Shown in pieces: positions 1-64,000 of a stretch of DNA of 64,000 nt. Numbering within the stretch: position 1 is the stretch's first letter; each line of letters opens with the position of its first letter. This stretch comes from Syntrophomonas sp. DTU018. GTDB taxonomy: Bacteria > Bacillota > Syntrophomonadia > Syntrophomonadales > Syntrophomonadaceae. The stretch spans positions 1 through 64,000 of the forward strand of contig LFSR01000034.1 of NCBI GenBank assembly GCA_001513155.1. The letters are read 5' to 3'. The translations under genes and the position numbers were made by a program. The notes under the pieces were generated by a model. The model made no database searches. It was not told the origin of the DNA and was given only the letters and a program-made list of their open reading frames with translations.

Positions 1-60
1 ATTACTCAAGTGGCCTAATTTCTTACCAGCAAATGGCCTAATTTTTGATTGACATTAACA
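1..60. mobile_element. Terminus of an IS21-like insertion sequence (rest lies left of the window)
   Basis: Two near-identical blocks with core TGGCCTAATTT occur at 8-21 and 31-44, spaced 23 bp, and the segment ends in TTAACA at 60. Read on the minus strand it begins TGTTAATGTCAATC and repeats the ATTAGGCCA motif. Multiple short internal repeats next to a TG...CA end are typical of IS21-family termini. Only the end is in the window and no transposase is visible, so the family call is inference from the end structure. Confidence 0.45.
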
Positions 61-107
61 TCCAGTTGCTTTTCATAAAATTCATTTTTTCCCTGAGAAC
101 TGTTCAT
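15..107 (-). pseudogene. Start of a gene cut off by the IS21-like end
   Basis: A strong ribosome site (AAGGAGG) precedes an ATG at 107 on the minus strand. The reading frame runs for about 16 codons (beginning MNSSQGKNEFYEKQ) before entering the IS-like terminus near position 60, where it continues to a TAG at 15-17. The result is a 30-residue product. A well-formed promoter lies upstream at 224-252. I infer the 5' end of a real gene truncated by insertion. The product cannot be identified from so few residues. Confidence 0.45.
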
Positions 108-223
108 AGTAGTCGCCTCCTTAAAATTCATAAGAAACTAAATATCAGCTAATTAGGCTGAAAAATTAAAATAAAACGCTTATACTTAATAATGCGCTTA
201 ATTACTGCTGATATCTATACCAA

Positions 224-252
224 ATGATAAAAGAAACAAGATTTGTTGTCAA
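224..252 (-). promoter_or_regulatory. Sigma-A promoter for the truncated minus-strand gene
   Basis: On the minus strand TTGACA (252-247) is followed after exactly 17 bp by TATCAT (229-224). The predicted leader down to the ATG at 107 is about 110 nt and contains an inverted repeat, ATATCAGC at 142-149 and GCTGATAT at 207-214, which could be an operator or mRNA stem. The leader is unusually long for a gene with so strong a ribosome site. Confidence 0.5.
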
Positions 253-419
253 AAAAAGTAAAACTGTTTTGCGTGGGTATAGATAATGGAGTGATCCTGA
301 CTGAGGAAGTGGCAGTCTTTAGATGACCATGTTAGGGCTTTGTGAACATATGACAAGATTTGTCCAATTATAATTATTTTTGGAAAATCTCAAGGAAAAC
401 TAGCTTTTGCAGCGAAATC

Positions 420-435
420 TAGGATTATAATCCTA
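420..435. promoter_or_regulatory. Perfect 16-bp palindrome over a TATAAT box, upstream of the giant gene pair
   Basis: TAGGATTATAATCCTA is a perfect inverted repeat. It contains TATAAT at 426-431, placing it over a likely -10 element 33 bp before the ATG at 464. No clear -35 hexamer is visible. A dimeric repressor binding here would block transcription of the two-gene operon. That reading is inference. The interval 254-419 shows no other gene. Confidence 0.4.
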
Positions 436-463
436 ATTACTACTATTCATTTTGAGGATCCCA

Positions 464-3400
464 ATGTCTATCCTTAGTGCTTGTTCAGGGTTAAATGATT
501 GTGAACTAGTTCTCTCGTCCTGCCTGCAAAGGGAACAAATCATAGGTAGGGTGCCTTTGACGGTTGAAGATATAGAAAGATTGGGCGAATTAATCAGACA
601 GCAGTTGCGAGGGGACTGGTCAACTACTGTCCTGGTGGCTCAGCAAACTCCTCTTTGCTTAGCCTTTTTTCTGGTTTTTACGGGGATATTTGACTATGAG
701 GAAGGCAACTACTGGTCTGGAGTGGAAAGGCGTCTGCAGGTGGAACTGGAGCCTGCCTGGAAAGCTTTCTGGGGACAAACCTTTCTGAGGATTCTCAGGC
801 GCCAGGGAATAGCCGTGCCTGTCATTAAGGATTCTCTTACTTATGTGACCCCCATCCTGCTGCAGGGAGGCATCCCTGTAAACTGCCTGGAGAATTTCCT
901 GCAGCGTGCCTTGGTGCCCTTGATTAAGCGCAATATTGTTGAAAGGCAGGAAGTGTATCAGGAAATCAGTCTGTTCCGCCAGAGAGAGCAGAGACGGCAG
1001 GAAATAGCTGCAAAGGCAGCTAAACTGAAGAAAAAACAGTTCCATACCAATATAAAACTGAAATCTGCCAAAAAGCTGCAAGCTCTCAGGGAAGAAATAG
1101 AACGTACTGAAAAGAGCCTGGATCTTATCTCCTTGGTTCCAGGCCTGAATCCTGAATCCCTTCAGGAGTATTACAGCCTGGTGAACCAATGTGAACTGGC
1201 AGCTAATCAATTTGGCTTCTGGCAGATTGCCAGCTCAGTGGCAGAGAGGACTCTTAATAATTTGCGGCTGCAACACAGCAAACTGTCCCGTGTTTATGAG
1301 CAAACGGAAATTCTTTACAGCGCTGTTGATGCTTTGCGTGAGCAGAAGGCCAGGCTTGAGGATGAGCAGGCCCAGGAGAAGTATCTGCTGGATCAATGTT
1401 ATTATCTGGCTGGCCTGATCTGGGGTCAGGATGCAGTTTTCCCAGAGTTGAGTTCAATAACCCAGCTGGATATTGAGCACATCCGCAAGGCTTTGCAGAG
1501 ATATAATTCCTGCAGATTGAGATATGGGCGCTCTTTGCTGGAGTTGTCCCTGGCTCTGGCTATCTTGAGTTACAGCAATAAAAGCATGGCCCAGCATGCC
1601 TTGACCTGCCAGCAATTATTGGAATCAGAGATGGCTGCTGTGGGTTTTCAGCCCTCTGTATTGGTACATTATGATTCTCCAAAGGAGTCTCCCGCAGTCC
1701 AGGCTGTCCCCTTAACGCCCCAGCAGCGCCTCAGGAAAAGCTGGCAAAATTACCAGGAACATCAGGGTCAATTGGCGGCAGCTAAAAGCCAATTAAGACA
1801 GGCTCTGGCTCCTTTTCCCATGCCTGCTAGAGAAAGTGCTCTGGGCATAGACTCCTGGCTTTACTTGCTGGAGGAGTTACAGAAAAAGTACCAGCAGGTC
1901 CAAGATCAGCAAAGAGCCATCCAGGATCTGGGCTGCCATATTGCTGGAACTGAAGCTCAATTGAATAACCAGGTAACAGACTTGCTGCAAGGCTTTTCCC
2001 TTTTGCCAGGGGATGACTGCCTCCAGTCATTGGAGCAGTTGCAAGCATACGTTACCCGTGAGTTGGAGAATTTAGCTGATCAGCAGGAACAAGCTGCTGT
2101 ACGTTGCCTGCGTTATCAGGTTATTTCAATATTATGCAAGAGAAAACAAATGATGTTAACCAAAGAGCTCACTGCTGTCACCGGGCTCTTAGAGATTATG
2201 GGTAACGGAGATGCGCAGGCTGGTCTGGAGCTGTTAAGGGAATATATCCGCCTGGAGCAAAAACTGGAGCATTTGCGCCGGCAAAGGGATCAAATGAGTG
2301 CTGCGGAAGGTCTGCCGTGGGATGCTTTAGATGAACAGATGACTGTCTGGGAAAAGGAGCTGGAAGAAGGGCAACAGTTGCTGGCCAAGTACCAGCGCCT
2401 TCTTGATCAGCCTGGTATATTTACAGGCTTAGACGAACCGGTAGCTCGCTTCCTTCTTTACGGAGGCGAGTGGGCTCAAGATTGGGTTGCGGAAAGTGTT
2501 AATCTGGTGATTGCCTGTCAGGGGAACGATTGTGCCCGTGAAACAGAAAGCTCTGTTTTGCCCAATTGGGCCAGGGAGCAACTGCAGGAGCTAATTGAGC
2601 AATTAAACGGGGATTTCCTGGCCGAATCTTCCCAGGAACCAATCGCCGCTCCAATTGCCAGGGAGTATTCCCGAGCTCCTCATTTAGAGCTGAATTTCCT
2701 GGAAGGCAGACTGGAAATGATCTTTTCCCGGCAAGCTTATCATATCGAAAGAGATGTTTTGCCGGGAACCGCTGCCTTGATTATTACTGGCGGAGACGAA
2801 AATGCACTGCTGTATAAACATACTATTCGCCTCTATAAATCGTTGGATCAGGAAGGATGGCTGGAAACCAGGCCGTTGGCTGTTCCGATAACAGAAGTTT
2901 ACCCCTGTTATCGGGTGCAAATCCTTATCGAAGATGTTTTACAGCGGGAATGGATAGTGGAAACGGGGTTAAGGTTTTATCCCGCTCTGGTTTTCAATGA
3001 AGCCGGGCTGTTGCTGGCCAGGCCGGAATTGCCCCGGTCCAGATTATGGCTGCTGTTGCAGCATGGGACGACCTTGCATACGGAAATACCCATTCTGGCC
3101 GAGGAACCTGTACCGCAAATCGATCCGGGAGCAATTATGTTCCTGATTGATCCGGTAAATGCCAGCACCAGTGAAATAGTCCTGTTGGATAATGAAGGTC
3201 ACCATTATGCATTGCCTTTTAGGGAAGTTCCTCAGGTGAAGTTGCGGGGAGGTCAAATAAAACCGGGTATTTGGATCAACGGGAATCCTCTGTATGTTAA
3301 GCTGCCGGAAGGCATAACCCTACCCCTGGCGGGCACCGAACCGGAAGACTGGGAAGTGGGAATACGCCGGTTAAACTCTGGCTATGAAAATATTAACCTG

Positions 3401-5296
3401 TCTGAGATTGAGTTTGCCCGTAAAGCTAATGATGTGTATATACCGTTAGCTTCGCTCTTTACTGCCGAACCTAGCGGATGGTACCGCCTCCGGCTGCGGG
3501 GACCCGGTTGGAGTGGATATGTCATTAGTTTTGCAATCTTCCCGGAACTAGACTGGGAATATGAAAAAAAACTGTACTGGCCGGAAATGCCAGCGGACGA
3601 AATGACGGGCCTGACTTTTATGGCACCTATAGATCATCGCTTTACTCCCTTCCCTCCTGCCTGTTTGCGTCAGGTGGAGGATGACGTCTATGAGATTGAT
3701 TTTCCTGCTTCGGCAGAGGGGTTGCAAGGAGAATTGTTTGATAATCATGTACAGCTTCCGGTTAAATTGGAAATCCCCCGGGTGAAATGGCGTCTGCACA
3801 AATTGGAAGACGGAGAGGAATGGAGCAGCCAGGTAGGAGAATACTGGCTCATTGACTGGATAGGTGCTCAGAGGATTAGTCTGCAGGTATATGTACCCTT
3901 ATCTTCAGCTAAAAGTGTGGCCTTGCAAATAGATGGTGTGCCCCGGGGGCACCCAGTTCCTTTAAAAGATTATCATGCGGAATTTGACCTGTTGCCTTGG
4001 TTTGATTCCCTGAGCCAGGGAGCTGCTGCAAAAAATATTGGGATTGTGGCATATAACCAGCGCCGCCAGGCCATTGATGCGGGATTATTATTTACTATCC
4101 ACTGCCAATGGGAAGTGCAGAATTTTCAGATAAGCGAGAAGTCTGATGGTAAACTTTTGCTTACCTGGCAGGAAAAAAGGCCGGCTGCTGACCGGGTTGT
4201 AAATATTTGGCGGCTGGATCAGGCCTGGCTCTCTCCCCAAGAGTTTCCTATTCCGGATGGGCAGTTTGAATTGGAAATCGACGGCGCTGAATTAAGCGGG
4301 GGATATTACCGGTTGCTGTTTACCCAGGAGGATCCCTGGGATGCAGGACCAGCAAAGCAATTTCCTGCGGAACCACAGGGAAACTGTTATGACTGTTCCA
4401 TCAGGGGGAAAACGCCGGTAGTACAGGGATTGTTACAGGATTACAGCAACAGAGGCCTAAACATTGTTGGATGGCTTTCTCACCCGGAGGCGGCAGCAAG
4501 AGTATGGATTATTCTTTTGGGGACCCGAGCTGGGGAAGTTACTTACCAGGTGAAAAGGTTAACTTGTAAGCATGGACAAATCTGCTTGAACCTGTTTTAT
4601 CCCTCCAGCCACCAGGTGTTTAAGGAAGAAGAATATATCGACGAGAAATATCATTGGATAGGTATTTGGCCCCGGCATAGAGAAGCTACTCCCAGCTTTT
4701 ACTTGTTGCCGGGGGCTGCTCCCATAGAGTATACATATACCCCGGCCGCTTTTCCTAATGATTTGCCCGCGGAGTTATTATGTTTTTCCGTTGCCGGGCT
4801 GATTGAAAAGAGATACCCCATAGTGTTGCCATTGCCTGAGCAATACAGTGCTACGATTTTGAAGGCACTGAAAAATGGCCAGGAATGTCGATTTACCCTG
4901 CCTAAAGGTCACCAGTTAACTATTAAAAGGCGAGAAGGGTTGGTAGATTTAAGAGTCGCTCATGCGGTTGTTTGCAGTCAACCTGGCTGCCCGCGCCAGG
5001 GAGAGTTTTGTCTTGATATAGATCATTGGTTAAGTAATCACCGTAGCTGCAAATGCTTGAGGGTAGTTCGGGATGTGGACGCCCGTTTGGTTTGGAGTCT
5101 AAAATCCTACGCTTTAGCTAGGATGTATCCTCAGAGATTTCAGCTGGATCGCCCATTTCTGCCCCTGATCCGTCAATTCACTGCTGGGGAATGGAGCAGG
5201 TTGCAAATAAACGGATCGCCAGCCTGGGAAAAAGTTGCTGAGCTATTATGGGAATGTGAAAAAAACATGGTTGCAACTGTGTGGGGAGGTAAATAA
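464..5296 (+). CDS. Giant coiled-coil and beta-rich protein, partner of the adjacent helicase (candidate defence protein)
   Basis: 1610 residues from the ATG at 464, which has GAGGA 5 nt upstream; an upstream in-frame TTG at 452 overlaps that ribosome site and is less likely. Residues about 170-220, 260-310, 425-540 and 590-645 are charged, Glu/Gln/Lys-rich and look like coiled coils. From about 740 to 1450 the sequence is Trp/Pro-rich and beta-like, suggesting repeated immunoglobulin-like or carbohydrate-module folds. Near 1503-1535 a cluster of five cysteines (CSQPGC...C...CKC) looks like a zinc site. No signal peptide or membrane segment is visible, so it is probably cytosolic. I recognise no named family. 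It is separated by 3 nt from the DEAH helicase gene, so the two are almost certainly co-translated. By arrangement it could correspond to DruH of Druantia type III, but I see no direct sequence proof of that. Confidence 0.75.
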   Translation: MSILSACSGLNDCELVLSSCLQREQIIGRVPLTVEDIERLGELIRQQLRGDWSTTVLVAQQTPLCLAFFLVFTGIFDYEEGNYWSGVERRLQVELEPAWKAFWGQTFLRILRRQGIAVPVIKDSLTYVTPILLQGGIPVNCLENFLQRALVPLIKRNIVERQEVYQEISLFRQREQRRQEIAAKAAKLKKKQFHTNIKLKSAKKLQALREEIERTEKSLDLISLVPGLNPESLQEYYSLVNQCELAANQFGFWQIASSVAERTLNNLRLQHSKLSRVYEQTEILYSAVDALREQKARLEDEQAQEKYLLDQCYYLAGLIWGQDAVFPELSSITQLDIEHIRKALQRYNSCRLRYGRSLLELSLALAILSYSNKSMAQHALTCQQLLESEMAAVGFQPSVLVHYDSPKESPAVQAVPLTPQQRLRKSWQNYQEHQGQLAAAKSQLRQALAPFPMPARESALGIDSWLYLLEELQKKYQQVQDQQRAIQDLGCHIAGTEAQLNNQVTDLLQGFSLLPGDDCLQSLEQLQAYVTRELENLADQQEQAAVRCLRYQVISILCKRKQMMLTKELTAVTGLLEIMGNGDAQAGLELLREYIRLEQKLEHLRRQRDQMSAAEGLPWDALDEQMTVWEKELEEGQQLLAKYQRLLDQPGIFTGLDEPVARFLLYGGEWAQDWVAESVNLVIACQGNDCARETESSVLPNWAREQLQELIEQLNGDFLAESSQEPIAAPIAREYSRAPHLELNFLEGRLEMIFSRQAYHIERDVLPGTAALIITGGDENALLYKHTIRLYKSLDQEGWLETRPLAVPITEVYPCYRVQILIEDVLQREWIVETGLRFYPALVFNEAGLLLARPELPRSRLWLLLQHGTTLHTEIPILAEEPVPQIDPGAIMFLIDPVNASTSEIVLLDNEGHHYALPFREVPQVKLRGGQIKPGIWINGNPLYVKLPEGITLPLAGTEPEDWEVGIRRLNSGYENINLSEIEFARKANDVYIPLASLFTAEPSGWYRLRLRGPGWSGYVISFAIFPELDWEYEKKLYWPEMPADEMTGLTFMAPIDHRFTPFPPACLRQVEDDVYEIDFPASAEGLQGELFDNHVQLPVKLEIPRVKWRLHKLEDGEEWSSQVGEYWLIDWIGAQRISLQVYVPLSSAKSVALQIDGVPRGHPVPLKDYHAEFDLLPWFDSLSQGAAAKNIGIVAYNQRRQAIDAGLLFTIHCQWEVQNFQISEKSDGKLLLTWQEKRPAADRVVNIWRLDQAWLSPQEFPIPDGQFELEIDGAELSGGYYRLLFTQEDPWDAGPAKQFPAEPQGNCYDCSIRGKTPVVQGLLQDYSNRGLNIVGWLSHPEAAARVWIILLGTRAGEVTYQVKRLTCKHGQICLNLFYPSSHQVFKEEEYIDEKYHWIGIWPRHREATPSFYLLPGAAPIEYTYTPAAFPNDLPAELLCFSVAGLIEKRYPIVLPLPEQYSATILKALKNGQECRFTLPKGHQLTIKRREGLVDLRVAHAVVCSQPGCPRQGEFCLDIDHWLSNHRSCKCLRVVRDVDARLVWSLKSYALARMYPQRFQLDRPFLPLIRQFTAGEWSRLQINGSPAWEKVAELLWECEKNMVATVWGGK

Positions 5297-5299
5297 GGA

Positions 5300-8200
5300 A
5301 TGAGTATAAATCCTTTTCATGCTGCCAAGGCCATCCAGGATAGTTATATCAGCTATCTCTCTTCTGCTTTCAGCTTCCAAAACCCTGCTCTGCAAGAGGA
5401 GTTTACCAGCCTGCTCAATCAGCCGGGCCGGTTGATAAAAGGACCTATTTTGGAGGCCACTCCGGAGTTTGCCCGGGGCAAAACCATCCAGGAGATGGTG
5501 GATTCTGGAGTGTTAAGCAAATCACTGCTCAAACTGTCGGCCATATCGCCGGAAATGGCCTTATATAAGCATCAGGAAGAGGCTATAACCAAACTGCTGG
5601 TTAACCGCCGCAACCTGGTGGTGGCTACAGGAACCGGCAGTGGTAAAACGGAATCCTTTTTATTGCCGATTTTAAGTGACTTGTTGCAGGAGCATGAACA
5701 GGGTTCCTTGGGTCCAGGGGTACGGGCTTTGCTGCTGTACCCCATGAATGCTCTGGCCAATGACCAGGTCAAGCGTTTGCGCAATTTATTAAAGGATTTT
5801 CCGCAGATAACCTTTGGACGTTATATTGGTGAAACTATTGAAGGGAAAAAGGATGCCCTGGAGCATTATCGTAAAGTATTTGGTTGTGATCCCCTGGAAA
5901 ATGAATTGATATCCCGGGAAGAAATGCGCAGCAGTCCTCCCCATATCCTGCTCACCAACTATGCGATGCTGGAATACCTTCTGCTAAGGCCAAAAGATAC
6001 GGTTTTCTTTGATGGTCCCTTGGCCCGTCACTGGCGATACCTGGTAGTGGATGAAGCCCATACGTTCTCGGGTGCCAGGGGAATTGAAATGGCCATGCTA
6101 ATCAGGCGCTTGAAGGAGCGCATTTTCTCATCCGATGAAGGACACTTGCAATGTGTGGCTACCAGCGCCACCCTGGGAAATGGGCGCCAGGACGCCCCGG
6201 CAGTAGCAGCTTTTGCCAGCAGGTTGTTCGGCGAGCCTTTTGAGTGGGATGAGGGTAACCCGGATCGACAGGATGTGGTTTATGCCACCAGGTTGCCGAT
6301 GGTTAGCATTGAGGGTGACTGCCTAAGCCTGGAGTACAATTCGGAATTGTATTTACACTGGTACCAAACCATATTGTCTGGAGAAGCTACGGATGTTCTT
6401 GAAGATTTAGCCAGGATTGGCAGGCAAGCTGGTTTGCCGGAATCATTGATTCAGCAAGCTGTGACTGCTGCTCAAGAAAGCGGCTGGCCGGCTTTTTTGT
6501 ATCACCTGTTAAAACATGATCAAAGGGTCATTAATCTGCAAAGGAAACTGCAGGAAAGCCCGTGCCTGCTGGAGGAGGCCGCCCAAGAGCTCTTTGGTAA
6601 TGATCATGATCGGATGGACAAAGTAGTTACCCTGGTTGATTTGGCCAAAATGGCCCGTCCCAGCCCCGGCTGGCAATCCTTAATTCCGGCTCGCTATCAT
6701 TTATTTGTGCGGGCGGTGGAAGGGGTTTATCAGCAGCTGGAGCCCATCCCCCGGCTATTTTTGGAAAGGCGCAATTATGTTGAGGAAGCAGGACATCGCT
6801 ACCCGGTTTTCGAATTGGCTTCCTGCCGGAACTGCGGGGCCACCTACCTGGCCGGGACAGTTACTGATAAGTTTCCGGCCAAGCTTGAGCCTCCCCGCAT
6901 AGATGACGAACACAAAGTCAGTTATTTTTATCTGCTGGGCAAAGCAGTATCCGCAGAGGAGTTGGACGAAGATGATGAAACGGAAGTAAGCGGCGGAGCC
7001 AATCTGGATTATAAACAAATAAGACTGGTTATTTGCGGCAAATGCGGAACCATGGATCTGGCTAATTCGGTTTTGCCTCCCTGTGATTGCGGACCTGAGC
7101 ACTACCAGTATTTGCTGCAAGCGCCGGTCAGCGAAGAGGGCAAGGTAACCACTTGCCTGGCCTGCGGCAAAAGAAGCATGACTGGTATGGTGTGGCGTTT
7201 CTTAACCGGTACGGATGCCACCGCCAGTGTTTTGGCCACTGCCCTCTACCAGCAGTTGGACCAGGATAAATCTGTAAATACCAGCTTGAGCAGACAAATC
7301 TCAATACCTGCCTCCACTGACGACGGCTGGGAGAGCGCTCCAGAGGAAGTCATGAATTTAAGCGCAAACAGAGAACCGCCGCGTCTGCTGATTTTTTCCG
7401 ACAGCCGACAGGACGCGGCTTTCTTTGCTCCTTACCTGGATCGTACATACAGCCAGATACTCCGCCGGGTACTTATCTTGAAAGCCCTGGAAACACACCG
7501 TTCCGATATTCTCACCTACGGATGGCGCCTGTCTGATTTGGCCCGGGCATTGGTGGAGCAGGCTCGCCGCTCCGGATTTTTCATCGAGAGGGAAACTCCC
7601 CAGGAGCAATTTAACGAAGTGTGGCGCTGGGTTATGTTCGAATTCCTGGGTCTGGACATTCATATCAACCTGGAAGGGCTGGGGCTGCTGGGCTTTACCT
7701 TGATCAAGCCTGAAGACTGGAGTCCTTTTCCCGCCTTAACTCGGCCTCCCTGGAACCTGAGCAGCGATGAAGTTTGGATGCTGTTTCAGGTGCTTATAAA
7801 CAGTCTGCGACGCCAGGGAGCGGTACTATTTCCCGAGAATGTTTCCCCGAGGGATGAGCTTTTTCAGCCGCGCAACCGGGAAATAGCAGTTCGCTCTCAC
7901 TCAAATACACAGGTTACCAAGTGGGGCATTATTGGCTGGAATCCGCGCCACCTCAACAGCCGCCTGGATTATCTGCACCGCTTGGCAGCACGGCTGGAAG
8001 GGCGTCCCACTCCTGAGGATTGCCGTTTTGCCCTGGAGAAAATATGGGAAAAAGACTTTCGCCTGGGGAGGCAGGTACATGACTATTTTGCGGAAGTGAC
8101 AATAAACCGGGATATAAATGCCCGGCAGCTGCGCTATGAGATGTGGGAGCTTCAGCCCACCCAGGTTAAACCGGACCTGCAGTGGTACAGATGCGATCGC

Positions 8201-10165
8201 TGCCGCAGTCTCACTCTGTATAACTTGCGGGGCGTGTGTCCCAATTACCGTTGTTCCGGGACTCTGGTGCCTTGTGATCCCCGGGAAATGCTGCGGGATA
8301 ATCATTACTATCGCTTGTATACCGGACTCACACCCCGGAGAATGATCGTGCGGGAACATACAGCGCAGCTGACCAGTGAAGCCGCCGCTGATTTGCAGGT
8401 TAAATTTAACCAAGGGCAGGTTAATGTATTAAGCTGTTCGACCACCTTTGAACTGGGGGTTGACGTGGGGGAACTGGAAGCGGTTTTACTGCGCAATGTG
8501 CCGCCTTCAGCCGCCAATTATGTGCAAAGGGCTGGCCGCGCCGGGCGGCGGGTGGAATCTACCGCTTTTGTGCTTACCTATGCCCAGCGGCGTTCCCATG
8601 ATTTGGACCATTTTCGCAATCCTCTGCACATGGTGGCAGGCAAGATAGGAGTTCCTCATTTTCAGCTGCAAAACCCCAAAATTATCCAAAGACATGTTAA
8701 TGCCGTGGCTCTGGCCTCTTTTTGGAGACAATACCCCGATTATTTTGAACAGGTGCAGGATTTCTTTTTTGCTCCGGACATTTGCGGCCATGATCTTTTC
8801 CTGGATTACCTGCAAGGCCGCCCGGCTGAATTGGTGGATTCCCTGCGGCGGATTGTACCGCGGGATATGCAGCCTATATTGGGAATCGAGGATTGGTCCT
8901 GGATAAATCACCTTTTTGAAGACCCTGGTGTACTAAAACGGGCGGAAGATGAGGTAGTCAATGATGTAACTGAGCTGGAAAACCTGCGCCGCCGGCGTTT
9001 TGAAAATAATCAGGGGGGCATTGATCACCTGTCCCGCCTGATCAGAACCATAAAAGAAAGGAACCTGATCAGTTTTCTTTCTTCCCGCAATGTGCTGCCT
9101 AAGTATGGGTTCCCGGTGGATGTGGTTGAATTGAGTATAATTCACCATTCCGAGGAGGCGCGCATGGTGGAGTTGGACAGAGATTTGCGCATTGCCCTGT
9201 CCGAGTATGCTCCGGGAAGTGAAGTAGTGGCGGCAGGAAAGCTGTGGACGTCCAGGTATATTAAACTGCCTCCCGGTAAACAATGGGATACCTATGATTA
9301 TGCCATTTGCAAGCATTGCCACAATTTTTATCCGCAGCGAGCCGAGTTTGAAGAAAAACTCCAGAAGTGTCCGGTTTGCGACCGGCCCTTTGGGAATAAC
9401 CAGGGTACTTTTATCATTCCCGACTTTGGTTTTATTTCTTCTCCCGAACCTCCCCAGCGTCCCCGGGAGCAAAAACCGGAGCGTACTTACTCGACCCGGG
9501 TATTTTTCTCCCCGGGCAATACGAGTACTGAACCCAAAAGCGTTATCCTTGACTATCCCCGGGTGAGGATTGAGGCCATTGCCGAGTCCCAGGGAAAACT
9601 GGTGGTAATAAATAAAGGCAGCCATGGATTCCGGGTTTGTCCTCTCTGCGGTTTTGCCTGTATGGGCACGGATAAAGTTCCTGCTTCTCATCAAACACCC
9701 TGGGGGCAGAGGTGCAGCGGTACCCTAATAAAGCGCTATTCTTTAGGTCATCAGTTTTATAGCGATATCCTTCGGATAAACTTTCAAGGCTACCAGAATA
9801 CCGATAGTGGTTTTTGGTTATCCCTTTTATATGGCCTGTTGGAAGGTGCCAGTAGCGTGCTGGACATAGAACGGCAGGATTTGGACGGTTGTATCTATCA
9901 TCCCAACGGAGGTCTTTACTCACCGGAGCTGGTTCTTTTCGATGATGTACCGGGTGGGGCCGGTCATGTTTATCGCATGGCTGAACCGGATGTATTAAAG
10001 ACAATACTTGAGCGCACTCGGGAAAAGCTAGAAGCGTGTGAATGTGGCGGGGAAGAAGGAGATGCCAGCTGTCAAGGGTGCCTGCGCAACTACCGCAACC
10101 AATTCTGCCACGAAGACCTAAAACGGGGACCAGTCATACATTTTTTACGCCAATTAAAAGACTGA
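5300..10165 (+). CDS. DEAD/DEAH-box helicase with DUF1998 C-terminal domain, DruE-like candidate defence helicase
   Basis: 1621 residues. The superfamily 2 core is clear: YKHQ at 89-92, Walker A TGTGSGKT at 110-117, DEAH at 251-254, SAT at 289-291, LIFSDSRQDAA near 695-705, and motifs V/VI (TTFELGVDVG...QRAGRAGRR) near 1044-1083. The C-terminus has FDDVPGGAGHV (~1545) and CQGCLRNYRNQ (~1590), the hallmark of DUF1998/MrfA-type helicases. CxxC or CxnC pairs occur in the central insert (CRNCGA, CGKCG, CLACG, CDRCR) and near the C-terminus (CKHCHN, CPVC, CPLCG), implying several zinc-binding modules. Ordinary MrfA/YprA helicases are about 750 aa. Length and context fit the large helicases of anti-phage systems (DruE; DISARM splits these domains into DrmA/DrmB). 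The ribosome site GGAGG lies at the end of the upstream gene. Helicase function is near certain and the defence role is inference. Confidence 0.85.
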   Translation: MSINPFHAAKAIQDSYISYLSSAFSFQNPALQEEFTSLLNQPGRLIKGPILEATPEFARGKTIQEMVDSGVLSKSLLKLSAISPEMALYKHQEEAITKLLVNRRNLVVATGTGSGKTESFLLPILSDLLQEHEQGSLGPGVRALLLYPMNALANDQVKRLRNLLKDFPQITFGRYIGETIEGKKDALEHYRKVFGCDPLENELISREEMRSSPPHILLTNYAMLEYLLLRPKDTVFFDGPLARHWRYLVVDEAHTFSGARGIEMAMLIRRLKERIFSSDEGHLQCVATSATLGNGRQDAPAVAAFASRLFGEPFEWDEGNPDRQDVVYATRLPMVSIEGDCLSLEYNSELYLHWYQTILSGEATDVLEDLARIGRQAGLPESLIQQAVTAAQESGWPAFLYHLLKHDQRVINLQRKLQESPCLLEEAAQELFGNDHDRMDKVVTLVDLAKMARPSPGWQSLIPARYHLFVRAVEGVYQQLEPIPRLFLERRNYVEEAGHRYPVFELASCRNCGATYLAGTVTDKFPAKLEPPRIDDEHKVSYFYLLGKAVSAEELDEDDETEVSGGANLDYKQIRLVICGKCGTMDLANSVLPPCDCGPEHYQYLLQAPVSEEGKVTTCLACGKRSMTGMVWRFLTGTDATASVLATALYQQLDQDKSVNTSLSRQISIPASTDDGWESAPEEVMNLSANREPPRLLIFSDSRQDAAFFAPYLDRTYSQILRRVLILKALETHRSDILTYGWRLSDLARALVEQARRSGFFIERETPQEQFNEVWRWVMFEFLGLDIHINLEGLGLLGFTLIKPEDWSPFPALTRPPWNLSSDEVWMLFQVLINSLRRQGAVLFPENVSPRDELFQPRNREIAVRSHSNTQVTKWGIIGWNPRHLNSRLDYLHRLAARLEGRPTPEDCRFALEKIWEKDFRLGRQVHDYFAEVTINRDINARQLRYEMWELQPTQVKPDLQWYRCDRCRSLTLYNLRGVCPNYRCSGTLVPCDPREMLRDNHYYRLYTGLTPRRMIVREHTAQLTSEAAADLQVKFNQGQVNVLSCSTTFELGVDVGELEAVLLRNVPPSAANYVQRAGRAGRRVESTAFVLTYAQRRSHDLDHFRNPLHMVAGKIGVPHFQLQNPKIIQRHVNAVALASFWRQYPDYFEQVQDFFFAPDICGHDLFLDYLQGRPAELVDSLRRIVPRDMQPILGIEDWSWINHLFEDPGVLKRAEDEVVNDVTELENLRRRRFENNQGGIDHLSRLIRTIKERNLISFLSSRNVLPKYGFPVDVVELSIIHHSEEARMVELDRDLRIALSEYAPGSEVVAAGKLWTSRYIKLPPGKQWDTYDYAICKHCHNFYPQRAEFEEKLQKCPVCDRPFGNNQGTFIIPDFGFISSPEPPQRPREQKPERTYSTRVFFSPGNTSTEPKSVILDYPRVRIEAIAESQGKLVVINKGSHGFRVCPLCGFACMGTDKVPASHQTPWGQRCSGTLIKRYSLGHQFYSDILRINFQGYQNTDSGFWLSLLYGLLEGASSVLDIERQDLDGCIYHPNGGLYSPELVLFDDVPGGAGHVYRMAEPDVLKTILERTREKLEACECGGEEGDASCQGCLRNYRNQFCHEDLKRGPVIHFLRQLKD

Positions 10166-10177
10166 CAGAAAGTCATC

Positions 10178-10213
10178 AGGGGAAGGTTTGCCCCCTGAAG
10201 CAACCCTTCCCCT
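10178..10213 (+). terminator. Hairpin after the giant gene pair
   Basis: AGGGGAAGG (10178-10186) pairs with CCTTCCCCT (10205-10213), 13 nt after the helicase stop. No T-run follows, so this is either a weak terminator or an mRNA-stabilising stem. It also separates this operon from the convergent decayed gene. Confidence 0.5.
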
Positions 10214-10233
10214 AAGAAATTTCGCGGGTTTAA

Positions 10234-11112
10234 TTAGCCGTTGGCAGCCTGGCGCAGAGTATGGAGATCAGGCAGTTTTTGGATCTTGGACGGTCCTGGA
10301 CCGTATTTTATCAATGCTCCCACTGCTATCATGGCATAAAGAGCGTACATTATCTCGCTGCTGTTGGGTATGGACATAATGGTAGGATATACATTGCTGG
10401 GCTTGCCCTGCAGGTTCTCGGACAAGATCCGGCGCAGTCCCCTGGGCTCGGATTTTATCCATTCACCGTGCCTGGTCAGTTCCCATCTTAATTCACCGGT
10501 AGTACTTTTGGTGTAATCAAGGCGGGCGCGGTCCTCGAGACTTAGACGCAGCCAGTATACTGGCAATTCAGAAGCTGGCAGGGAGTGGCTCCTGCCCGCT
10601 GCTCGGAACTCCTGCAATCCCCAGGTATTCTCGCCATTGCCCTGGTAATCTTCCTCCAGGCAGATGATTCCCCGGAGAGAGGGCATCTGCTTCCATAAGG
10701 AAACTGTTCTTTGCAGCATTGCTTTGTTCTCAACAAATATGTACTTTACATCCGTTCTTTTGACAATAAAGATAAACTCATCATCATTCACCATAGGAGT
10801 TATGGTGTTGACCACTGCCCCGGACAACAGTATGGCCATATGTGCCCATCCAGCCTGAGCACATGATTTGGAGATGATCGCAATATCATCACCTTTCTTG
10901 ACACCATACTTGATCAATGCCAGGGCAATTTCTTCAGATATCTGAGCCCATTCCTGGTAACTTATGGTGCGCCATTCCTTGCCGGATTTGAACGTATTGG
11001 CCGGCTGACTGCCCGCATTCCGCACCGTACTGTAAAACATTTGGGGAATGGTTGGCACATTTTCTCGGTAATAGTCTAAAACGCCGATCCCCGTCTTCAC
11101 AATTGCACTCAT
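10234..11112 (-). pseudogene. Decayed, truncated acyl-CoA synthetase (AMP-binding)
   Basis: 292 residues remain of a family normally 500-640 aa. The N-terminal half is recognisable (WRTISYQEWAQISEEIALAL, VKKGDDIAIISK, AVVNTITPMV). The adenylate-forming signature normally close to YTSGTTGEPKG reads YTKSTTGELRWE, so the essential SGTTG...K pattern is destroyed. The following stretch (NSSEIMYALYAMIAVGALIKYG) still matches the family, but the frame ends soon after and the ATP-binding core and C-terminal lid are absent. The start (ATG 11112) retains a GGAGA ribosome site. This is decay by substitution plus 3' truncation, next to the end of the helicase operon, consistent with an insertion boundary. 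Confidence 0.8.
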
Positions 11113-11327
11113 CCCATCACATTCTCCTTTCCTTTAAATTCCCTTCCCCCTGGGACTGTTCTGCAGCCCCGTATTGAGCCGATATGTCGATTTATAATAA
11201 TTATATAACTTCGTGATAGTAATATCAAAGATTTTAATATTATTTGTTGGTTTAGTTCAGCCGCCGAAAATCTCGTTGTGAAGGACTAGATTACCTATGC
11301 GGGGGCTTTACCGGAATACAAGGAAGA

Positions 11328-11361
11328 GACCTCAGGAAGATGTAGGTGTTTTCCTGAGGTC
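11328..11361. terminator. Hairpin between the decayed synthetase and the ABC operon
   Basis: GACCTCAGGAA (11328-11338) pairs perfectly with TTCCTGAGGTC (11351-11361), an 11-bp stem with a 12-nt loop. It lies downstream of the minus-strand ABC operon. There is no adjacent T-run on either strand, so termination strength is uncertain. The rest of the 11113-11429 gap is AT-rich with no gene seen. Confidence 0.45.
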
Positions 11362-11429
11362 CCGGAGTCATTAGCAACAATCAATTGTTACACTGATGCT
11401 GTAGGTTGTGGCTTTTCCTGTTTCCCGGT

Positions 11430-12149
11430 CTATAATTCCACCCGCCGGTTATATACCCAAGTGGACAAGGCGAAGATAACTGCTGCTACCAGAGTAATTA
11501 CCCCCAGCAGTAGCCAGAAAATCTGAGCAGTAACATCTGGAGCTTCGATGGTTCTTTGTCCCAACATTAAGCCCATCATCTTAACTGACAGCCAGAGGGT
11601 GGCAAAAAACGTAACTATGGTGACCAGCCCTGAGAAGCGGCTGACCAGCTTGCCGATAATCTGACTGAAGAAGCTGACGGAGATCAGGTATCCTATCCAG
11701 GCTACGGTGCACAGGTAAAACAGCACAACTATGTCCAGGTAAGGCAGAATCAGGTCCAGGATATCATAGAGTTCCGGAGCCAATTCTCCAGCCAGCAGCA
11801 GTCCACAGATTCCCACTATCAAGGTACCGAACACATACTGGGTTAAAAGGGCTGCCAAGCGGCTGCCCAGTATCATACCGCCTCCTACGGGAAGGGACAT
11901 CATCAAATAAATGGTGTGATTATTCCATTCCTGTCCCAGCCGGAAAGAGGAAACAATAGGCAAGAAACAGGCCAAACCCATTACCATCATCATAGCAAAC
12001 AAAACCGCAGTGTGTATGGAGCCTATTTTCAGGTAGAGCACCAGGCTTACTAGAATGGCTGTTCCTCCTATTACTGCCAGTTCGGGTGCCATTTCCCGCA
12101 TTTGTTTTTTGTAAAGAGCTCCAAACCTTGAGAGGGATTTAGCGAGCAT
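11430..12149 (-). CDS. ABC transporter membrane subunit (YtrC/D-like)
   Basis: 239 residues with about six hydrophobic segments (for example IGSIHTAVLFAMMMVMGLA and VVLFYLCTVAWIGYLISVSF). It is an integral membrane protein that overlaps the upstream ATPase gene by 11 nt, so the two are translated together. The order GntR regulator, ATPase, permease on the minus strand matches Ytr/YhcE-type ABC systems of Firmicutes, thought to respond to cell-envelope stress or export small molecules. The substrate cannot be inferred. The regulator gene upstream is broken, so expression may no longer be controlled normally. Confidence 0.75.
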   Translation of the reverse strand: MLAKSLSRFGALYKKQMREMAPELAVIGGTAILVSLVLYLKIGSIHTAVLFAMMMVMGLACFLPIVSSFRLGQEWNNHTIYLMMSLPVGGGMILGSRLAALLTQYVFGTLIVGICGLLLAGELAPELYDILDLILPYLDIVVLFYLCTVAWIGYLISVSFFSQIIGKLVSRFSGLVTIVTFFATLWLSVKMMGLMLGQRTIEAPDVTAQIFWLLLGVITLVAAVIFALSTWVYNRRVEL

Positions 12150-12834
12150 CCCGCATCACCTCCTTCATTATTTCCACCAGGGACATGTTTTTCTCTTCCC
12201 GTAAATCTTCGGCATTACCAGACAATACTGTTTTACCATTGCGGATAAATATTACTTCATCCACTAATCTTTCCACCTCTCCAATCTCATGAGTGGAAAT
12301 AATTATGGTTTGCTCTCCTTCTCGATAGTCCCGGATAACCGAGTTGATGATCTCTTCCCGGGTGAGCAGATCGATGCCTGACAAGGGCTCATCCAGCAGC
12401 AGGTAGGAGGAACGTCTGGACAAGGTTAACAGCAGTTTGACTTTGGCCCGCTGCCCTTTGGAAATTTTACCGATTTTCATAGCTTCATTTAAATTTAAGT
12501 AATTCAGCAGGTCATGGTACTTGGTGTGATCCCAGTCTGAGTAGAAAGTGCTTATAAATTCAGCGGCTTTTCCTACTGTCATCCAAGGGTACAAATGATC
12601 TACTTCCGGCAGATAGGCTACCCGGTCCCGGGTCATCCAGTGATTCAACCCATCTACCAGCACCTCTCCCCGGCTAGGACGATTCAACCCGGCAATCATT
12701 TTGAGAGTAGTTGATTTGCCGGCTCCGTTAGGGCCAAATAAGCCAATTACCCGTCCTGAAGCCAGCTGCGCCTGAAAATTGTCTAAGGCGCGTACGGTAC
12801 CAAAATATTTGCTTACCTGTCTAAACTCAATCAC
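12139..12834 (-). CDS. ABC transporter ATP-binding protein (YtrB-like)
   Basis: 231 residues. Walker A is GPNGAGKSTT near residues 34-43. A degenerate signature (ISKGQRAKVKLLLTLS) is followed by Walker B SSYLLLDEPLSGID and the switch histidine in IIISTHEIGE. The signature lacks the full LSGGQ but ISKGQ is common in this subfamily. It couples ATP hydrolysis to the membrane subunit encoded just downstream. The start overlaps the end of the GntR remnant by 4 nt (ATGA-type junction), showing the original operon order regulator-ATPase-permease. Confidence 0.85.
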   Translation of the reverse strand: MIEFRQVSKYFGTVRALDNFQAQLASGRVIGLFGPNGAGKSTTLKMIAGLNRPSRGEVLVDGLNHWMTRDRVAYLPEVDHLYPWMTVGKAAEFISTFYSDWDHTKYHDLLNYLNLNEAMKIGKISKGQRAKVKLLLTLSRRSSYLLLDEPLSGIDLLTREEIINSVIRDYREGEQTIIISTHEIGEVERLVDEVIFIRNGKTVLSGNAEDLREEKNMSLVEIMKEVMRDAR

Positions 12835-13122
12835 TGGTCTTCCGCCTCCTTGGCCTGCATGTAGTCCTGCAGCATCTTAATCAGATCACTGCCCTGGTAA
12901 CCCAGAGCATCCATTTCGGCAACAAAGTAATTTAAAATTGATTGGGCCATTTCTTCTTTCATTCTGGCCAGCATCTCCTGATCAGCGCTGACAAAGGTCC
13001 CCTGGCCCCTTAGGGTTTCTACCATATGCATAGCTTCCATCTCCCGGTATGCTCTCTGAACAGTATTAGGGTTAACCCTGGCCATCTCTGCGTACTCCCG
13101 CTGTGAAGGAATACGATCCCCA
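12831..13122 (-). pseudogene. GntR (YtrA family) regulator missing its N-terminus
   Basis: The frame encodes QNGDRIPSQREYAEMARVNP followed by NTVQRAYREMEAM, the second half of a GntR winged helix including the VNPNTV recognition region, and a C-terminal helical tail of the YtrA subfamily (normally about 120 aa). Upstream in frame are only three Ile codons and a TAA, so roughly the first 30 residues, the native start codon and the promoter are absent. An internal ATG at 13085 could yield an 84-aa product without the first DNA-binding helices. The break is at the same place where the plus-strand sao operon loses its 5' end. Confidence 0.75.
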
Positions 13123-13196
13123 TTTTGTATGATGATTTAAGCAGAAGGACAATCGAAAGAGCCGTTAAGGCAGCACTGGATGAAGTAAATGGCTAA
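13123..13196 (+). pseudogene. C-terminal tail of a lost gene at the head of the sao operon (possibly saoT)
   Basis: An open frame on the plus strand reads YDDLSRRTIERAVKAALDEV then NG and stop (TAA 13194-13196). It overlaps the ATG of the permease at 13189 by 8 nt, which is the overlap expected of a translationally coupled upstream gene. No start codon or ribosome site is available, because the sequence to the left belongs to the GntR remnant on the other strand. In sao clusters as I recall them a thioredoxin-like protein (SaoT) often accompanies the permease. The identity of this tail is a guess. Confidence 0.35.
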
Positions 13197-14292
13197 TGAC
13201 TTTTGGGCTTCCTTTTGGCAATTATTAAATATTAGTTCTTTCTGGCTGGTAGTAAGTTATTTGCTTTGCAGTTTTTTACACGTTATATTGCGGCCGGAAT
13301 TCCTGCAAAGGAATTTGGGCAACAGCAAGATGTCTTCCCTGGTGAAGGCTACTATTTCCGGGATGCTCTTGCCCATTTGCAGCTGCGGAGTGGTACCTTT
13401 AGCCTTAAGTCTTTATCATTCAGGTGCTTATTTAGGGCCAACTCTGGCTTTTCTGGTAGCCACACCCATAATAAATCCTGCTGCGGTCATACTGGCCTTT
13501 GTTCTTCTGGGCCCCCAGCTAACCGCGATATATATTATCACCGGTTTCATGTTGCCAATGATAATTGGGGTACTGGGGAACAAATTTGGAAAAGACGAAC
13601 TCATATCCCCAGTGGCGGCAGCTATGGCCAATGCTTCCCGGGGATCCGCACAGATAAACTCTGCCGCCGTTAAAACCCCCTGGAGTAAAAAAATAACCAG
13701 CGGTCTGGATTGGGGCGTGCGCAGCCTGGGTTTTCAGGTAAGCCGCTATGTTCTGGTGGGGTTGGTGCTGGCAGCGCTTTTGCTCACCATTATCCCGGTA
13801 TCTTTTATTCAGGATTATCTTAGCCGGCCTGATATGGTTTCTCTTGTGGGTATTGCTGGGCTAGGAGCCATCATGTATGTGTGCGCAGTGGGGCATATTC
13901 CCTTTATTGCTGCCCTCGTTGCTGCGGGTGCCGCTCCGGGTGCAGCCATTGCCTTCCTTTTAACCGGGACTGCCACCAACATACCTGAGTTATTCAGCAT
14001 TTTTAAGCTGATTGGCAAGAGAACTATAGTAATATACACCGGTACGGTAATATTGTTTAGCTTCGTGATCGGCTATATTACTAATTATTTGCTGATGCCC
14101 GGATTTACACCAGTCTTTGATTTAAGCGGTGCTCAGAAAAGCATTGCTTTGGCGAGCAAACTGTCCCTGACTGTGCCAGCAGGGGTGGAGTATATTTGTG
14201 CGGTCATTATACTGGCCATGGGCATTATTGCCTGGCGGCCTACGGTTAAGGAATGGTTCATGAAACTGGGGCGGAGAGCTGTAAATGCGTAG
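13189..14292 (+). CDS. saoE: SaoE-like efflux permease (DUF318/ArsP-type, SO_0444-like)
   Basis: 367 residues with about nine or ten membrane segments. The family signature PICSCGVVPLAL places a CxC pair at residues 64 and 66 in a membrane-proximal loop, as in predicted permeases for copper, zinc, arsenic and organoarsenicals. A second conserved block, GHIPFIAALVAAGAAPGAA, mirrors the internal repeat of the family. The gene leads a tight run with a Cys-Cys lipoprotein, two binding proteins, an ABC permease/ATPase and a DsrE-like protein, matching the sao (organometal) cluster in which this member is called the efflux transporter SaoE. The permease family is firm; metal export is family knowledge; the sao assignment rests on context. 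Confidence 0.7.
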   Translation: MANDFWASFWQLLNISSFWLVVSYLLCSFLHVILRPEFLQRNLGNSKMSSLVKATISGMLLPICSCGVVPLALSLYHSGAYLGPTLAFLVATPIINPAAVILAFVLLGPQLTAIYIITGFMLPMIIGVLGNKFGKDELISPVAAAMANASRGSAQINSAAVKTPWSKKITSGLDWGVRSLGFQVSRYVLVGLVLAALLLTIIPVSFIQDYLSRPDMVSLVGIAGLGAIMYVCAVGHIPFIAALVAAGAAPGAAIAFLLTGTATNIPELFSIFKLIGKRTIVIYTGTVILFSFVIGYITNYLLMPGFTPVFDLSGAQKSIALASKLSLTVPAGVEYICAVIILAMGIIAWRPTVKEWFMKLGRRAVNA

Positions 14293-14761
14293 GATTAAGA
14301 GTACAACCATACTTCTATTTCTCTTTTTTCTTTCCGGCTGCAGCGGAGGTGTGCCGGAGGAAGCTGCTATTCCCGGCCAAGAGAAGCCTGCTGCCATGGA
14401 AACAGATCATAGTTTGTATAAGCATTTTATAGCTGTATATGGGGAAAAAAAGCCGCTGCTGACAGGAGTCAATGATATTAATGATGACGGGCGGGAAGAT
14501 TTGATCGTGATCTACCAGGATACCGCTGAAACTAACAAGATGATCGCCATCTGGGAAGAAAAAGGAGAGGTGATCTTTTCCGAACCTACTCCTGCCCCGG
14601 TAGAGAATTACCGTATAGAATGGCGGGATATAGATAATAAGGCACCGGTTGAATTAATAGTGTCAGGTTCTAAGGGGGTGAACATCGGGTACGCCATATA
14701 TCGCTGGGAGAACGGAGATTTTGTAAATATATTTGGGGAAGGCATGGAAAATTGCTGCTAG
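14285..14761 (+). CDS. saoC: SaoC-like lipoprotein ending in Cys-Cys-COOH
   Basis: 158 residues. A lipoprotein signal peptide ends in LSGC (Cys19), so it is anchored outside the cell membrane. Residues 64-72 contain the acidic turn DINDDGRED, like the calcium-binding loop of FG-GAP/VCBS repeats. The protein terminates in GEGMENCC, two adjacent cysteines as the very last residues (157-158). A Cys-Cys or Sec-containing carboxyl terminus is the defining feature of the family I recall as 'Cys-Cys-COOH (seleno)protein SaoC'. Here both positions are TGC codons, with no UGA. The start overlaps saoE by 8 nt. A likely role is extracytoplasmic capture of a thiophilic metal or organometal (inference). 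Confidence 0.75.
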   Translation: MRRIKSTTILLFLFFLSGCSGGVPEEAAIPGQEKPAAMETDHSLYKHFIAVYGEKKPLLTGVNDINDDGREDLIVIYQDTAETNKMIAIWEEKGEVIFSEPTPAPVENYRIEWRDIDNKAPVELIVSGSKGVNIGYAIYRWENGDFVNIFGEGMENCC

Positions 14762-14810
14762 TAAGCAATTGACTAACCAAAGGAAAAGCAGCAGAGAGGG
14801 GATGAAGAAA

Positions 14811-15980
14811 ATGAAAAAGCGAAAGCCTAATATCCTGCTTGTTGTTTTATTCTTGGGGATATTGGCTTTATCCGGTTGTGGCGGGCAGACGCCCCAGGAT
14901 TCTGAGCAAACCGGAGACGATTTGGCGGCTCAGTTAGTCGAAGAATATAACCTGGAACCGTTAAGTGCTGAAGATGCTAATTACACTATAAACATGGGTT
15001 ACTATGATTGCGATCATATGACTGCTGCGTGTATAGCTATGGACACTGGCATTTTTGATGCTTTAGGGCTGAAAGTGAACTTGACCGGTAACGGCAATGT
15101 ACCTGAAGCTATGGCAGCCGGGAAAATGGATGTGGGCTATGCAGGATGGACCACTACTCTGAGGGCGGTTCAAAAGGGAACGCCATTGTTCATAGCCGGT
15201 CAGAATCATACAGGAGGAGCGGAATACCTGGTAGCCAGTCTTGGGATCAAAAGTCCGGCAGATTTGGTGGGAAAAAGAGTTTCTTTTGGCACTGATCCCG
15301 AAGAGAACAATCTCAATTGGGTGGAATGGGCTGAACAGCTGGGTATTCCCGCTGATATCACCCTCTATGAGAATTATAACATGTCCGACAAGGATGAGTA
15401 TTTTGCTCTAAAAGCGGGAAAGTTGGACGCTTATATTTGCTGTGATCCTTGGGGATCCATGGCGGAATACGAGGGTACCGGCTGGGTAGTTATACGCCAA
15501 AATACAGAGCGGAATGGATTTCAAGGAACCTGCTGTAAGATAGCCATGCATCGTGAATTTGCCAAAGCTCACCCCAGATTGGCAGAGCGGGTTTTACTGG
15601 CTCATACCTTAGCGGTTCAGTATATGTACAAACATCCTTATAAAGCTGCAGAAATATTTGCCAAGAACTACAGTGTGCCTTTGGAAGTGGGCTTAATGAC
15701 TATTTGGAAAAAGACCAATGAAGAAGGCCGCACTATTTCCTGGGATCTGAAAATGGATGAAATGGAAAACCAATTGGCAACTATGCGCAAGTACAGCGTG
15801 CAGGACGACATCAACAATGTAAACTTGGCTGACTATGTTGATACTACCTATATGGATAACTGCGGTGCCAAAGATTTTCAAACCTTCATCAAAAATGAAG
15901 TAGATCCGGTATTTCCTCTGGGAATGGGTTATGAAGACTGGAAGGCCAAAGCTATGGAAGTGGACAATATCAAGGCGTAA
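14811..15980 (+). CDS. saoX: SaoX-like ABC substrate-binding lipoprotein
   Basis: 389 residues from ATG 14811, which has GAGAGGGG 9 nt upstream; an ATG at 14802 abuts that site and is less likely. Lipobox LSGC is followed by a domain of the NrtA/SsuA/TauA type (DHMTAACIAMDTGIFDALGL, AMAAGKMDVGYAGW, LVGKRVSFG). Two vicinal cysteine pairs are striking: ICCDPWG (210-211) and GTCCKIA (241-242), both in the region expected to line the ligand cleft. Ordinary nitrate/sulfonate-binding homologues lack them. With the downstream permease and ATPase it forms an ABC importer. The ligand is predicted to be a soft-metal or organometal species by context. Confidence 0.75.
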   Translation: MKKRKPNILLVVLFLGILALSGCGGQTPQDSEQTGDDLAAQLVEEYNLEPLSAEDANYTINMGYYDCDHMTAACIAMDTGIFDALGLKVNLTGNGNVPEAMAAGKMDVGYAGWTTTLRAVQKGTPLFIAGQNHTGGAEYLVASLGIKSPADLVGKRVSFGTDPEENNLNWVEWAEQLGIPADITLYENYNMSDKDEYFALKAGKLDAYICCDPWGSMAEYEGTGWVVIRQNTERNGFQGTCCKIAMHREFAKAHPRLAERVLLAHTLAVQYMYKHPYKAAEIFAKNYSVPLEVGLMTIWKKTNEEGRTISWDLKMDEMENQLATMRKYSVQDDINNVNLADYVDTTYMDNCGAKDFQTFIKNEVDPVFPLGMGYEDWKAKAMEVDNIKA

Positions 15981-16048
15981 ATATCTTGGCATTAGAAAAG
16001 GACTGAGCAGATATGAACTGCAGTGCAACGATGGATGAGACTCCAGGG

Positions 16049-16168
16049 TGTCATTGCGAGCGGAGCGAAGCAATCTCAAACGCGAACAGCAGGTCTGTTA
16101 AGAGAGATCACCACGTCGCTGTGCTCCTCGCGATGGCACGAAGAGAGCTCTTTTCACCGCAATGACAC
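16049..16168. repeat. MITE/REP-like dispersed repeat inside the sao operon
   Basis: The unit begins TGTCATTGCGAGCGGAGCGA and ends GCAATGACAC, with an inner block GATCACCACGTCGC...CTCGCGATGGCAC that pairs with the left arm. The same building blocks recur at 33359-33642, 36880-37010, 42538-42820 and 47816-47973. The unit lengthens the saoX-saoB gap to 247 nt while the rest of the operon is overlapping or tight. It is non-coding; it could fold as mRNA and dampen or partly terminate transcription. Confidence 0.8.
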
Positions 16169-16227
16169 ATTAGGAAGCGATGGCATTTTAGTCGTCCTTT
16201 TGGTACGGAGAGGGCCATTTTCACAAC

Positions 16228-17022
16228 ATGAGAAATAAAAGCCTGCTGTTGGAAGGAATCATAGTTGCTGCGGTAATCATTCTGGCCTTGATGGCCTGGC
16301 TGAGCCCCGGGCAAGAAATGAGCGACTTGAAAGTAGCCTGCAATGATGACGCTGCCGGTTTGCTGGTCAGTTATTTAGCCAGTCAAGATAGTGGAGCCCT
16401 CGAGGTTGTTAATATGAGCTATCAACAATTGCAGGATTGTTGCAACAGCCAAACCGAGCTGGCCTTAGCCGCCGGAAATTTTGATATGGCGATACTTTGT
16501 CCAGACAGTGCCGACAAATTGATTGCCAGCGGGCAGCCCTATGAAGTTTTGGGTGCGGTAGTCGTCAACGCTCTGGTACTGGTCACTTCTCAGGATAAGT
16601 TGCCGCAAACCGTAGGCTATATGAACGGCCGGGATATTCAGAAACAGTTAGTATGGTCCAACCTGGGCAGTAGCATTGAAATGCAGCCTATGCTGCCATC
16701 AGGCCTGCCCTATGCCCTGGAAAGAAAAGCGGTGGAAGGGATTGTCCTGGATATACTGGGGGCGCTGAAAATAGGTGGTTACCGTTCAGCCTTACCAGCG
16801 GATTATCCTACTTCGGTATTAGTGGTGCATAAAGATCTGATAGGCGGTCCTGAGTTAGCAAATTTTATTAAAGCCTATAACCAGGCGGCGGCAGAAATGA
16901 ACAGTACGGAAGTGCTGACCAGGGAGCTGGCTATAAAGTTGGAACTGGAAGATAGCAGTGCAGAGGTAGAAGTATGGAAAGACATGGGAGTGCAATACCG
17001 GATGCTGGCAATGCCAAATTAA
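16228..17022 (+). CDS. saoB: SaoB-like membrane-anchored substrate-binding protein (Cys form)
   Basis: 264 residues with an N-terminal uncleaved hydrophobic anchor (GIIVAAVIILALMAW) followed by a periplasmic-binding-like domain (NFDMAILCPDSADKL, GAVVVNALVLVT, TSVLVVHKDLIGGPELANFI). Residues 71-72 are a vicinal Cys-Cys (LQDCCNSQ). In the sao system as I recall it, SaoB is a second binding '(seleno)protein' in which one of these residues can be selenocysteine; here both are TGT/TGC. The end overlaps the start of the ABC permease by 49 nt in another frame. No strong ribosome site precedes ATG 16228 (AGAGGG lies about 12 nt off), perhaps because the repeat inserted just upstream. Confidence 0.65.
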   Translation: MRNKSLLLEGIIVAAVIILALMAWLSPGQEMSDLKVACNDDAAGLLVSYLASQDSGALEVVNMSYQQLQDCCNSQTELALAAGNFDMAILCPDSADKLIASGQPYEVLGAVVVNALVLVTSQDKLPQTVGYMNGRDIQKQLVWSNLGSSIEMQPMLPSGLPYALERKAVEGIVLDILGALKIGGYRSALPADYPTSVLVVHKDLIGGPELANFIKAYNQAAAEMNSTEVLTRELAIKLELEDSSAEVEVWKDMGVQYRMLAMPN

Positions 17023-17807
17023 ATCTGGGAGATATTTTTGATAAATATCGAGGTAATTTCTATACTCTGTTCGTATTAATGGTCCTGCTGATTATTTGGA
17101 ACTTTGCTGCCAGTAGGATACAGAACACTTTGTTGCTGCCCTATTTATCGGAAACAGCGATGGAGTTTTTCACTGCCTGGACAGATCCAGTTATCATGTC
17201 TAATTTAGGACTGACTTTAAAAAGGGTAATTACCGGTTTTCTTTATGCTTATGTGATTGGGGTTCCCCTCGGGCTTCTCATGGGTTATTCGGCCACGGCC
17301 ATGCAGTCGCTGGCACCTGTAATGAACTCCATTCGCCAGATTCCAATTATGGCTTGGGTACCCCTGTCGATCATCTGGTTTGGATTGGGAGATGGGCCGA
17401 CAGTTTTCTTGATTGCCATGAGTGCAATTTTCCCCCTGGTTATTAACACCATTGCCGGTGTGCAGGGAATCGATCCCAATTACTATAATGCTGCTCGCAG
17501 CATGGGTGCTTCAAAGCTGGACATCGTGCGCGACATTGTGGTACCGGGTGCAATGCCACATATTTTAACTGGCTGCCGCTTGGCTATGGGAGCCGGGTGG
17601 ATGTCTGTTATCTGTGCCGAGTTTATTGCTACCAGTGCTGGTTTTGGATTTCTGATGGTAGAAGCTCAGGTGCGTCTGGAAACAGCCCAGCTTTATGCCC
17701 TGATGATCATGTCGGGATTAGTGGGCTATGCCATTGATAAAGTGTTTATTGCCGTTGAGAGAAAAATGACTTCATGGAGATTCAAAGATGGCTTTGTTGG
17801 AAGTTAA
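16974..17807 (+). CDS. saoP: SaoP-like ABC transporter permease
   Basis: 277 residues with about six membrane segments of the SsuC/TauC/NrtB type. The cytoplasmic EAA loop that contacts the ATPase is YYNAARSMGASKLDIVRDIV followed by VPG. ATG 16974 has GAGG 7 nt upstream inside the end of saoB, supporting this start despite the 49-nt overlap. It pairs with the ATPase encoded immediately downstream (20-nt overlap) and with the binding proteins SaoX and SaoB to form an importer. The family is clear; the sao name rests on neighbours. Confidence 0.75.
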   Translation: MERHGSAIPDAGNAKLNLGDIFDKYRGNFYTLFVLMVLLIIWNFAASRIQNTLLLPYLSETAMEFFTAWTDPVIMSNLGLTLKRVITGFLYAYVIGVPLGLLMGYSATAMQSLAPVMNSIRQIPIMAWVPLSIIWFGLGDGPTVFLIAMSAIFPLVINTIAGVQGIDPNYYNAARSMGASKLDIVRDIVVPGAMPHILTGCRLAMGAGWMSVICAEFIATSAGFGFLMVEAQVRLETAQLYALMIMSGLVGYAIDKVFIAVERKMTSWRFKDGFVGS

Positions 17808-18675
17808 GGAGATCAGCAAAACATTTACCCAGAAGAAGAAACCTGCTCATATCGTCTTGGAAAACATGTCCTTTAATGTGGAACAGGGGCAGTATGTTTC
17901 TCTGCTGGGGCCATCCGGATGTGGAAAAACTACCCTTTTAACTATGCTGGGAGGCTTCATGTTGCCTGATGCGGGGCAGATCTATCTGGCCGGTAAAAAA
18001 GTCGAGGGACCAGGTCCGGATCGGGGGTTCGTTTTTCAGAATTATGCCCTATTTCCTTGGATGACAGTGAAGGAGAATATTCTTTATTCGCTTAAAGTGC
18101 AGAATTTCAGCAAAAAGGAAAGAGAGCAACGCTTACAGGAATTGCTGGATATATCTCATTTACATGGCAGTGAGAATAAATATCCCATACAGCTTTCCGG
18201 TGGTATGCAGCAAAGAGTAGCGGTTGTAAGAGCATTGGCCAGTCGCCCGGAGATACTGCTCCTGGATGAGCCCCTGGGAGCCATAGATTTTCAAATGCGC
18301 GAGCTTTTACAGGAAGAACTGGCAGCCCTGGTGGAAGAAACCAAAACTACTGTGGTGATGGTTACCCATGATGTAAATGAATCCGTTTACTTAAGCGATC
18401 GGGTCATCGTTATGTCTGCCAATAAAGGGCGGATCATTCAAGATGTGTATATCGATCTTCCCCGGCCTCGTTCACGCCAAAGCAAAGCTTTCAAAGAATA
18501 CGTGTCCGAACTGACCGACCTGGTACGCCAAGCTTTTCGAGAAGGAGAAAGTGAAAGAAGGGATGATATCCCGTTTAGGCATCGGGGCGTTGACAATATC
18601 TTTGTTGCTTCTTACAACCGGATGCACAGCAAGTATACCAATGTTGCCAATGGCAGAAGCAGAGCTGCCAAATAA
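17788..18675 (+). CDS. saoA: SaoA-like ABC transporter ATP-binding protein
   Basis: 295 residues. Walker A GPSGCGKTT, Q-loop FQNYALFPW, signature LSGGMQQRVA, Walker B ILLLDEPLGAID and switch VMVTHDVNESV are all intact, as in SsuB/TauB/NrtD. About 40 residues beyond the usual end (ERRDDIPFRHRGVDNIFVAS onward) form a C-terminal tail not typical of SsuB and of unknown role. It energises the permease encoded just upstream and is followed after 23 nt by the DsrE-like gene. Confidence 0.8.
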   Translation: MALLEVKEISKTFTQKKKPAHIVLENMSFNVEQGQYVSLLGPSGCGKTTLLTMLGGFMLPDAGQIYLAGKKVEGPGPDRGFVFQNYALFPWMTVKENILYSLKVQNFSKKEREQRLQELLDISHLHGSENKYPIQLSGGMQQRVAVVRALASRPEILLLDEPLGAIDFQMRELLQEELAALVEETKTTVVMVTHDVNESVYLSDRVIVMSANKGRIIQDVYIDLPRPRSRQSKAFKEYVSELTDLVRQAFREGESERRDDIPFRHRGVDNIFVASYNRMHSKYTNVANGRSRAAK

Positions 18676-18698
18676 ATAGTTTAAGGGAGAGGGTAAGA

Positions 18699-19031
18699 AT
18701 GAGGGTGGCTTACATTTTTTCCACCAACAATGCGCAAAGAATCCTGGACAAAATGATAATTCCTCAAATGCTGGAGGAAAGACACGGAGTGGAGGTTGTC
18801 GGGATGATGTTCTTCTTCGATAATACCTTCCTGCTTACCGAAGGCAGCAGTACCGGTGACAGATTGCAGGAGATTCATGAAAAATATGGCACCATTCTAA
18901 TGGCCTGCGATATGTGCAGCATCGAAAGAGGTATTGACGACAAATTGATTCAAGGCGCTGCTATTGGCTGTTTTCCTAACCTATACGCTGCTTTGGGCAG
19001 TGCCAACATCGATCAAGTTATTACTCTATAA
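18699..19031 (+). CDS. saoD: SaoD-like DsrE-family protein
   Basis: 110 residues with a DsrE/DsrF/YchN-like fold: N-terminal VAYIFSTNNAQRILDKM, a hydrophobic strand VVGMMFFFDNTFLL, and a CxxC pair ACDMC (Cys70, Cys73) plus Cys91 (GCFPNL). DsrE proteins carry or transfer sulfur through reactive cysteines. The ribosome site GGGAGAGGG precedes ATG 18699. As the last gene before a terminator it closes the operon. In the sao cluster a DsrE-related protein SaoD occupies this role; cytosolic thiol handling of the imported metal is inference. Confidence 0.7.
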   Translation: MRVAYIFSTNNAQRILDKMIIPQMLEERHGVEVVGMMFFFDNTFLLTEGSSTGDRLQEIHEKYGTILMACDMCSIERGIDDKLIQGAAIGCFPNLYAALGSANIDQVITL

Positions 19032-19050
19032 AAACACTGATAAGACTATT

Positions 19051-19085
19051 GCAGCCTCCTTATAAAAGCGAGGTTGCTATTTTTA
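19051..19085 (+). terminator. Rho-independent terminator of the sao operon
   Basis: GCAGCCTC (19051-19058) pairs with GAGGTTGC (19070-19077), with one G-T pair, followed by TATTTTTATG. It lies 20 nt after the saoD stop. Between here and 19325 I see only two very short frames (13 and 20 codons), the first with an AAGGAG site, and no convincing gene. Confidence 0.8.
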
Positions 19086-19325
19086 TGTGCAGGGCAGGGA
19101 ATCCGATTATAGGGTTAATTTCCCTAACGCTTAAAGAGAGTGGTTTGTTGTTGATTTTGGCAGCTTGACAATAACCATACTGTTCTGGTGTGCATTGCTG
19201 GGCGAAGCCAGGCATAAGAAGGAGCTATGTTCTTCTTTAGCGTGCTTTACCAATATATGGAGGAATGATACCATTATGGAAAGTGCAGGGGTATTTCTAC
19301 CGGTGTTTACCAGGAGGCTGATAAT

Positions 19326-20399
19326 ATGTCGCGTAAGTTGAAGGTAGCTGCGATTCAGATGGATGTAGCTCCGGCTCCTGTTCCCGTTCGGTTGGAGCGG
19401 GCCTATGGCTTGGTTCGAGAAGCTGCCGGCCAGGGAGCAGAACTGGTGGTACTGCCCGAGGTGTTTAATACCGGGTACGCATACACCAACGCAAATTATG
19501 AAAATGCGGAAAGATTTGAAGATGGTACTACGGTGCAGTGGATGAAGCATACTGCTGCCGAGCTTAATATCCATTTGGCGGGCAACCTGCTGCTTTGGGA
19601 TGAGGAAGGCCAGGATATTTACAATACCCTTTTGCTGTTTGCACCTGATGGGCGTATGTGGCGGTATATAAAAAATTATCCCTGGAGTTGGGAACGAGGC
19701 TATTTTGTCCCGGTCAAGAACCGGCCTCAAACGTTGGTGGCCCATACTGACCTTGGAGATATCGGTTTTTTAATCTGCTGGGACATTGCTCATGCGCATT
19801 TATGGAAGCAGTATGCGGGCAAAGTGGACCTGATGGTTATATCCAGCTGTCCGCCCGATGTTTTCAAAGCAAAATTGAGACTTCCTTCAGTGGAGCTGGG
19901 GCCTGAAGATATGGGCTCTACTATACAATCCATGCATGATGAAGCCCACAACCTGTTTGGGAAAACTATCGAACAGCAGTGCGCCTGGCTGGGTGTTCCG
20001 GCTGTGAGTGCTATATGCAATGGTACCTTTAATACACCTATCCCTAAAGGTAAAGGAACCTTTTTGGTTTATGTTTTATCTTCGCTGAAACTGGCCAAAT
20101 ACCTGGGTGAGGCCAATGATCTGGAAATGACCTGCCAGATGTATTCGGCCTGCAAGGTTATGGGAGCAGGCGGTGAGGTCTTGGCTGCCGCCAATAGCCG
20201 GGGAGATGAAGCGGTAATTACCGAAATAAGCTTGCCGGAGCAAAAGCCGCATCCTGCAGCTCGCCAACCCAAGCCCGTAGTACGTAAAACGTCTTATCTT
20301 TTGGCTAATTTCTGGTTCCCGCTTCTTACCCGTTCACTCTATGCGGGCAAGATTAAAGAGTTGAAAAGGGCTGCTCCGGGGAAAACTCTTGACGTTTAA
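19326..20399 (+). CDS. Carbon-nitrogen hydrolase (nitrilase superfamily)
   Basis: 357 residues. The Glu-Lys-Cys catalytic triad is visible: Glu45 in VVLPEVFNTGY, Lys116 in RYIKNYPWSWERGYF, and Cys151 in GFLICWDIAH. These enzymes hydrolyse nitriles, amides or carbamoyl groups in the cytoplasm. The substrate cannot be read from sequence. The C-terminal ~80 residues are longer than the minimal fold and end in a basic segment. AGGAGG lies 7 nt before ATG 19326. The gene follows the sao terminator, so it is probably a separate unit, with the short membrane-protein gene at 20487 next downstream. Confidence 0.8.
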   Translation: MSRKLKVAAIQMDVAPAPVPVRLERAYGLVREAAGQGAELVVLPEVFNTGYAYTNANYENAERFEDGTTVQWMKHTAAELNIHLAGNLLLWDEEGQDIYNTLLLFAPDGRMWRYIKNYPWSWERGYFVPVKNRPQTLVAHTDLGDIGFLICWDIAHAHLWKQYAGKVDLMVISSCPPDVFKAKLRLPSVELGPEDMGSTIQSMHDEAHNLFGKTIEQQCAWLGVPAVSAICNGTFNTPIPKGKGTFLVYVLSSLKLAKYLGEANDLEMTCQMYSACKVMGAGGEVLAAANSRGDEAVITEISLPEQKPHPAARQPKPVVRKTSYLLANFWFPLLTRSLYAGKIKELKRAAPGKTLDV

Positions 20400-20486
20400 A
20401 TGAGTAAAACAGGTGAGGTTTTGGTTCCCATTATAGGCCTTGAGAAGATAAACTATATTGAATCATAAAAAGGGGGAGAGAATAAT

Positions 20487-20732
20487 ATGGTGCTTTCACG
20501 AGTGGCCTGGGTGCTGGCGATTATTTGGCTTTTGTGTGCCTTTTTGGTGTTTCCCATACAGCGAGCAGGAATAGCTGCACAGTATATTATAGCCGGGGCT
20601 TTATTAATAGCTTCAGTAGGTATGGGAGTCTATCTGGCTGCCAAAGGCAAGGAACTGACTAAAAATGAACGCTGGGGAATCATATTGAGTATACCGGTTT
20701 GGCTGCTCCTGGCTTATACCTTTTACCGTTAA
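20487..20732 (+). CDS. Small membrane protein, unknown
   Basis: 81 residues with three predicted membrane segments (VAWVLAIIWLLCAFLVF, YIIAGALLIASVGMGVYLA, WGIILSIPVWLLLAYTFY). A strong ribosome site (GGGGGAGAG) precedes ATG 20487. I recognise no family. The 20733-20929 gap that follows holds a short inverted pair around CCCTAGG and no gene. Confidence 0.6.
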   Translation: MVLSRVAWVLAIIWLLCAFLVFPIQRAGIAAQYIIAGALLIASVGMGVYLAAKGKELTKNERWGIILSIPVWLLLAYTFYR

Positions 20733-20929
20733 TTGCCTTTCATGTTGTTAATCTATGTAGCCCTAGGTACATTCCATTAGGGATGATTAGCTGTCACTGG
20801 TCACGGGGCTATCTTCTGTGCTACCTGAATGTGAGATAGGCAATTATCAACCTGATTGCGGTTAATTGGGGCAGCAGTTATACTAAAATAAGTATTCAGG
20901 TCCGGTATTTTGCGAAAGAGGAATGAAAA

Positions 20930-21532
20930 GTGAAGAAGGAAAACCTGACGTCCCGCGATCTACAGGCCATAGAGAGCCGGCGCAAGATCTTTAACACGGC
21001 CGTTCAATTGATTGCAGAAAAGGGATTTGATAATGTGACAGTGGAGGAGATCTGCAAGAAATCCGGTGTGGCCAAAGGTCTTTTCTACCATTACTTCAAA
21101 TCCAAATCTGATATAGTTATCGAAACTTACATGGATGTGGACATAAAATTCAGTGCAGAAGTTATGGCTCTTCCCGCCACCGCCACCCCTTATGACCGGA
21201 TCATATGTGCGGTTTCCTTTCAAGCCCGCTATGCTAAAGCTAAAGGCCTGGAATTCGTTAAGCAGATCTACAAACACCAGTTGGATACAGGTACTGCCTT
21301 TTTTATTTCGGAAGACCGTGCTTTTTTTAGATTGATACGCGATGCTATTCGTGAAGGTCAGCAGGAAAATCAGATACGCTCGGATGTCTCCGCCGAAGTT
21401 CTTACTCGCTTGGTTTTAAGCATCTCCCGCGGCATCACTTATGACTGGTGCCTGCATGATGGAGATTACGACATTGAAGAGGTTATGAAAAGATCATTTC
21501 TAATGCTGTTGCCCTCATTCCATACTATTTAA
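20930..21532 (+). CDS. TetR/AcrR-family transcriptional regulator
   Basis: 200 residues from GTG 20930 with AAAGAGG upstream. The N-terminal helix-turn-helix is typical (RRKIFNTAVQLIAEKGFDNV, VEEICKKSGVAKGLFYHYFK SKSDI). The C-terminal ligand domain is unclassified. It is encoded just upstream of an acyl-CoA synthetase and so may sense acyl-CoA or fatty acids like FadR-type TetR proteins in Bacillus and Thermus; that link is contextual. Confidence 0.85.
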   Translation: MKKENLTSRDLQAIESRRKIFNTAVQLIAEKGFDNVTVEEICKKSGVAKGLFYHYFKSKSDIVIETYMDVDIKFSAEVMALPATATPYDRIICAVSFQARYAKAKGLEFVKQIYKHQLDTGTAFFISEDRAFFRLIRDAIREGQQENQIRSDVSAEVLTRLVLSISRGITYDWCLHDGDYDIEEVMKRSFLMLLPSFHTI

Positions 21533-21609
21533 TTTGTACCGCCTTCAAGGTAACCTTCCTGTATTGTGTGCCATATTTATCACATACCGAATTAAGTTTT
21601 TCATTTTCG

Positions 21610-21639
21610 TTGACCGCCAGCCGGTGACCGCAGTATAAT
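21610..21639 (+). promoter_or_regulatory. Sigma-A promoter for the frameshifted acyl-CoA synthetase
   Basis: TTGACC (21610-21615) is separated by 18 bp from TATAAT (21634-21639). It lies 40 nt before a short leader frame and about 90 nt before the synthetase ATG at 21730. The interval also contains GGTGACC, part of an imperfect repeat that could be a regulator site. Confidence 0.55.
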
Positions 21640-21678
21640 GAGATAAATGTCGTATATTGGAGAATAAAGGAGGCGATT

Positions 21679-21717
21679 ATGAATTTTATTGCTTTGTTGG
21701 CAGTTCAATATAATTAG
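21679..21717 (+). CDS. 12-codon leader frame
   Basis: ATG 21679 has a near-ideal ribosome site (AAAGGAGGCG, 21666-21675) and encodes MNFIALLAVQYN before TAG. That stop overlaps the next ribosome site (TTAGGAGGCGAC) serving the synthetase ATG at 21730. The two ribosome sites are near duplicates. It may be a translated leader or a by-product of local duplication; no regulatory amino-acid run is present. Confidence 0.35.
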   Translation: MNFIALLAVQYN

Positions 21718-21729
21718 GAGGCGACAAGT

Positions 21730-23372
21730 ATGGAAACTATCGGTTACCAGTACCAGCTTACATTACGTAGCTTTTTAGATTACGGCCTTATTTATGCCCC
21801 TAACCAAGTAATTAAGTACCGGGATGAACTGCAGTTTACCTACCTGGAACACTATGAACGCGTCAAGCGGCTATCAAATGCCCGGCTTATCTGGGAGTAA
21901 AACCTGGAGAAGCAGTTGGTATGCTAGAATGGGATACCCATCGGTACCTGGAAGCTCATTGGGCAATTCCCCTGTACGGCAGTCTATTTCACACCGTGAA
22001 CATCCGCATGGCCCCCGAGCAAATCGCCTATTGTATTAACCACGCTGAAGATGTAGTATTGTTCATCAACGAAGATTTTCTCCCGCTCATTGAAAGTATT
22101 CAGGATCAACTAACCACCGTCCGGGCTTATGTGTTGATGTCGGACAAGAAAGATTTCCGCCCTGAAACTTCACTTCCCAATGTCTACTTATATGAAGATT
22201 TACTGGCTCTGCAATCCCCTGATTACGAATTCCCAGAGATATCGGAAAACAGTCGTGCTACCCTGTGCTATACCTCAGGTACTACCGGTAATCCCAAAGG
22301 GGTTGTTTTCACTCACCGGGATCTGTTTATGCATGCGGTATCAGTGTGTATGACCTGGGGGTTATATCCGGGAGGTATGGAGTTCAGAGCCAATCAGGTA
22401 TATATGCCCCTTACTCCCATGTTCCATGTACAGGCATGGGGTGTGCCTTATTTCGCCTTCATGATGGGATGTAAATTTATCTTGCCCGGACGCTATGAAC
22501 CCGACAAGATCCTCAGATGGCTGCATGAAGAAAAGGTCAATTTCAGCCACTGTGTCACTACTATCCTGCATATGCTGGTCTTCCATCCTGATGCGGAAAA
22601 ATATGACCTCAGCAATTGGCATGTAGGGTTAGGCGGTGCCAAACTCAACCGGCAGCTGGCCGAACGTGCCTGGGAACTGGGCATATTGACCCAATCCTGT
22701 TATGGAATGACCGAAACCTGTCCGGCCATGACCCTGGGACAATTGAGAGAAGAACATCTGGATCTGCCCATGGAAGACAAGATTTCTTATTATATAAAGA
22801 GCGGTATTCCCTGGATTTTCTCCCGGGTCAAAGTAGTGGATGATGACTTCAATGAACTGCCTCATGATGGCCATTCAGTCGGCAATGTGGTAGTGCGTAC
22901 TCCCTGGTGTACCCATGAGTACTTCCGTGAACCTGAAAAGACCCGGGAATTGTGGAAGAATGGCTGGCTTAACACCGGAGATGTCGGCTATATTGATCCA
23001 GAAGGTTATTTAATGATTACTGACCGTAATAAAGATGCCATTAAGTCCGGAGGCGAGTGGATTTCTACTTTGATACTGGAAGATGCCATCAGCCAATTCA
23101 AACCAGTATTAGAGTGCGCAGTTATCGGCGTACCTCATCCTCGCTGGGATGAAAGACCTTGTGCCTGTATAGCTCTCAAACCCGGAGAAACCGCTACTGC
23201 CGAAGATGTCAGAGCTCACCTGGAAAAATTCGCTGCAGAGGGCAAAATAGAAAAATGGTGGATACCGGACCTCCCCGATGGCTATTTCTTCGTAGACGCT
23301 ATCCCCCACAACTACATCGGCAAGATCGAGAAAAACGTACTTCGTCAGATGTATGCGGAAAAGCATAAATAG
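21730..23372 (+). pseudogene. Acyl-CoA synthetase (AMP-binding) with a single-base frameshift
   Basis: The first frame from ATG 21730 (METIGYQYQLTLRSFLDYGL...) stops at TAA 21898-21900. The second frame continues the same protein without loss (AYLGVKPGEAVGMLEWDTHR, then YTSGTTGNPKG, GMTETCPA, NTGDVGY, and KxGGEWI near the lid). The crossover is around 21883-21888 (AATGCCCGGCTTATC). The span of 1643 nt is one short of 548 codons, so restoring one base gives a normal 547-aa enzyme. The rest of the protein is well conserved, so this is either a recent mutation or a base-calling error. The intact enzyme would activate a fatty or aromatic acid to its CoA thioester. Confidence 0.8.
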
Positions 23373-23385
23373 GTAAACAGATAGA

Positions 23386-23424
23386 GCAGCCAGCAGTTTA
23401 TGTAAAAAGCTGCTGGCTGCTTTT
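23386..23424 (+). terminator. Rho-independent terminator
   Basis: GCAGCCAGCAG (23386-23396) pairs perfectly with CTGCTGGCTGC (23410-23420), followed by TTTTATT, 14 nt after the synthetase stop. The following 200 bp is very AT-rich with several TATAAT-like hexamers upstream of the next gene. Confidence 0.9.
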
Positions 23425-23629
23425 ATTGGATTCTATCTAATACCACGTTCCAATTTGCCAGGAAAAAGCCGCCTATAAGCCAGAACACTTACCCCCCTTT
23501 TATGCCAATTTTAGTAAAAATAAGCAATATATATAAAAATATTATGATATTAAATAATATAGTGTCGTAATTATGATATAATATTATAAATAGATCACGG
23601 AGTGAAATAAGATCAGGGGAGGGATTATC

Positions 23630-25300
23630 TTGGAAAAGCCGTGGTTAAAGGATTTTGAAGAGGATGTTGCCAAATGGCGGTCGCGCTGGGAATCGCTCTA
23701 TGACGAGGGGATACCTACAAAGTATGACTATGAGAGGTACCCGCTTAAGTACTGGTTTAACCATTGGGCGGACAAGCATCCGCAGAAACCCTACATACTC
23801 ATGGGAGATATGCAGTTTGATTACGGTACGGTCAATATTATTGCCCGGAAACTGGCCAATTCCCTTTTAGGGTTGGGGGTTAAAAAAGGTGACCGGGTAG
23901 CCATAATGGCTCCCAATGTGCCGCAATACCTGTTTTCCCTGCACGCGCTTCTGAAGATCGGTGCTATCGAAGTACCCGCCAACCCCCTCTATACGGTTCC
24001 GGAATTAAGGGTGCAGTTTGCCGACAGCGGTACGGAAACGGTTATTGTCATGGCTATGTTCGCTTCCAAAGCCATCGAATTGTTAAAAGATCCGGAATCA
24101 CCCGTTAAACGAGTAATAGTATTCCAAATACCCAGCGCGCCGGTGGAAGTGGAAAAAGGCGACAATATTTATGATTTTATGGAATTGATCGGTCCGGCCA
24201 GTGACGCAGAACCCGGTGTAGAAGTTTATGCCGGAGACATCTGCCGGCTCCAGTACACGGGAGGTACTACCGGGGTTCCCAAAGGTTGTGTATTGACCAA
24301 TGCCATGATGTGGTCCCAGTGTATCCGTACGGCAGTTTGGACCACCAGCAATTTTAAGCTGATTCCTTATGATGAAGTCAGAACCCTGTGTGCTATTCCT
24401 TTGAATCATATCTATGGTCTGAATGCCAATGTCAACATTTGCCTTTATTGCGGGGGATCCATAGTGCTGGTAGCCCAGCCTACTCCTGATAATTTATTAG
24501 CGGCTATTGAGCAGCATCGTCCTAATTTATTTGCTGCTGTACCGGCCATGATAATAGGACTAAATAATCATCCTAAGATTGCTGAAGCAGATATTACTTC
24601 TCTAAAGGGTATATTCTGTGGTTCGTCCCCCCTGGCAGTTGAGACCATGAAGCGATTCGAAGAACTTACTGGCGGAAAAATATTTGAAGGGTACGGACTT
24701 TCTGAAACGATTAATATACTTACGGTCAATCCGGTATTCAGGCTGCGTAAACCGGGCAGCTGCGGCATAGTATGGCCGGATACGGATTTAGTAGTGGTGG
24801 ATGTAGAAACCGGTACCAAGGTAATGCCCCGGGGAGAATTGGGCGAGTTAATAGCCCGCGGTCCGCAGGTTATCAAGGAATACTGGAATAATCCAGAGGA
24901 AACGGCCAATGCTGTCCGGGACGGCTGGTTCTACACCGGGGACATAGTATACATGGATGAAGACGGGTTTGTTTTCATTGTAGACCGGAAGAAGGATATG
25001 ATTATCTGCAGCGGATTTAACGTGTATCCCCGGGATGTTGACGAAGTCCTCTATGCTCATCCGGCCATTATGGAAGCCTGTGCGGTAGGAGTTCCCGATC
25101 CCAAACGGGGGGAAACCGTAAAAGCCTATGTAGTGGTGAAACCAGGGCAGACTCTTACTGAAGAAGAAATCATTGCTCACTGCCGGGCCAACCTGGCTCC
25201 CTACAAAGTGCCTACCATAATAGAGTTTATCGATGCCATTCCCAGGACGGCAGTAGGAAAACCCGACCGGAAAGTCTTGCGGGCCATGCATAAAGGATAA
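23630..25300 (+). CDS. Long-chain fatty-acid/acyl-CoA synthetase (AMP-forming)
   Basis: 556 residues from TTG 23630, preceded by GGGGAGGG. Adenylate-forming motifs are complete: YTGGTTGVPKG near 210-220, GYGLSE near 344, FYTGDIVYMDEDGF near 434, and the lid lysine in TAVGKPDRK near 543. It makes acyl-AMP and then acyl-CoA at the cytosolic membrane face, feeding beta-oxidation. The GG in place of SG in the P-loop is seen in this subfamily, and also in the synthetase at 28295. It is a single gene between two terminators. Confidence 0.9.
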   Translation: MEKPWLKDFEEDVAKWRSRWESLYDEGIPTKYDYERYPLKYWFNHWADKHPQKPYILMGDMQFDYGTVNIIARKLANSLLGLGVKKGDRVAIMAPNVPQYLFSLHALLKIGAIEVPANPLYTVPELRVQFADSGTETVIVMAMFASKAIELLKDPESPVKRVIVFQIPSAPVEVEKGDNIYDFMELIGPASDAEPGVEVYAGDICRLQYTGGTTGVPKGCVLTNAMMWSQCIRTAVWTTSNFKLIPYDEVRTLCAIPLNHIYGLNANVNICLYCGGSIVLVAQPTPDNLLAAIEQHRPNLFAAVPAMIIGLNNHPKIAEADITSLKGIFCGSSPLAVETMKRFEELTGGKIFEGYGLSETINILTVNPVFRLRKPGSCGIVWPDTDLVVVDVETGTKVMPRGELGELIARGPQVIKEYWNNPEETANAVRDGWFYTGDIVYMDEDGFVFIVDRKKDMIICSGFNVYPRDVDEVLYAHPAIMEACAVGVPDPKRGETVKAYVVVKPGQTLTEEEIIAHCRANLAPYKVPTIIEFIDAIPRTAVGKPDRKVLRAMHKG

Positions 25301-25320
25301 GTAAACTGTTTAAAACAATA

Positions 25321-25352
25321 GCAGCCTCCCTATAACAGGGAGGTTGCTGTGG
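25321..25352 (+). terminator. Rho-independent terminator
   Basis: GCAGCCTCCC (25321-25330) pairs with GGGAGGTTGC (25338-25347), followed by TGTGGTTTT, 20 nt after the synthetase stop. The sequence is similar to the sao terminator at 19051. Confidence 0.8.
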
Positions 25353-25495
25353 TTTTGGGAATAGAGTATTTAGGGTGAAGCCTCTGCCATAAACCGCATT
25401 TTAATTTCCGTCTCACCTTCCCAAATTGGCTGAACATATGTTAACTGATTACAGCCAAAAACGCTTCCAGTTTATAACCTACCACCCATGGTTTT

Positions 25496-25618
25496 TTAAT
25501 ATGCGGTCCAGCCCCCATCGGCCACCAGCAGGGTTCCGTTTATAAAACTGGCATCATCGGAGGACAGGAACAAAGCGGCGGCGGCAATTTCCTCCGGTGC
25601 ACCGGTACGCGCGTTCAG
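25496..25618 (-). pseudogene. C-terminal remnant of a short-chain dehydrogenase/reductase
   Basis: The last ~40 codons read [20 protein letters not shown] then [19 protein letters not shown], a textbook SDR C-terminus (the PEEIA...FLxSD...G..ldGGW pattern). Nothing upstream in frame matches the Rossmann fold or the YxxxK active site; sequence before 25618 is unrelated. Normal SDRs are about 250 aa, so this is a relic of a deleted gene. Confidence 0.75.
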
Positions 25619-25741
25619 ATTTGATCCAGCTGTACAACGCTCTGCACCAAAGGGATGGGGATTGCTGCTTACCTCCAAGCATCTAAAATTCAATTACTAT
25701 TATGCTTGGCCGGCAGGCAAAGTATGCGTTTTTCAACCGTT

Positions 25742-26347
25742 TTATCCTACACTGCTTATTTTTCGGGAGTGTAGAAAGTCTATCCAGTGTTTAACTTCAC
25801 TCCAGTGTTTCACGGGAATGATGTTGTCGGCTTGCAGGTGACGGTTATAGGGATATTCGAACATTATCACCGGCAGAAGGGGACAGAGTTCACTTACCAG
25901 TTCATAATGATCCTCAATCATTACATCCACCTGGTATTCCTGGCAAATGGACAATTTGCTGAAAAAGTGCATATTGCTGGTGGCATTTAATATCAGCCGG
26001 TCATAGCTTATGTTGTTGCGCTTAAGCCAGCTGATGGTTGCTTCCTTCACCTGAGGAAATTTGAGGTTGCGGGAAGTGATCAGAATTATTTCATGCTGCT
26101 TGTTCAGCTCGGCCAGTACTTCCGCCGCCTGGTCCTTGGGTTTCATCTCGTAATAGATACGAGCCAGGTATTTGTCAAAAAAAGCATCGGCCTCAGCCGT
26201 AGACCATCCCAGAGCATCTTCCAGGTAGTAATAGCGCAGGTCAGGAACAGTGTTCAGGCCTCTTTCCCGCCCGTAAATTTCGGCATAGTGCATTATCATC
26301 TCGGTAGTATGGGTAATGGTGTTATCTATATCCACACCTATAATCAT
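25742..26347 (-). CDS. HAD-superfamily 5'(3')-nucleotidase-like phosphatase
   Basis: 201 residues. HAD motif I is at the N-terminus (IGVDIDNTIT, Asp6 and Asp8), motif II is IILITSRN, and motif IV (VMIEDHYEL) supplies the last acidic residue. A helical cap occupies about 20-75. This pattern fits the NT5C/YqfW-type nucleotidase family, which removes phosphate from nucleotides or related small molecules. The substrate is unproven. The gene stands alone and is convergent with the SDR relic. Confidence 0.75.
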   Translation of the reverse strand: MIIGVDIDNTITHTTEMIMHYAEIYGRERGLNTVPDLRYYYLEDALGWSTAEADAFFDKYLARIYYEMKPKDQAAEVLAELNKQHEIILITSRNLKFPQVKEATISWLKRNNISYDRLILNATSNMHFFSKLSICQEYQVDVMIEDHYELVSELCPLLPVIMFEYPYNRHLQADNIIPVKHWSEVKHWIDFLHSRKISSVG

Positions 26348-26591
26348 GGTGCTACCCTCCTGGCAACTTCACATAATAAATTCTCTTCTCCTTATCCATC
26401 TATCTTAACGGCAATAGCTGCTGCTTACAAGAGCATCATTACCTGGAACCGCTCCTAAGCCTCTCCAGGGCTGGCAATTAATTTCAGCTTAATCGATTTT
26501 TGACTGGAGGATATAGTATTATGAAATTAGTTAGATGTTAGAGTCTATGCATATTATGGTAAGGAGGATACCAGGGAAGGGGAGGGATCAG

Positions 26592-28172
26592 ATGTCTTTA
26601 CCGGATCGGAATAATCCCTACAATTTTGATGAGTTCCTAGAGTGGCGCAATAATGTGGATTATTATGCTGACGATCCTTTTATCCAGAAGGTGGTCAGGC
26701 ATTTTGCCAGGGATGAGTGGGAGTTAGTGGACCGGGAAGCCCGGGCTGTTTCCAAGAAAGCCTCTTACCGGTGGCGGGACATGGCTAATGCCATTGCCTG
26801 GCCGGAAAAGCGGCCCTATATCATGCATTACGATGGGCACAGACACCGCATTGACCGTATTGTCAGGCCTAAAGAAACGGAGATAATGGAGCGGGAGGTC
26901 TTTTCAGAAGGGCTGTTTTCTGAGAAAACTTCTCCCTGGGTCAAGTTAATCAAGATGTATATCATTTACCAGAACGGTGAGGCCTGCATAGCCTGTCCCA
27001 TTACCTGTACCGAAGGTCTGGTGGAGATATTGAAAAAGTACGCCGACACGGAGGAGACCCGGCGGATTTTGCAGCACTGCCAGGAAGGCCTTGACGGTGA
27101 GTTTGCCATTGGGGCCCAGTACCTTTCGGAAATCCAAGGGGGTTCCGACGTGCAGGCCAATGTGCTGGAAGCGGTGCAGGAGGATGGGCAGTGGCGCCTT
27201 TACGGGACCAAATTCTTCTGCTCAGCCACCCATGCCGATTATGCGGTGGTAACTGCCAAACCGGCGGGCTCGGAAAAGGTAGCCTTATTCGTAGTTCCAT
27301 CCTGGCTGCCGGGCAACAAGGAAAAGGAAATCCGCAATGGTTACACCATTGACCGGATAAAATGGAAGATGGGGACCAGCGAACTGACTACGGCGGAGAT
27401 TACCTTTAACGGGGCAGTGGCCTACCCCCTGGGACCGCTGGACCGGGGCATCGCCAATGTAGTAGGGATTGTACTGACATACTCCCGCCTTACCGTAGGG
27501 TTATCTGCGGCCGGTTTTATGACCCGGGCAGTGCGCGAGGCCAAGAAGTACGCGGAATTCCGGGAAGCCTTCGGCGCTAAAATCGGCCAGTTCCCGCTGG
27601 TGGCCGGGCAACTGCAACGTATAGATAAGTTAACCAAGCAAACGGTAGCCGGAGCCTTCAAGGTTTACCAGCAGTTTCTCCAGCTGCAGGAGGGAGCGGC
27701 CGGCGAGGGAACTGAACAGCGCAAGCGGGCTTTTGAAGTCCGCGAGCTGATCATGCTGCAGAAGATGGCCGCCTCCTGGGACTGCACAGAGGTGATCCGC
27801 ACGGCTATGTCCATCTTCGGCGGGCATGGAGTAATGGAGGATTTCTCGGCACTTCCCCGCCTGTACCGGGATTCGGCGGTGAACGAACTGTGGGAAGGAC
27901 CGCGCAATGTTCTTTTGATGCAGGTCTACCGCGACTGCCAGAAAGCCTCCGGCTGGTATGATCCCAAAGAGTTTATAGCCAATTTGCTGGCCGGATACGA
28001 CCCGGAGGTTATCGCCCAACTGCAGCAGGAATTTCAGGAACTGCTGGCTTATCCCAGTCTGCTGCAGTTAGATGAGGAAACCATGAAAGCTGCCGAGCGC
28101 TGGGATAAATTCTGCCATGACCTCTTTCATGCCTACCAGCTCAACGCTCTCCGGGAGGTTGAGGCAGAGTAA
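26592..28172 (+). CDS. Acyl-CoA dehydrogenase (AidB-like subgroup)
   Basis: 526 residues from ATG 26592, which has GGGGAGGG 8 nt upstream; an upstream in-frame ATG at 26535 lacks a site. FAD/substrate segments are clear: ACPITCTEGLVEIL, YLSEIQGGSDV, LYGTKFFCSATHADYAVV, and the C-terminal GGHGVMEDF...NELWEGPRNV, the last holding the catalytic-region Glu. An extra N-terminal region and the WEG motif resemble AidB-like dehydrogenases rather than classical short-chain enzymes. It would oxidise an acyl-CoA to the enoyl-CoA, passing electrons to ETF. It is convergent with an acyl-CoA synthetase across a shared terminator. Confidence 0.85.
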   Translation: MSLPDRNNPYNFDEFLEWRNNVDYYADDPFIQKVVRHFARDEWELVDREARAVSKKASYRWRDMANAIAWPEKRPYIMHYDGHRHRIDRIVRPKETEIMEREVFSEGLFSEKTSPWVKLIKMYIIYQNGEACIACPITCTEGLVEILKKYADTEETRRILQHCQEGLDGEFAIGAQYLSEIQGGSDVQANVLEAVQEDGQWRLYGTKFFCSATHADYAVVTAKPAGSEKVALFVVPSWLPGNKEKEIRNGYTIDRIKWKMGTSELTTAEITFNGAVAYPLGPLDRGIANVVGIVLTYSRLTVGLSAAGFMTRAVREAKKYAEFREAFGAKIGQFPLVAGQLQRIDKLTKQTVAGAFKVYQQFLQLQEGAAGEGTEQRKRAFEVRELIMLQKMAASWDCTEVIRTAMSIFGGHGVMEDFSALPRLYRDSAVNELWEGPRNVLLMQVYRDCQKASGWYDPKEFIANLLAGYDPEVIAQLQQEFQELLAYPSLLQLDEETMKAAERWDKFCHDLFHAYQLNALREVEAE

Positions 28173-28243
28173 GCATAAGCTTACACTATAAACATATACG
28201 TAACAAGCTAATAAAAAAGTAATAGGTTAATATTAAAAAATGG

Positions 28244-28276
28244 AAAGGACTGGCAACATTTGTTAGCCAGTCCTTT
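28244..28276. terminator. Bidirectional terminator between convergent fatty-acid genes
   Basis: AAAGGACTGGC (28244-28254) pairs perfectly with GCCAGTCCTTT (28266-28276). A-rich sequence before it and T-rich after it let it act on both strands. Confidence 0.85.
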
Positions 28277-28294
28277 CTCGATTGGGGTAGTATA

Positions 28295-29974
28295 TTAAGC
28301 TTTGGCAGCGGCCATCCGTTCGAGAACCATGTCCCGCAGCTGGCGTTTGAGCAATTTGCCTACATTGCTTTCCGGCAGTTCGTCCCAGATTTCTATAACG
28401 GTAGGCCATTTGTATTTGGCCAGGAGGGGCTTGCAGAATTCCATGAACTCCTCGGGGGTTGCGGTTTCTCCTGCTTTCAGGGATATGTAAACTCCCACAT
28501 TCTCGCCTCGTTTTGCATCGGGGATGCCGATGGCCGCTACTTTGTTGACCTTGGGGTGCTGGTAGAAGACTTCCTCTATTTCCCGGGGATAGATGTTGTA
28601 ACCGCTGGAAATAATCATGTCCTTCTTCCGGTCAACCACATAGAAATAGCCATCCTCATCCATGTAGGCTATATCCCCGGATTTCAGCCAACCGTCCTCA
28701 GTAATAGCCAGGGCGGTTTCCTCGGGTTTGTTGTAATAGCCGCTGGTTACCTGAGGGCCTCTGAACCACATTTCCCCGGGCTGACCTACCGGAGCATCCT
28801 GGCCGGTTTCAATGTCCACTATGCGAATCTCCGTATCAATCCAGCCCACACCGATGCTTCCGGGTTTGCGGGGACCTCCTTTATAAGGGTTGAGGTGAGT
28901 TTGGGGGGATGTTTCCGACATACCAAATCCTTCGCAGATCATGGCTCCGGATATCTCTTCAAAACGATGCAGTACCTCCACCGGCAGGGAAGCTCCTCCC
29001 GAAAACAGACCCTTGAAACAGGTAAGATCAGTTTTAGCCAGGTCAGGATGCTGGAGCATGCCTATATAATGGGTAGGTACCAGGGGGGCAAAATTGGGCC
29101 GGTAAAGGCGGATAGCTTCCAGCAATGCATCGGGGGTGGGTTTGGGTATTAATACGTTGCGCCAACCCATGTATATAGGAAGATTCATGGCTACCTGCAT
29201 ACCTAGAATATGAAATACCGGAGTAGCGGCCAGCATGGTTTCCTTACCGGGCTCCGCATCGAATATCCAGGCAACATACATCTGGACCATGGAACTCAGA
29301 TTGCTGTGGGTCAAGATTGCCGCTTTAGGAAGCCCGGTAGTTCCGCCGGTGTACTGCAAAACAGCCATATCCGTCCAGTTTACTTCTACCTCGGGGGGCT
29401 GGGGTGGATACTTATCCAAACACCATTTAAAGTCATACACATCTTCGGCCTTGGGCAGGGGTGCGGCGGGAATAGATCCCTCTTTATCTGCCGGCAGGTA
29501 ATCAGCCAGTGAAGCAGATACTATCTGTTTGATCCCGGTGCGGGGACGCAGGGCCGTCATGCGTTCAGCGAGCCAATCTAAGCAAACCAGCACTTTGGAA
29601 CCGGAATCATTAAATTGGTATTCAAGTTCCCGATCAGTATACAGGGGGTTGTTCATAACCGCCACTGCTCCCAGTCTCATGATGGCATAGTAGGTCACCA
29701 CCGTGTGGATGCAGTTGGGAAGCAGTACGGCAACCCGGTCACCTTTCCGTACCCCAAAGTCAGCCAAACAGGTGGCAAAGCGATCCACCATGTCTTTGAG
29801 GTCCAGATAATTCAGGAAATAACCCTGAAATATAAGAGCTACGTTATAAGGATAGCATTTAGCCGCGTTTTCAAGCATGTGGGGGATACATATTTTTTTA
29901 TACTCAATATGCGCTGGAACCTGCGGAGCATAATGCTTAAGCCATGGTTTATCTTGGTATCTTATCTTTGACAC
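28295..29974 (-). CDS. Long-chain acyl-CoA synthetase (AMP-forming)
   Basis: 559 residues from GTG 29974, which has GGAGG 11 nt upstream; a further in-frame ATG at 30067 has no ribosome site. Motifs: LQYTGGTTGLPKAA near 206-216, GFGMSETSPQ, LKSGDIAYMDEDGYF, SGYNIYPREIEEV and the lid lysine in ESNVGKLLKRQL. It is close in type to the synthetase at 23630, so they are probably paralogues with different chain-length ranges. Its product would feed the dehydrogenase encoded convergently. Confidence 0.88.
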   Translation of the reverse strand: MSKIRYQDKPWLKHYAPQVPAHIEYKKICIPHMLENAAKCYPYNVALIFQGYFLNYLDLKDMVDRFATCLADFGVRKGDRVAVLLPNCIHTVVTYYAIMRLGAVAVMNNPLYTDRELEYQFNDSGSKVLVCLDWLAERMTALRPRTGIKQIVSASLADYLPADKEGSIPAAPLPKAEDVYDFKWCLDKYPPQPPEVEVNWTDMAVLQYTGGTTGLPKAAILTHSNLSSMVQMYVAWIFDAEPGKETMLAATPVFHILGMQVAMNLPIYMGWRNVLIPKPTPDALLEAIRLYRPNFAPLVPTHYIGMLQHPDLAKTDLTCFKGLFSGGASLPVEVLHRFEEISGAMICEGFGMSETSPQTHLNPYKGGPRKPGSIGVGWIDTEIRIVDIETGQDAPVGQPGEMWFRGPQVTSGYYNKPEETALAITEDGWLKSGDIAYMDEDGYFYVVDRKKDMIISSGYNIYPREIEEVFYQHPKVNKVAAIGIPDAKRGENVGVYISLKAGETATPEEFMEFCKPLLAKYKWPTVIEIWDELPESNVGKLLKRQLRDMVLERMAAAKA

Positions 29975-30389
29975 TCTGATATACACCTCCAAACTTTCCC
30001 CATCTGAAACCACAGACAACCATCCAAACCAATCCCCCTCCCTATCACCTCCAGAAAAATATTTCATGTCTTAATTATATCTTATTGATATAAATATTTC
30101 GTTACATAATAAATAAAATGTTTTTATTACAAAGTGGCTTTACATGTTATATCCTGCTGGGCTCCCCTACATGACAGTACAAAATTGTTTCTCCAGTTAA
30201 TCGGTAGTGGTAAATTTCACGGTGATACACAGAGACAGTTTGTGGGCAGGATGGCAGCATATTATCCCGCAATACTCTTGACATAAATTTCCTCTCACAG
30301 GAACATAAACATATAGGGAACACTTGGTTTATCCCAAAATGATGCTGGGAAAATCTGGGTGAAAAGAAAAGGAGGGATGCCGTCACACG

Positions 30390-30433
30390 ATCACCAGGAA
30401 GGTGCAGGGAGGAACCCCTGCATGGTGATTTTT
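30390..30433 (+). terminator. Terminator-like hairpin in the leader of the aldehyde/alcohol dehydrogenase operon
   Basis: ATCACCA (30390-30396) and TGCAGGG (30403-30409) pair with CCCTGCA (30416-30422) and TGGTGAT (30423-30429), followed by five Ts. It stands about 75 nt before the next ORF rather than after a gene, as in an attenuator. No known riboswitch class is recognisable. The rest of 30068-30389 is AT-rich non-coding sequence. Confidence 0.55.
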
Positions 30434-30456
30434 GACCTGCCCGTAGTTATGGCTGA

Positions 30457-30486
30457 GATGCAAGTTGCAACTGTTGACCTTGCATC
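30457..30486 (+). promoter_or_regulatory. Inverted repeat beside the ribosome site of the aldehyde dehydrogenase
   Basis: GATGCAAG (30457-30464) and CTTGCATC (30479-30486) form a perfect 8-bp inverted repeat with an internal TTGCAA palindrome. It sits just before the ribosome site (AAGGGGGAG, ~30492). It could be an operator or an RNA stem following the attenuator-like hairpin. Confidence 0.4.
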
Positions 30487-30508
30487 AGGTTTAAGGGGGA
30501 GTTAGATA

Positions 30509-32029
30509 ATGAGCAATATCATGGAATACCAGATGTTTATTGATGGGCAATGGACCCCTGGACTTACCGGGGAGAGGATGGAAGTAATCAACCCGGCCAC
30601 CGGGGAAGTAGTTGCCACCGTGCCCCGGGGCGGACGGGAAGATGTGGACCGGGCTCTGGCCTCTGCCCGTGCCAGTTTTGAATCGGGCGTATGGGCCGGC
30701 AAATCAATAGAAGAAAGGGCTCAGGTTCTTATTAATGCAGCCATGATGGTAGTGGCTAATAAAGAACGGTTGGCCTATTTGGAATCTTTGACTTCCGGAG
30801 CGACTATCCGCCGCACTACCACCGTGGACATAGCCGAGGTGGCAGGAACTCTTCTGTTAATAGCCATGATCGTCAAAGAACTGCCCCAGGTTGAACATAC
30901 CTTCTTTTCGCCTCCCTGGGTAGCGCCCATGCACTCCTTCTGGAAACGTGAACCCATAGGGGTATGCGCGGGCATAACCCCCTGGAACTTCCCGCTTATT
31001 TTGGCGATGTATAAGATTGCACCTGCTCTGGCCATGGGAAACAGCATCGTTATGAAACCTGCCAGCATTACTCCCGTTACTACCCTGGAACTGGCTAAAA
31101 TCCTGACTGATGCTGGTGTGCCTCCCGGAGTAATAAATGTGGTAACTGGTCCGGGGTCCTCCATGGGCAATTACCTGGCCGGGCACCCGGAAGTGGATAA
31201 AATCGCCTTCACCGGTTCTACGGAAGTGGGCCGCCAAATCGCCCACCAGGCAGCGGACACCATCAAGCGGGTTACCCTGGAACTGGGCGGCAAGTCCCCC
31301 ATTATAGTTCTGGATGATGCGGATATGGAAGTGGCCGCCAATATGTGCCTTTTAGGCTTCTTGTTCCACTCCGGCCAGGTGTGCGAATCTGGCACCCGGC
31401 TGTTTGTACCTCGTTGCCTGCAGGAGGAACTGGTAGATCGCATGATCCAAAAGATCAAGAAAATGGTGATCGGCAACCAGCTGGATATGGAAACCGATAT
31501 GGGCCCCATAGCCAGTCAGGAGCAGTTGAACACCATCATCCGCTATGTTCAGATCGGCAAAGAGGAAGGGGCTGAATTAGCCTACGGCGGGCGCCGGCTG
31601 ACTGAAGGCATCTATGAAAAAGGATTCTTCTTTGAACCCACTATTTTTATAAACTGCCATAACCAAATGACCCAGGTTCGGGAGGAGATTTTCGGACCGG
31701 TACAGTGTGTAATCCCTTACGATGATGTGGATGAAGCCATTGCCATGGCCAATGACAGCATTTACGGCCTGGGCGGCGGTATTTGCAGCACCAATGTGGG
31801 CCGTGCCCAGCAACTGGCCAACCGGCTTCGTACCGGAACCGTCTGGATTAATACCTGGCATGTTTTGAGGCCGGATGCACCTTTTGGCGGATACAAGCAG
31901 AGCGGTTACGGACGGGAATGCTGTTATCACTCTCTGCTGGCCTACAGTGAAGTCAAACATATCTGCCAGGATTTGACGCCCGACGGGAGCGATAAGCTGC
32001 TGAACCTGCTGATCGGTCTCAACCGCTAG
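30509..32029 (+). CDS. NAD(P)-dependent aldehyde dehydrogenase
   Basis: 506 residues. Catalytic Cys292 in FHSGQVCESGTR and general-base Glu258 in TLELGGKSP are present, with the cofactor loop FTGSTEVGR and the ITPWNFPL block. It oxidises an aldehyde to the acid in the cytosol. The adjacent iron alcohol dehydrogenase (26-nt gap with its own AAGGAGG) suggests a two-step alcohol-to-acid or reverse pathway. The leader contains a terminator-like hairpin and an inverted repeat, suggesting regulated expression. Confidence 0.92.
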   Translation: MSNIMEYQMFIDGQWTPGLTGERMEVINPATGEVVATVPRGGREDVDRALASARASFESGVWAGKSIEERAQVLINAAMMVVANKERLAYLESLTSGATIRRTTTVDIAEVAGTLLLIAMIVKELPQVEHTFFSPPWVAPMHSFWKREPIGVCAGITPWNFPLILAMYKIAPALAMGNSIVMKPASITPVTTLELAKILTDAGVPPGVINVVTGPGSSMGNYLAGHPEVDKIAFTGSTEVGRQIAHQAADTIKRVTLELGGKSPIIVLDDADMEVAANMCLLGFLFHSGQVCESGTRLFVPRCLQEELVDRMIQKIKKMVIGNQLDMETDMGPIASQEQLNTIIRYVQIGKEEGAELAYGGRRLTEGIYEKGFFFEPTIFINCHNQMTQVREEIFGPVQCVIPYDDVDEAIAMANDSIYGLGGGICSTNVGRAQQLANRLRTGTVWINTWHVLRPDAPFGGYKQSGYGRECCYHSLLAYSEVKHICQDLTPDGSDKLLNLLIGLNR

Positions 32030-32055
32030 GTCATTTGGGAAAGGAGGTTTTACAG

Positions 32056-33243
32056 ATGGCAACGCCAAAGTATTTCATGTGGGACTACCGCAGTATCGTG
32101 GAAGTGGGTTCAGGTTGCCGTACCTTTATACCCCAGCGCTTTATGGACATGGGGTGCAAGCGCATCGGCCTGATTACCGATGAGGGCCTGATCCAGGCGG
32201 GTGTAGTGGACCAGGTTAAGGATATATTTGCTGCTCAGGGCAAGCCCAAAATAGTGGGGATATATGACAGGATCGAACCCGATGCGGTGATGCGGGTGGT
32301 TAATGACTGTGCCCGCTGGTGCCGGGAAATGGCCGTGGACGGCCTGCTGGCGGTAGGAGGCGGCAGTGTTCTGGATACGGTAAAAGGGGTCAAAGCCCTG
32401 TTGGGAATGGGCGAAGTAGACATCAAAGAGATCATGCCCGGCAATATCGGCCCCTATATGCGGCCTATGGGCAAACCTCTTAACGTACCCCATATAGCGG
32501 TTCCCACCACTGCAGGCACCGGTTCGGAGTCTTCTCCCATTGCGGTATTGTACAATGAAGAAGCCAAGATAAAAGGCGACTTGCTGCATCCCTACCTGCC
32601 TGCCGATTATGCTTTCCTGGATCCGGATCTCACCCTGGGACTGCCGCCAAAGATGACGGCTGATACCGGCTTTGATGCCCTGTCCCATGCGGTGGAAGCT
32701 ATCAGTTCCCCGGGCACCAACTGTATGATCGATGCCCTGTCGGTGCAGGCCATTAAACTGATCTGCCGTTACCTGCCGGTGGCCGTTGCCGACGGTCGGA
32801 ATCTGGAAGCCCGCACCAAGATGCTGGTAGCCAGCAACATGGCTATAATGTCCTTTGCTATGTCCGGTTTGTTCTATCCCATCCACAATGTAGCCCATGC
32901 GGTGGGAGGACAGCTGCGCATACCTCATGGAGAAGCCAACGCGGTGCTGATACCCATTTTGATGGAGCAATACCCCAAACACTATCTCAGCAATGCGGAA
33001 GTGCTGGCCGATGCCTTTGGGGTGAATACTGAAGGAATGACCAAGGAAGAAATGGTAACTGCCTCGGCCCAGAAGGTGCGGGAATTACAGCAGAAATGCG
33101 GGGTACAGCCCAAGTTTGCTGAGTCCCTGGATGAGGAGAAAAAGGAGATAATGTTCTGGGCTATTAAATACGACCCAGCGGGGCTCTTTTATCCCCTGCC
33201 CGACGAGGTAATCCGGGGCTGTATTGCAGCGGCCTTCGCATAA
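32056..33243 (+). CDS. Iron-containing alcohol dehydrogenase
   Basis: 395 residues from ATG 32056 (AAGGAGG 9 nt upstream). Nucleotide-binding GLLAVGGGSVLDTVKG and VPTTAGTGSES are followed by the metal site DTGFDALSHAVEA and the histidine block YPIHNVAHAVGG...IPHGEANAV. It belongs to the group III Fe-ADH family, interconverting alcohols and aldehydes with NAD(P)H. It is the second gene of the operon with aldehyde dehydrogenase. Confidence 0.92.
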   Translation: MATPKYFMWDYRSIVEVGSGCRTFIPQRFMDMGCKRIGLITDEGLIQAGVVDQVKDIFAAQGKPKIVGIYDRIEPDAVMRVVNDCARWCREMAVDGLLAVGGGSVLDTVKGVKALLGMGEVDIKEIMPGNIGPYMRPMGKPLNVPHIAVPTTAGTGSESSPIAVLYNEEAKIKGDLLHPYLPADYAFLDPDLTLGLPPKMTADTGFDALSHAVEAISSPGTNCMIDALSVQAIKLICRYLPVAVADGRNLEARTKMLVASNMAIMSFAMSGLFYPIHNVAHAVGGQLRIPHGEANAVLIPILMEQYPKHYLSNAEVLADAFGVNTEGMTKEEMVTASAQKVRELQQKCGVQPKFAESLDEEKKEIMFWAIKYDPAGLFYPLPDEVIRGCIAAAFA

Positions 33244-33358
33244 AAAACACTTAAAGTTTGCCGATGAGTTGCAGGTGAGGAAGTCCCGGAGCGAGGCGGC
33301 TAATACTCCTGCATCCGGGCTAACTCTTCAGCCAGGCCGTGGTTAGCGAAGATGGCAT

Positions 33359-33642
33359 TGAGATAGCCACGCCCCTCACGGGCCTCGCAATTATTACCTG
33401 CTGCGCAGACTACGATGAACGAAAAAGTCACCATCTGTGTCATTGCTTGGGAAATAGCTCCCAATTGTGTCATTGCTGTGAAAATGGCTTTCATGTCAGT
33501 AAAAAGGCAACCATTGTGTCATCGCGAGCGCGTAGCGCGTGGCAATCTCTATGTCAACTAACGGTTGGGGTTAACAGATCGCCACGTCGCTCCGCTCCTC
33601 GCGATGACACAAAAGGAATCCTTTTCGAGGAATGACACATAA
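33359..33642. repeat. Composite MITE/REP-like repeat cluster
   Basis: It comprises the GAGATxGCCACGCCCC...CTCGCAATTATTACC unit (33359-33415), two partial TGTGTCATTGC copies (33436-33480) and a full TGTCATCGCGAG...GATCGCCACGTCGC...GCGATGACAC unit (33515-33610) with a trailing GGAATGACAC. The first arm also occurs at 42576 and part of it near 36910. The 414-nt gap 33244-33657 otherwise holds no gene; a minus-strand frame ending at 33300 is mostly repeat-derived. Confidence 0.8.
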
Positions 33643-33657
33643 ATTAAGGCAGGGCGG

Positions 33658-36600
33658 CTACGTTGTTTTCAGAGGATGAGCGGGGTCAGTGATAGCCCCA
33701 ATTTTTATGGCAAAAGAGGTTTTTTGCTCAATATCGTGATCGGTTATATAATGAACATCCAGCAAACCTTCCGTGCGGTAACCGGTTCTCAGGTAATTGA
33801 CTTCTGCCAGGGCCTGACTCCACCCGGCCAGCCATTGATCCAGCTCCTGGCGCTGCTCCAGGGAGCCCTGCACATGAATAAGCAGGTCTATGTCGCTGCC
33901 CGGGCCGGCTGTGCCGGTGTTGGTGCTGCCGATCAGGTAGACACCTTTCACACCGTAACGTTCAAAATCCAGGCGGTCAGCGATCTGCTTGGCCATATAA
34001 TAGCGCCAGCGCCAAAAAGTGTCGTCTCCCATCTTTTCAGCAGGGCGGGAGGATACATGGGCCTTTAGGGACAGGGGATCAGGCGAATGAGTTTGCTTGG
34101 AATAAGAGCCCAGGTAACCGATGGCTTGTTCCAGGTCGCCATTCATGGCAATATGCAAAGCACGTCCCTGGCTGGCCGCTGCTACGTCAATTACGTAAAT
34201 AACGTCCTCAAGGTAAGCGTATTCAGGCAATAGCTGGCTTAACAGGTTGGGAGAACGCTTTAGAAATGCTTCGTTAAATATGATGCCCTGGTCATCGGGA
34301 TACAGGGGCAAATAACGGATGCCGCTTTCCACCAGATCCTGAAAGAAGTGGGTGCCGAAGGACAGCTCAGGCTGGTAATGGGACTGGCGGCGGGCAATCT
34401 CGATTAAGGCTGCTGTATTGCATATGTCTGCGTAGCTGACCGGGACTCCCAGGCGAATGTCTCCCCGGCTTCCCCAGCGTCCCGGACCCATTAATATGAA
34501 ACCTCTGCGGGGCAGCAGGGCATTGAGCAGGCCAACCGCCCGGCCGGTTTTTATCATATCGTCCCGGTTTTCCAGACTGGCATAGCCGGCCGGATCAACA
34601 TATACGATATAAGAAATGTCGCTGATGGTTCCATTGCTGATCTGGCGCCGGGCCGAAAAGATTATATCCTTGTTGGGGATGTCCTGAGGAATAGCCGCAG
34701 GAGATGCCTCACCTGAGTAACCCTGAGGCCGGCACTGCAGCAGGTAAAAATCCTGGCCGTCACAGGCAAACTCTATATCCACCGGGTATCCCAGCCGCTC
34801 TTCCAGGGTTTTCAAAAGCAGGGCTGCTTTTTTGACAAAGGTGCTCTTGTCAACCAATCCATCGAAGGTGACAACCAGGTCGTCATGCTCAAAGTCGATT
34901 TCCCAGACATTACACTGAGCTATGTAATCTTCTTTTCTGACTGACACCAGCTGGTGAATGGAGGGAATCTGGCTGCCATACTGGCGCAGGAAAGAATCAA
35001 TCTCGATGGTTTCAAAGGTGTTGGTCTCCAGGTTTATGACGTCCATTTTTTTCGGGGAATAATACTTGATTTCGTCCGGCATCCTGTTAACCCTTAGGCC
35101 CGGCTGTCCCGGGGATATTAAAACCGGGAAATCATCGCTGACCCGGTCCACTGCCCGGGTGCCCAGCCCCATAACCATGCGAATCAGGCCGTCTTCCCGG
35201 CGGATACGGGGAGACCAGCGGAACTCATTGCGGCTTAAGGCTACGCCTGAATAGAGGGGAAGATAATAGGGGCCAATGCGGGTACCTACTACCTCCTGGA
35301 TCAGGATGCCCATTTCCTCTTGAAAGTCCAAAAGATTTCTTTCCGCCCGGTACTGGATGGAATCGGGACTGAAAACCGAGGCAAAGACTTCTACCACCGC
35401 ATTCGCCAAGGCTTCCAGGCGTTCCTCCTTACTGCCCTGGTTGGCCAGAAACAGGCTTTTGTACTTGCCGTAAAAGGAAGCCCCTAGTTGATCTTCCAGG
35501 AGACTGGAACTGCGTACAATGATAGGGTTAGTGCCGAAATCATCCAGAGCCAGGGCCAGGCTCTTGACCAGTTCGGGAGGAAACCGGCAGTTCTTCATCC
35601 TTTGAATAATATTAGGATAATCCATGCGGATTTGGGATAGGTCCTTGTACTTCTGTTCGTTTAAATCCTGCAGGTCATTGTAATGCAGGAACTCGGTTAA
35701 CTCATCAGTAGTGATATACCAGGTACGGGGTATTTTGATATCGGCCAGCAAGCTTTTTTCCTGGCTTTCTTGGAGGATAATCTGATGGGCCAGAAACAGA
35801 CCTGTGCCTTTCCCGCCGATTTTGCCGTGACTGTAGGCGGGGTAGATCACGCGGCTGACTAGACTGAAAAAGCTTTCTACGTCAATATAGCGACGGGCTG
35901 TATCGATGAACTCCAGGTTGTCCGACAGAAAGCGCTTAATGAGAGCTACCTGCAGCCAGCGCCGGGTAGTATAGGGCAGCAGGTCGGTGGAACCCGCCAT
36001 AGCCTCGTAACGCACCAAAGCATCAACAATTTCCGCTACCGAGGCATCAATCCGGCCGATGATTTTCACCAAACCATAGGCTTTTTGCTCCTGAATCCAT
36101 TTTTGCAGCCGCAAGGATATTTCCTGAGCAGACAGGTAGCGGGAAGCCACCTGGAAAATCCTGTCACTTATGCTGATCAGGTTGCCCAGAGGTACCCGGG
36201 CACTGGGGTAATTGTCATGATCGTTGTCAAAGGCTATTTTCCAGCCAGGGCTGTATTCCTGCAGTATATCCTCAGCCTCGGTTATACCGCTGGTTAAAAG
36301 ATGATTGATCATCCTGCGGCTGACATGCATAAGCATATCCGGATCGGTGCGGCGCAGCAGGTCAATTATTACCACCCAGTCCTGACCGGTTTCCCGCAGG
36401 CCGTTTTGAATCTTGGACTGTTCCCAGTCCAGGAGCACTTCCTTGACGCGCCGCTGCCAGATGGTCTGCCCGATACGGTTAGCAATGGTACGAATCAGCT
36501 TGTGCTCCTTTTCCAGGAAAACACCTTCCTCACTGGGAGGAACTTCCTGGGTATAAACCACTTCCAATCGGCCTGCTTCCTTGTCATCCACCTTGATAGG

Positions 36601-36849
36601 AACGCTTTCCACGTAAGGTGAGGAGCAAAAGCCAGGGGTTTGGTAACTGCGGTTGTCATAGATAATTCTGGCTTCACAGAGTTCGGGAAATTGCCAGCCG
36701 GAGGGAATGACCTGAACCAAAGCGGTGAATATTTCCGGCAAGGACAGGCGCCCATTGCCGAGGAGCTCATCCACCTGGTACAGGCAGTTGAGCTCCTTGG
36801 CTCTTTCATTCAGGAAATGCAGGTTTTCCTGGGATGAATCGTGACTCAT
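33658..36849 (-). CDS. PEP-synthase-like (PPDK N-terminal) protein fused to a nucleotidyltransferase domain
   Basis: 1063 residues from ATG 36849 (GAGAGG upstream); the frame extends further 5' but that part is repeat DNA. Residues ~1-160 look like a GAF-type sensory region. The pyruvate/PEP-binding ATP-grasp fold covers about 340-710 (GGKGTGLFLA near 343, IIVRSSSLLED near 444, DFYLLQCRPQG near 704). The phosphohistidine and PEP-domain modules of PEP synthase are absent. The last ~95 residues carry a minimal nucleotidyltransferase motif (LIGSTNTGTAGPGSDIDLLIH, near 970). The ATP-grasp part may phosphorylate or adenylylate an unknown partner. The function is not known. Confidence 0.75.
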   Translation of the reverse strand: MSHDSSQENLHFLNERAKELNCLYQVDELLGNGRLSLPEIFTALVQVIPSGWQFPELCEARIIYDNRSYQTPGFCSSPYVESVPIKVDDKEAGRLEVVYTQEVPPSEEGVFLEKEHKLIRTIANRIGQTIWQRRVKEVLLDWEQSKIQNGLRETGQDWVVIIDLLRRTDPDMLMHVSRRMINHLLTSGITEAEDILQEYSPGWKIAFDNDHDNYPSARVPLGNLISISDRIFQVASRYLSAQEISLRLQKWIQEQKAYGLVKIIGRIDASVAEIVDALVRYEAMAGSTDLLPYTTRRWLQVALIKRFLSDNLEFIDTARRYIDVESFFSLVSRVIYPAYSHGKIGGKGTGLFLAHQIILQESQEKSLLADIKIPRTWYITTDELTEFLHYNDLQDLNEQKYKDLSQIRMDYPNIIQRMKNCRFPPELVKSLALALDDFGTNPIIVRSSSLLEDQLGASFYGKYKSLFLANQGSKEERLEALANAVVEVFASVFSPDSIQYRAERNLLDFQEEMGILIQEVVGTRIGPYYLPLYSGVALSRNEFRWSPRIRREDGLIRMVMGLGTRAVDRVSDDFPVLISPGQPGLRVNRMPDEIKYYSPKKMDVINLETNTFETIEIDSFLRQYGSQIPSIHQLVSVRKEDYIAQCNVWEIDFEHDDLVVTFDGLVDKSTFVKKAALLLKTLEERLGYPVDIEFACDGQDFYLLQCRPQGYSGEASPAAIPQDIPNKDIIFSARRQISNGTISDISYIVYVDPAGYASLENRDDMIKTGRAVGLLNALLPRRGFILMGPGRWGSRGDIRLGVPVSYADICNTAALIEIARRQSHYQPELSFGTHFFQDLVESGIRYLPLYPDDQGIIFNEAFLKRSPNLLSQLLPEYAYLEDVIYVIDVAAASQGRALHIAMNGDLEQAIGYLGSYSKQTHSPDPLSLKAHVSSRPAEKMGDDTFWRWRYYMAKQIADRLDFERYGVKGVYLIGSTNTGTAGPGSDIDLLIHVQGSLEQRQELDQWLAGWSQALAEVNYLRTGYRTEGLLDVHYITDHDIEQKTSFAIKIGAITDPAHPLKTT

Positions 36850-36879
36850 GGCATCCCTCTCATAATTGCTGTGAAAATG

Positions 36880-37010
36880 GCTTCCCAATGTGTCATTGCG
36901 AGCCGCGTACCTTGACTCCTCGCAATTGTCACCTGCTGTGCAGGCCACGATGAATAGATGTAGGGGGCGATGCCCACATCGCCCCGAGAGGCTAATTGCT
37001 CAGCAATGAC
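36880..37010. repeat. MITE/REP-like repeat between two minus-strand genes
   Basis: It contains AATGTGTCATTGCGAG, then CTCGCAATTGTCACC, and ends in CAGCAATGACACG. Embedded is a hairpin GGGGCGAT...ATCGCCCC (36964-36985) not seen in the other copies. It supplies the spurious 5' extension of the ATP-grasp gene's frame. Confidence 0.7.
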
Positions 37011-37022
37011 ACGAAAAACGGC

Positions 37023-38309
37023 CTAGACCCAGCCTCTCATTTTTACTGCTTGAGCTACCCGGTTGATGGCGATTACATATGCGGCATCCCGCATGTAGAG
37101 GCTGCTGCGTTTGGCTAAATCATTTACGGCGTGGAAAGCGGCCGTCATCTTGGTATCCAGCTTGCTTAAAACTTCTTCTTTCTCCCAGTAATAATTGGCG
37201 TTGCTCTGTACCTGTTCAAAATAACTGCAGGTTACCCCGCCGGCATTGGCCAAAAAGTCAGGGATCATGAAAATCCTGCGGTGTTTTATTGCTTCATCGG
37301 CGTCAGGTGTAGTGGGGCCGTTGGCACCTTCGGCAATCAACTTGACTTGGGAACTGATTTTGTTGACATTTTCGGCAGTAATCTGGTTTTCCAATGCCGC
37401 TGGAATTAGTATGTCCACATCCTGTTCCAGCCAAGCCATGGCATCCAGGACTTCATAGCCCAGGTCACGGGCTTTGTCCTTGGTGATACCGCCGTAAACA
37501 TCAGTTATGCTGCGCAGTTCGTCCACATCAACCCCGTCTTTTTTGCGGAAGGTGTAAGCTCTTTTATCCACATTGTCCCAGCAGGATACGGCGATAACCG
37601 TGCCTCCCAACTGGCTAAACAGCTTGGCAGCATGCTGGGCCACATTGCCAAAGCCCTGAATGCTGGCGGTAGTATCCTTGATATTAATACCGCGGTCTTT
37701 CAAAGCTTCTCTTACTGTATATATTACCCCATAGCCGGTAGCCTCGGTACGTCCCAGAGAACCGCCCATGCCTACCGGTTTGCCGGTGATAAAACCAGGA
37801 TAGTGCCCTCCGGTGATGGTTTCGAATTCATCCAGCATCCACAGCATGTGCTTGCTGCTGGTCATTACATCGGGAGCAGGAACATCCAGGTAGGGACCGA
37901 GATTTCTTACTATCTGGCGCACCCAACCCCGGCACAGCCGTTCCTGTTCCTTTTCGCTTAGGTTGCGGGGATCACAGATAATGCCGCCCTTGCCCCCGCC
38001 CAGGGGAATATCCACCACTGCGCACTTCCAGGTCATCCACATGGCCAGAGCCCGGACTGTATCAGCAGTTTCCTCGGGATGGAAGCGAATACCGCCTTTG
38101 GCAGGTCCGCGGGCGTCATTGTGCTGAACCCTGAAGCCACGGAATACCTTGGTAGTTCCGTCATCCATCTTCACCGGGATGAGAAAATGGTATTCCCGCA
38201 ACGGTTGGCGCAGCAGGTCCCGGGTGGCCTGGTCCAGACCAATGATTTCCGCTACGCGGTCAAATTGTGCCTGAGCATTTACAAAGGGATTATACACACC
38301 GTTGCTCAT
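37023..38309 (-). CDS. Glu/Leu/Phe/Val dehydrogenase (glutamate dehydrogenase type)
   Basis: 428 residues from ATG 38309 with GGAGG 8 nt upstream. The substrate site is conserved (GPAKGGIRFHPE, MTWKCAVVDIPLGGGKGGI with the catalytic lysines, DVPAPDVMT) and the NAD fold begins ASIQGFGNVAQHAA. It interconverts 2-oxoglutarate and glutamate or a related amino acid. The size fits NAD-dependent hexameric glutamate dehydrogenase (gudB/gdhA-like). A likely promoter is at 38353-38380 on the minus strand. Confidence 0.88.
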   Translation of the reverse strand: MSNGVYNPFVNAQAQFDRVAEIIGLDQATRDLLRQPLREYHFLIPVKMDDGTTKVFRGFRVQHNDARGPAKGGIRFHPEETADTVRALAMWMTWKCAVVDIPLGGGKGGIICDPRNLSEKEQERLCRGWVRQIVRNLGPYLDVPAPDVMTSSKHMLWMLDEFETITGGHYPGFITGKPVGMGGSLGRTEATGYGVIYTVREALKDRGINIKDTTASIQGFGNVAQHAAKLFSQLGGTVIAVSCWDNVDKRAYTFRKKDGVDVDELRSITDVYGGITKDKARDLGYEVLDAMAWLEQDVDILIPAALENQITAENVNKISSQVKLIAEGANGPTTPDADEAIKHRRIFMIPDFLANAGGVTCSYFEQVQSNANYYWEKEEVLSKLDTKMTAAFHAVNDLAKRSSLYMRDAAYVIAINRVAQAVKMRGWV

Positions 38310-38352
38310 TAAAAAGCCTCCTCCAAATATCTCAAAAATGAAGTTATACAAA

Positions 38353-38380
38353 ATTATAGTATTTTGTACACACGAGACAA
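38353..38380 (-). promoter_or_regulatory. Promoter of the glutamate-type dehydrogenase
   Basis: On the minus strand TTGTCT (38380-38375) is 16 bp from TATAAT (38358-38353), about 44 nt before the ATG at 38309. Confidence 0.5.
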
Positions 38381-38489
38381 CAAGGCAGTCAGTAAGTATA
38401 CAGTATTCAGTAAGCTGATCTTAATAATATTATAAGGTATGTCTTGATGTTGCTCATGATAAAATTCATGGTAGAGAGGAGGTTGGCTT

Positions 38490-39806
38490 ATGTGTGATAC
38501 CATGGTGGCCATGGGAGAAGTCAGCCGGGACGGACGGGTATATTTTGCCAAGAACAGTGATCGCCAGCCCAATGAACCCCACATCATAATCCAGGTTCCC
38601 AGGCGGCAGCACCCCAAAGGTGCCCGGTTACGCTGCACTTATATTGAAATTGAGCAGAGCCCGGAGACTTACGCAGTTCTGCTGTTAAAACCCTCCTGGA
38701 TTTGGGGCTGCGAAATGGGCGCCAACGAATTTGGACTTAATATCGGCAATGAAGCGGTTTTTACCCGGGAGAAGTATGAGCCTGCCGGATTACTCGGCAT
38801 GGACCTGATCCGGCTGGCCTTGGAGAGATGCCGTACCAGCCAGGAAGCCCTGGAGCTTATTATTGATCTGCTGCAAAAGTATGGGCAGGGAGGCAACTGC
38901 GGGTATGAGAAACCCTTTACCTACCACAACTCCTTCCTCATAGCCGATCCCCGGGAAGCCTGGGTTTTGGAGACCGCCGGCAAGTACTGGGCGGCAGAGA
39001 AAGTCAGGGATATCCGGACTATATCCAACGGCCTTACCATCGGTTCCCATTATAATCGATCCCACCCTGACCTGATCAAGCATGCCCTGGAAAAGGGCTG
39101 GTGCAAATCGGAAGAGGAATTTAACTTTGCCCGCTGTTACAAAGACAAGCTGTTTACCTATTTCAGCGGCTCAGGCCAGCGCTGCAGCTGCAGCCAGCAG
39201 GTACTGGAAGCTGAAAAAGGCAAAATCGATGCCGCGGTTATGATGCAAGTTTTACGTTCCCACCATCCCTCTGTCCAGGGAAGGCAATTCCGGCAAGCAG
39301 GCCTGAAAAGCGTCTGCATGCACGGCGGAGGAATCATCGGCGACCATACTACCGGCAGTTATGTAGCCTGTTTATCGGATAAAAACCATCTTTACTGGGT
39401 AACAGGAGCCTCCACTCCCTGCCTGGCCATGTTCAAACCCTTGTGGTTTATGGAAAAAAATCCGGTGGTATTTGGCGAAGACCAGCAGCAGGAGGCCATC
39501 AGCTACTGGCAGCTGAGAGAGAGATTCCACCGCATGGTTATAAACGGGCAGGTAACCAACTTGGAATCCTACTATGAGAAGCGGGACCAGTTGGAGAAAT
39601 CCTGGCAGGAAACTGCAGCCCAGCTGGACGCAGAATCGGCCAGTGACAGTACCAGGATAGAATTTATGACCGAGGCCTGGCGACAGGAGGCCGAGGTTAT
39701 CCAGAAGTACATTGCTGAAAACCAAAACAAGCCCATCCGCCGCCGGGGCAATCCCTATTTTCGCAGCTATTGGCGTCGCCAGACCCAGCGTTTGGGCAGG
39801 ACTTGA
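38490..39806 (+). CDS. C69-family peptidase/secernin-like Ntn hydrolase
   Basis: 438 residues beginning MCDTMVA. Cys2 becomes the N-terminal nucleophile after loss of Met, as in dipeptidase PepD and secernin. Further family blocks are VYFAKNSDR, CEMGANEFGLNIGNEAVFT and YHNSFLIADPREAWVLETAGKYW (split in the fold). There is no signal peptide, so it is cytosolic. GAGAGGAGG precedes the start. It probably cleaves small peptides or amides. The gene is followed closely by glycerate kinase. Confidence 0.82.
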   Translation: MCDTMVAMGEVSRDGRVYFAKNSDRQPNEPHIIIQVPRRQHPKGARLRCTYIEIEQSPETYAVLLLKPSWIWGCEMGANEFGLNIGNEAVFTREKYEPAGLLGMDLIRLALERCRTSQEALELIIDLLQKYGQGGNCGYEKPFTYHNSFLIADPREAWVLETAGKYWAAEKVRDIRTISNGLTIGSHYNRSHPDLIKHALEKGWCKSEEEFNFARCYKDKLFTYFSGSGQRCSCSQQVLEAEKGKIDAAVMMQVLRSHHPSVQGRQFRQAGLKSVCMHGGGIIGDHTTGSYVACLSDKNHLYWVTGASTPCLAMFKPLWFMEKNPVVFGEDQQQEAISYWQLRERFHRMVINGQVTNLESYYEKRDQLEKSWQETAAQLDAESASDSTRIEFMTEAWRQEAEVIQKYIAENQNKPIRRRGNPYFRSYWRRQTQRLGRT

Positions 39807-39841
39807 TCCAATCATACACAGAACGGATGTGGTATCGATCA

Positions 39842-40984
39842 ATGCGTATTCTCATTGCTCCTGATTCTTTTAAGGAAAGCCTGACGGCGGTACAGGTAGC
39901 GGACTATATGGCCGCCGGAGTCAGGCAGGTATATCCTGAGGCGGATATCAAGCAGGTTCCTTTATCAGACGGGGGAGAAGGCCTGACCGAATCCCTTACC
40001 GCAGCATTGGGCGGGGTAATTAAACACTGCACCGTTACCGATCCTTGCGGGAATAAGGTCCAGGCTGCCTATGGGGTAGCGGGAGACCATACTGTCATAA
40101 TGGAGATGGCCCAGGCTTCCGGGCTGGAGTTGGTTCCCCGTGATAAACGCAACCCCTTGACCGCTACCACCTACGGTACCGGAGAACTGATCAAAGCGGC
40201 TTTGGATGAGGGATGCCGAACCATTATTATTGGTATAGGCGGCAGTGCTACCAATGATGGGGGAGCAGGCATGGCCCAAGCCTTGGGGGCACGGCTGCTG
40301 GACAGTTCCGGCCGGGAAATCAGCCGGGGCGGGGCAGGATTGCTGCAGCTGGACCGTATTGATGTTGCCGGTTTGGACCCTCGTCTGGCTGAAACTGAGA
40401 TCAGAGTGGCCTGTGATGTCACCAACCCCTTGTATGGACCCCAGGGAGCATCGTATATATATGGGCCCCAAAAGGGGGCCGATGCTGACATGGTCAAAAT
40501 TCTTGACCGGGCTCTGCAGCACTGGGCGGAGGTAATCAAGCGGGATCTGGGTATGGATGTTGCCGATATCCCCGGGGCTGGGGCTGCGGGGGGACTGGGT
40601 GCCGGCCTGCTGGCCTTTGCCGGGGGAAAGCTGCAGCCGGGGCTGGACCTGGTTTTGGAGGTACTGAAAATGGAAGAAATACTGGCCAGCGGGCTGGATC
40701 TGGTTATTACCGGCGAAGGTTCCATTAACCAGCAGAGCCTATACGGGAAAGTACCGGTGGGATTGGCCAGGCGAGCCAAACGGTATGGAATACCGGTGGT
40801 AGCTATTGTGGGCTCTATTGGGCCTGGCGCTGAAGCAGTATACCAGCATGGGATCGACGCAGTGATCAGCATTGCACCCGGACCCATAACTCTGGAGGAG
40901 TCCCTGAGCCGGGCCGGTGAATTGATCCGGGAAGCGGCCCACACTGCTTTACGCTTGTTTAGAATCGGGAGAAATAGTTTATAA
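39842..40984 (+). CDS. Glycerate kinase (GlxK/GarK family)
   Basis: 380 residues from ATG 39842; the ribosome site is weak and an ATG at 39827 is an alternative. Family blocks: MRILIAPDSFKESLTA, PLSDGGEGLTESL, IIGIGGSATNDGGAGMAQAL, GEGSINQQSLYGKVPVGLAR. It phosphorylates glycerate to 2- or 3-phosphoglycerate, feeding lower glycolysis. It starts 35 nt after the peptidase gene and probably shares its transcript. Confidence 0.88.
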   Translation: MRILIAPDSFKESLTAVQVADYMAAGVRQVYPEADIKQVPLSDGGEGLTESLTAALGGVIKHCTVTDPCGNKVQAAYGVAGDHTVIMEMAQASGLELVPRDKRNPLTATTYGTGELIKAALDEGCRTIIIGIGGSATNDGGAGMAQALGARLLDSSGREISRGGAGLLQLDRIDVAGLDPRLAETEIRVACDVTNPLYGPQGASYIYGPQKGADADMVKILDRALQHWAEVIKRDLGMDVADIPGAGAAGGLGAGLLAFAGGKLQPGLDLVLEVLKMEEILASGLDLVITGEGSINQQSLYGKVPVGLARRAKRYGIPVVAIVGSIGPGAEAVYQHGIDAVISIAPGPITLEESLSRAGELIREAAHTALRLFRIGRNSL

Positions 40985-41162
40985 CATGGTTTACAAAGGA
41001 GACAGCATAAGTTTAACCTGTAATCATGAGTTGAGATCCCCTCTGGAAATTATTATGCATAGCCGGCAGGGGAAAATGGAATCTTAATTGGAAAGAGGAG
41101 GGAAGAAAGATACGCAGCTAGAATAATCTACCTTATGTTTAACATGCGCAGGAGGGACTTCA

Positions 41163-42467
41163 ATGGATGGACTTTTTAAACTAACGGAACGCGGTACATC
41201 AGTTAAAACGGAAATACTGGCTGGGTTTACCACCTTCATTACCCTGTCTTACATAATTTTTGTTAACCCCAGTATTCTTGCTGATGCCGGCATTCCTAAG
41301 GAAGCAGCTATAGCTGCCACTATTCTTGCCTCCGTTTTCGCCACGCTTTTGATGGCTTTCTTTGCCAATTATCCGATAGTAGTGGCACCGGGAATGGGCT
41401 TGAATGCTTTCTTTACTTATACAGTAGTTCTGGGGTTTGGACTGCATTGGACGGTAGCTTTGGGAGCCGTTTTTATTTCCGGTATCCTGTTTTTTATCCT
41501 CACAGTTACCACAATACGTACTTATATTATTGATGCAGTGCCCCCTTCACTGCGGGCGGCTATACCGGTAGGTATCGGCCTGTTCATTGCTTTTATAGGT
41601 CTGCAGAATGCGGGAATAGTCCAAGGTGACCCATCCACCCTGCTGACCCTGGGTGACTTGACCCAGACCGGCACTATTCTGGCTATTTTTGGGCTGTTGC
41701 TGGCTGGTATCCTAATGGCGAGAGCGGTAAAGGGCGCATTGATTATCAGTATTCTGGTCACCACGGCTCTGGGCATGGTGGTGGGGGCCATACCCCTGCC
41801 CCAGAGCTTGGGAGATCTGGTCAGCTTAGATTTACCCAGTTTAGCTCCTACCTTTGGCAAGATGGATCTGCAAGGCGCTCTGGCTTTTGGGGTTTTAAAC
41901 ATTATCTTCACTTTTACCATGGTGGAACTTTTCGATAATATGGGAACTCTTATGGGCCTGCTGAGAAAGGCTAATTTAATGAAGGATGAGGGGCATCCCC
42001 CTGAGCTGGGCAGAGCTTTTGTGGCGGACTCCCTGGGTACCATGGCCAGTGCTGTTTTGGGTACCAGCACCGTTACTTCCTATATTGAAAGTGCTTCCGG
42101 GGTGGCGGAAGGCGGGAGAACCGGGTTAACTGCCATTACCGCTGCGGTGCTCTTCCTGGCAGCCCTTATCTTTGCTCCCCTAATCGGCTTGGTGCCGGGC
42201 TTTGCCACAGCGCCCGCGTTGATCATTGTCGGGGCGCTGATGCTGACGGAGATAGTGCACGTGGATTTCAAGGATTTTACGGAAACTTTACCCGCTTTTC
42301 TCACTATCATCGGCATGCCGCTGACTTACAGTATCGCCACCGGCCTGGGCTTGGGATTCATCGGTTATACCCTGGTGAAACTGTTTTCCGGCCGCTGGAG
42401 AGATATTCACTGGATGATGTATATTATCGCTATCCTGTTCGTAATCAATTTTGTGCTGCGGGCTTAA
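41163..42467 (+). CDS. AzgA/NCS2-family purine permease
   Basis: 434 residues with about twelve membrane segments. Family motifs: APGMGLNAFFTY in the first half, and GTSTVTSYIESASGVAEGGR in the second, the substrate-binding region of AzgA/GhxP/GhxQ transporters. It takes up adenine, guanine or hypoxanthine with protons. CAGGAGG lies just before ATG 41163. The 178-nt leader was inspected for a purine riboswitch and none was evident. Confidence 0.88.
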   Translation: MDGLFKLTERGTSVKTEILAGFTTFITLSYIIFVNPSILADAGIPKEAAIAATILASVFATLLMAFFANYPIVVAPGMGLNAFFTYTVVLGFGLHWTVALGAVFISGILFFILTVTTIRTYIIDAVPPSLRAAIPVGIGLFIAFIGLQNAGIVQGDPSTLLTLGDLTQTGTILAIFGLLLAGILMARAVKGALIISILVTTALGMVVGAIPLPQSLGDLVSLDLPSLAPTFGKMDLQGALAFGVLNIIFTFTMVELFDNMGTLMGLLRKANLMKDEGHPPELGRAFVADSLGTMASAVLGTSTVTSYIESASGVAEGGRTGLTAITAAVLFLAALIFAPLIGLVPGFATAPALIIVGALMLTEIVHVDFKDFTETLPAFLTIIGMPLTYSIATGLGLGFIGYTLVKLFSGRWRDIHWMMYIIAILFVINFVLRA

Positions 42468-42503
42468 GAAACTATTCATAGCAAGATAGCGGGAATCAAC
42501 AAA

Positions 42504-42535
42504 AAGGTAGCGGAAAATGAGGTTTCCGCTACCTT
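42504..42535 (+). terminator. Rho-independent terminator after the purine permease
   Basis: AAGGTAGCGGAAA (42504-42516) pairs perfectly with TTTCCGCTACCTT (42523-42535), with a 6-nt loop. Only a short T-containing tail follows, where the mobile-like repeat begins 3 bp later. Confidence 0.8.
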
Positions 42536-42537
42536 AC

Positions 42538-42820
42538 TTCAGACTGTCAAAGAAGTCTATTAGCGGTTAGACGTTCGAGATTGCCACGCTCCTTCGGGGC
42601 TCGCAATTATCACCAGAAGAACTGGCCACGATAAATGAAAAGTTACCTTTGGTGTCATTGCGAGCCCCTGGAAGGGGCGCGGCAATCTCCTTCTCTGCCT
42701 GCTATCCGGAATTGAGATCGCCACGGCACTTCGTGCCTCGCGATGACAAAGCGCAGTCATTTTCACAGCAATGACACATAAGATGGCCTTTTGGTATGTC
42801 AACTTTTTTGACACTCTCAA
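42538..42820. mobile_element. MITE-like element with terminal inverted repeats
   Basis: The left end TTCAGACTGTCAAAGAAG (42538-42555) matches the reverse complement of the right end (42803-42820) at 15 of 18 positions. Between them lie the GAGATTGCCACGC...CTCGCAATTATCACC unit, TGTCATTGCGAG...CGGCAATCTC, and GAGATCGCCACGGC...TCGCGATGAC blocks. No coding capacity is seen. The ends resemble those of the 47816-47973 copy. Confidence 0.7.
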
Positions 42821-42865
42821 TTAACTGTTGGACAGAATTTTTATGTTTAACCAGCGTCAAAGTTG

Positions 42866-43636
42866 CTACTCCCTGGCGATGCGATGTCCATGACAATACA
42901 AGTTAAAGCGCCGGCCTCGAGCGAATCCTACCACCGTAATGCCCAATTCTTCAGCCCGGTCGATTGCCTTGTAAGTTGGTGCGGACCGGGATACAATCAT
43001 GGGAAAGCCTGCGCGGCCTGCTTTCAACACGATCTCTGACGCTATCCGGCCGCTCAGCAGCAGGCACTTATTGAACAGGGGAATCTCTTGCAAGAAAGCA
43101 TAGCCTATCACCTTGTCTACGGCATTATGCCTGCCGATATCCTCGAATCTTATAACTGTACCGCGCTGGTCACCTAAGGCTGCACTATGTACACCGCCGG
43201 TTTTCCTAAAAGTAAGGGAACTAGCATCTAGTTCGGCAATTAACTGCAGCAGGTGAGCAGGAGACCAGAGCTGGTGGTTATCAGGGTAAGCATGCGGTTG
43301 TACCTGAAGTTCGCTGCCCCGTCCCATACAGGTGTTAATCTGCCGCGGAGCGGACAGATCTACCGGTTTTGTAGTTTCCACCTCCAACTGCAGCGGATGA
43401 GGAACATTTACCGAAACCAGGTCCTGGTAAGAACTGATAAATCCTTCACTCACCAAATATCCCACCGCTAGTTCCCGTGTATGCTCAGGGGAACAGGCTA
43501 CTGACACTAATTTTTCGCCGTTAAGAATTATCTGCAGGTGTTCCTCCACCACCAAATAGTCTGTAAAAGAACTCCAAGTACCCTCTGAAAATGATTGCAC
43601 GTACCTTTCTCTGCAAATAGGTAATGTATCCATCAT
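42866..43636 (-). CDS. fdhD: FdhD, formate dehydrogenase accessory sulfurtransferase
   Basis: 256 residues. Family blocks: EEHLQIILNGEKL, TRELAVGYLVSEGFI, TGGVHSAAL, RFEDIGRHNAVDKVIGYAF, and SGRIASEIVLKAGRAG. FdhD transfers sulfur from IscS to the molybdenum/tungsten cofactor of formate dehydrogenase. The loop that carries CxxC in E. coli reads NTCMGRG here, leaving a single cysteine, a pattern known in other family members. No formate dehydrogenase gene is in the window. The genome likely encodes one, fitting a formate-exchanging anaerobe. Confidence 0.93.
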   Translation of the reverse strand: MMDTLPICRERYVQSFSEGTWSSFTDYLVVEEHLQIILNGEKLVSVACSPEHTRELAVGYLVSEGFISSYQDLVSVNVPHPLQLEVETTKPVDLSAPRQINTCMGRGSELQVQPHAYPDNHQLWSPAHLLQLIAELDASSLTFRKTGGVHSAALGDQRGTVIRFEDIGRHNAVDKVIGYAFLQEIPLFNKCLLLSGRIASEIVLKAGRAGFPMIVSRSAPTYKAIDRAEELGITVVGFARGRRFNLYCHGHRIARE

Positions 43637-43818
43637 TGCCCCAACACCCCTCGTAAGATACGGCTTTTCGTAAGCCTGCCTTAATTATACCTGTCTTTTC
43701 AGGAAAGAACAGCCATGCCATGGTGTAATAAAAAGGAGGAGCGGCAATTGTCATAGAAAAGCTCGCATAGTACTATAAATAATAGTTGGCGAATCAAGTA
43801 CAGGCAGGGGGTAGCACG

Positions 43819-44475
43819 GTGAGAAAGCAACAGTATGCTGTAATTGGTGTAGGCCGTTTTGGCGAAAGCATAATCCGCGAACTGACTAGGATGGGGCACG
43901 AAGTACTGGCTATTGATACCGATGAAGATAAAGTTCAGTATATAGCCGATATAGCTACCCAGGCTGTACAGGCAGACTCCATGGATGAAAAAGTGCTTAG
44001 ATCTCTGGATATTACCAGTTTTGATGCGGTAGTTGTGGCTATTGGGGAAGATATAGAGTCCAGCATACTGACCTGTCTTACCCTCAAAGAAATGGGCGTA
44101 AAAAAAATCATCGCCAAAGCTCACAGCCCCATGCATGGTAAAGTGCTTTCCAAAATCGGAGTGGACCTGGTGGTACACCCGGAACGGGACATGGCCATCA
44201 GACTGGCCCGGACTCTGGTATCCAACAGTATTATCGAACATATTGACCTATCGGCGGAATATGGTATCTGGGAAATAGTCACCCCCCGTAGTTTAGTTGG
44301 CAAGAACCTTAAGGACAGCGGACTGCGCCCCAAACTAGGCCTTAACATCCTGGCCATTAGAACTGGAGATGACATAGTAGTATCACCCCTTCCGGAGCAT
44401 GTTATCCAAGATGGTGATATCCTGGTAGTACTTGGCCCCACCCGTTCTCTGGAAAAACTCAATGGAATGGACTAG
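43819..44475 (+). CDS. ktrA: Potassium channel regulatory subunit (KtrA/TrkA family)
   Basis: 218 residues from GTG 43819 with AGGGGG upstream. The RCK N-terminal Rossmann motif is VIGVGRFGESII with Asp at the end of strand two (LAIDTDEDKV), followed by a TrkA-C domain (residues ~135-218). It binds nucleotides and gates the membrane subunit encoded 8 nt downstream. Size and single RCK unit fit KtrA/KtrC of Firmicutes. Confidence 0.88.
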   Translation: MRKQQYAVIGVGRFGESIIRELTRMGHEVLAIDTDEDKVQYIADIATQAVQADSMDEKVLRSLDITSFDAVVVAIGEDIESSILTCLTLKEMGVKKIIAKAHSPMHGKVLSKIGVDLVVHPERDMAIRLARTLVSNSIIEHIDLSAEYGIWEIVTPRSLVGKNLKDSGLRPKLGLNILAIRTGDDIVVSPLPEHVIQDGDILVVLGPTRSLEKLNGMD

Positions 44476-44483
44476 ATTAAAAC

Positions 44484-45797
44484 ATGAACAGCAATGTTAT
44501 TAACCCCCCTAAAGTATTGATCGGCAGCTTTATGCTGGTAGTTTTAATCGGAACCCTGTTGCTGAGCTTGCCATTGGCAGTGAAAACAGGAAACCCCGAC
44601 CTGCTTACCGCCTTATTCACTTCTGCTTCTGCTGCCTGTGTTACTGGTTTAGTAACTGTTGATACCGCTTCCCACTGGACTGTTTTCGGACAAGTAGTCA
44701 TACTGCTGCTGATCCAGATAGGCGGGCTGGGCTTAATGACTTTCGTTACCTATTTTTTTATTATGCTGGGGCGGCGCTTGAATCTTAAACAGAAGATGAT
44801 TTTGCAGTATGCTCTCAACCGCAGTTCCATGGCGGATCTGATTGAAATAATTCGCTACTTGCTGGTGATCTCTCTCAGTTTTGAAACGGCAGGCACTTTG
44901 ATCTTGTTTATCCATTGGCTGCCGGAAATGGGAGCAGGGAAAGCCCTGTGGTATGGTCTGTTTCATGCGGTATCTGCTTTCAACAATGCCGGGTTTGATT
45001 TATTCGGCAATTTCAACAGCCTGCAGGCCTTTACCGGCGATGTAGTGGTAAACCTTACTTTATCCATCCTGTTTATTACGGGAAGCCTGGGCTTTCTGGT
45101 CATTTATGAGCTTTTTACCTATCGCCGGCAGGGCAGGCTTTCCCTCCATAGCCGTCTGGTTCTGGCAGGCACCGCTGCCCTTTTGCTGCTGGGGGTAACC
45201 GTTATTCTCCTGATCGAATACAATCAGGCTTTGGCAGCCCTGTCCTGGCCGGATAAAATCCTGGCAGCCTATTTCCTGTCTGCCACCCATACTGCAGGAT
45301 TTTCCACGATAGACATAAACAGCACTCTGCCGGCCACGCAAATATTTATGATGGGAATGATGTTCATCGGCGGTGCCCCTGGGTCTACCGCGGGGGGCAT
45401 CAAGGTAACCACTCTGCTGCTGCTGGCCATGATCATTTGGAGTGTCTTTTCCGGGAAAAAGGATGTGGAAATAGCCAAGCGGCGCATCTCATCCCAGGAT
45501 GTATCCAGGACCATTACCGTAGTGAGCATTTCTGTTCTGGTAATATTCCTGGGGGCATTGTTGTTATCCGTCCAGCACCACGAATTTCTTCCCGTTTTGT
45601 TTGAGGTAGTCTCGGCCACGGGAACCGTAGGTTTAAGCCTGGGACTTACCCAAAGTCTAACCCCCTTAGGGCAGATCATAATTATAGCCATAATGCTTTT
45701 TGGGCGATTGGGCCCGGTAACCATTGGATTAGCCCTGGCTTACCGTCCTCAGACCAGCGCCATCCGCTATCCGGAAGACCGGATAATGATCGGCTGA
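44484..45797 (+). CDS. ktrB: Potassium uptake membrane subunit (KtrB/TrkH family)
   Basis: 437 residues with eight or more membrane segments and four pore-loop regions including TSASAACVTGL, FHAVSAFNNAGFDLFG, SATHTAGFSTID and SATGTVGLSLG, whose glycines form the selectivity filter. It imports potassium coupled to sodium or protons. Partner of the RCK subunit just upstream. Confidence 0.9.
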   Translation: MNSNVINPPKVLIGSFMLVVLIGTLLLSLPLAVKTGNPDLLTALFTSASAACVTGLVTVDTASHWTVFGQVVILLLIQIGGLGLMTFVTYFFIMLGRRLNLKQKMILQYALNRSSMADLIEIIRYLLVISLSFETAGTLILFIHWLPEMGAGKALWYGLFHAVSAFNNAGFDLFGNFNSLQAFTGDVVVNLTLSILFITGSLGFLVIYELFTYRRQGRLSLHSRLVLAGTAALLLLGVTVILLIEYNQALAALSWPDKILAAYFLSATHTAGFSTIDINSTLPATQIFMMGMMFIGGAPGSTAGGIKVTTLLLLAMIIWSVFSGKKDVEIAKRRISSQDVSRTITVVSISVLVIFLGALLLSVQHHEFLPVLFEVVSATGTVGLSLGLTQSLTPLGQIIIIAIMLFGRLGPVTIGLALAYRPQTSAIRYPEDRIMIG

Positions 45798-45843
45798 ACC
45801 CTTCCCCCTCTTCTGGCAGTTTTCTGCAGGACTCCAGGAACCA

Positions 45844-45872
45844 TTGGCAGTCATTGCCATATTATGTAGTAT
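45844..45872 (+). promoter_or_regulatory. Sigma-A promoter of the YmaF-like gene
   Basis: TTGGCA (45844-45849), 17-bp spacer, TAGTAT (45867-45872), 28 nt before the GTG at 45900 with AGAGGAGGG between. Confidence 0.5.
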
Positions 45873-45899
45873 ATTCTGCAATCAGAGGAGGGTAATAAA

Positions 45900-46445
45900 G
45901 TGGGTTATCGCAACTATGATTACCGGAGAGGTGGATGCGGAAGGCCTCCCTATTATAACGGTCATAAGCCCCGTCCCCGTCCTCGTCCCTGTCCGCCGCC
46001 TGCCCAGACCCACACCCATGAGTTTCTAGGCAGCACCCAGCTGGCCGGGGAGATCATCCACAATCATCGCTTTGCCGGAGTATCCAGTGAGGCCATCAAA
46101 AGAGGGAAGAGCCATACCCATGCCATACTGGTAAACAGCGATTTCTTCTTATCCCATTACCATGAAGTAGCCGCCGAAAGCGGACCGGCCATTCCCGTAG
46201 GGGGAGGCAGGCACGTCCACTTTGTTTACGGGGAGACCACCTTTAATGCCGGGCATGATCACGAATTTATTTTTGCCATGTTAATTGAAGACCCCATTTC
46301 CGGTAAGAAACACAAGGACCGCTACGATGCGGAACACTTTGAAGCTTACGAGGAAACCGGGGATATCGAAGTAGACAGCCAGGATCTCCAAGAGGAAAGC
46401 GAGGATATCGAAGAATACAGCCAGGATGCTCAAGACACAGACTAG
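45900..46445 (+). CDS. YmaF-like histidine-rich protein with acidic tail
   Basis: 181 residues from GTG 45900. An Arg/Pro-rich N-terminus (PRPRPRPCPPP) is followed by a core dense in His pairs (THTHEF, IHNHRF, SHTHAI, SHYHEV, RHVHF, GHDHEF), the YmaF pattern, and a C-terminal tail of repeated D/E-x-S/D-Q units. The regular HxH spacing suggests metal binding or a beta-solenoid with His ladders. The function is unknown. A long hairpin terminator follows. Confidence 0.75.
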   Translation: MGYRNYDYRRGGCGRPPYYNGHKPRPRPRPCPPPAQTHTHEFLGSTQLAGEIIHNHRFAGVSSEAIKRGKSHTHAILVNSDFFLSHYHEVAAESGPAIPVGGGRHVHFVYGETTFNAGHDHEFIFAMLIEDPISGKKHKDRYDAEHFEAYEETGDIEVDSQDLQEESEDIEEYSQDAQDTD

Positions 46446-46497
46446 TGAGTAATAAGTGCTGGAGCAAGAATTTCCGGGGTGCAAATTGCTTATGCAG

Positions 46498-46557
46498 GAG
46501 GGGACAGGTAAACCTGGTATGGCCAGACCGGGCCCAGACAGGTTTAACCGTCCCCTC
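46498..46557. terminator. Long imperfect hairpin between convergent genes
   Basis: GAGGGGACAGGTAAACCTG (from 46498) pairs with CAGGTTTAACCGTCCCCTC (to 46557) with one bulge each side, a stem of about 18 bp. It lies between the YmaF-like gene and the convergent winged-helix gene and could serve both. Confidence 0.65.
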
Positions 46558-46581
46558 TGGCTTGCCAAGCCTTTATGTTAA

Positions 46582-46758
46582 CTATTTGGGTTCGTAATAA
46601 CACCGCTTGGGCGAATGAATTTTGTCAGCCTCTTTCAGTTTTTTAATAACCTTGTCTACTTCTTTTTTATCCAGTCCGGACAATTCTGCAACTTCCTTGC
46701 TGGTTAAAGGTTTGCCGGCCTGCTTAAAAGCTTCCAAGACCTTAGCTTCGTTATCCAT
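46582..46758 (-). CDS. Small winged-helix DNA-binding protein
   Basis: 58 residues from ATG 46758 (AAAGGAGT 9 nt upstream; the frame is open further but without a site). The sequence VLEAFKQAGKPLTSKEVAEL then SGLDKKEVDKVIKKLKEADK is a MarR/ArsR-like helix-turn-helix, with a short C-terminal wing. Targets are unknown. Confidence 0.75.
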   Translation of the reverse strand: MDNEAKVLEAFKQAGKPLTSKEVAELSGLDKKEVDKVIKKLKEADKIHSPKRCYYEPK

Positions 46759-46846
46759 TGACAACACTCCTTTCACCTTATTGTGCCAATAATTATGGAG
46801 GATCATTCCTGGATGTGTCAACTGCACTGCTTTAACAAGAAAACTC

Positions 46847-46875
46847 TTTACTTATTTACCACACTAAAGTAAAAT
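46847..46875 (+). promoter_or_regulatory. Promoter of the amino-acid ABC importer
   Basis: TTTACT (46847-46852), 17-bp spacer, TAAAAT (46870-46875), about 50 nt before the binding-protein start. Confidence 0.45.
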
Positions 46876-46923
46876 GAAGAGCGGAACTCATGATTACTGA
46901 TGATTGTTGAGGGGGTAGAAACA

Positions 46924-47754
46924 TTGAGGAAGAGGTTGGCACTTTTGATTGTATTGTGCCTGGTTTTGGGCTTAGCAGCAGGCTGCGGCGGCCAGGCAGC
47001 TGACAAGGGGGACGCTCAGGAACCCGCTGCGGATACTTCCTGGCAGGAGATTCAGGATAAGGGCTATTTTATAGTGGGATTGGACGACGCTTTCCCGCCC
47101 ATGGGGTTCCGGGATGAGAACAATGAAATTGTAGGCTTTGACATTGACCTGGCCAAGGAAGCTGCTTCCCGCCTGGGAGTAGAAGTGAAGTTCCAGCCCA
47201 TATCCTGGGATGCCAAGGGAGAGGAACTCAACAGCGGCAACATTGACGTGATCTGGAACGGTTTCACTATCACCGAAGAGCGCAAGAAAGAATTCCTGTT
47301 CACCAAGCCCTATATCGCCGATCGTCAGATTATTGTAGTAAGACCGGATTCACCTATTGCTACCAAAGCTGACCTGGCCGGCAAGGAAGTAGGTATCCAG
47401 GCTGGCAGCAGTGCCGTGGAAGCGGTTATGGCTGATGAAGCCACCTACGAAACCATTAAAGACACCTTAAGAGAATTTGATACCAATGACATGGCTCTGC
47501 GGGACCTGGCCGGCGGCGGCCTGGATGCAGTAGTGGTTGACGAAGTGGTAGGTCGTTACTATATCTCCAAGCACCCGGGAGAGTACAAGGTTCTGGAAGA
47601 GAACTTCGGCATGGAAGAGTTTGGTGTTGGTTTGAGACTCACCGACAAGGCTTTCCACGCTGAATTGGACAGAGTGCTGGATGAGATGAAAGCCGACGGC
47701 ACTGCTTCGGATATTTCCATGAAATGGTTCGGAGAAGATATTATAAAGAAATAG
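46924..47754 (+). CDS. Polar amino-acid ABC transporter, binding lipoprotein
   Basis: 276 residues from TTG 46924, with GAGGGGG 8 nt upstream; an ATG at 46900 contains that site and is less likely. The lipobox is LAAGC (Cys21). The family-3 binding fold is clear: YFIVGLDDAFPPMGFRDENN, GFDIDLAKEAASRLGVEV, WNGFTITEERKKEF, LAGKEVGIQAGSSA, and a C-terminal ISMKWFGEDI. It captures a polar amino acid (glutamine, arginine or cystine type) for the permease and ATPase downstream. A repeat element lies between it and the permease gene. Confidence 0.88.
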   Translation: MRKRLALLIVLCLVLGLAAGCGGQAADKGDAQEPAADTSWQEIQDKGYFIVGLDDAFPPMGFRDENNEIVGFDIDLAKEAASRLGVEVKFQPISWDAKGEELNSGNIDVIWNGFTITEERKKEFLFTKPYIADRQIIVVRPDSPIATKADLAGKEVGIQAGSSAVEAVMADEATYETIKDTLREFDTNDMALRDLAGGGLDAVVVDEVVGRYYISKHPGEYKVLEENFGMEEFGVGLRLTDKAFHAELDRVLDEMKADGTASDISMKWFGEDIIKK

Positions 47755-47790
47755 GCAGAATTACAATACTCTGATACAATTGAGCATGGC

Positions 47791-47817
47791 AGGCTATCAG
47801 TGATAAACTGTTAGCCT
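47791..47817. repeat. 27-bp direct repeat, left copy
   Basis: AGGCTATCAGTGATAAACTG plus TTAGCCT, identical to 47972-47998. Each copy is itself a small inverted repeat (AGGCTA...TAGCCT). The pair flanks the element at 47816-47973. Confidence 0.85.
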
Positions 47818-47973
47818 CAGACTGTCGAAAAAGGCCATGATAAGAGATCGCCACGTCGTTGCGCTCCTCGCGATGACATAACCAAAAGCCCATCATTTGT
47901 GTCATTGCGAGGCACGGAGTGCCGTGGCAATCTCGAACGTCCAACTATTAATAAGCTTTATTGACACGCTGAG
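47816..47973. mobile_element. MITE-like element between binding-protein and permease genes
   Basis: 158 bp. The left end CTCAGACTGTCGA and the reverse complement of the right end (CTCAGCGTGTCAA) agree at 10 of 13 positions. The interior has GAGATCGCCACGTCG...CTCGCGATGACA and TGTCATTGCGAG...GTGGCAATCTC. No coding capacity. It splits an ABC transporter operon. Confidence 0.7.
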
Positions 47974-47998
47974 GCTATCAGTGATAAACTGTTAGCCT
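47972..47998. repeat. 27-bp direct repeat, right copy
   Basis: Perfect second copy of the sequence at 47791-47817, immediately after the element. It may have arisen by duplication during insertion, although 27 bp is long for a target duplication. Confidence 0.85.
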
Positions 47999-48038
47999 GT
48001 CTTTATCTGCAGTGATTCATGCAAGTAAGGGGATGCAT

Positions 48039-48677
48039 ATGGACTATGTAATATCAATTCTGCCTCAAATGTGCCTGGGCTGGTTGGTGACCATGCAGAT
48101 TTTTGCGGTAACCCTCCTGTCCCTGCCCTTGGGTGTCATACTGGGTATCGCCCGCCTGTCCAAGTTCAAGCCTTTGGCTTGGTTTATGGAGCTTTATGTT
48201 TGGGTTTTCCGCGGTACCCCCCTTTTGCTGCAGCTGTTGTTCTGGTATTTTGGACTCATGGCTGTGGGAATTCGCATAGAAAGGGAAACCGCAGTTTATG
48301 TAGCCTTTATCCTGAATTATGCTGCTTACCTGGCAGAGATTTTCCGCGCGGGTATCCAGTCCATCGACCGCGGTCAATACGAAGCTGCGGATGTGCTAGG
48401 GTTAAGCCGGCGCCAGACCATGACCCAGATTATTCTTCCTCAAGTGTTTAAACGGGTATTGCCCCCCATTGGCAACGAGGTTATCAACCTGGTCAAGGAT
48501 ACGGCTTTGGTATACATCATTGCCATCAGCGAGCTTTCCCGGGTAGCCAGAATCCGTGCGGTCACCGATGATACCCTGGTGCCTTTTGTGATCGCAGGAT
48601 TGTTTTACCTGTTGATGACAGCTATTGTTCAGCGCTTCTTTAAATGGGTGGAATCCCGTCTGGACTATTATCGCTAG
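48039..48677 (+). CDS. Polar amino-acid ABC transporter, permease
   Basis: 212 residues from ATG 48039 (AAGGGG upstream). The HisM/GlnP pattern is clear: [20 protein letters not shown] at the N-terminus, [20 protein letters not shown], and the EAA loop [30 protein letters not shown]. About five membrane segments. It forms the channel with the ATPase encoded 14 nt downstream. Confidence 0.9.
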
Positions 48678-48691
48678 GAGAGAAGAATATT

Positions 48692-49459
48692 ATGTACATG
48701 CTGCAAGCTCTGGATATTTATAAAAAGTTTGGTCACCTGGAAGTATTGAAGGGAGTATCCCTGCAGGTGAAGCAGGGGGAAGTAATCGCTATTATCGGTC
48801 CCTCTGGTTCGGGGAAAAGCACTCTTTTGCGCTGTCTCAACCGCCTGGAAACCATTGACCGGGGTACCATTGAAATAGATGGTGAAATAATGGCCAAGAA
48901 TGGACCCGACGGCAGGGCAGTATACAGCAGCGAAAAGGATATAACCAGGCTGCGCCGCAAGATGGGCATGGTGTTTCAGAATTTTAACCTGTTTCCCCAT
49001 AAATCGGTTCTGGAAAACTTGATGCTGGCTCCCATGCTGGTCAACAATGTGACTGCCGAGGAAGCGGAGAAAACCGCCCGTGAACTGCTGGCCAAGGTTG
49101 GTTTGTCCCAGAAGGCCGATAACTACCCCTTTGAACTTTCCGGGGGACAGCAGCAGCGGGTAGCCATTGCCCGGGCCCTGGCCATGAATCCGGCCATCAT
49201 GTGTTTTGATGAGCCCACTTCCGCCCTGGATCCGGAACTTACCGGAGAAGTCTTAAGGGTTATGCGGGATCTGGCTTTTGAGCATATGACTATGGTGGTG
49301 GTAACCCATGAAATCGGTTTTGCCCGGGAAGTAGCCAACCGGGTAATATTCATGGACGATGGGCTGATAGTGGAACAGGGTACAGCCGAGGATGTGCTGC
49401 TCAATCCCCGGCAGGAGCGCACCAAGGCCTTCCTGAGCACCGTTCTCACCGCTCGCTGA
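48692..49459 (+). CDS. Polar amino-acid ABC transporter, ATP-binding protein (GlnQ-like)
   Basis: 255 residues from ATG 48692. Walker [11 protein letters not shown]-loop [11 protein letters not shown], signature [15 protein letters not shown], Walker [15 protein letters not shown] and switch VVTHEIGFA are intact. It powers uptake through the adjacent permease. A terminator follows at once. Confidence 0.93.
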
Positions 49460-49493
49460 TTTATAAGGAACCCAACATTGGCTTAGCGGAAAG

Positions 49494-49535
49494 AAAAAAG
49501 CTTACTCCTCCTTTTTTGGCGGAGTAAGCTTTTTT
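49494..49535. terminator. Bidirectional terminator
   Basis: AAAAAAGCTTACTCC pairs with GGAGTAAGCTTTTTT, separated by a T-rich loop. It serves the ABC operon and the convergent synthetase gene. Confidence 0.92.
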
Positions 49536-49553
49536 ATGTTATTTAAACATTTG

Positions 49554-51464
49554 TTACTGGTACAGGGACTCGATCAAGTCAGCATAGTTCTGCATGATAA
49601 CCCGTTTCTTGGTTTTCAGGGTAGGTGTCAGTTCACCTTTTTCTTCGGTGAAGCGGTTGGGGAGAATGGCATAACGCTTAATGGTTTCGAAATTCTCCAA
49701 CTGGCTGTTTACTTTTTGTACCACCGCTTCAATCTGCTCTCTCAGGAGAGGTTGATTGATGAAATCCTCTCCCACCTCGGCACAAAGTTGGGAACCTCCC
49801 GCTTCCATGTACTTGATTTTGCTCTTGTCGTAGGTGATGCCGTTCCGGTCAAATACCTCTATATAATGGAGGAAGTTGGGTACTATTAGGGCGGTAATGT
49901 AATTGCGTTCATCACCGATGATGAACACCTGGTCTATCTCAACGGAAGTGGAGAAGAGACTCTCAAGTTTGTAAGGAGCTACATTCTTGCCGGTTGCCAG
50001 GCAGATAATGGCTTTCTTGCGGTCCACGATCCGGTAATAGCCGTCAATGTCCTTGACTACCAGGTCGCCGGTCTTGAACCAGCCATCTTCCGTAAAGGCT
50101 TCCCGGGTTTCTTCCGGCTTGTTCAGGTAACCAATGAAAATACCTGCGCCGCGGACTTCCAGTTCACCGTCTTCCGCCACCCGGCACTCGCTGGCGTTAG
50201 CCTGGGGACCGACGGAGCCAGGTTTGCAGGCCCGCATGGGATTATAGCACACGGCACTGGTAGTCTCGGTGGAACCATATCCTTCGAGAACGGGTACTCC
50301 CACAGTATAGAAAAACTTCAGCAGTTCAGGAGCAATACCCGCACTGGCTGAGAAAGAAAAGCGCAGGCGAGTGCCGAACAATTCGCGAACCTTGGCAAAC
50401 AGCTTGTCCGCCAGCTTATACTTTATGCGCAGTCCCAAAGGCAAGCAGAGAGGATATTCCGGGCGCATGTCATAACGGCCGAACTGATCCATGCGATAGG
50501 CCAGCACCTGTTCTCCCACTCCCAAAGCCCATGTGAACAGCTTTTTCTTCATGGGACTGGCTTCCAGCATCTGTTGGAAGGCCATGTAGATACGTTCATA
50601 CAGGCGGGGTACACAGGAAAACCAGGTGGGGTTGTATTTCTTCAGGTCATCCATCATGGTAGCGGGGCTGTCGGCATAGGCGATGGTAGCGCCCATCCAT
50701 ATGGCCAGCCACTGGGAACATCCCCGGTCAAAGATATGGGACAAAGGCAGGAAAGACAGGACAGTGTCTTCATGGTTTAAGGGGTGACCGGCGTTAAGGA
50801 AATAGTAGAACACACCATCAACGCGAGAGGAAAAGCACCAGTGGGTTAGGATTACCCCTTTACCCTGGCCGGTGGTTCCGGAGGTGTAGAGAATGGTGGC
50901 CCAATCATCCAGGGTAATGTTCTGCCACCGCTCCTGGTATAAGTCGTACAGGCGGGAGCGGTTTTCCTGGCCTAACTTCATAAGCTGTGCCAGATTCATA
51001 ACCCGTGGGTCGTCAGATTCATAGCGGGTATCCAGGATGATAACCTTCTCCAGGGTTGGCATTTCGTCCCATCCGGGCATGACCCGGTTGAGGATATCGG
51101 TGTTGCCCGCAATAAGATAGCGACATTCCGAATCATTAACTATATAGGAAACTTCGTTCAGGGAAAGGGTGGGATAGATGGTTACTACAACGGCAGCGCA
51201 ATTGATAAGTGCCACGTCACAGTGAGTCCAGTAGGGACTGTTGGTAGCCATAATCGCTACCCGCTGGCCCTTTTCCAAACCCAGGCTCAAGAATCCGCAG
51301 GCAATGTCCTCCACTCTGGCCTGCATTTCCTTCCAGGTAAACTGGCCTCCGTTATCGCCGTAATACAAGTCGGGGTTGAACCGCTGGGCTATGCGATCAC
51401 CATGTTTGGCAACCGTTCGGGCGAAGGCCTGGGACATTGTGAGGTTCTCTACGTGTTCATACAT
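49554..51464 (-). CDS. Long-chain-fatty-acid CoA ligase (FadD15-like, AMP-forming)
   Basis: 636 residues, the length of the larger bacterial/eukaryotic-like acyl-CoA synthetases. Motifs: ILYTSGTTGQGKGVILTHW near 190-205, SHIFDRGC, EGYGSTETTSA, WFKTGDLVVKDIDGYYRIVDRKK, and LKTKKRVIMQNY near the end. It activates long-chain fatty acids at the membrane. The ribosome site GGTGG is modest. An AT-rich stretch with TATAAT lies at ~51515-51525 upstream on the minus strand. Confidence 0.9.
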   Translation of the reverse strand: MYEHVENLTMSQAFARTVAKHGDRIAQRFNPDLYYGDNGGQFTWKEMQARVEDIACGFLSLGLEKGQRVAIMATNSPYWTHCDVALINCAAVVVTIYPTLSLNEVSYIVNDSECRYLIAGNTDILNRVMPGWDEMPTLEKVIILDTRYESDDPRVMNLAQLMKLGQENRSRLYDLYQERWQNITLDDWATILYTSGTTGQGKGVILTHWCFSSRVDGVFYYFLNAGHPLNHEDTVLSFLPLSHIFDRGCSQWLAIWMGATIAYADSPATMMDDLKKYNPTWFSCVPRLYERIYMAFQQMLEASPMKKKLFTWALGVGEQVLAYRMDQFGRYDMRPEYPLCLPLGLRIKYKLADKLFAKVRELFGTRLRFSFSASAGIAPELLKFFYTVGVPVLEGYGSTETTSAVCYNPMRACKPGSVGPQANASECRVAEDGELEVRGAGIFIGYLNKPEETREAFTEDGWFKTGDLVVKDIDGYYRIVDRKKAIICLATGKNVAPYKLESLFSTSVEIDQVFIIGDERNYITALIVPNFLHYIEVFDRNGITYDKSKIKYMEAGGSQLCAEVGEDFINQPLLREQIEAVVQKVNSQLENFETIKRYAILPNRFTEEKGELTPTLKTKKRVIMQNYADLIESLYQ

Positions 51465-51615
51465 AAAAATTCCACCACCTACGAATAATATTCCGATCCT
51501 TTCTTGTATTATAATATAAATTGTTTTGAAATATAATTATTACAGGCCGAAATTTTCGAATGGAAATTTGGTCCTGAGAAAAAACCTCCTCAAAAGGGCT
51601 ATGGAGAACTCTCAC

Positions 51616-52026
51616 CTAGTGATGGTCGGCAAAGTCGAAGCGTCTCTCCCAGGTTTTTGAGAAGCTGGGAAAGACAATTAGCAGCGCCTGGTAAGCTAAC
51701 GCTTGGTACTCGTCATTTAGCGGGGAAAATACCTCATTGACGTTGGCCGGCTGGTTGGCAGCCAGATTAGCCGCCAGTCTGGTCAGGGCCAAATCCACCG
51801 CATTATCAGCCATAGCTTGCAGCAGCTTATCCCAGTCAAATTGCCCATCGGTTACATATTGTTCAATTTCTTCTATACGGCCGGCAGTATCGTCAATGGT
51901 GCCAATGGAACCAAGGATGTAGGCCGCAGCTACCATGGGATCGGTTTTTTCTTCTCCCAAGCGATGAAGCAGGTTTTGATAGTTGGACTTGTGGTGGCGG
52001 GTAATGAAATAGACTGGTCGTTTCAA
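51616..52026 (-). CDS. Hypothetical protein
   Basis: 136 residues, soluble and mostly helical (MVAAAYILGSIGTIDDTAGR; VDLALTRLAANLAANQ). It is His-rich at both ends (TRHHKSN, FADHH). I recognise no family. It stands alone between the FadD gene and the divergent chemoreceptor gene. Confidence 0.55.
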   Translation of the reverse strand: MKRPVYFITRHHKSNYQNLLHRLGEEKTDPMVAAAYILGSIGTIDDTAGRIEEIEQYVTDGQFDWDKLLQAMADNAVDLALTRLAANLAANQPANVNEVFSPLNDEYQALAYQALLIVFPSFSKTWERRFDFADHH

Positions 52027-52246
52027 GCTGATCTACTCCCCCCGAGTTTGTGATTTTCCCTAATTGTAACATGTGTACGTCATGATGCCTAATAAAATAA
52101 ATATTTTAGCTGAAAAGTGCAACAATTTGGCGAAATAAAACCCTTAAACTGATAGAGGTATTATTTATAAAAGTGTCAAATAATAGAAGAATTACCAAAA
52201 AACCATAGAGATATAAACATAGGGAGCATTGATTGGGGGGGATCAA

Positions 52247-53743
52247 GTGAATACGTCGATTTTGGTTGATCACGAGCAACGGGTTAACCGAAATGTAAAC
52301 GCAGCCGTTTTCATAGCGGCTTTGCTGTTCTTTGTGCTGCTCCTGGTGGTAAAGCAGGTGGGTTTTGCCCGCAGTTCTGTACTGCTGGGCGCGGCTGCCG
52401 CAACCTTGCTGATTAGATTTTTGCATAATACACCCTATGCTTATCTGTGCAAGTACCTCTACGCTTTGACTTTTGCTGCTGCTATCCAAGGACTCTATTT
52501 AGCTCTGGGAACTTCCGGCGTTGGGGTGGTATATGGCTACTTTTTGGGTTTAGTAATCATGGCCATGTATTTTGACCGCTCGGTAGCAATTTTTTACGGT
52601 ATTATTGTTTTGATCATGAATGCTGTCAGCTGGGCGATAATACCGGAAATATATGTAGCCAACTACCAGATGATGAGCTGGATGTTTATAATCATGCTTT
52701 TTGTCTCCTCGTCAGCCGTATCCGTAATTCTGAGCCAAGTAGCTTCGGACCTAATTCTTCTGGCGGAGGATAAACATCACCAGGCCAACCAGATGGCGGC
52801 CAACCTGGGCAAGACCCTGGAGGAGATAGCCCGTCATTCTGAGGAATCCTCCTCTATCGCCAACAATCTGCTGGATCAGAGTCAAAATATCGTGGCCGGT
52901 ATGGAAGAAAACACTGCGGCCACCAATCAAATAGCTACCGGAATGCAGGAAATTTCCTCTACAGCCCAGGAGATTATCGCTGCTGCTGAAGAAATCGCTT
53001 CCATGTTAAACGATTTAACCCAAAAATCAGCGGAAGGCAATCAACAAGCCCAGGATATTGAAAAACGAGCTTTAACTATACAGGCCGAAGCCGATAAAGC
53101 CAAGAACCATACTCTGGGAATATATCAGGATATACAAGCCCGGGTTCAGCAGGCCATGGAAGAAGCGCGGGTGGTTGAACAGATTTCGGGCCTGGCTCAA
53201 AAAATAGCGGCCATCGCCGATCAGACCAATTTACTGGCCCTGAATGCGGCTATCGAAGCAGCGCGAGCGGGAGAGCATGGGCGGGGATTTGCCGTGGTAG
53301 CCGAAGAAGTTCGCAAGCTGGCGGAAGACGCGTCTTCAACAGTGGAGAGCATTCAGAGTCTCACCCACCAGGTTCGTGCCGCCCTGGACAATTTGCTGGA
53401 AAATACCAGCAGTATGCTGGAGTTTATTAACAAAGATATTGTGAATGACTATAATACCATGGCTCAGATAGGCGTTCAGTACCGGGAGGACAGCAACCGC
53501 TTTTACCGGCTGACCAGCCTGTTTAATGAGCAGATCGGAAGAATAAGCGCCTCCATGATGCAGATTAATCATGCCCTGGAATCAGCTACCGGTATCATCC
53601 AGGAGTCTGCTGCCGGGGCTCAGGATATTGCCCGGGCCAGTGAAGCGGCTACCCGGGCAGCGGAATCCATCAGCAATGCTTGCCAGCAGATGGCGGAAGA
53701 CATTCAAAAACTGGAATTGCTGGCCACCGAGTTCAGGGGATAG
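52247..53743 (+). CDS. Methyl-accepting chemotaxis protein
   Basis: 498 residues from GTG 52247 (GGGGGG 7 nt upstream; an earlier TTG at 52229 is possible). The N-terminus has about five or six membrane segments and little extracytoplasmic sequence, so it probably senses membrane or cytoplasmic signals. No HAMP domain is evident. The signalling hairpin is [20 protein letters not shown] then [20 protein letters not shown] (~320-365), the universal MCP tip. It controls CheA, implying motility genes elsewhere. Confidence 0.9.
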
Positions 53744-53768
53744 TAAAATCCTCTGTAATTAAAAATGA

Positions 53769-53797
53769 AAATCCCGGATATTGCCCGGGATTTTTAT
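53769..53797. terminator. Terminator between the chemoreceptor and YvrJ gene
   Basis: AATCCCGG (53770-53777) pairs with CCGGGATT (53785-53792), followed by TTTTATTT. It is convergent with the minus-strand YvrJ gene and likely serves both. Confidence 0.85.
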
Positions 53798-54001
53798 TTA
53801 AGCGGGGGTATAGAAAGAAGGGGATTCTTCCCGGTGTGACTCAGAAACAGGGACAGGGTATATCCCGGTCAGCACCGCTTCCCGTAAGCTGTGTATAGCG
53901 GCGGTTAGCTCTTTTAGCTGGCCTTCAATGCGAATCAGCAAATAGGCGGCTACCGCCATGGGAAAGCCTACATTGGCAGCGATGTTTAACAGCTCACTCA
54001 T
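53798..54001 (-). CDS. YvrJ-family small membrane protein
   Basis: 67 residues from ATG 54001 (GAGGTGG upstream). MSELLNIAANVGFPMAVAAY then LLIRIEGQLKEL is the YvrJ signature: one membrane segment followed by an amphipathic helix. The function is unknown. It is the last gene of the DUF1659-DUF2922-YvrJ group common in Firmicutes. Confidence 0.8.
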   Translation of the reverse strand: MSELLNIAANVGFPMAVAAYLLIRIEGQLKELTAAIHSLREAVLTGIYPVPVSESHREESPSFYTPA

Positions 54002-54030
54002 TGCCTTTTCCACCTCCCATACAGTATAAA

Positions 54031-54059
54031 AAGGTTACGGGGTTTTGCCCCGCAACCTT
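54031..54059 (-). terminator. Hairpin between DUF2922 and YvrJ genes
   Basis: AAGGTTACGGGG pairs with CCCCGCAACCTT with one internal mismatch. It lies inside the small operon and may act as a partial terminator that sets YvrJ expression lower. Confidence 0.7.
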
Positions 54060-54065
54060 GATAGA

Positions 54066-54290
54066 CTAGACCAGATCGAATTCGGTAGTTTCGCTGACGA
54101 TCATCTGGGCTCGGGCCTTGCCGGTAAGGGCTCCGCCGTTGCCGGAAAAGATGTTGCCGGCGACGATTTGATCCATAGCGGCAGATACCTCTTCCGAAGT
54201 CAAGTCTTCCCTGGCATCATAGACCCTTATGCGGTGATTGCGGCCCAGCTCGGTAGTAAAGTCCATCTGCAGCACTCTCTGAATCGCCAT
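54066..54290 (-). CDS. DUF2922 family protein
   Basis: 74 residues. The pattern LQMDFTTELGRNHRIRVYDA followed by REDLT and VxxAMDQIVAGNIF matches DUF2922. Soluble, unknown role, always found with DUF1659 and YvrJ neighbours. GGAGGA precedes the ATG at 54290. Confidence 0.8.
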   Translation of the reverse strand: MAIQRVLQMDFTTELGRNHRIRVYDAREDLTSEEVSAAMDQIVAGNIFSGNGGALTGKARAQMIVSETTEFDLV

Positions 54291-54327
54291 GTTTCATCCT
54301 CCTTTCCCTGGTTTTTTCCGTTACCGA

Positions 54328-54552
54328 TTAAGCGTTGGTCAGTTCAACAGTATCCTGGCGGTGAATTGCCAAGGGGGTGCGGCTCTGCAGGCTGAGAAGC
54401 ACCTGAGCAACCTGGTAAACATCATCATTGGCAGCTTCTGGTTTTACATCACCATAGGAGCGGTTGCGGATCAGCTGCTGCCCGGAAACACCTATTCCGT
54501 TGTCCAGGACCAAAACCAGTTCGCTGCTGACAGGAGTAGCGGTAACAGCCAT
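54328..54552 (-). CDS. DUF1659 family protein
   Basis: 74 residues from ATG 54552 (AAAGGAGG 8 nt upstream). SSELVLVLDNGIG followed by DVYQVAQVLLSLQ matches DUF1659. First gene of the three-gene group; function unknown. Confidence 0.8.
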   Translation of the reverse strand: MAVTATPVSSELVLVLDNGIGVSGQQLIRNRSYGDVKPEAANDDVYQVAQVLLSLQSRTPLAIHRQDTVELTNA

Positions 54553-54706
54553 GTTGACACCTCCTTTCTGAGAGTAGGGCTCTGGATCCATGAGCTTGAT
54601 TGGATTGTACATACCAGGAGGCGGTTATGACCAAGGACCGGCATCATTCTTAAAGGCCTTGCCGGAGACGGGAATTTCCTTTCCCGGCACGGAGGAGGTC
54701 AGGGGA

Positions 54707-54853
54707 GTGAATTTGCTGCCCAGGCAAGTTCATAAAAGGGCCTTTACCTTATTGATCAGGTGGGGGTATCTCCCTAATGGTACTATCCACATAGACTATA
54801 TACTACACAGGGAAGCCAGGAGGCTTCTGATACCCATAGGGTTAAGGAGGTGA
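54707..54853 (+). CDS. Small basic hypothetical protein
   Basis: 48 residues from GTG 54707 with GGAGGAGG 8 nt upstream. The sequence (MNLLPRQVHKRAFTLLIRWG...) is basic with a hydrophobic core. Its stop lies 4 nt before the next gene's ATG and overlaps that gene's ribosome site, suggesting coupling. No family recognised. Confidence 0.4.
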   Translation: MNLLPRQVHKRAFTLLIRWGYLPNGTIHIDYILHREARRLLIPIGLRR

Positions 54854-54857
54854 CCCC

Positions 54858-55109
54858 ATGCGCGTGCTTGCCGATGTGACCGTAACCGTAGTGTCCGGTG
54901 ACAGACAACGCCAGGGTACAGTATATAATCTGGAATTTGAAGATGAAATCTACCAGGAATTTGATTTCGCCAACATGTTCCGCCAGTTGATCAACAATCT
55001 TCATCCTTCGGTTTTTGCTATTTTCCCCAAGGAAAGATTTATATTTGATATTCATAACATACGTCCCCTGTACGAGCGGCGCTCCCATCCCGATGTTTTT
55101 GATAAATGA
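54858..55109 (+). CDS. Small hypothetical protein
   Basis: 83 residues with a near-perfect ribosome site (TTAAGGAGGTGA). Beta-rich start (MRVLADVTVTVVSGDRQRQG), then acidic and aromatic (FEDEIYQEFDFANMF). Soluble, no family recognised. Possibly an operon with the 48-aa frame. Confidence 0.55.
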   Translation: MRVLADVTVTVVSGDRQRQGTVYNLEFEDEIYQEFDFANMFRQLINNLHPSVFAIFPKERFIFDIHNIRPLYERRSHPDVFDK

Positions 55110-55140
55110 AGGGAGCTGATTATGCTGCTGGCCGAAGCAA

Positions 55141-55171
55141 AAGCCCGGAACCCAAAGGATTCCGGGCTTTC
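55141..55171. terminator. Terminator between convergent genes
   Basis: AAAGCCCGGAA (55141-55151) pairs perfectly with TTCCGGGCTTT (55161-55171). It lies between the small plus-strand gene and the convergent acyl-CoA dehydrogenase. Confidence 0.88.
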
Positions 55172-55201
55172 GCTAAGGGTGGGGGATAGGCAGTGTATTA
55201 G

Positions 55202-57031
55202 TTAGGCAAAGAAAGCTGCTTCCTCTATATCGAGAGCCGAAGTATCCCCATCTTTGATAACACTCAGGATGAAGGATACCTCGGGCAGAATATTGCGGAC
55301 GAAGAATTTGGCGGTGTTTACTTTGCCCTGGTAGAAAGGATAGTCATAATGATCGGTGCCCAGCTCGGCAATCTTTTTCTCGGCTACCAGCGCCTGATCC
55401 AGCAGCAGGCGGGCTCCCAGCAGTTTGCCGGTGGCGTGCAGGATGCGGGTAGCATAAAGGCCTATCATACCTACTTTGCCTGCTCCCAGGTAACCTCCCA
55501 GGGTGGTCTGGATTTCCCGGTAGTCATTCAAGGCCTGCTGCAGCAGGTCGAATTCCCGGGACAGGGAATCAACGCGCTTGCTATCGATAAAGTCCTGGAT
55601 ATCCTGGAGCCAGGAGGCAAAAACCTGTCCTTTCCCTAACATCCATTTACGCCCTACCAGGTCCATGGCCTGGATATAATTGGTCCCTTCCCAAATGGAG
55701 TATATGCGGGTGTCCCGCAGCAGCTGGGCTATAGGATATTCTTCACTAAAACCATACCCGCCGTAAACCTGCATGGCTTCCGAAATAGACAGCCAGCATA
55801 CATCGGAGCAGTAAGCCTTTACTACAGGGGTATGGACCTCGATGAAGTTCTTGGCTTTTTGGACCAGTTCTGCATCGGAACTGTTTTCCGCCAGATCTAT
55901 CAGATAATAGGTATAAATGGACATAGCCCGGGATGCCTCAATGTGAGCCTTCTGATACATCAGCATACGGCGGACATCTTCGTGTTTGATGATTGGGACT
56001 CGTCCCGCTTTGGGATTGGTCAGGGGGCGGCCCTGGATGCGCTCACTGGCATATTTGACGGCGTTATAGTAGGCTACGGCTGCCGCTGACAGAGCGGCAT
56101 GGCCGGTTACCAGGCGTTCTTCATTCATCATTTGAAACATTTGGGCCATACCCTGGGCTTTCCCAGTTTCATCAGGAGGATCTCCCAGCAAGAAGCCGCG
56201 GCAGTTGTTTTCTTCGCCAAAGTTGATTACCGCCGTGGCTGATCCCCTCAGTCCCATTTTGTGTTCTATTCCCGCACAGTTGACATCGTTGAATTCTCCT
56301 GCCTCACCGTCGGGAGTAGGCCAGTATTTGGGCACTACGAACAACGAGATGCCTTTGGTGCCCGGAGCGGCGCCTTCAATACGGGCTAAGGTAAGGTGAA
56401 CGATATTTTCAGTAATGTCCTGCTCGCCGCCGGTGATGAAGCATTTGGTTCCTTTGATCTTGTAGATGCCGGGCTGATCAGTGGGATATGCTTTAGATAA
56501 TATGTCACCCACGTCTGAACCGCCGCCGGGTTCAGTCAGATCCATGGTGCCTGTCCACTGCCCGCTGAACATTTTAGGCAGGAAAATCCGCTTTACTTCT
56601 TCACTGCCGAAGCTCTGTATCAGTCCTGCCGCCCCGGAAGTGGCCAAAAAGTAGGGACACAGAGCGGCATTGGCTCCGATCAGGTATTCATTGATACAGG
56701 CCAGGATACTGTTAGGCAGAGCAGATTCGTCTTCATGGTTTTTATTGCTGGAACCCAGGCCATTTTCCTGGATGAAGAAATAGGCTTTTTTCATAGATTC
56801 AGGAACAGTAACCTTGCCATTTTCAAAAACAGCGTGCTGCTGGTCGCCGTCATCGTTGGTAGGTGCTACCACCTCTTTGGCAACTTTCAGGGCATTATCC
56901 AGAATGAAATCAATATCATCGATACCATAGCTGTTTTTGAAGCGTTCCGTGGCAAATACCTTGTTCAAGTCCAACCACTCTTTGAGAATAAAACGGTGGT
57001 CACGTGTTGATTGAATGAAGTTCGATGCCAT
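55202..57031 (-). CDS. Acyl-CoA dehydrogenase, long form with C-terminal extension
   Basis: 609 residues from ATG 57031 (GGGGG upstream; a TTG nine bases earlier is less likely). FAD-binding blocks GTMDLTEPGGGSDVGDIL and KCFITGGEQDITENIVHLTL, then QVYGGYGFSEEYP and IYSIWEGTNYIQAMDL with the catalytic-region Glu. The ~130 residues after the core form a helical C-terminal domain, as in DmdC-type and long Firmicute dehydrogenases. It oxidises acyl-CoA with electrons passed to ETF. The substrate is unproven. Confidence 0.9.
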   Translation of the reverse strand: MASNFIQSTRDHRFILKEWLDLNKVFATERFKNSYGIDDIDFILDNALKVAKEVVAPTNDDGDQQHAVFENGKVTVPESMKKAYFFIQENGLGSSNKNHEDESALPNSILACINEYLIGANAALCPYFLATSGAAGLIQSFGSEEVKRIFLPKMFSGQWTGTMDLTEPGGGSDVGDILSKAYPTDQPGIYKIKGTKCFITGGEQDITENIVHLTLARIEGAAPGTKGISLFVVPKYWPTPDGEAGEFNDVNCAGIEHKMGLRGSATAVINFGEENNCRGFLLGDPPDETGKAQGMAQMFQMMNEERLVTGHAALSAAAVAYYNAVKYASERIQGRPLTNPKAGRVPIIKHEDVRRMLMYQKAHIEASRAMSIYTYYLIDLAENSSDAELVQKAKNFIEVHTPVVKAYCSDVCWLSISEAMQVYGGYGFSEEYPIAQLLRDTRIYSIWEGTNYIQAMDLVGRKWMLGKGQVFASWLQDIQDFIDSKRVDSLSREFDLLQQALNDYREIQTTLGGYLGAGKVGMIGLYATRILHATGKLLGARLLLDQALVAEKKIAELGTDHYDYPFYQGKVNTAKFFVRNILPEVSFILSVIKDGDTSALDIEEAAFFA

Positions 57032-57251
57032 GTTATCCAACCCCCAATAATCTATTTACGCCCTCCCCGGGCTTTAAAGAGGTTAAAAGGGAAATATCAA
57101 GTCCCCCCTTGCCCATCCTTGAGATGGGTGAAACCCATTACCACCTCCAATGCCGGAAAATAATTCCTCGGGAATATTCTAACAAATCAATAGCATCAAA
57201 GAATTCTGAACATTTAAATTAGCTGTACAAATTTTGTGCCGTCGTGGAATA

Positions 57252-57276
57252 AAGGGGAGCGAGAAACAGGATGTTT
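57252..57276. repeat. 25-bp dispersed repeat, copy 1
   Basis: AAGGGGAGCGAGAAACAGGA plus TGTTT differs at one base from 62914-62938. Both are followed at differing distance by GGACCGAGG. The 57032-57342 gap also holds a small hairpin (CCCATC...GATGGG, ~57112-57129) and no gene. Confidence 0.7.
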
Positions 57277-57342
57277 TAAGCGAGGACCGAGGGAATAGAT
57301 ATTGGAACTCTTCAGCTCAGGTAATAGTCGTTCATTTGCCAG

Positions 57343-58254
57343 TCAAATGCGCTGGTAATAACCGTCGGGAAGTTCCTGCACCAGGTGCTGGTCAATCAGA
57401 TAGCGCAGGTGATTGCGGAGGGTCATTTTCTCCCAGAACAGTTCGTAGATATTCTGGCAGTTGGGGAATATCAGGCGGTATTCAGCCAGCTGATCCAGGT
57501 TATGAGGATTGCGCAGGATTTCCAGCAGGCGCTGGTTTCTCTCCAGCACCACCCCGATATAGCGATCCAGCTGGGCGGCAATGTTTTCCCTTTGAATATG
57601 GCGGTGGGAGGGAATTATTGTATCCGGGTTTATTTCCTTGATGCGCTGCACGGAGTTTATAAGGTCCCCCACACTGGCACTGTTGCTGCTGTACCAGGGG
57701 CCTGTTGCTACCAGGTCGATGTCACCGCTGAACAGGATGCCCTCTTTTTCTATATAAAATCCATAATGGCCCCGGGTATGGCCGGGAAGGTGCACTGCAG
57801 TCAGCTTGATGCTGCCCAGTTCAATAGTCTGGCCGTCACTTAAGGTACCAGCCAGGGGCAGCCGGCGAAAACCCGGGCGGGCCAGCACATCGTCCTTTAA
57901 AGGGACTACCTGGCCGTAAGCCTGGCGGGGGATTTTCATCAATTCCTCCCATAAGGTGTAACCGTGGAACTCCATATAGGCCTGCTCATCGCGGTAAGTG
58001 GCTGCTTCTTCCTGGCCGGCCATCAAATCAGCGTGGCTGAACAGGTCGTAGCCGTGAACATGATCAAAATGAAAGTGAGTCAGCATAACCAGCTGAACTC
58101 TAGAGCAGTCAATTTCCCGGAAAGCATTGGCACCGGCTCCCAAATCTATTACCGCCGGACGATCATCATCGATAAACAGGCAGTTGGCATAGGGGTAACG
58201 GGGTTTATCCAAAGGCGCTACCATGAATATGCCCCGGGCCACCTGGACAAGCAT
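57343..58254 (-). CDS. Metallo-beta-lactamase-fold hydrolase
   Basis: 303 residues. The zinc motif is THFHFDH (residues ~57-63), with later ligands in VHLPGHTRGHYGF and FSGDIDLV (Asp) and PSHRH. The C-terminal ~90 residues are helical (NPHNLDQLAEYRLIF), as in glyoxalase-II-like hydrolases of thioesters. Cytosolic. A CoA- or thiol-ester substrate would fit the neighbours but is not proven. Confidence 0.85.
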   Translation of the reverse strand: MLVQVARGIFMVAPLDKPRYPYANCLFIDDDRPAVIDLGAGANAFREIDCSRVQLVMLTHFHFDHVHGYDLFSHADLMAGQEEAATYRDEQAYMEFHGYTLWEELMKIPRQAYGQVVPLKDDVLARPGFRRLPLAGTLSDGQTIELGSIKLTAVHLPGHTRGHYGFYIEKEGILFSGDIDLVATGPWYSSNSASVGDLINSVQRIKEINPDTIIPSHRHIQRENIAAQLDRYIGVVLERNQRLLEILRNPHNLDQLAEYRLIFPNCQNIYELFWEKMTLRNHLRYLIDQHLVQELPDGYYQRI

Positions 58255-58427
58255 GATCTCACTTCCCTATTAACGTTCCTTAAATATTGTAGCAGACCAG
58301 GAGGCGGGGTAAAGGTCGAGAATGGAAAAACAGCCCGGGATAATTTGAACAAAAGCTGAAATGCCCCAAGATGAACAGAGCGAAAAAAATGGCTCACCAG
58401 TGAGGTGAACCATTCAAGGAGGAAGAA

Positions 58428-58589
58428 CTAATCCATAGGTCCGCCTTCCCAATGCTGTCTTATGGCGCGCAGGGCATAACTGCCGATATAGATGCCATTG
58501 ATAAAAGCTAAAGGGATGGCCATAGCTGCCCAGGGATCAATTCTTTGTTTCAAATCTTCTTTTCCATCGGTGGTACGGTATCTTGTCAC
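58428..58589 (-). CDS. Small single-span membrane protein
   Basis: 53 residues from GTG 58589, with an excellent ribosome site (AAAGGAGGGA). MTRYRTTDGKEDLKQRIDPW, then a hydrophobic segment (AAMAIPLAFINGIYIGSYAL) and a basic tail. One transmembrane helix. No family recognised. Confidence 0.55.
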   Translation of the reverse strand: MTRYRTTDGKEDLKQRIDPWAAMAIPLAFINGIYIGSYALRAIRQHWEGGPMD

Positions 58590-58651
58590 AGTGATCCCTC
58601 CTTTACCCTTATTTTGACCGGGTCCAGGAGAATTATTGCAGGATATAATTC

Positions 58652-58756
58652 TCAGCTTTTATTAGTAATGGAGGGATAAACTCTGGCTACCAGCAGGTAT
58701 AATAGAGTACAGCCGATCAACAATAGCAGAAAAGCTGCCGCAATTTTCTCATACAT
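58652..58756 (-). CDS. Very small membrane peptide
   Basis: 34 residues from ATG 58756: MYEKIAAAFLLLLIGCTLLY, then LLVARVYPSITNKS. One membrane helix; the ribosome site (GGTGA) is weak. Located just upstream of the 53-aa frame on the same strand, so a paired membrane peptide unit is possible. Confidence 0.35.
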   Translation of the reverse strand: MYEKIAAAFLLLLIGCTLLYLLVARVYPSITNKS

Positions 58757-58798
58757 TAAACGATCACCAATTATAAATTGGCTTGGCGGCAGCTTTTT
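58730..58798 (-). terminator. Inverted repeat around the start of the 34-aa frame
   Basis: AAAAGCTGCCGC (58730-58741) and GCGGCAGCTTTTTT (58784-58797) form a 12-bp stem with a 42-nt loop holding the ribosome site and start of the 34-aa frame. Read on the minus strand it follows the stop of the 58807 gene, but the longer T-run lies on the plus-strand side. It may end transcription or hide the small gene's start. Confidence 0.45.
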
Positions 58799-58806
58799 TA
58801 TACTTT

Positions 58807-59367
58807 TTAAGCTTTTTTCTTGGTTTTGGGCATGCAGATAATTTCCCTGATCTCCGTATCAAAGAAGCGGTTGGCATGAGCAGGTTTCACTACAATGGCA
58901 GCATCTGCTCCCTTTATAGTACCGCCTATGGAAATAATTTCTTTGCCATAGGGGATTAAGCCCGCATCCAGGGCCATGACCGCTATTTCTGTGGCTACCT
59001 TTACGCCCTGACCCAGCATGCGTAGGGTTTGGGCAATTATTTCCGCTGGATATACTCCGCCGAATTGATTGCGAACCGCCCGGTCCACTCCGGCCAGTAC
59101 ATGGGTAGTGGTTAGAACCCGGACACCGGCCTGTTCAAGCTCCTTACGGGTTTGGGGATCCATTTCATTTTCTCCCGGCTGTTCAAAACCATTATGATGA
59201 GTGACACAGACAATTTCCATTCCCTTGGCCATAGCCAGAAGCTCACGGGCGGTAGCACCGCTGCAAGAGGCAACTACTATGTTTTTTATTCCTAACTCTT
59301 CAGCTCTTTTTAAAGCCAGATCCAAAGTGGCTTTGGTGTTATGGGCACCAGGTTGTTCCCACAGCAT
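58807..59367 (-). CDS. Pyruvate-kinase alpha/beta (C-terminal) domain protein
   Basis: 186 residues from ATG 59367 (AAAGGAGG upstream). It corresponds to the free-standing pyruvate kinase C-terminal fold: NTKATLDLALKRAEELGIKN, VVASCSGATARELLAMA and GKEIISIGGTIKGADAAIVV. No catalytic TIM barrel is present. Stand-alone members are common in Clostridia and methanogens, with unknown ligand, perhaps a nucleotide sensor. Confidence 0.8.
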   Translation of the reverse strand: MLWEQPGAHNTKATLDLALKRAEELGIKNIVVASCSGATARELLAMAKGMEIVCVTHHNGFEQPGENEMDPQTRKELEQAGVRVLTTTHVLAGVDRAVRNQFGGVYPAEIIAQTLRMLGQGVKVATEIAVMALDAGLIPYGKEIISIGGTIKGADAAIVVKPAHANRFFDTEIREIICMPKTKKKA

Positions 59368-59399
59368 TTTTCGAACCTCCTTTATCAAAATGCTAGTAT

Positions 59400-60482
59400 T
59401 TACAGCAAATTTTGAATTTCTTCTTCAGTAAGGCTTTTGGCCACCATTACCGTTGTGTACTTGGACAGATCAACTTCCTGGGGATTATGCATGCGGCTTC
59501 CGTAACGATCAATAACCAGTCTGACTACGGGACGGGTGGGTGATTCTTTGTTAACGTCCACCACTACCCCCACGTCTCCCGTGCTCAGCTGTACCACTGA
59601 GCCAATGGGGTAAACCGCTATGTTGCTGGTTAAGGCGTCAACGCAGCGTTTATCCAGGAAAAGACCGCACATTCGCTTTAGTATGGTGAGGGCCTGGCTA
59701 ACAGTATAAGATGCCCGGTAGGGGCGATCCGCCAGCAGGGCGTCATATACATCGCAGGCCGCTACAATACGGGCGTATTCCAGTATGTTTTCGCCTGACA
59801 GGCCCCGGGGATAACCGCTTCCATCCCAGCGTTCATGGTGCTGGAAGGCTACATTAGCCGATAGCAGGGAAACATCCTGGTACTGGCGCAGGATTTCAAA
59901 ACCATAAACAGGGTGCCGTTTGACCTCCTCATATTCTTCCTTGCTGAGCTCACCTGTTTTGCTGAGAATGCTCTTGTCAATGCGGATTTTGCCTAAATCA
60001 TGCAAAATAGCCCCTACGCCCAGCTCTTTCAGCTGCAAGTCGTTGTAGCCCATGGTTATCCCGGTCATGATTGCCAGCACTGATACATTCACCGAATGAG
60101 CGAAAGTATAATCATCAAAGGTGCGGATATCGGTTAGATTCACCAGCACCGACAGGTCGGCCAGCAACTCGTCGATGATCTGATCAACCATGGCTTTTAC
60201 CGCGCGAATATTGAGTTTATGCTGATTCTCCAGAGCCTGAAAGTTATCCTTGACTACCCGAATGGCTTGTATTCGAGTTTCATCGGAAATAACATCGTTT
60301 ACCTGTACATGGTCAAAAGCATCCCGAATATAAACGGAATTCAGGCCCAGCTCACGGAGTTTGTTGATGTATCTTTCGTTGAGCTGAATACCGGAGTACA
60401 GCAGAACCCGTCCATCGCTGTCAACTATGGCCCGGGCTACTACCATTCCCGTTTTTAGTTCATCAATTCTTATTTTTCGCAT
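59400..60482 (-). CDS. HD-GYP domain protein (c-di-GMP phosphodiesterase type)
   Basis: 360 residues from ATG 60482 (CAGGTG upstream). N-terminal ~110 residues form a DUF3391-like or PilZ-less regulatory part. The HD motif is AILHDLGKIRID (~158) and the GYP motif HHERWDGSGYPRGL (~214), both intact. The C-terminus has a small beta domain (GSVVQLSTGDVGVVVDV). It probably degrades cyclic di-GMP to control motility or surface behaviour, in keeping with the chemoreceptor nearby. Confidence 0.85.
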   Translation of the reverse strand: MRKIRIDELKTGMVVARAIVDSDGRVLLYSGIQLNERYINKLRELGLNSVYIRDAFDHVQVNDVISDETRIQAIRVVKDNFQALENQHKLNIRAVKAMVDQIIDELLADLSVLVNLTDIRTFDDYTFAHSVNVSVLAIMTGITMGYNDLQLKELGVGAILHDLGKIRIDKSILSKTGELSKEEYEEVKRHPVYGFEILRQYQDVSLLSANVAFQHHERWDGSGYPRGLSGENILEYARIVAACDVYDALLADRPYRASYTVSQALTILKRMCGLFLDKRCVDALTSNIAVYPIGSVVQLSTGDVGVVVDVNKESPTRPVVRLVIDRYGSRMHNPQEVDLSKYTTVMVAKSLTEEEIQNLL

Positions 60483-60728
60483 AAGCACCTGATAATTATT
60501 TATACTGGCAGTGTAATATACTGCCATTTTTCAGAATAGATTCTGTGCCTAGACATGGTTTCCTCCTGAAAAAAGAAATTATTTGGCATGATTCGCCTCT
60601 TGGCACAAGTTTTGAAAAAATTTATAAACATTAGCAATTTTTGGAACATTTTTTAAGGCAGAGGGGTAATTGCGTCTTAAGCGAAGAAGTGGTAACCTCA
60701 GATTAAAAAGAAGCACTAGGAGAGCTGG

Positions 60729-62717
60729 ATGCGCAAGAAAAATCCCTTTTTCCCCAGACCGGTTTTAAAAAGTCTGGTGAATGATATAAAAACCCTGGTA
60801 AATGAACCCGACGGACGTCTTTTCCTGTTGGAAATGATTGAGGAAATTCCTTTCGATCTCAGGCCTGCGGTCATGGAAAGCCTTTCTTCCTTTTACGAAC
60901 CGGAAATGGCTGCTTTTTTTCATCTCATGAAAGCCGAATTTGGACCGGAAATGGAGGCTCTCTGCAACCGGGCCCTGGAGAAATACAGCTTAGCTGGCCT
61001 GGATGTTACGCCTCCCCAGTTTTTCAAGGGCACTTTTTATAAAGCCTATGCTACCTGCAGCCGGCATACCAGCCGCGTAGCGGTGGATGTGGCCTGGGAT
61101 ATCGGCGGCCCCGGCGTATATGTGGAGTGCTTCTATCTGGCTTACAACGGTGATGGAGTACATAGCTTTTTCATGGTAGAGAATATGCCCTTGAGCCAGT
61201 ATAACCGGGACCGGGAGTTGCTGGCCGATATGGTGGAAATAACTTTTGAAGAAGCCTGTGCCCTTATATACCAGGCCTATCAGCAGAACGTCCTCCACAT
61301 GACCCGCCCGGCATTAGGCAAGTTTCTGTACCAGAAATACCTGAGCCATGGACAGTTGTTAACTCCTGACCAGGAGAAAGCGTTGATCCTGCGCTTGTCA
61401 TTTCGCCTGGGACCCCGCCAGTTGGTAAACAGTTTCTTCCGGGCTGTCCGGGAGAGAGATTGGATCTATCTGGACTCCATCTTGGCTCCTGAAGCCGCTC
61501 CGGTTGCCCGGCGGTACTTTCCCATACTGCATCATATAGTGGAGGGACAGGTGGAAGAAGTATTGGCCTCCCGTACGGTAGCCCAGGTCAAAAGCTATGC
61601 TATAGCTATGGAGGAGCGCAGTTGTTATCTGGAAAAATACCAGTTCCAGCTGGAACGGGGTGCCAATAAAATCTGGACTATTAAAACCTGTACTCAATTG
61701 GCAAGAAGCAAGATTGACAACCTGTCTGACTTAAATCCCTTGAACCGCCAGATCTACTGCCGGGTTTATGAAATTACTGACCTGGACAGACTTTTTGAAG
61801 CTCTGGAGCGGGTGGATGGCATCCATCAGATGGAAGAACTGCCCTATGGCCTGCATATGCGGGTTACCTACCATGAAGAGGATTTAAGCCATGGTATTTC
61901 CATGCTAAGCGGGGTAATAGCGGATCTGGTTGTCAATGGAGATGAGTTTGTTATCGCCTGCCAGGATTTTGATACCTTGATGGATTTTCATCATCTGCTC
62001 TTGAGCGAAAGAGTGGTGCCGGTGATATCCCGGGGCGAATACCAGGTGAACCTGATGACCTTCTACACTTATCTCAGCGGGCAGTACCTGCATTTTGAAG
62101 ACCTGCTGCTTATTGAAGAAGATGACGGCTTTTTTGAAGATGGCCTGCGTTTCATCAGTGCCCGTTACCTGGTGAAAGACCGGGAGAAAGTGGAAAAGAG
62201 GATCATGGATCTCCACAACCTGCACCTGAAGGTTTCCGATGATTACCAGGTATTTTACCAAATAGAAAGCCGGCCGGGAGGAGCCGACTATTTTGTAGAG
62301 TATGTGCTGGGTTCAGGCTGGGTTACCGTATCCACTTTCGGGGAACAGGATATGGCCCGGGCCAGGCGCTGTTTTGAAGAGCGCATGTTTGATTCCCTGG
62401 AGTTCGACGGATTGGAAGTAAGGGAGAACGGGCTGTTTGATGTATTGACCAGCACCGTTAAAAAACAGCATCCTGAACTGGAGAAAATCCTGAAAGAGAT
62501 ATATCTTAACCGGTGGTATTACTCCCAGCTCAGTGTATTAAGCGGCATGAGTCCCTGGGAAGCATCCCAGACCGAGGAAGGTACCCGGCTTTTATGGACC
62601 CTGTTCAAGCGTATTAAACAGCGGGAAAGCAGCCAGTTGAATCATAACGGATCCCACCGGGTGCACCTGAAGGAATACATCCGCAAAGTACAGCAGCAAT
62701 CATTGCGCAAGATGTAA
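60729..62717 (+). CDS. Unknown 662-residue protein
   Basis: Soluble, acidic, no signal peptide. I recognise no family for the body (MRKKNPFFPRPVLKSLVNDI...). A helical N-terminal region (1-90) is followed by a mixed domain with DVAWDIGGPGVYVECFYLAY. The C-terminus (~605-635) reads LSGMSPWEASQTEEGTRLLW, close to the 'TPREA..t.eGr' motif of a short helical module seen at the ends of SEC-C/pRiA4b-type and antitoxin-like proteins. GGAGAG lies just before ATG 60729. A hairpin follows the stop. Confidence 0.7.
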   Translation: MRKKNPFFPRPVLKSLVNDIKTLVNEPDGRLFLLEMIEEIPFDLRPAVMESLSSFYEPEMAAFFHLMKAEFGPEMEALCNRALEKYSLAGLDVTPPQFFKGTFYKAYATCSRHTSRVAVDVAWDIGGPGVYVECFYLAYNGDGVHSFFMVENMPLSQYNRDRELLADMVEITFEEACALIYQAYQQNVLHMTRPALGKFLYQKYLSHGQLLTPDQEKALILRLSFRLGPRQLVNSFFRAVRERDWIYLDSILAPEAAPVARRYFPILHHIVEGQVEEVLASRTVAQVKSYAIAMEERSCYLEKYQFQLERGANKIWTIKTCTQLARSKIDNLSDLNPLNRQIYCRVYEITDLDRLFEALERVDGIHQMEELPYGLHMRVTYHEEDLSHGISMLSGVIADLVVNGDEFVIACQDFDTLMDFHHLLLSERVVPVISRGEYQVNLMTFYTYLSGQYLHFEDLLLIEEDDGFFEDGLRFISARYLVKDREKVEKRIMDLHNLHLKVSDDYQVFYQIESRPGGADYFVEYVLGSGWVTVSTFGEQDMARARRCFEERMFDSLEFDGLEVRENGLFDVLTSTVKKQHPELEKILKEIYLNRWYYSQLSVLSGMSPWEASQTEEGTRLLWTLFKRIKQRESSQLNHNGSHRVHLKEYIRKVQQQSLRKM

Positions 62718-62780
62718 GAGGATAGTTTTTGTTGGGTCATCGCGAGCATCAAGAATGCAATCCTATCGCTAAAAGATGCA

Positions 62781-62820
62781 GGGGAAGTTTTAGCCTTCAA
62801 TCGGAAGCTAAAGCTTCCCC
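62781..62820 (+). terminator. Hairpin after the 662-aa gene
   Basis: GGGGAAG (62781-62787) pairs with CTTCCCC (62814-62820), extended inward by TTTTAGC/GCTAAAG with wobble. No T-run. Similar in sequence to the stem at 10178. A worn REP fragment (GGTCATCGCGAGC) lies at ~62735. Confidence 0.6.
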
Positions 62821-62913
62821 TAATACTTGAAAACGTCGCTGCAATGCTTGCAGGAATATGAGCCGGCTCCCTCCGGGACTCCTCGCCTCAACCCATCGGC
62901 TTACTTCGGTGGG

Positions 62914-62938
62914 AAGGGGAGCTAGAAACAGGATGTTT
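62914..62938. repeat. 25-bp dispersed repeat, copy 2
   Basis: AAGGGGAGCTAGAAACAGGA plus TGTTT, with one mismatch to 57252-57276. The GAAACAGGATGTTTC core is a small palindrome. TTGGACCGAGG follows at ~62986. Confidence 0.7.
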
Positions 62939-63043
62939 CCAACGGACTCCCGCACCAAGGTGCGAAGGGCAAACCTACTGGCACACTTGGACCGAGGTAA
63001 AAAGAGTTTTCACAGTAACTCATCTGCATCGCAAGAAAATTGG

Positions 63044-63072
63044 TTGACAGCCTCACAGCCTTTGCCTATACT
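63044..63072 (+). promoter_or_regulatory. Sigma-A promoter of the T-box/ilvD unit
   Basis: Consensus TTGACA (63044-63049), 17-bp spacer, TATACT (63067-63072). Transcription would begin near 63080, just before the T-box stem I. Confidence 0.8.
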
Positions 63073-63099
63073 TTATAGATAACTACATATTCGCAGGCT

Positions 63100-63344
63100 A
63101 TGAAGGGAAGCAACAGTGAAATCCCTTGATCACAGAGAGCCGGGGTTGCTGGGAACCGGTATCAATATTTCACCTGGACATCGTCCCGGAGCCGCAATCT
63201 GAACGGTTTGAACCTAGTAGGTGCGCCGGACGCTTCAAGTCCGTTAACAAGAGATCATTAAGCGGTTGCCGTTTTATTATGGCAACAAGCAGGGTGGTAC
63301 CGCGGGAAGCCCCTCTCGTCCCTGAACGGACGAGAGGGTTTTTT
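63100..63344 (+). promoter_or_regulatory. T-box leader (probably isoleucine) controlling ilvD
   Basis: Stem I pairs GGGA (63105-63108) with TCCC (63184-63187) and GTGAAAT (63116-63122) with ATTTCAC (63167-63173). The 3' side of the specifier loop between them is CTGGACATCG, giving ATC (63180-63182), followed by a purine, as likely Ile specifier. AGAGAG and the GGTTGCTGGGAACC apical region are present. The antiterminator T-box AGGGTGGTACCGCG is at 63291-63304, overlapped by the terminator CCCTCTCGTCC...GGACGAGAGGG with TTTTTT to 63344. Uncharged tRNA binding would allow read-through into ilvD. Confidence 0.92.
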
Positions 63345-63404
63345 ATTTACCAATATAAAATCGCGGGAGTGTCGGGACGGCGTAATCATAGGGAGGAATA
63401 ATTG

Positions 63405-64000
63405 GTGAAGAGTGATCAGGTCAAAATCGGATTGGAAAAAGCGCCTCATCGCGCGTTATTTAAGGCACTCGGTTTAACTGATGAAGAAATGGCACGGCCT
63501 TTGATAGGCATTGTCAATTCTCATAATGATATTGTTCCTGGACATATAAACCTGGATAAGATTGCGGAGGCTGTCAAGGCCGGAGTTCGCATGATGGGGG
63601 GAGTCCCCCTGGAATTCCAGACTATCGGAGTATGTGACGGCATCGCCATGAATCACATCGGCATGAAATATTCCCTGGGCAGCCGGGAGCTGATCGCCGA
63701 TTCGGTAGAGATTATGGCTACCGCCCATGCTTTTGATGCCCTGGTATTCATTCCCAACTGCGACAAGATTGTCCCGGGGATGCTGATGGCAGCAGCCCGG
63801 CTTAACATACCTTCTATCTTTGTCAGCGGCGGCCCCATGCTGGCCGGACGCTTCAAAGGCCAAGCGGTAAGCGTTACCCAGATCTTTGAAGCGGTGGGTG
63901 CTGTTGCAGCCGGCCGGATGCAGGAAGAGGAACTGGCGGAACTGGAGGAGAACGCCTGCCCCACCTGCGGGTCCTGTTCCGGAATGTTTACCGCCAATTC
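63405..64000 (+). CDS. ilvD: Dihydroxy-acid dehydratase (5' part, cut by window end)
   Basis: 198 complete codons from GTG 63405 with GGAGG 8 nt upstream. The IlvD/Edd signature is plain: [57 protein letters not shown], and [16 protein letters not shown] at the window edge, with the Fe-S cysteines in NCDK and CPTCGSC. It catalyses the dehydration step of isoleucine and valine synthesis. Regulation by the Ile T-box upstream matches the pathway. Confidence 0.96.

Follow-up and report, generated by a model that had tools for sequence, protein, structure and literature searches.

Does the cysteine-rich transport cluster of Syntrophomonas sp. DTU018 belong to an established system, and if so, what might it carry when none of its proteins contains selenocysteine (Sec)? 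The cluster lies in the first 64,000 nucleotides of contig LFSR01000034.1, the stretch that we analysed and refer to as the window. The obvious candidate is the SAO (Sec-assisted organometallic) system, reportedly defined by Haft and Gwadz in 2023 along with the NCBIfam Sao families and so far known from sequence alone.

Identity and layout of the gene set

By family-model assignment, the seven plus-strand genes saoE-C-X-B-P-A-D at 13189-19031 constitute a complete structural SAO gene set in its all-cysteine form. SAO is an already known system, and the DTU018 copy is a further example of it, without Sec. The features of the locus are as follows.

12831-13126, minus strand: GntR-type regulator gene without its 5' end, in a stretch 85% identical to the same-genus genome G008
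13127-13196, plus strand: remnant of saoT (thioredoxin-like CxCC protein), the last 22 codons and stop
13189-14292, plus strand: saoE, ArsP/DUF318-type efflux permease (NF040736 and PF03773)
14285-14761, plus strand: saoC, lipoprotein with an LSGC lipobox and a Cys-Cys-COOH end (NF040734)
14802-15980, plus strand: saoX, lipoprotein solute-binding protein of SsuA/NMT1 fold (NF040735)
15981-16227: saoX-saoB spacer of 247 nt with an interspersed palindromic repeat inside
16228-17022, plus strand: saoB, membrane-anchored binding-protein-like subunit (NF040727)
16974-17807, plus strand: saoP, ABC permease with C214 (NF040733)
17788-18675, plus strand: saoA, ABC ATPase (NF040729)
18699-19031, plus strand: saoD, DsrE-related protein with CxxC and C91 (NF040732)

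An earlier note on this DNA had proposed the SAO identity and this gene order, and both stand: the seven open reading frames are intact and in the order given, and the best NCBIfam match of every protein is the corresponding Sao equivalog, above its curated cut-off. Scores were 483 bits for SaoE (cut-off 325), 160 for SaoC (80), 493 for SaoX (300), 239 for SaoB (140), 386 for SaoP (295), 387 for SaoA (360) and 186 for SaoD (169), so that seven of the nine Sao families (SaoA/B/C/D/E/L/P/T/X) are above cut-off at one locus. SaoE also belongs to Pfam PF03773, ArsP_1 (186 bits, cut-off 32.3). That note had named assignment to ordinary sulfonate or nitrate families as what would undo its claim, and the sulfonate, nitrate and taurine models of NCBIfam all scored the seven proteins far under their own cut-offs (SsuA_fam 92 bits against 163.5, TauC 141 against 342, taurine ATPase 219 against 357). 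Its inventory was right as to the seven genes but missed the saoT remnant directly upstream.

The seven genes share one strand, overlap or lie close together and follow an order common to their relatives, and we predict a single operon. The overlaps described before hold for saoE/saoC (8 nt), saoB/saoP (49 nt) and saoP/saoA (20 nt), but that of saoC with saoX exists only if saoX begins at the TTG at 14733, where its reading frame (ending at 15980) opens; the ATG at 14802 is the more likely lipoprotein start. The repeat in the saoX-saoB spacer occupies about 16049-16167 and recurs in part at 33576, 42714 and 47843 of the window; the corresponding spacer in locus L025 is short, about 35 nt. A structured RNA in this gap was considered and rejected, the fold z of -1.9 being accounted for by the interspersed repeat. 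A nitrilase-like gene (19326-20399) lies near sao both in the window and in the near-identical genome G009; as a system component it was set aside, being absent beside the other loci of the order that were checked. Searches for a plasmid-borne or viral origin gave no plasmid match and no viral contig encoding a SaoX relative, and both origins were rejected.

Cysteine in place of selenocysteine

The seven-gene copy contains no Sec, and every site that is Sec in relatives is encoded here by TGC or TGT, as a codon check of each candidate site confirmed for the all-cysteine state claimed earlier. The NCBIfam Sao models do not require Sec. The cysteines concerned are C64-S-C66 and C232 in SaoE, C157-C158-stop in SaoC, D70-C71-C72 and C91 in SaoB, C214 in SaoP, and C70xxC73 and C91 in SaoD, all with TGC or TGT codons; the invariant cysteines of SaoX, numbered from the 14802 start, are C70, C214, C244 and C245. 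The SaoE CSC and the paired cysteines of SaoC and SaoB were thus present as the earlier note described them, and conservation among orthologues is near absolute: the terminal SaoC pair occurs in 75/75 homologues, SaoB C71 and C91 in 76/76, and the SaoE CSC and C232 in 72/72. As judged from this conservation across homologues, the cysteines of the Sao proteins are not accidental.

Cys or Sec stands at each of the characteristic sites of this copy (SaoB DC[C/U], the SaoC C-terminal CC and SaoP 214). Position 72 of SaoB is Cys in 58 homologues and Sec in 18, with no other residue, and position 214 of SaoP is Cys in 31 and Sec in 46 of 80. Near-invariant cysteines, together with a Cys/Sec swap that is exclusive at SaoB 72 and almost exclusive at SaoP 214, point to thiolate or selenolate ligands for a soft element. 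Cys occupies both positions in 31 loci, and SaoB-Sec is found only where SaoP also has Sec. The all-cysteine state is a trait of a 24-sequence clade (Syntrophomonadaceae-like sequences, Brachyspira, Fretibacterium and others) and not a local loss, and the all-Cys and Sec clades, the latter with SaoB-Sec only alongside SaoP-Sec, amount to a natural experiment on the reason for using Sec at all.

The earlier note had also proposed a search of the rest of the genome for the Sec machinery, SaoL and SaoT. The genome has selA, selB and a tRNA-Sec with a TCA anticodon, and the host is predicted from these genes to be able to make selenocysteine rather than being selenium-blind; SaoL, the MerB-like lyase, has no match in the genome, which also disposed of its replacement elsewhere in the genome, and SaoT is there only as a fragment.

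The saoT remnant and the junction at 13127

A junction at 13127 joins the GntR gene without its 5' end to the saoT remnant, both genes being cut there. The remnant aligns to the last 22 codons of saoT, overlaps the start of saoE, and is nearly identical to the 3' end of the intact saoT in L024 (130 bits, NF040730), the locus of G009. On the other side, 11430-13123 is 85% identical to G008, where the GntR gene has its full N-terminus; this gene is intact in G007 also, adjoins an ABC-2 type transporter pair (11430-12834), and occupies the place where the sao promoter region would be expected. No second saoT above cut-off was found elsewhere in the genome, and relocation of the missing 5' ends was rejected, neither that of saoT nor that of GntR being found across the 99.9%-complete assembly. 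A scan of consensus matches found no promoter-like site just upstream of saoE, and expression of the sao operon is therefore in doubt.

The sao copy could accordingly be decaying, or the junction an assembly chimera, with promoter and saoT removed at 13127 and the operon silent. We regard this as a substantial possibility, though one we lean against, and it is compatible with any of the functional readings below. The two truncated genes and the bare region upstream of saoE would follow from it, and the contig of G009 ends just upstream of saoT; against it, the promoter scan is a mere consensus match, and all seven reading frames are intact with proteins 98.6-100% identical to those of G009, so any deletion would be recent. 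Loss or absence of saoT is itself common: of the 69 complete loci, 32 yielded no saoT, among them that of the window. Across 45 sao genomes SaoL was above cut-off in 26, under it in 2 and without a match in 17. SaoT and SaoL appeared mutually exclusive when loci were counted (Fisher p 0.004), but on the tree only 3-5 pairs were informative, with a median p of 0.125, and we do not claim it.

Candidate cargo, alternatives and known systems

The precise roles of Sao proteins were left open in a recent review (PMC13188914, 2026). The predicted SaoX model (pLDDT 89) has 3un6 and SsuA as its best PDB matches in Foldseek, and SaoB (pLDDT 89) is predicted to be one N-terminal helix followed by a periplasmic-binding-protein fold; matches for the two include SsuA, TauA and a zinc-containing Staphylococcus aureus binding protein. 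In these models SaoB carries C71-C72 and C91 on a pair of adjacent strand-helix loops, and SaoX has C70 on its first strand-helix loop, with C214 and C244-245 at strand ends. These would be the places where such proteins hold their ligand, the placement in the cleft being by analogy.

The reading that we favour, at somewhat better than an even chance, is that this all-cysteine SAO set combines an ABC importer lined with thiols, which would take up a soft-metal(loid) compound, with an ArsP-type exporter. If so, then SaoX and SaoB, with its Cys-Cys-plus-Cys site, would deliver the compound, for example an organomercurial or a trivalent organoarsenical, into the SaoP channel with its Cys214; SaoA would drive import by ATP, the SaoC Cys-Cys tail could serve as a thiol relay, cytosolic SaoD would receive the ligand, and SaoE would export the product. 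Substrate, direction of import, order of hand-over and the role of SaoE are what we infer here. The above-cut-off SaoL matches favour an organometal, and ArsP exports trivalent organoarsenicals (PMC6205960). Against it, SaoL is missing from this genome, and there is an association of sao loci with genes linked to selenium, which organometal detoxification alone would not predict. Since SaoL is lacking and SaoT is not intact, the DTU018 set may be a transport-only version, or other enzymes may break the carbon-metal bond.

Alternatively, SAO might serve selenium economy rather than organometal detoxification by handling a reduced selenium compound, organoselenium or other, or a metal-selenide, with a double-cubane-cluster protein as partner reductase; we think this unlikely, yet worth weighing. 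Among the 69 complete sao loci, 31 have a double-cubane reductase gene (NF040772) nearby, and each of the 44 copies that were scanned matched with E below 1e-100. On the SaoX tree this neighbour was gained or lost about 16 times, so the association is a repeated one. The host's own copy is unlinked to sao but adjoins its activase and the selenium gene yedF, and sao genes have been reported near methyl-selenide gene clusters (PMC10418091). SelB is above cut-off in 44/50 sao genomes, including 20/24 with Cys-type SaoP, but within the host's order it is equally common without sao (49/54, against 9/9 with it), so this link may be one of lineage; that control removes the enrichment, which was rejected as proof of a role in selenium. 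Furthermore, yedE-like and cysteine-desulfurase-like genes occur near sao only occasionally, at few loci, and vicinal dithiols with a MerB-like lyase fit metals or metalloids better. The double-cubane neighbourhood is an independent lead to SAO function. SAO could supply the transport for a reductive pathway that also uses this protein and its ATP-driven activase, an imported thiophilic compound (organoselenium or organometal) being cleaved either through SaoL or through reduction at very low potential; this would explain the frequent absence of SaoL and SaoT, but we put it forward as a decidedly long shot.

That SAO controls uptake and efflux of a thiophilic metal needed as a nutrient (zinc, copper, nickel or cobalt) seems to us improbable. 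After its own equivalog, SaoE matches the SO_0444 Cu/Zn efflux family best (194 bits, under that model's cut-off of 300), and one of the top SaoX fold matches is a binding protein recorded as containing zinc, but Sec/Cys-lined permeases and a MerB-like lyase are not normal for nutrient-metal importers, and import plus export in one operon would be odd for a nutrient. Finally, it is scarcely credible that the set is a standard ABC importer of the sulfonate, nitrate or taurine type with incidental cysteines: SaoX, SaoP and SaoA broadly resemble the Ssu, Tau and Nrt families, but the reading is already contradicted by scores above the Sao cut-offs and far under those of these families, by cysteines invariant or Sec-swapped across Bacillota, spirochaetes, Synergistota, deltaproteobacteria, Dehalococcoidia and fusobacteria, and by the constant companionship of SaoE, SaoC and SaoB.

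Because it contains no Sec, an all-cysteine copy can be produced in standard laboratory E. coli with no need of selenium machinery, and so offers a practical route to finding the SAO cargo.

Compared with SAO as known, the window set has the same Cys/Sec motifs in a single predicted operon, but it lacks Sec, its genome lacks SaoL, and its saoT is down to 22 codons. With mer organomercurial resistance (MerB lyase, MerA reductase, MerT/MerP uptake) it shares the logic of thiophilic import and processing by paired cysteines; sao, however, has an ABC importer where mer has MerT/P, and the MerB-like SaoL is absent here. SaoE falls in the same Pfam family as the methylarsenite efflux permease ArsP, but is a separate equivalog tied to sao genes. 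With SsuABC, TauABC and NrtABC, fold and family are common to SaoX, SaoP and SaoA, whereas sao, besides its distant scores, has invariant cysteines and the extra anchored binding-like SaoB.

Identity of the seven genes and their cysteine codons

The earlier note had read seven genes as a sao cluster (SAO, Sec-assisted organometallic transport). When the proteins were scored against NCBIfam models, each with its own curated cut-off, and placed in broad classes with Pfam, all seven best matched their own Sao equivalog above the cut-off, which supports the identification as SAO genes:

13189-19031, plus strand: putative operon saoE-C-X-B-P-A-D
SaoE: SaoE equivalog, 483 against a cut-off of 325
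SaoC: SaoC equivalog, 160 against 80
SaoX: SaoX equivalog, 493 against 300
SaoB: SaoB equivalog, 239 against 140
SaoP: SaoP equivalog, 386 against 295
SaoA: SaoA equivalog, 387 against 360
SaoD: SaoD equivalog, 186 against 169

Gene order and short overlaps were confirmed. The ordinary sulfonate/nitrate ABC assignment, named beforehand as refuting, was not seen, the NCBIfam sulfonate, taurine and nitrate models scoring the window proteins well under their cut-offs. The Pfam classes found (ArsP_1, NMT1, BPD_transp_1 and ABC_tran) are consistent with the Sao assignment in broad terms; SaoB has no Pfam match. The saoX ORF opens with TTG, and its lipoprotein signal suggests a translation start at ATG 14802. 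The saoX-saoB gap (15981-16227) holds a palindromic interspersed repeat, parts of which recur at 33576, 42714 and 47843.

Every candidate Sec position in these genes is Cys, encoded by TGC or TGT, so the all-cysteine cluster is confirmed as observed. For comparison, 80 sao loci with organism names were retrieved alongside the SaoX alignment, with TGA translated through in all frames. The proposed Cys-Cys conservation held: the SaoC C-terminal pair is present in 75/75 homologues, and SaoB C71 and C91 in 76/76. At SaoB position 72, 58 homologues have Cys and 18 an in-frame TGA; at SaoP position 214, 31 of the 80 loci have Cys, 46 have TGA and 3 have neither. From the motif we infer that these TGA codons probably encode Sec. 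The SaoP/SaoB pairs are Cys/Cys (31), Sec/Cys (21) and Sec/Sec (18), with no Sec SaoB beside a Cys SaoP among the loci compared. States changed at least 8 times in SaoP and at least 4 times in SaoB on the SaoX tree, which places the window, with full support, in a clade of 24 sequences that are all Cys wherever the position is known, except for two rumen loci. Because this clade is nearly all Cys, the window's all-cysteine state is a clade-wide, inherited one.

Selenocysteine machinery and neighbours of sao

Both selA (556 bits) and selB (378 bits), which the earlier note had proposed to seek, are present in the host genome with a tRNA-Sec (anticodon TCA); Cys use is therefore not due to missing Sec machinery. 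selB exceeds its cut-off in 44/50 sao genomes (20/24 among those with Cys SaoP); for comparison, the published background (PMC10418091) is 21.5% for bacteria and 42% for Clostridia. Within the host's order it occurs in 58/63 genomes, about equally with sao (9/9) and without (49/54), so no selB-sao link can be claimed there.

In 31 of the 69 complete sao clusters the neighbourhood includes a gene for a double-cubane-cluster reductase, an association with about 16 gains or losses on the tree; all 44 scanned copies matched NF040772 (E < 1e-100). The chance of such a gene in a 20-kb stretch is about 1%, a rough estimate from one gene above cut-off in the 2.6-Mb host genome. That gene is not linked to sao; an activase and then yedF, a selenium-metabolism marker, follow it in a row, a selenium-linked cassette (locus L146, 1420-3983, on host contig C58). 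Eleven loci (e.g. L058, 14726-16831) have next to sao a formate dehydrogenase/thiosulfate reductase-type molybdopterin oxidoreductase that scores under all listed cut-offs.

Missing partners and the junction at 13127

SaoL, a MerB-like lyase that the earlier note had proposed to look for elsewhere in the genome, has no match in the host. Of 45 sao genomes, 26 carry it above cut-off, 2 have weak matches and 17 none; these 17 include L024-L028, the five closest relatives examined. The thioredoxin-like CxCC protein SaoT (NF040730) lies beside 37/69 complete sao loci, mostly just upstream of saoE, including the same-genus locus L024. The search for it in the host succeeded in part: a 3' remnant is present, and the rest of saoT was not found elsewhere in the assembly.

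13127-13196, plus strand: final 22 codons of saoT
13127: joint truncation point of GntR (minus strand) and saoT (plus strand)
13127 to about 20430: sao and nitrilase-like segment
20487-20732: small membrane protein
10234-11112: AMP-ligase-like ORF, apparently degenerate or truncated, within which (at 10689) contig C38 of the near-identical genome G009 ends
63091-63326: T-box leader; nothing else in the window reaches the gathering score of an Rfam model

The GntR gene, cut here, is complete in two same-genus genomes. In one of them, G008, it directly adjoins a homologue of the small membrane protein; the sao-nitrilase stretch is therefore absent from that site, and would have been either inserted in the window genome or lost in G008. 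The missing GntR 5' end was not found elsewhere in the assembly, and the arrangement fits a deletion that took a shared upstream region with the 5' ends of both genes; a collapsed or chimeric assembly at 13127 is also possible. No promoter-like site was found from the junction to the saoE start, and a silenced or decaying window copy is a rival reading of the locus. In L027, from Syntrophomonas UBA4911, saoE (8211-9496) is apparently disrupted near its 3' end.

Predicted structures and possible function

The SaoX model (mean pLDDT 89) has an SsuA/TauA/Thi5 fold, and that of SaoB (pLDDT 89) a single N-terminal helix and a periplasmic-binding-protein fold. Secondary-structure maps of the models put SaoB C71-C72 and C91 on adjacent strand-helix loops and SaoX C70, C214 and C244-245 at the ends of loops or strands. 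In this fold such positions face the ligand cleft, and the conserved cysteines may converge in both proteins.

The best reading of the putative function is an importer that would take up a soft-metal(loid) compound through a thiol relay, alongside an ArsP-type exporter; ArsP exports trivalent organoarsenicals (PMC6205960). A selenium-compound route is a rival, sao and double-cubane genes having already been drawn together in methyl-selenide clusters (PMC10418091). A nutrient-metal route is another; the binding protein that best matches SaoX in the PDB is listed as containing zinc. A 2026 review calls the roles of Sao proteins still open (PMC13188914). SAO is an already known kind of system, defined in silico, of which the window copy shows the clade-wide all-cysteine state, without the lyase and with a truncated saoT.
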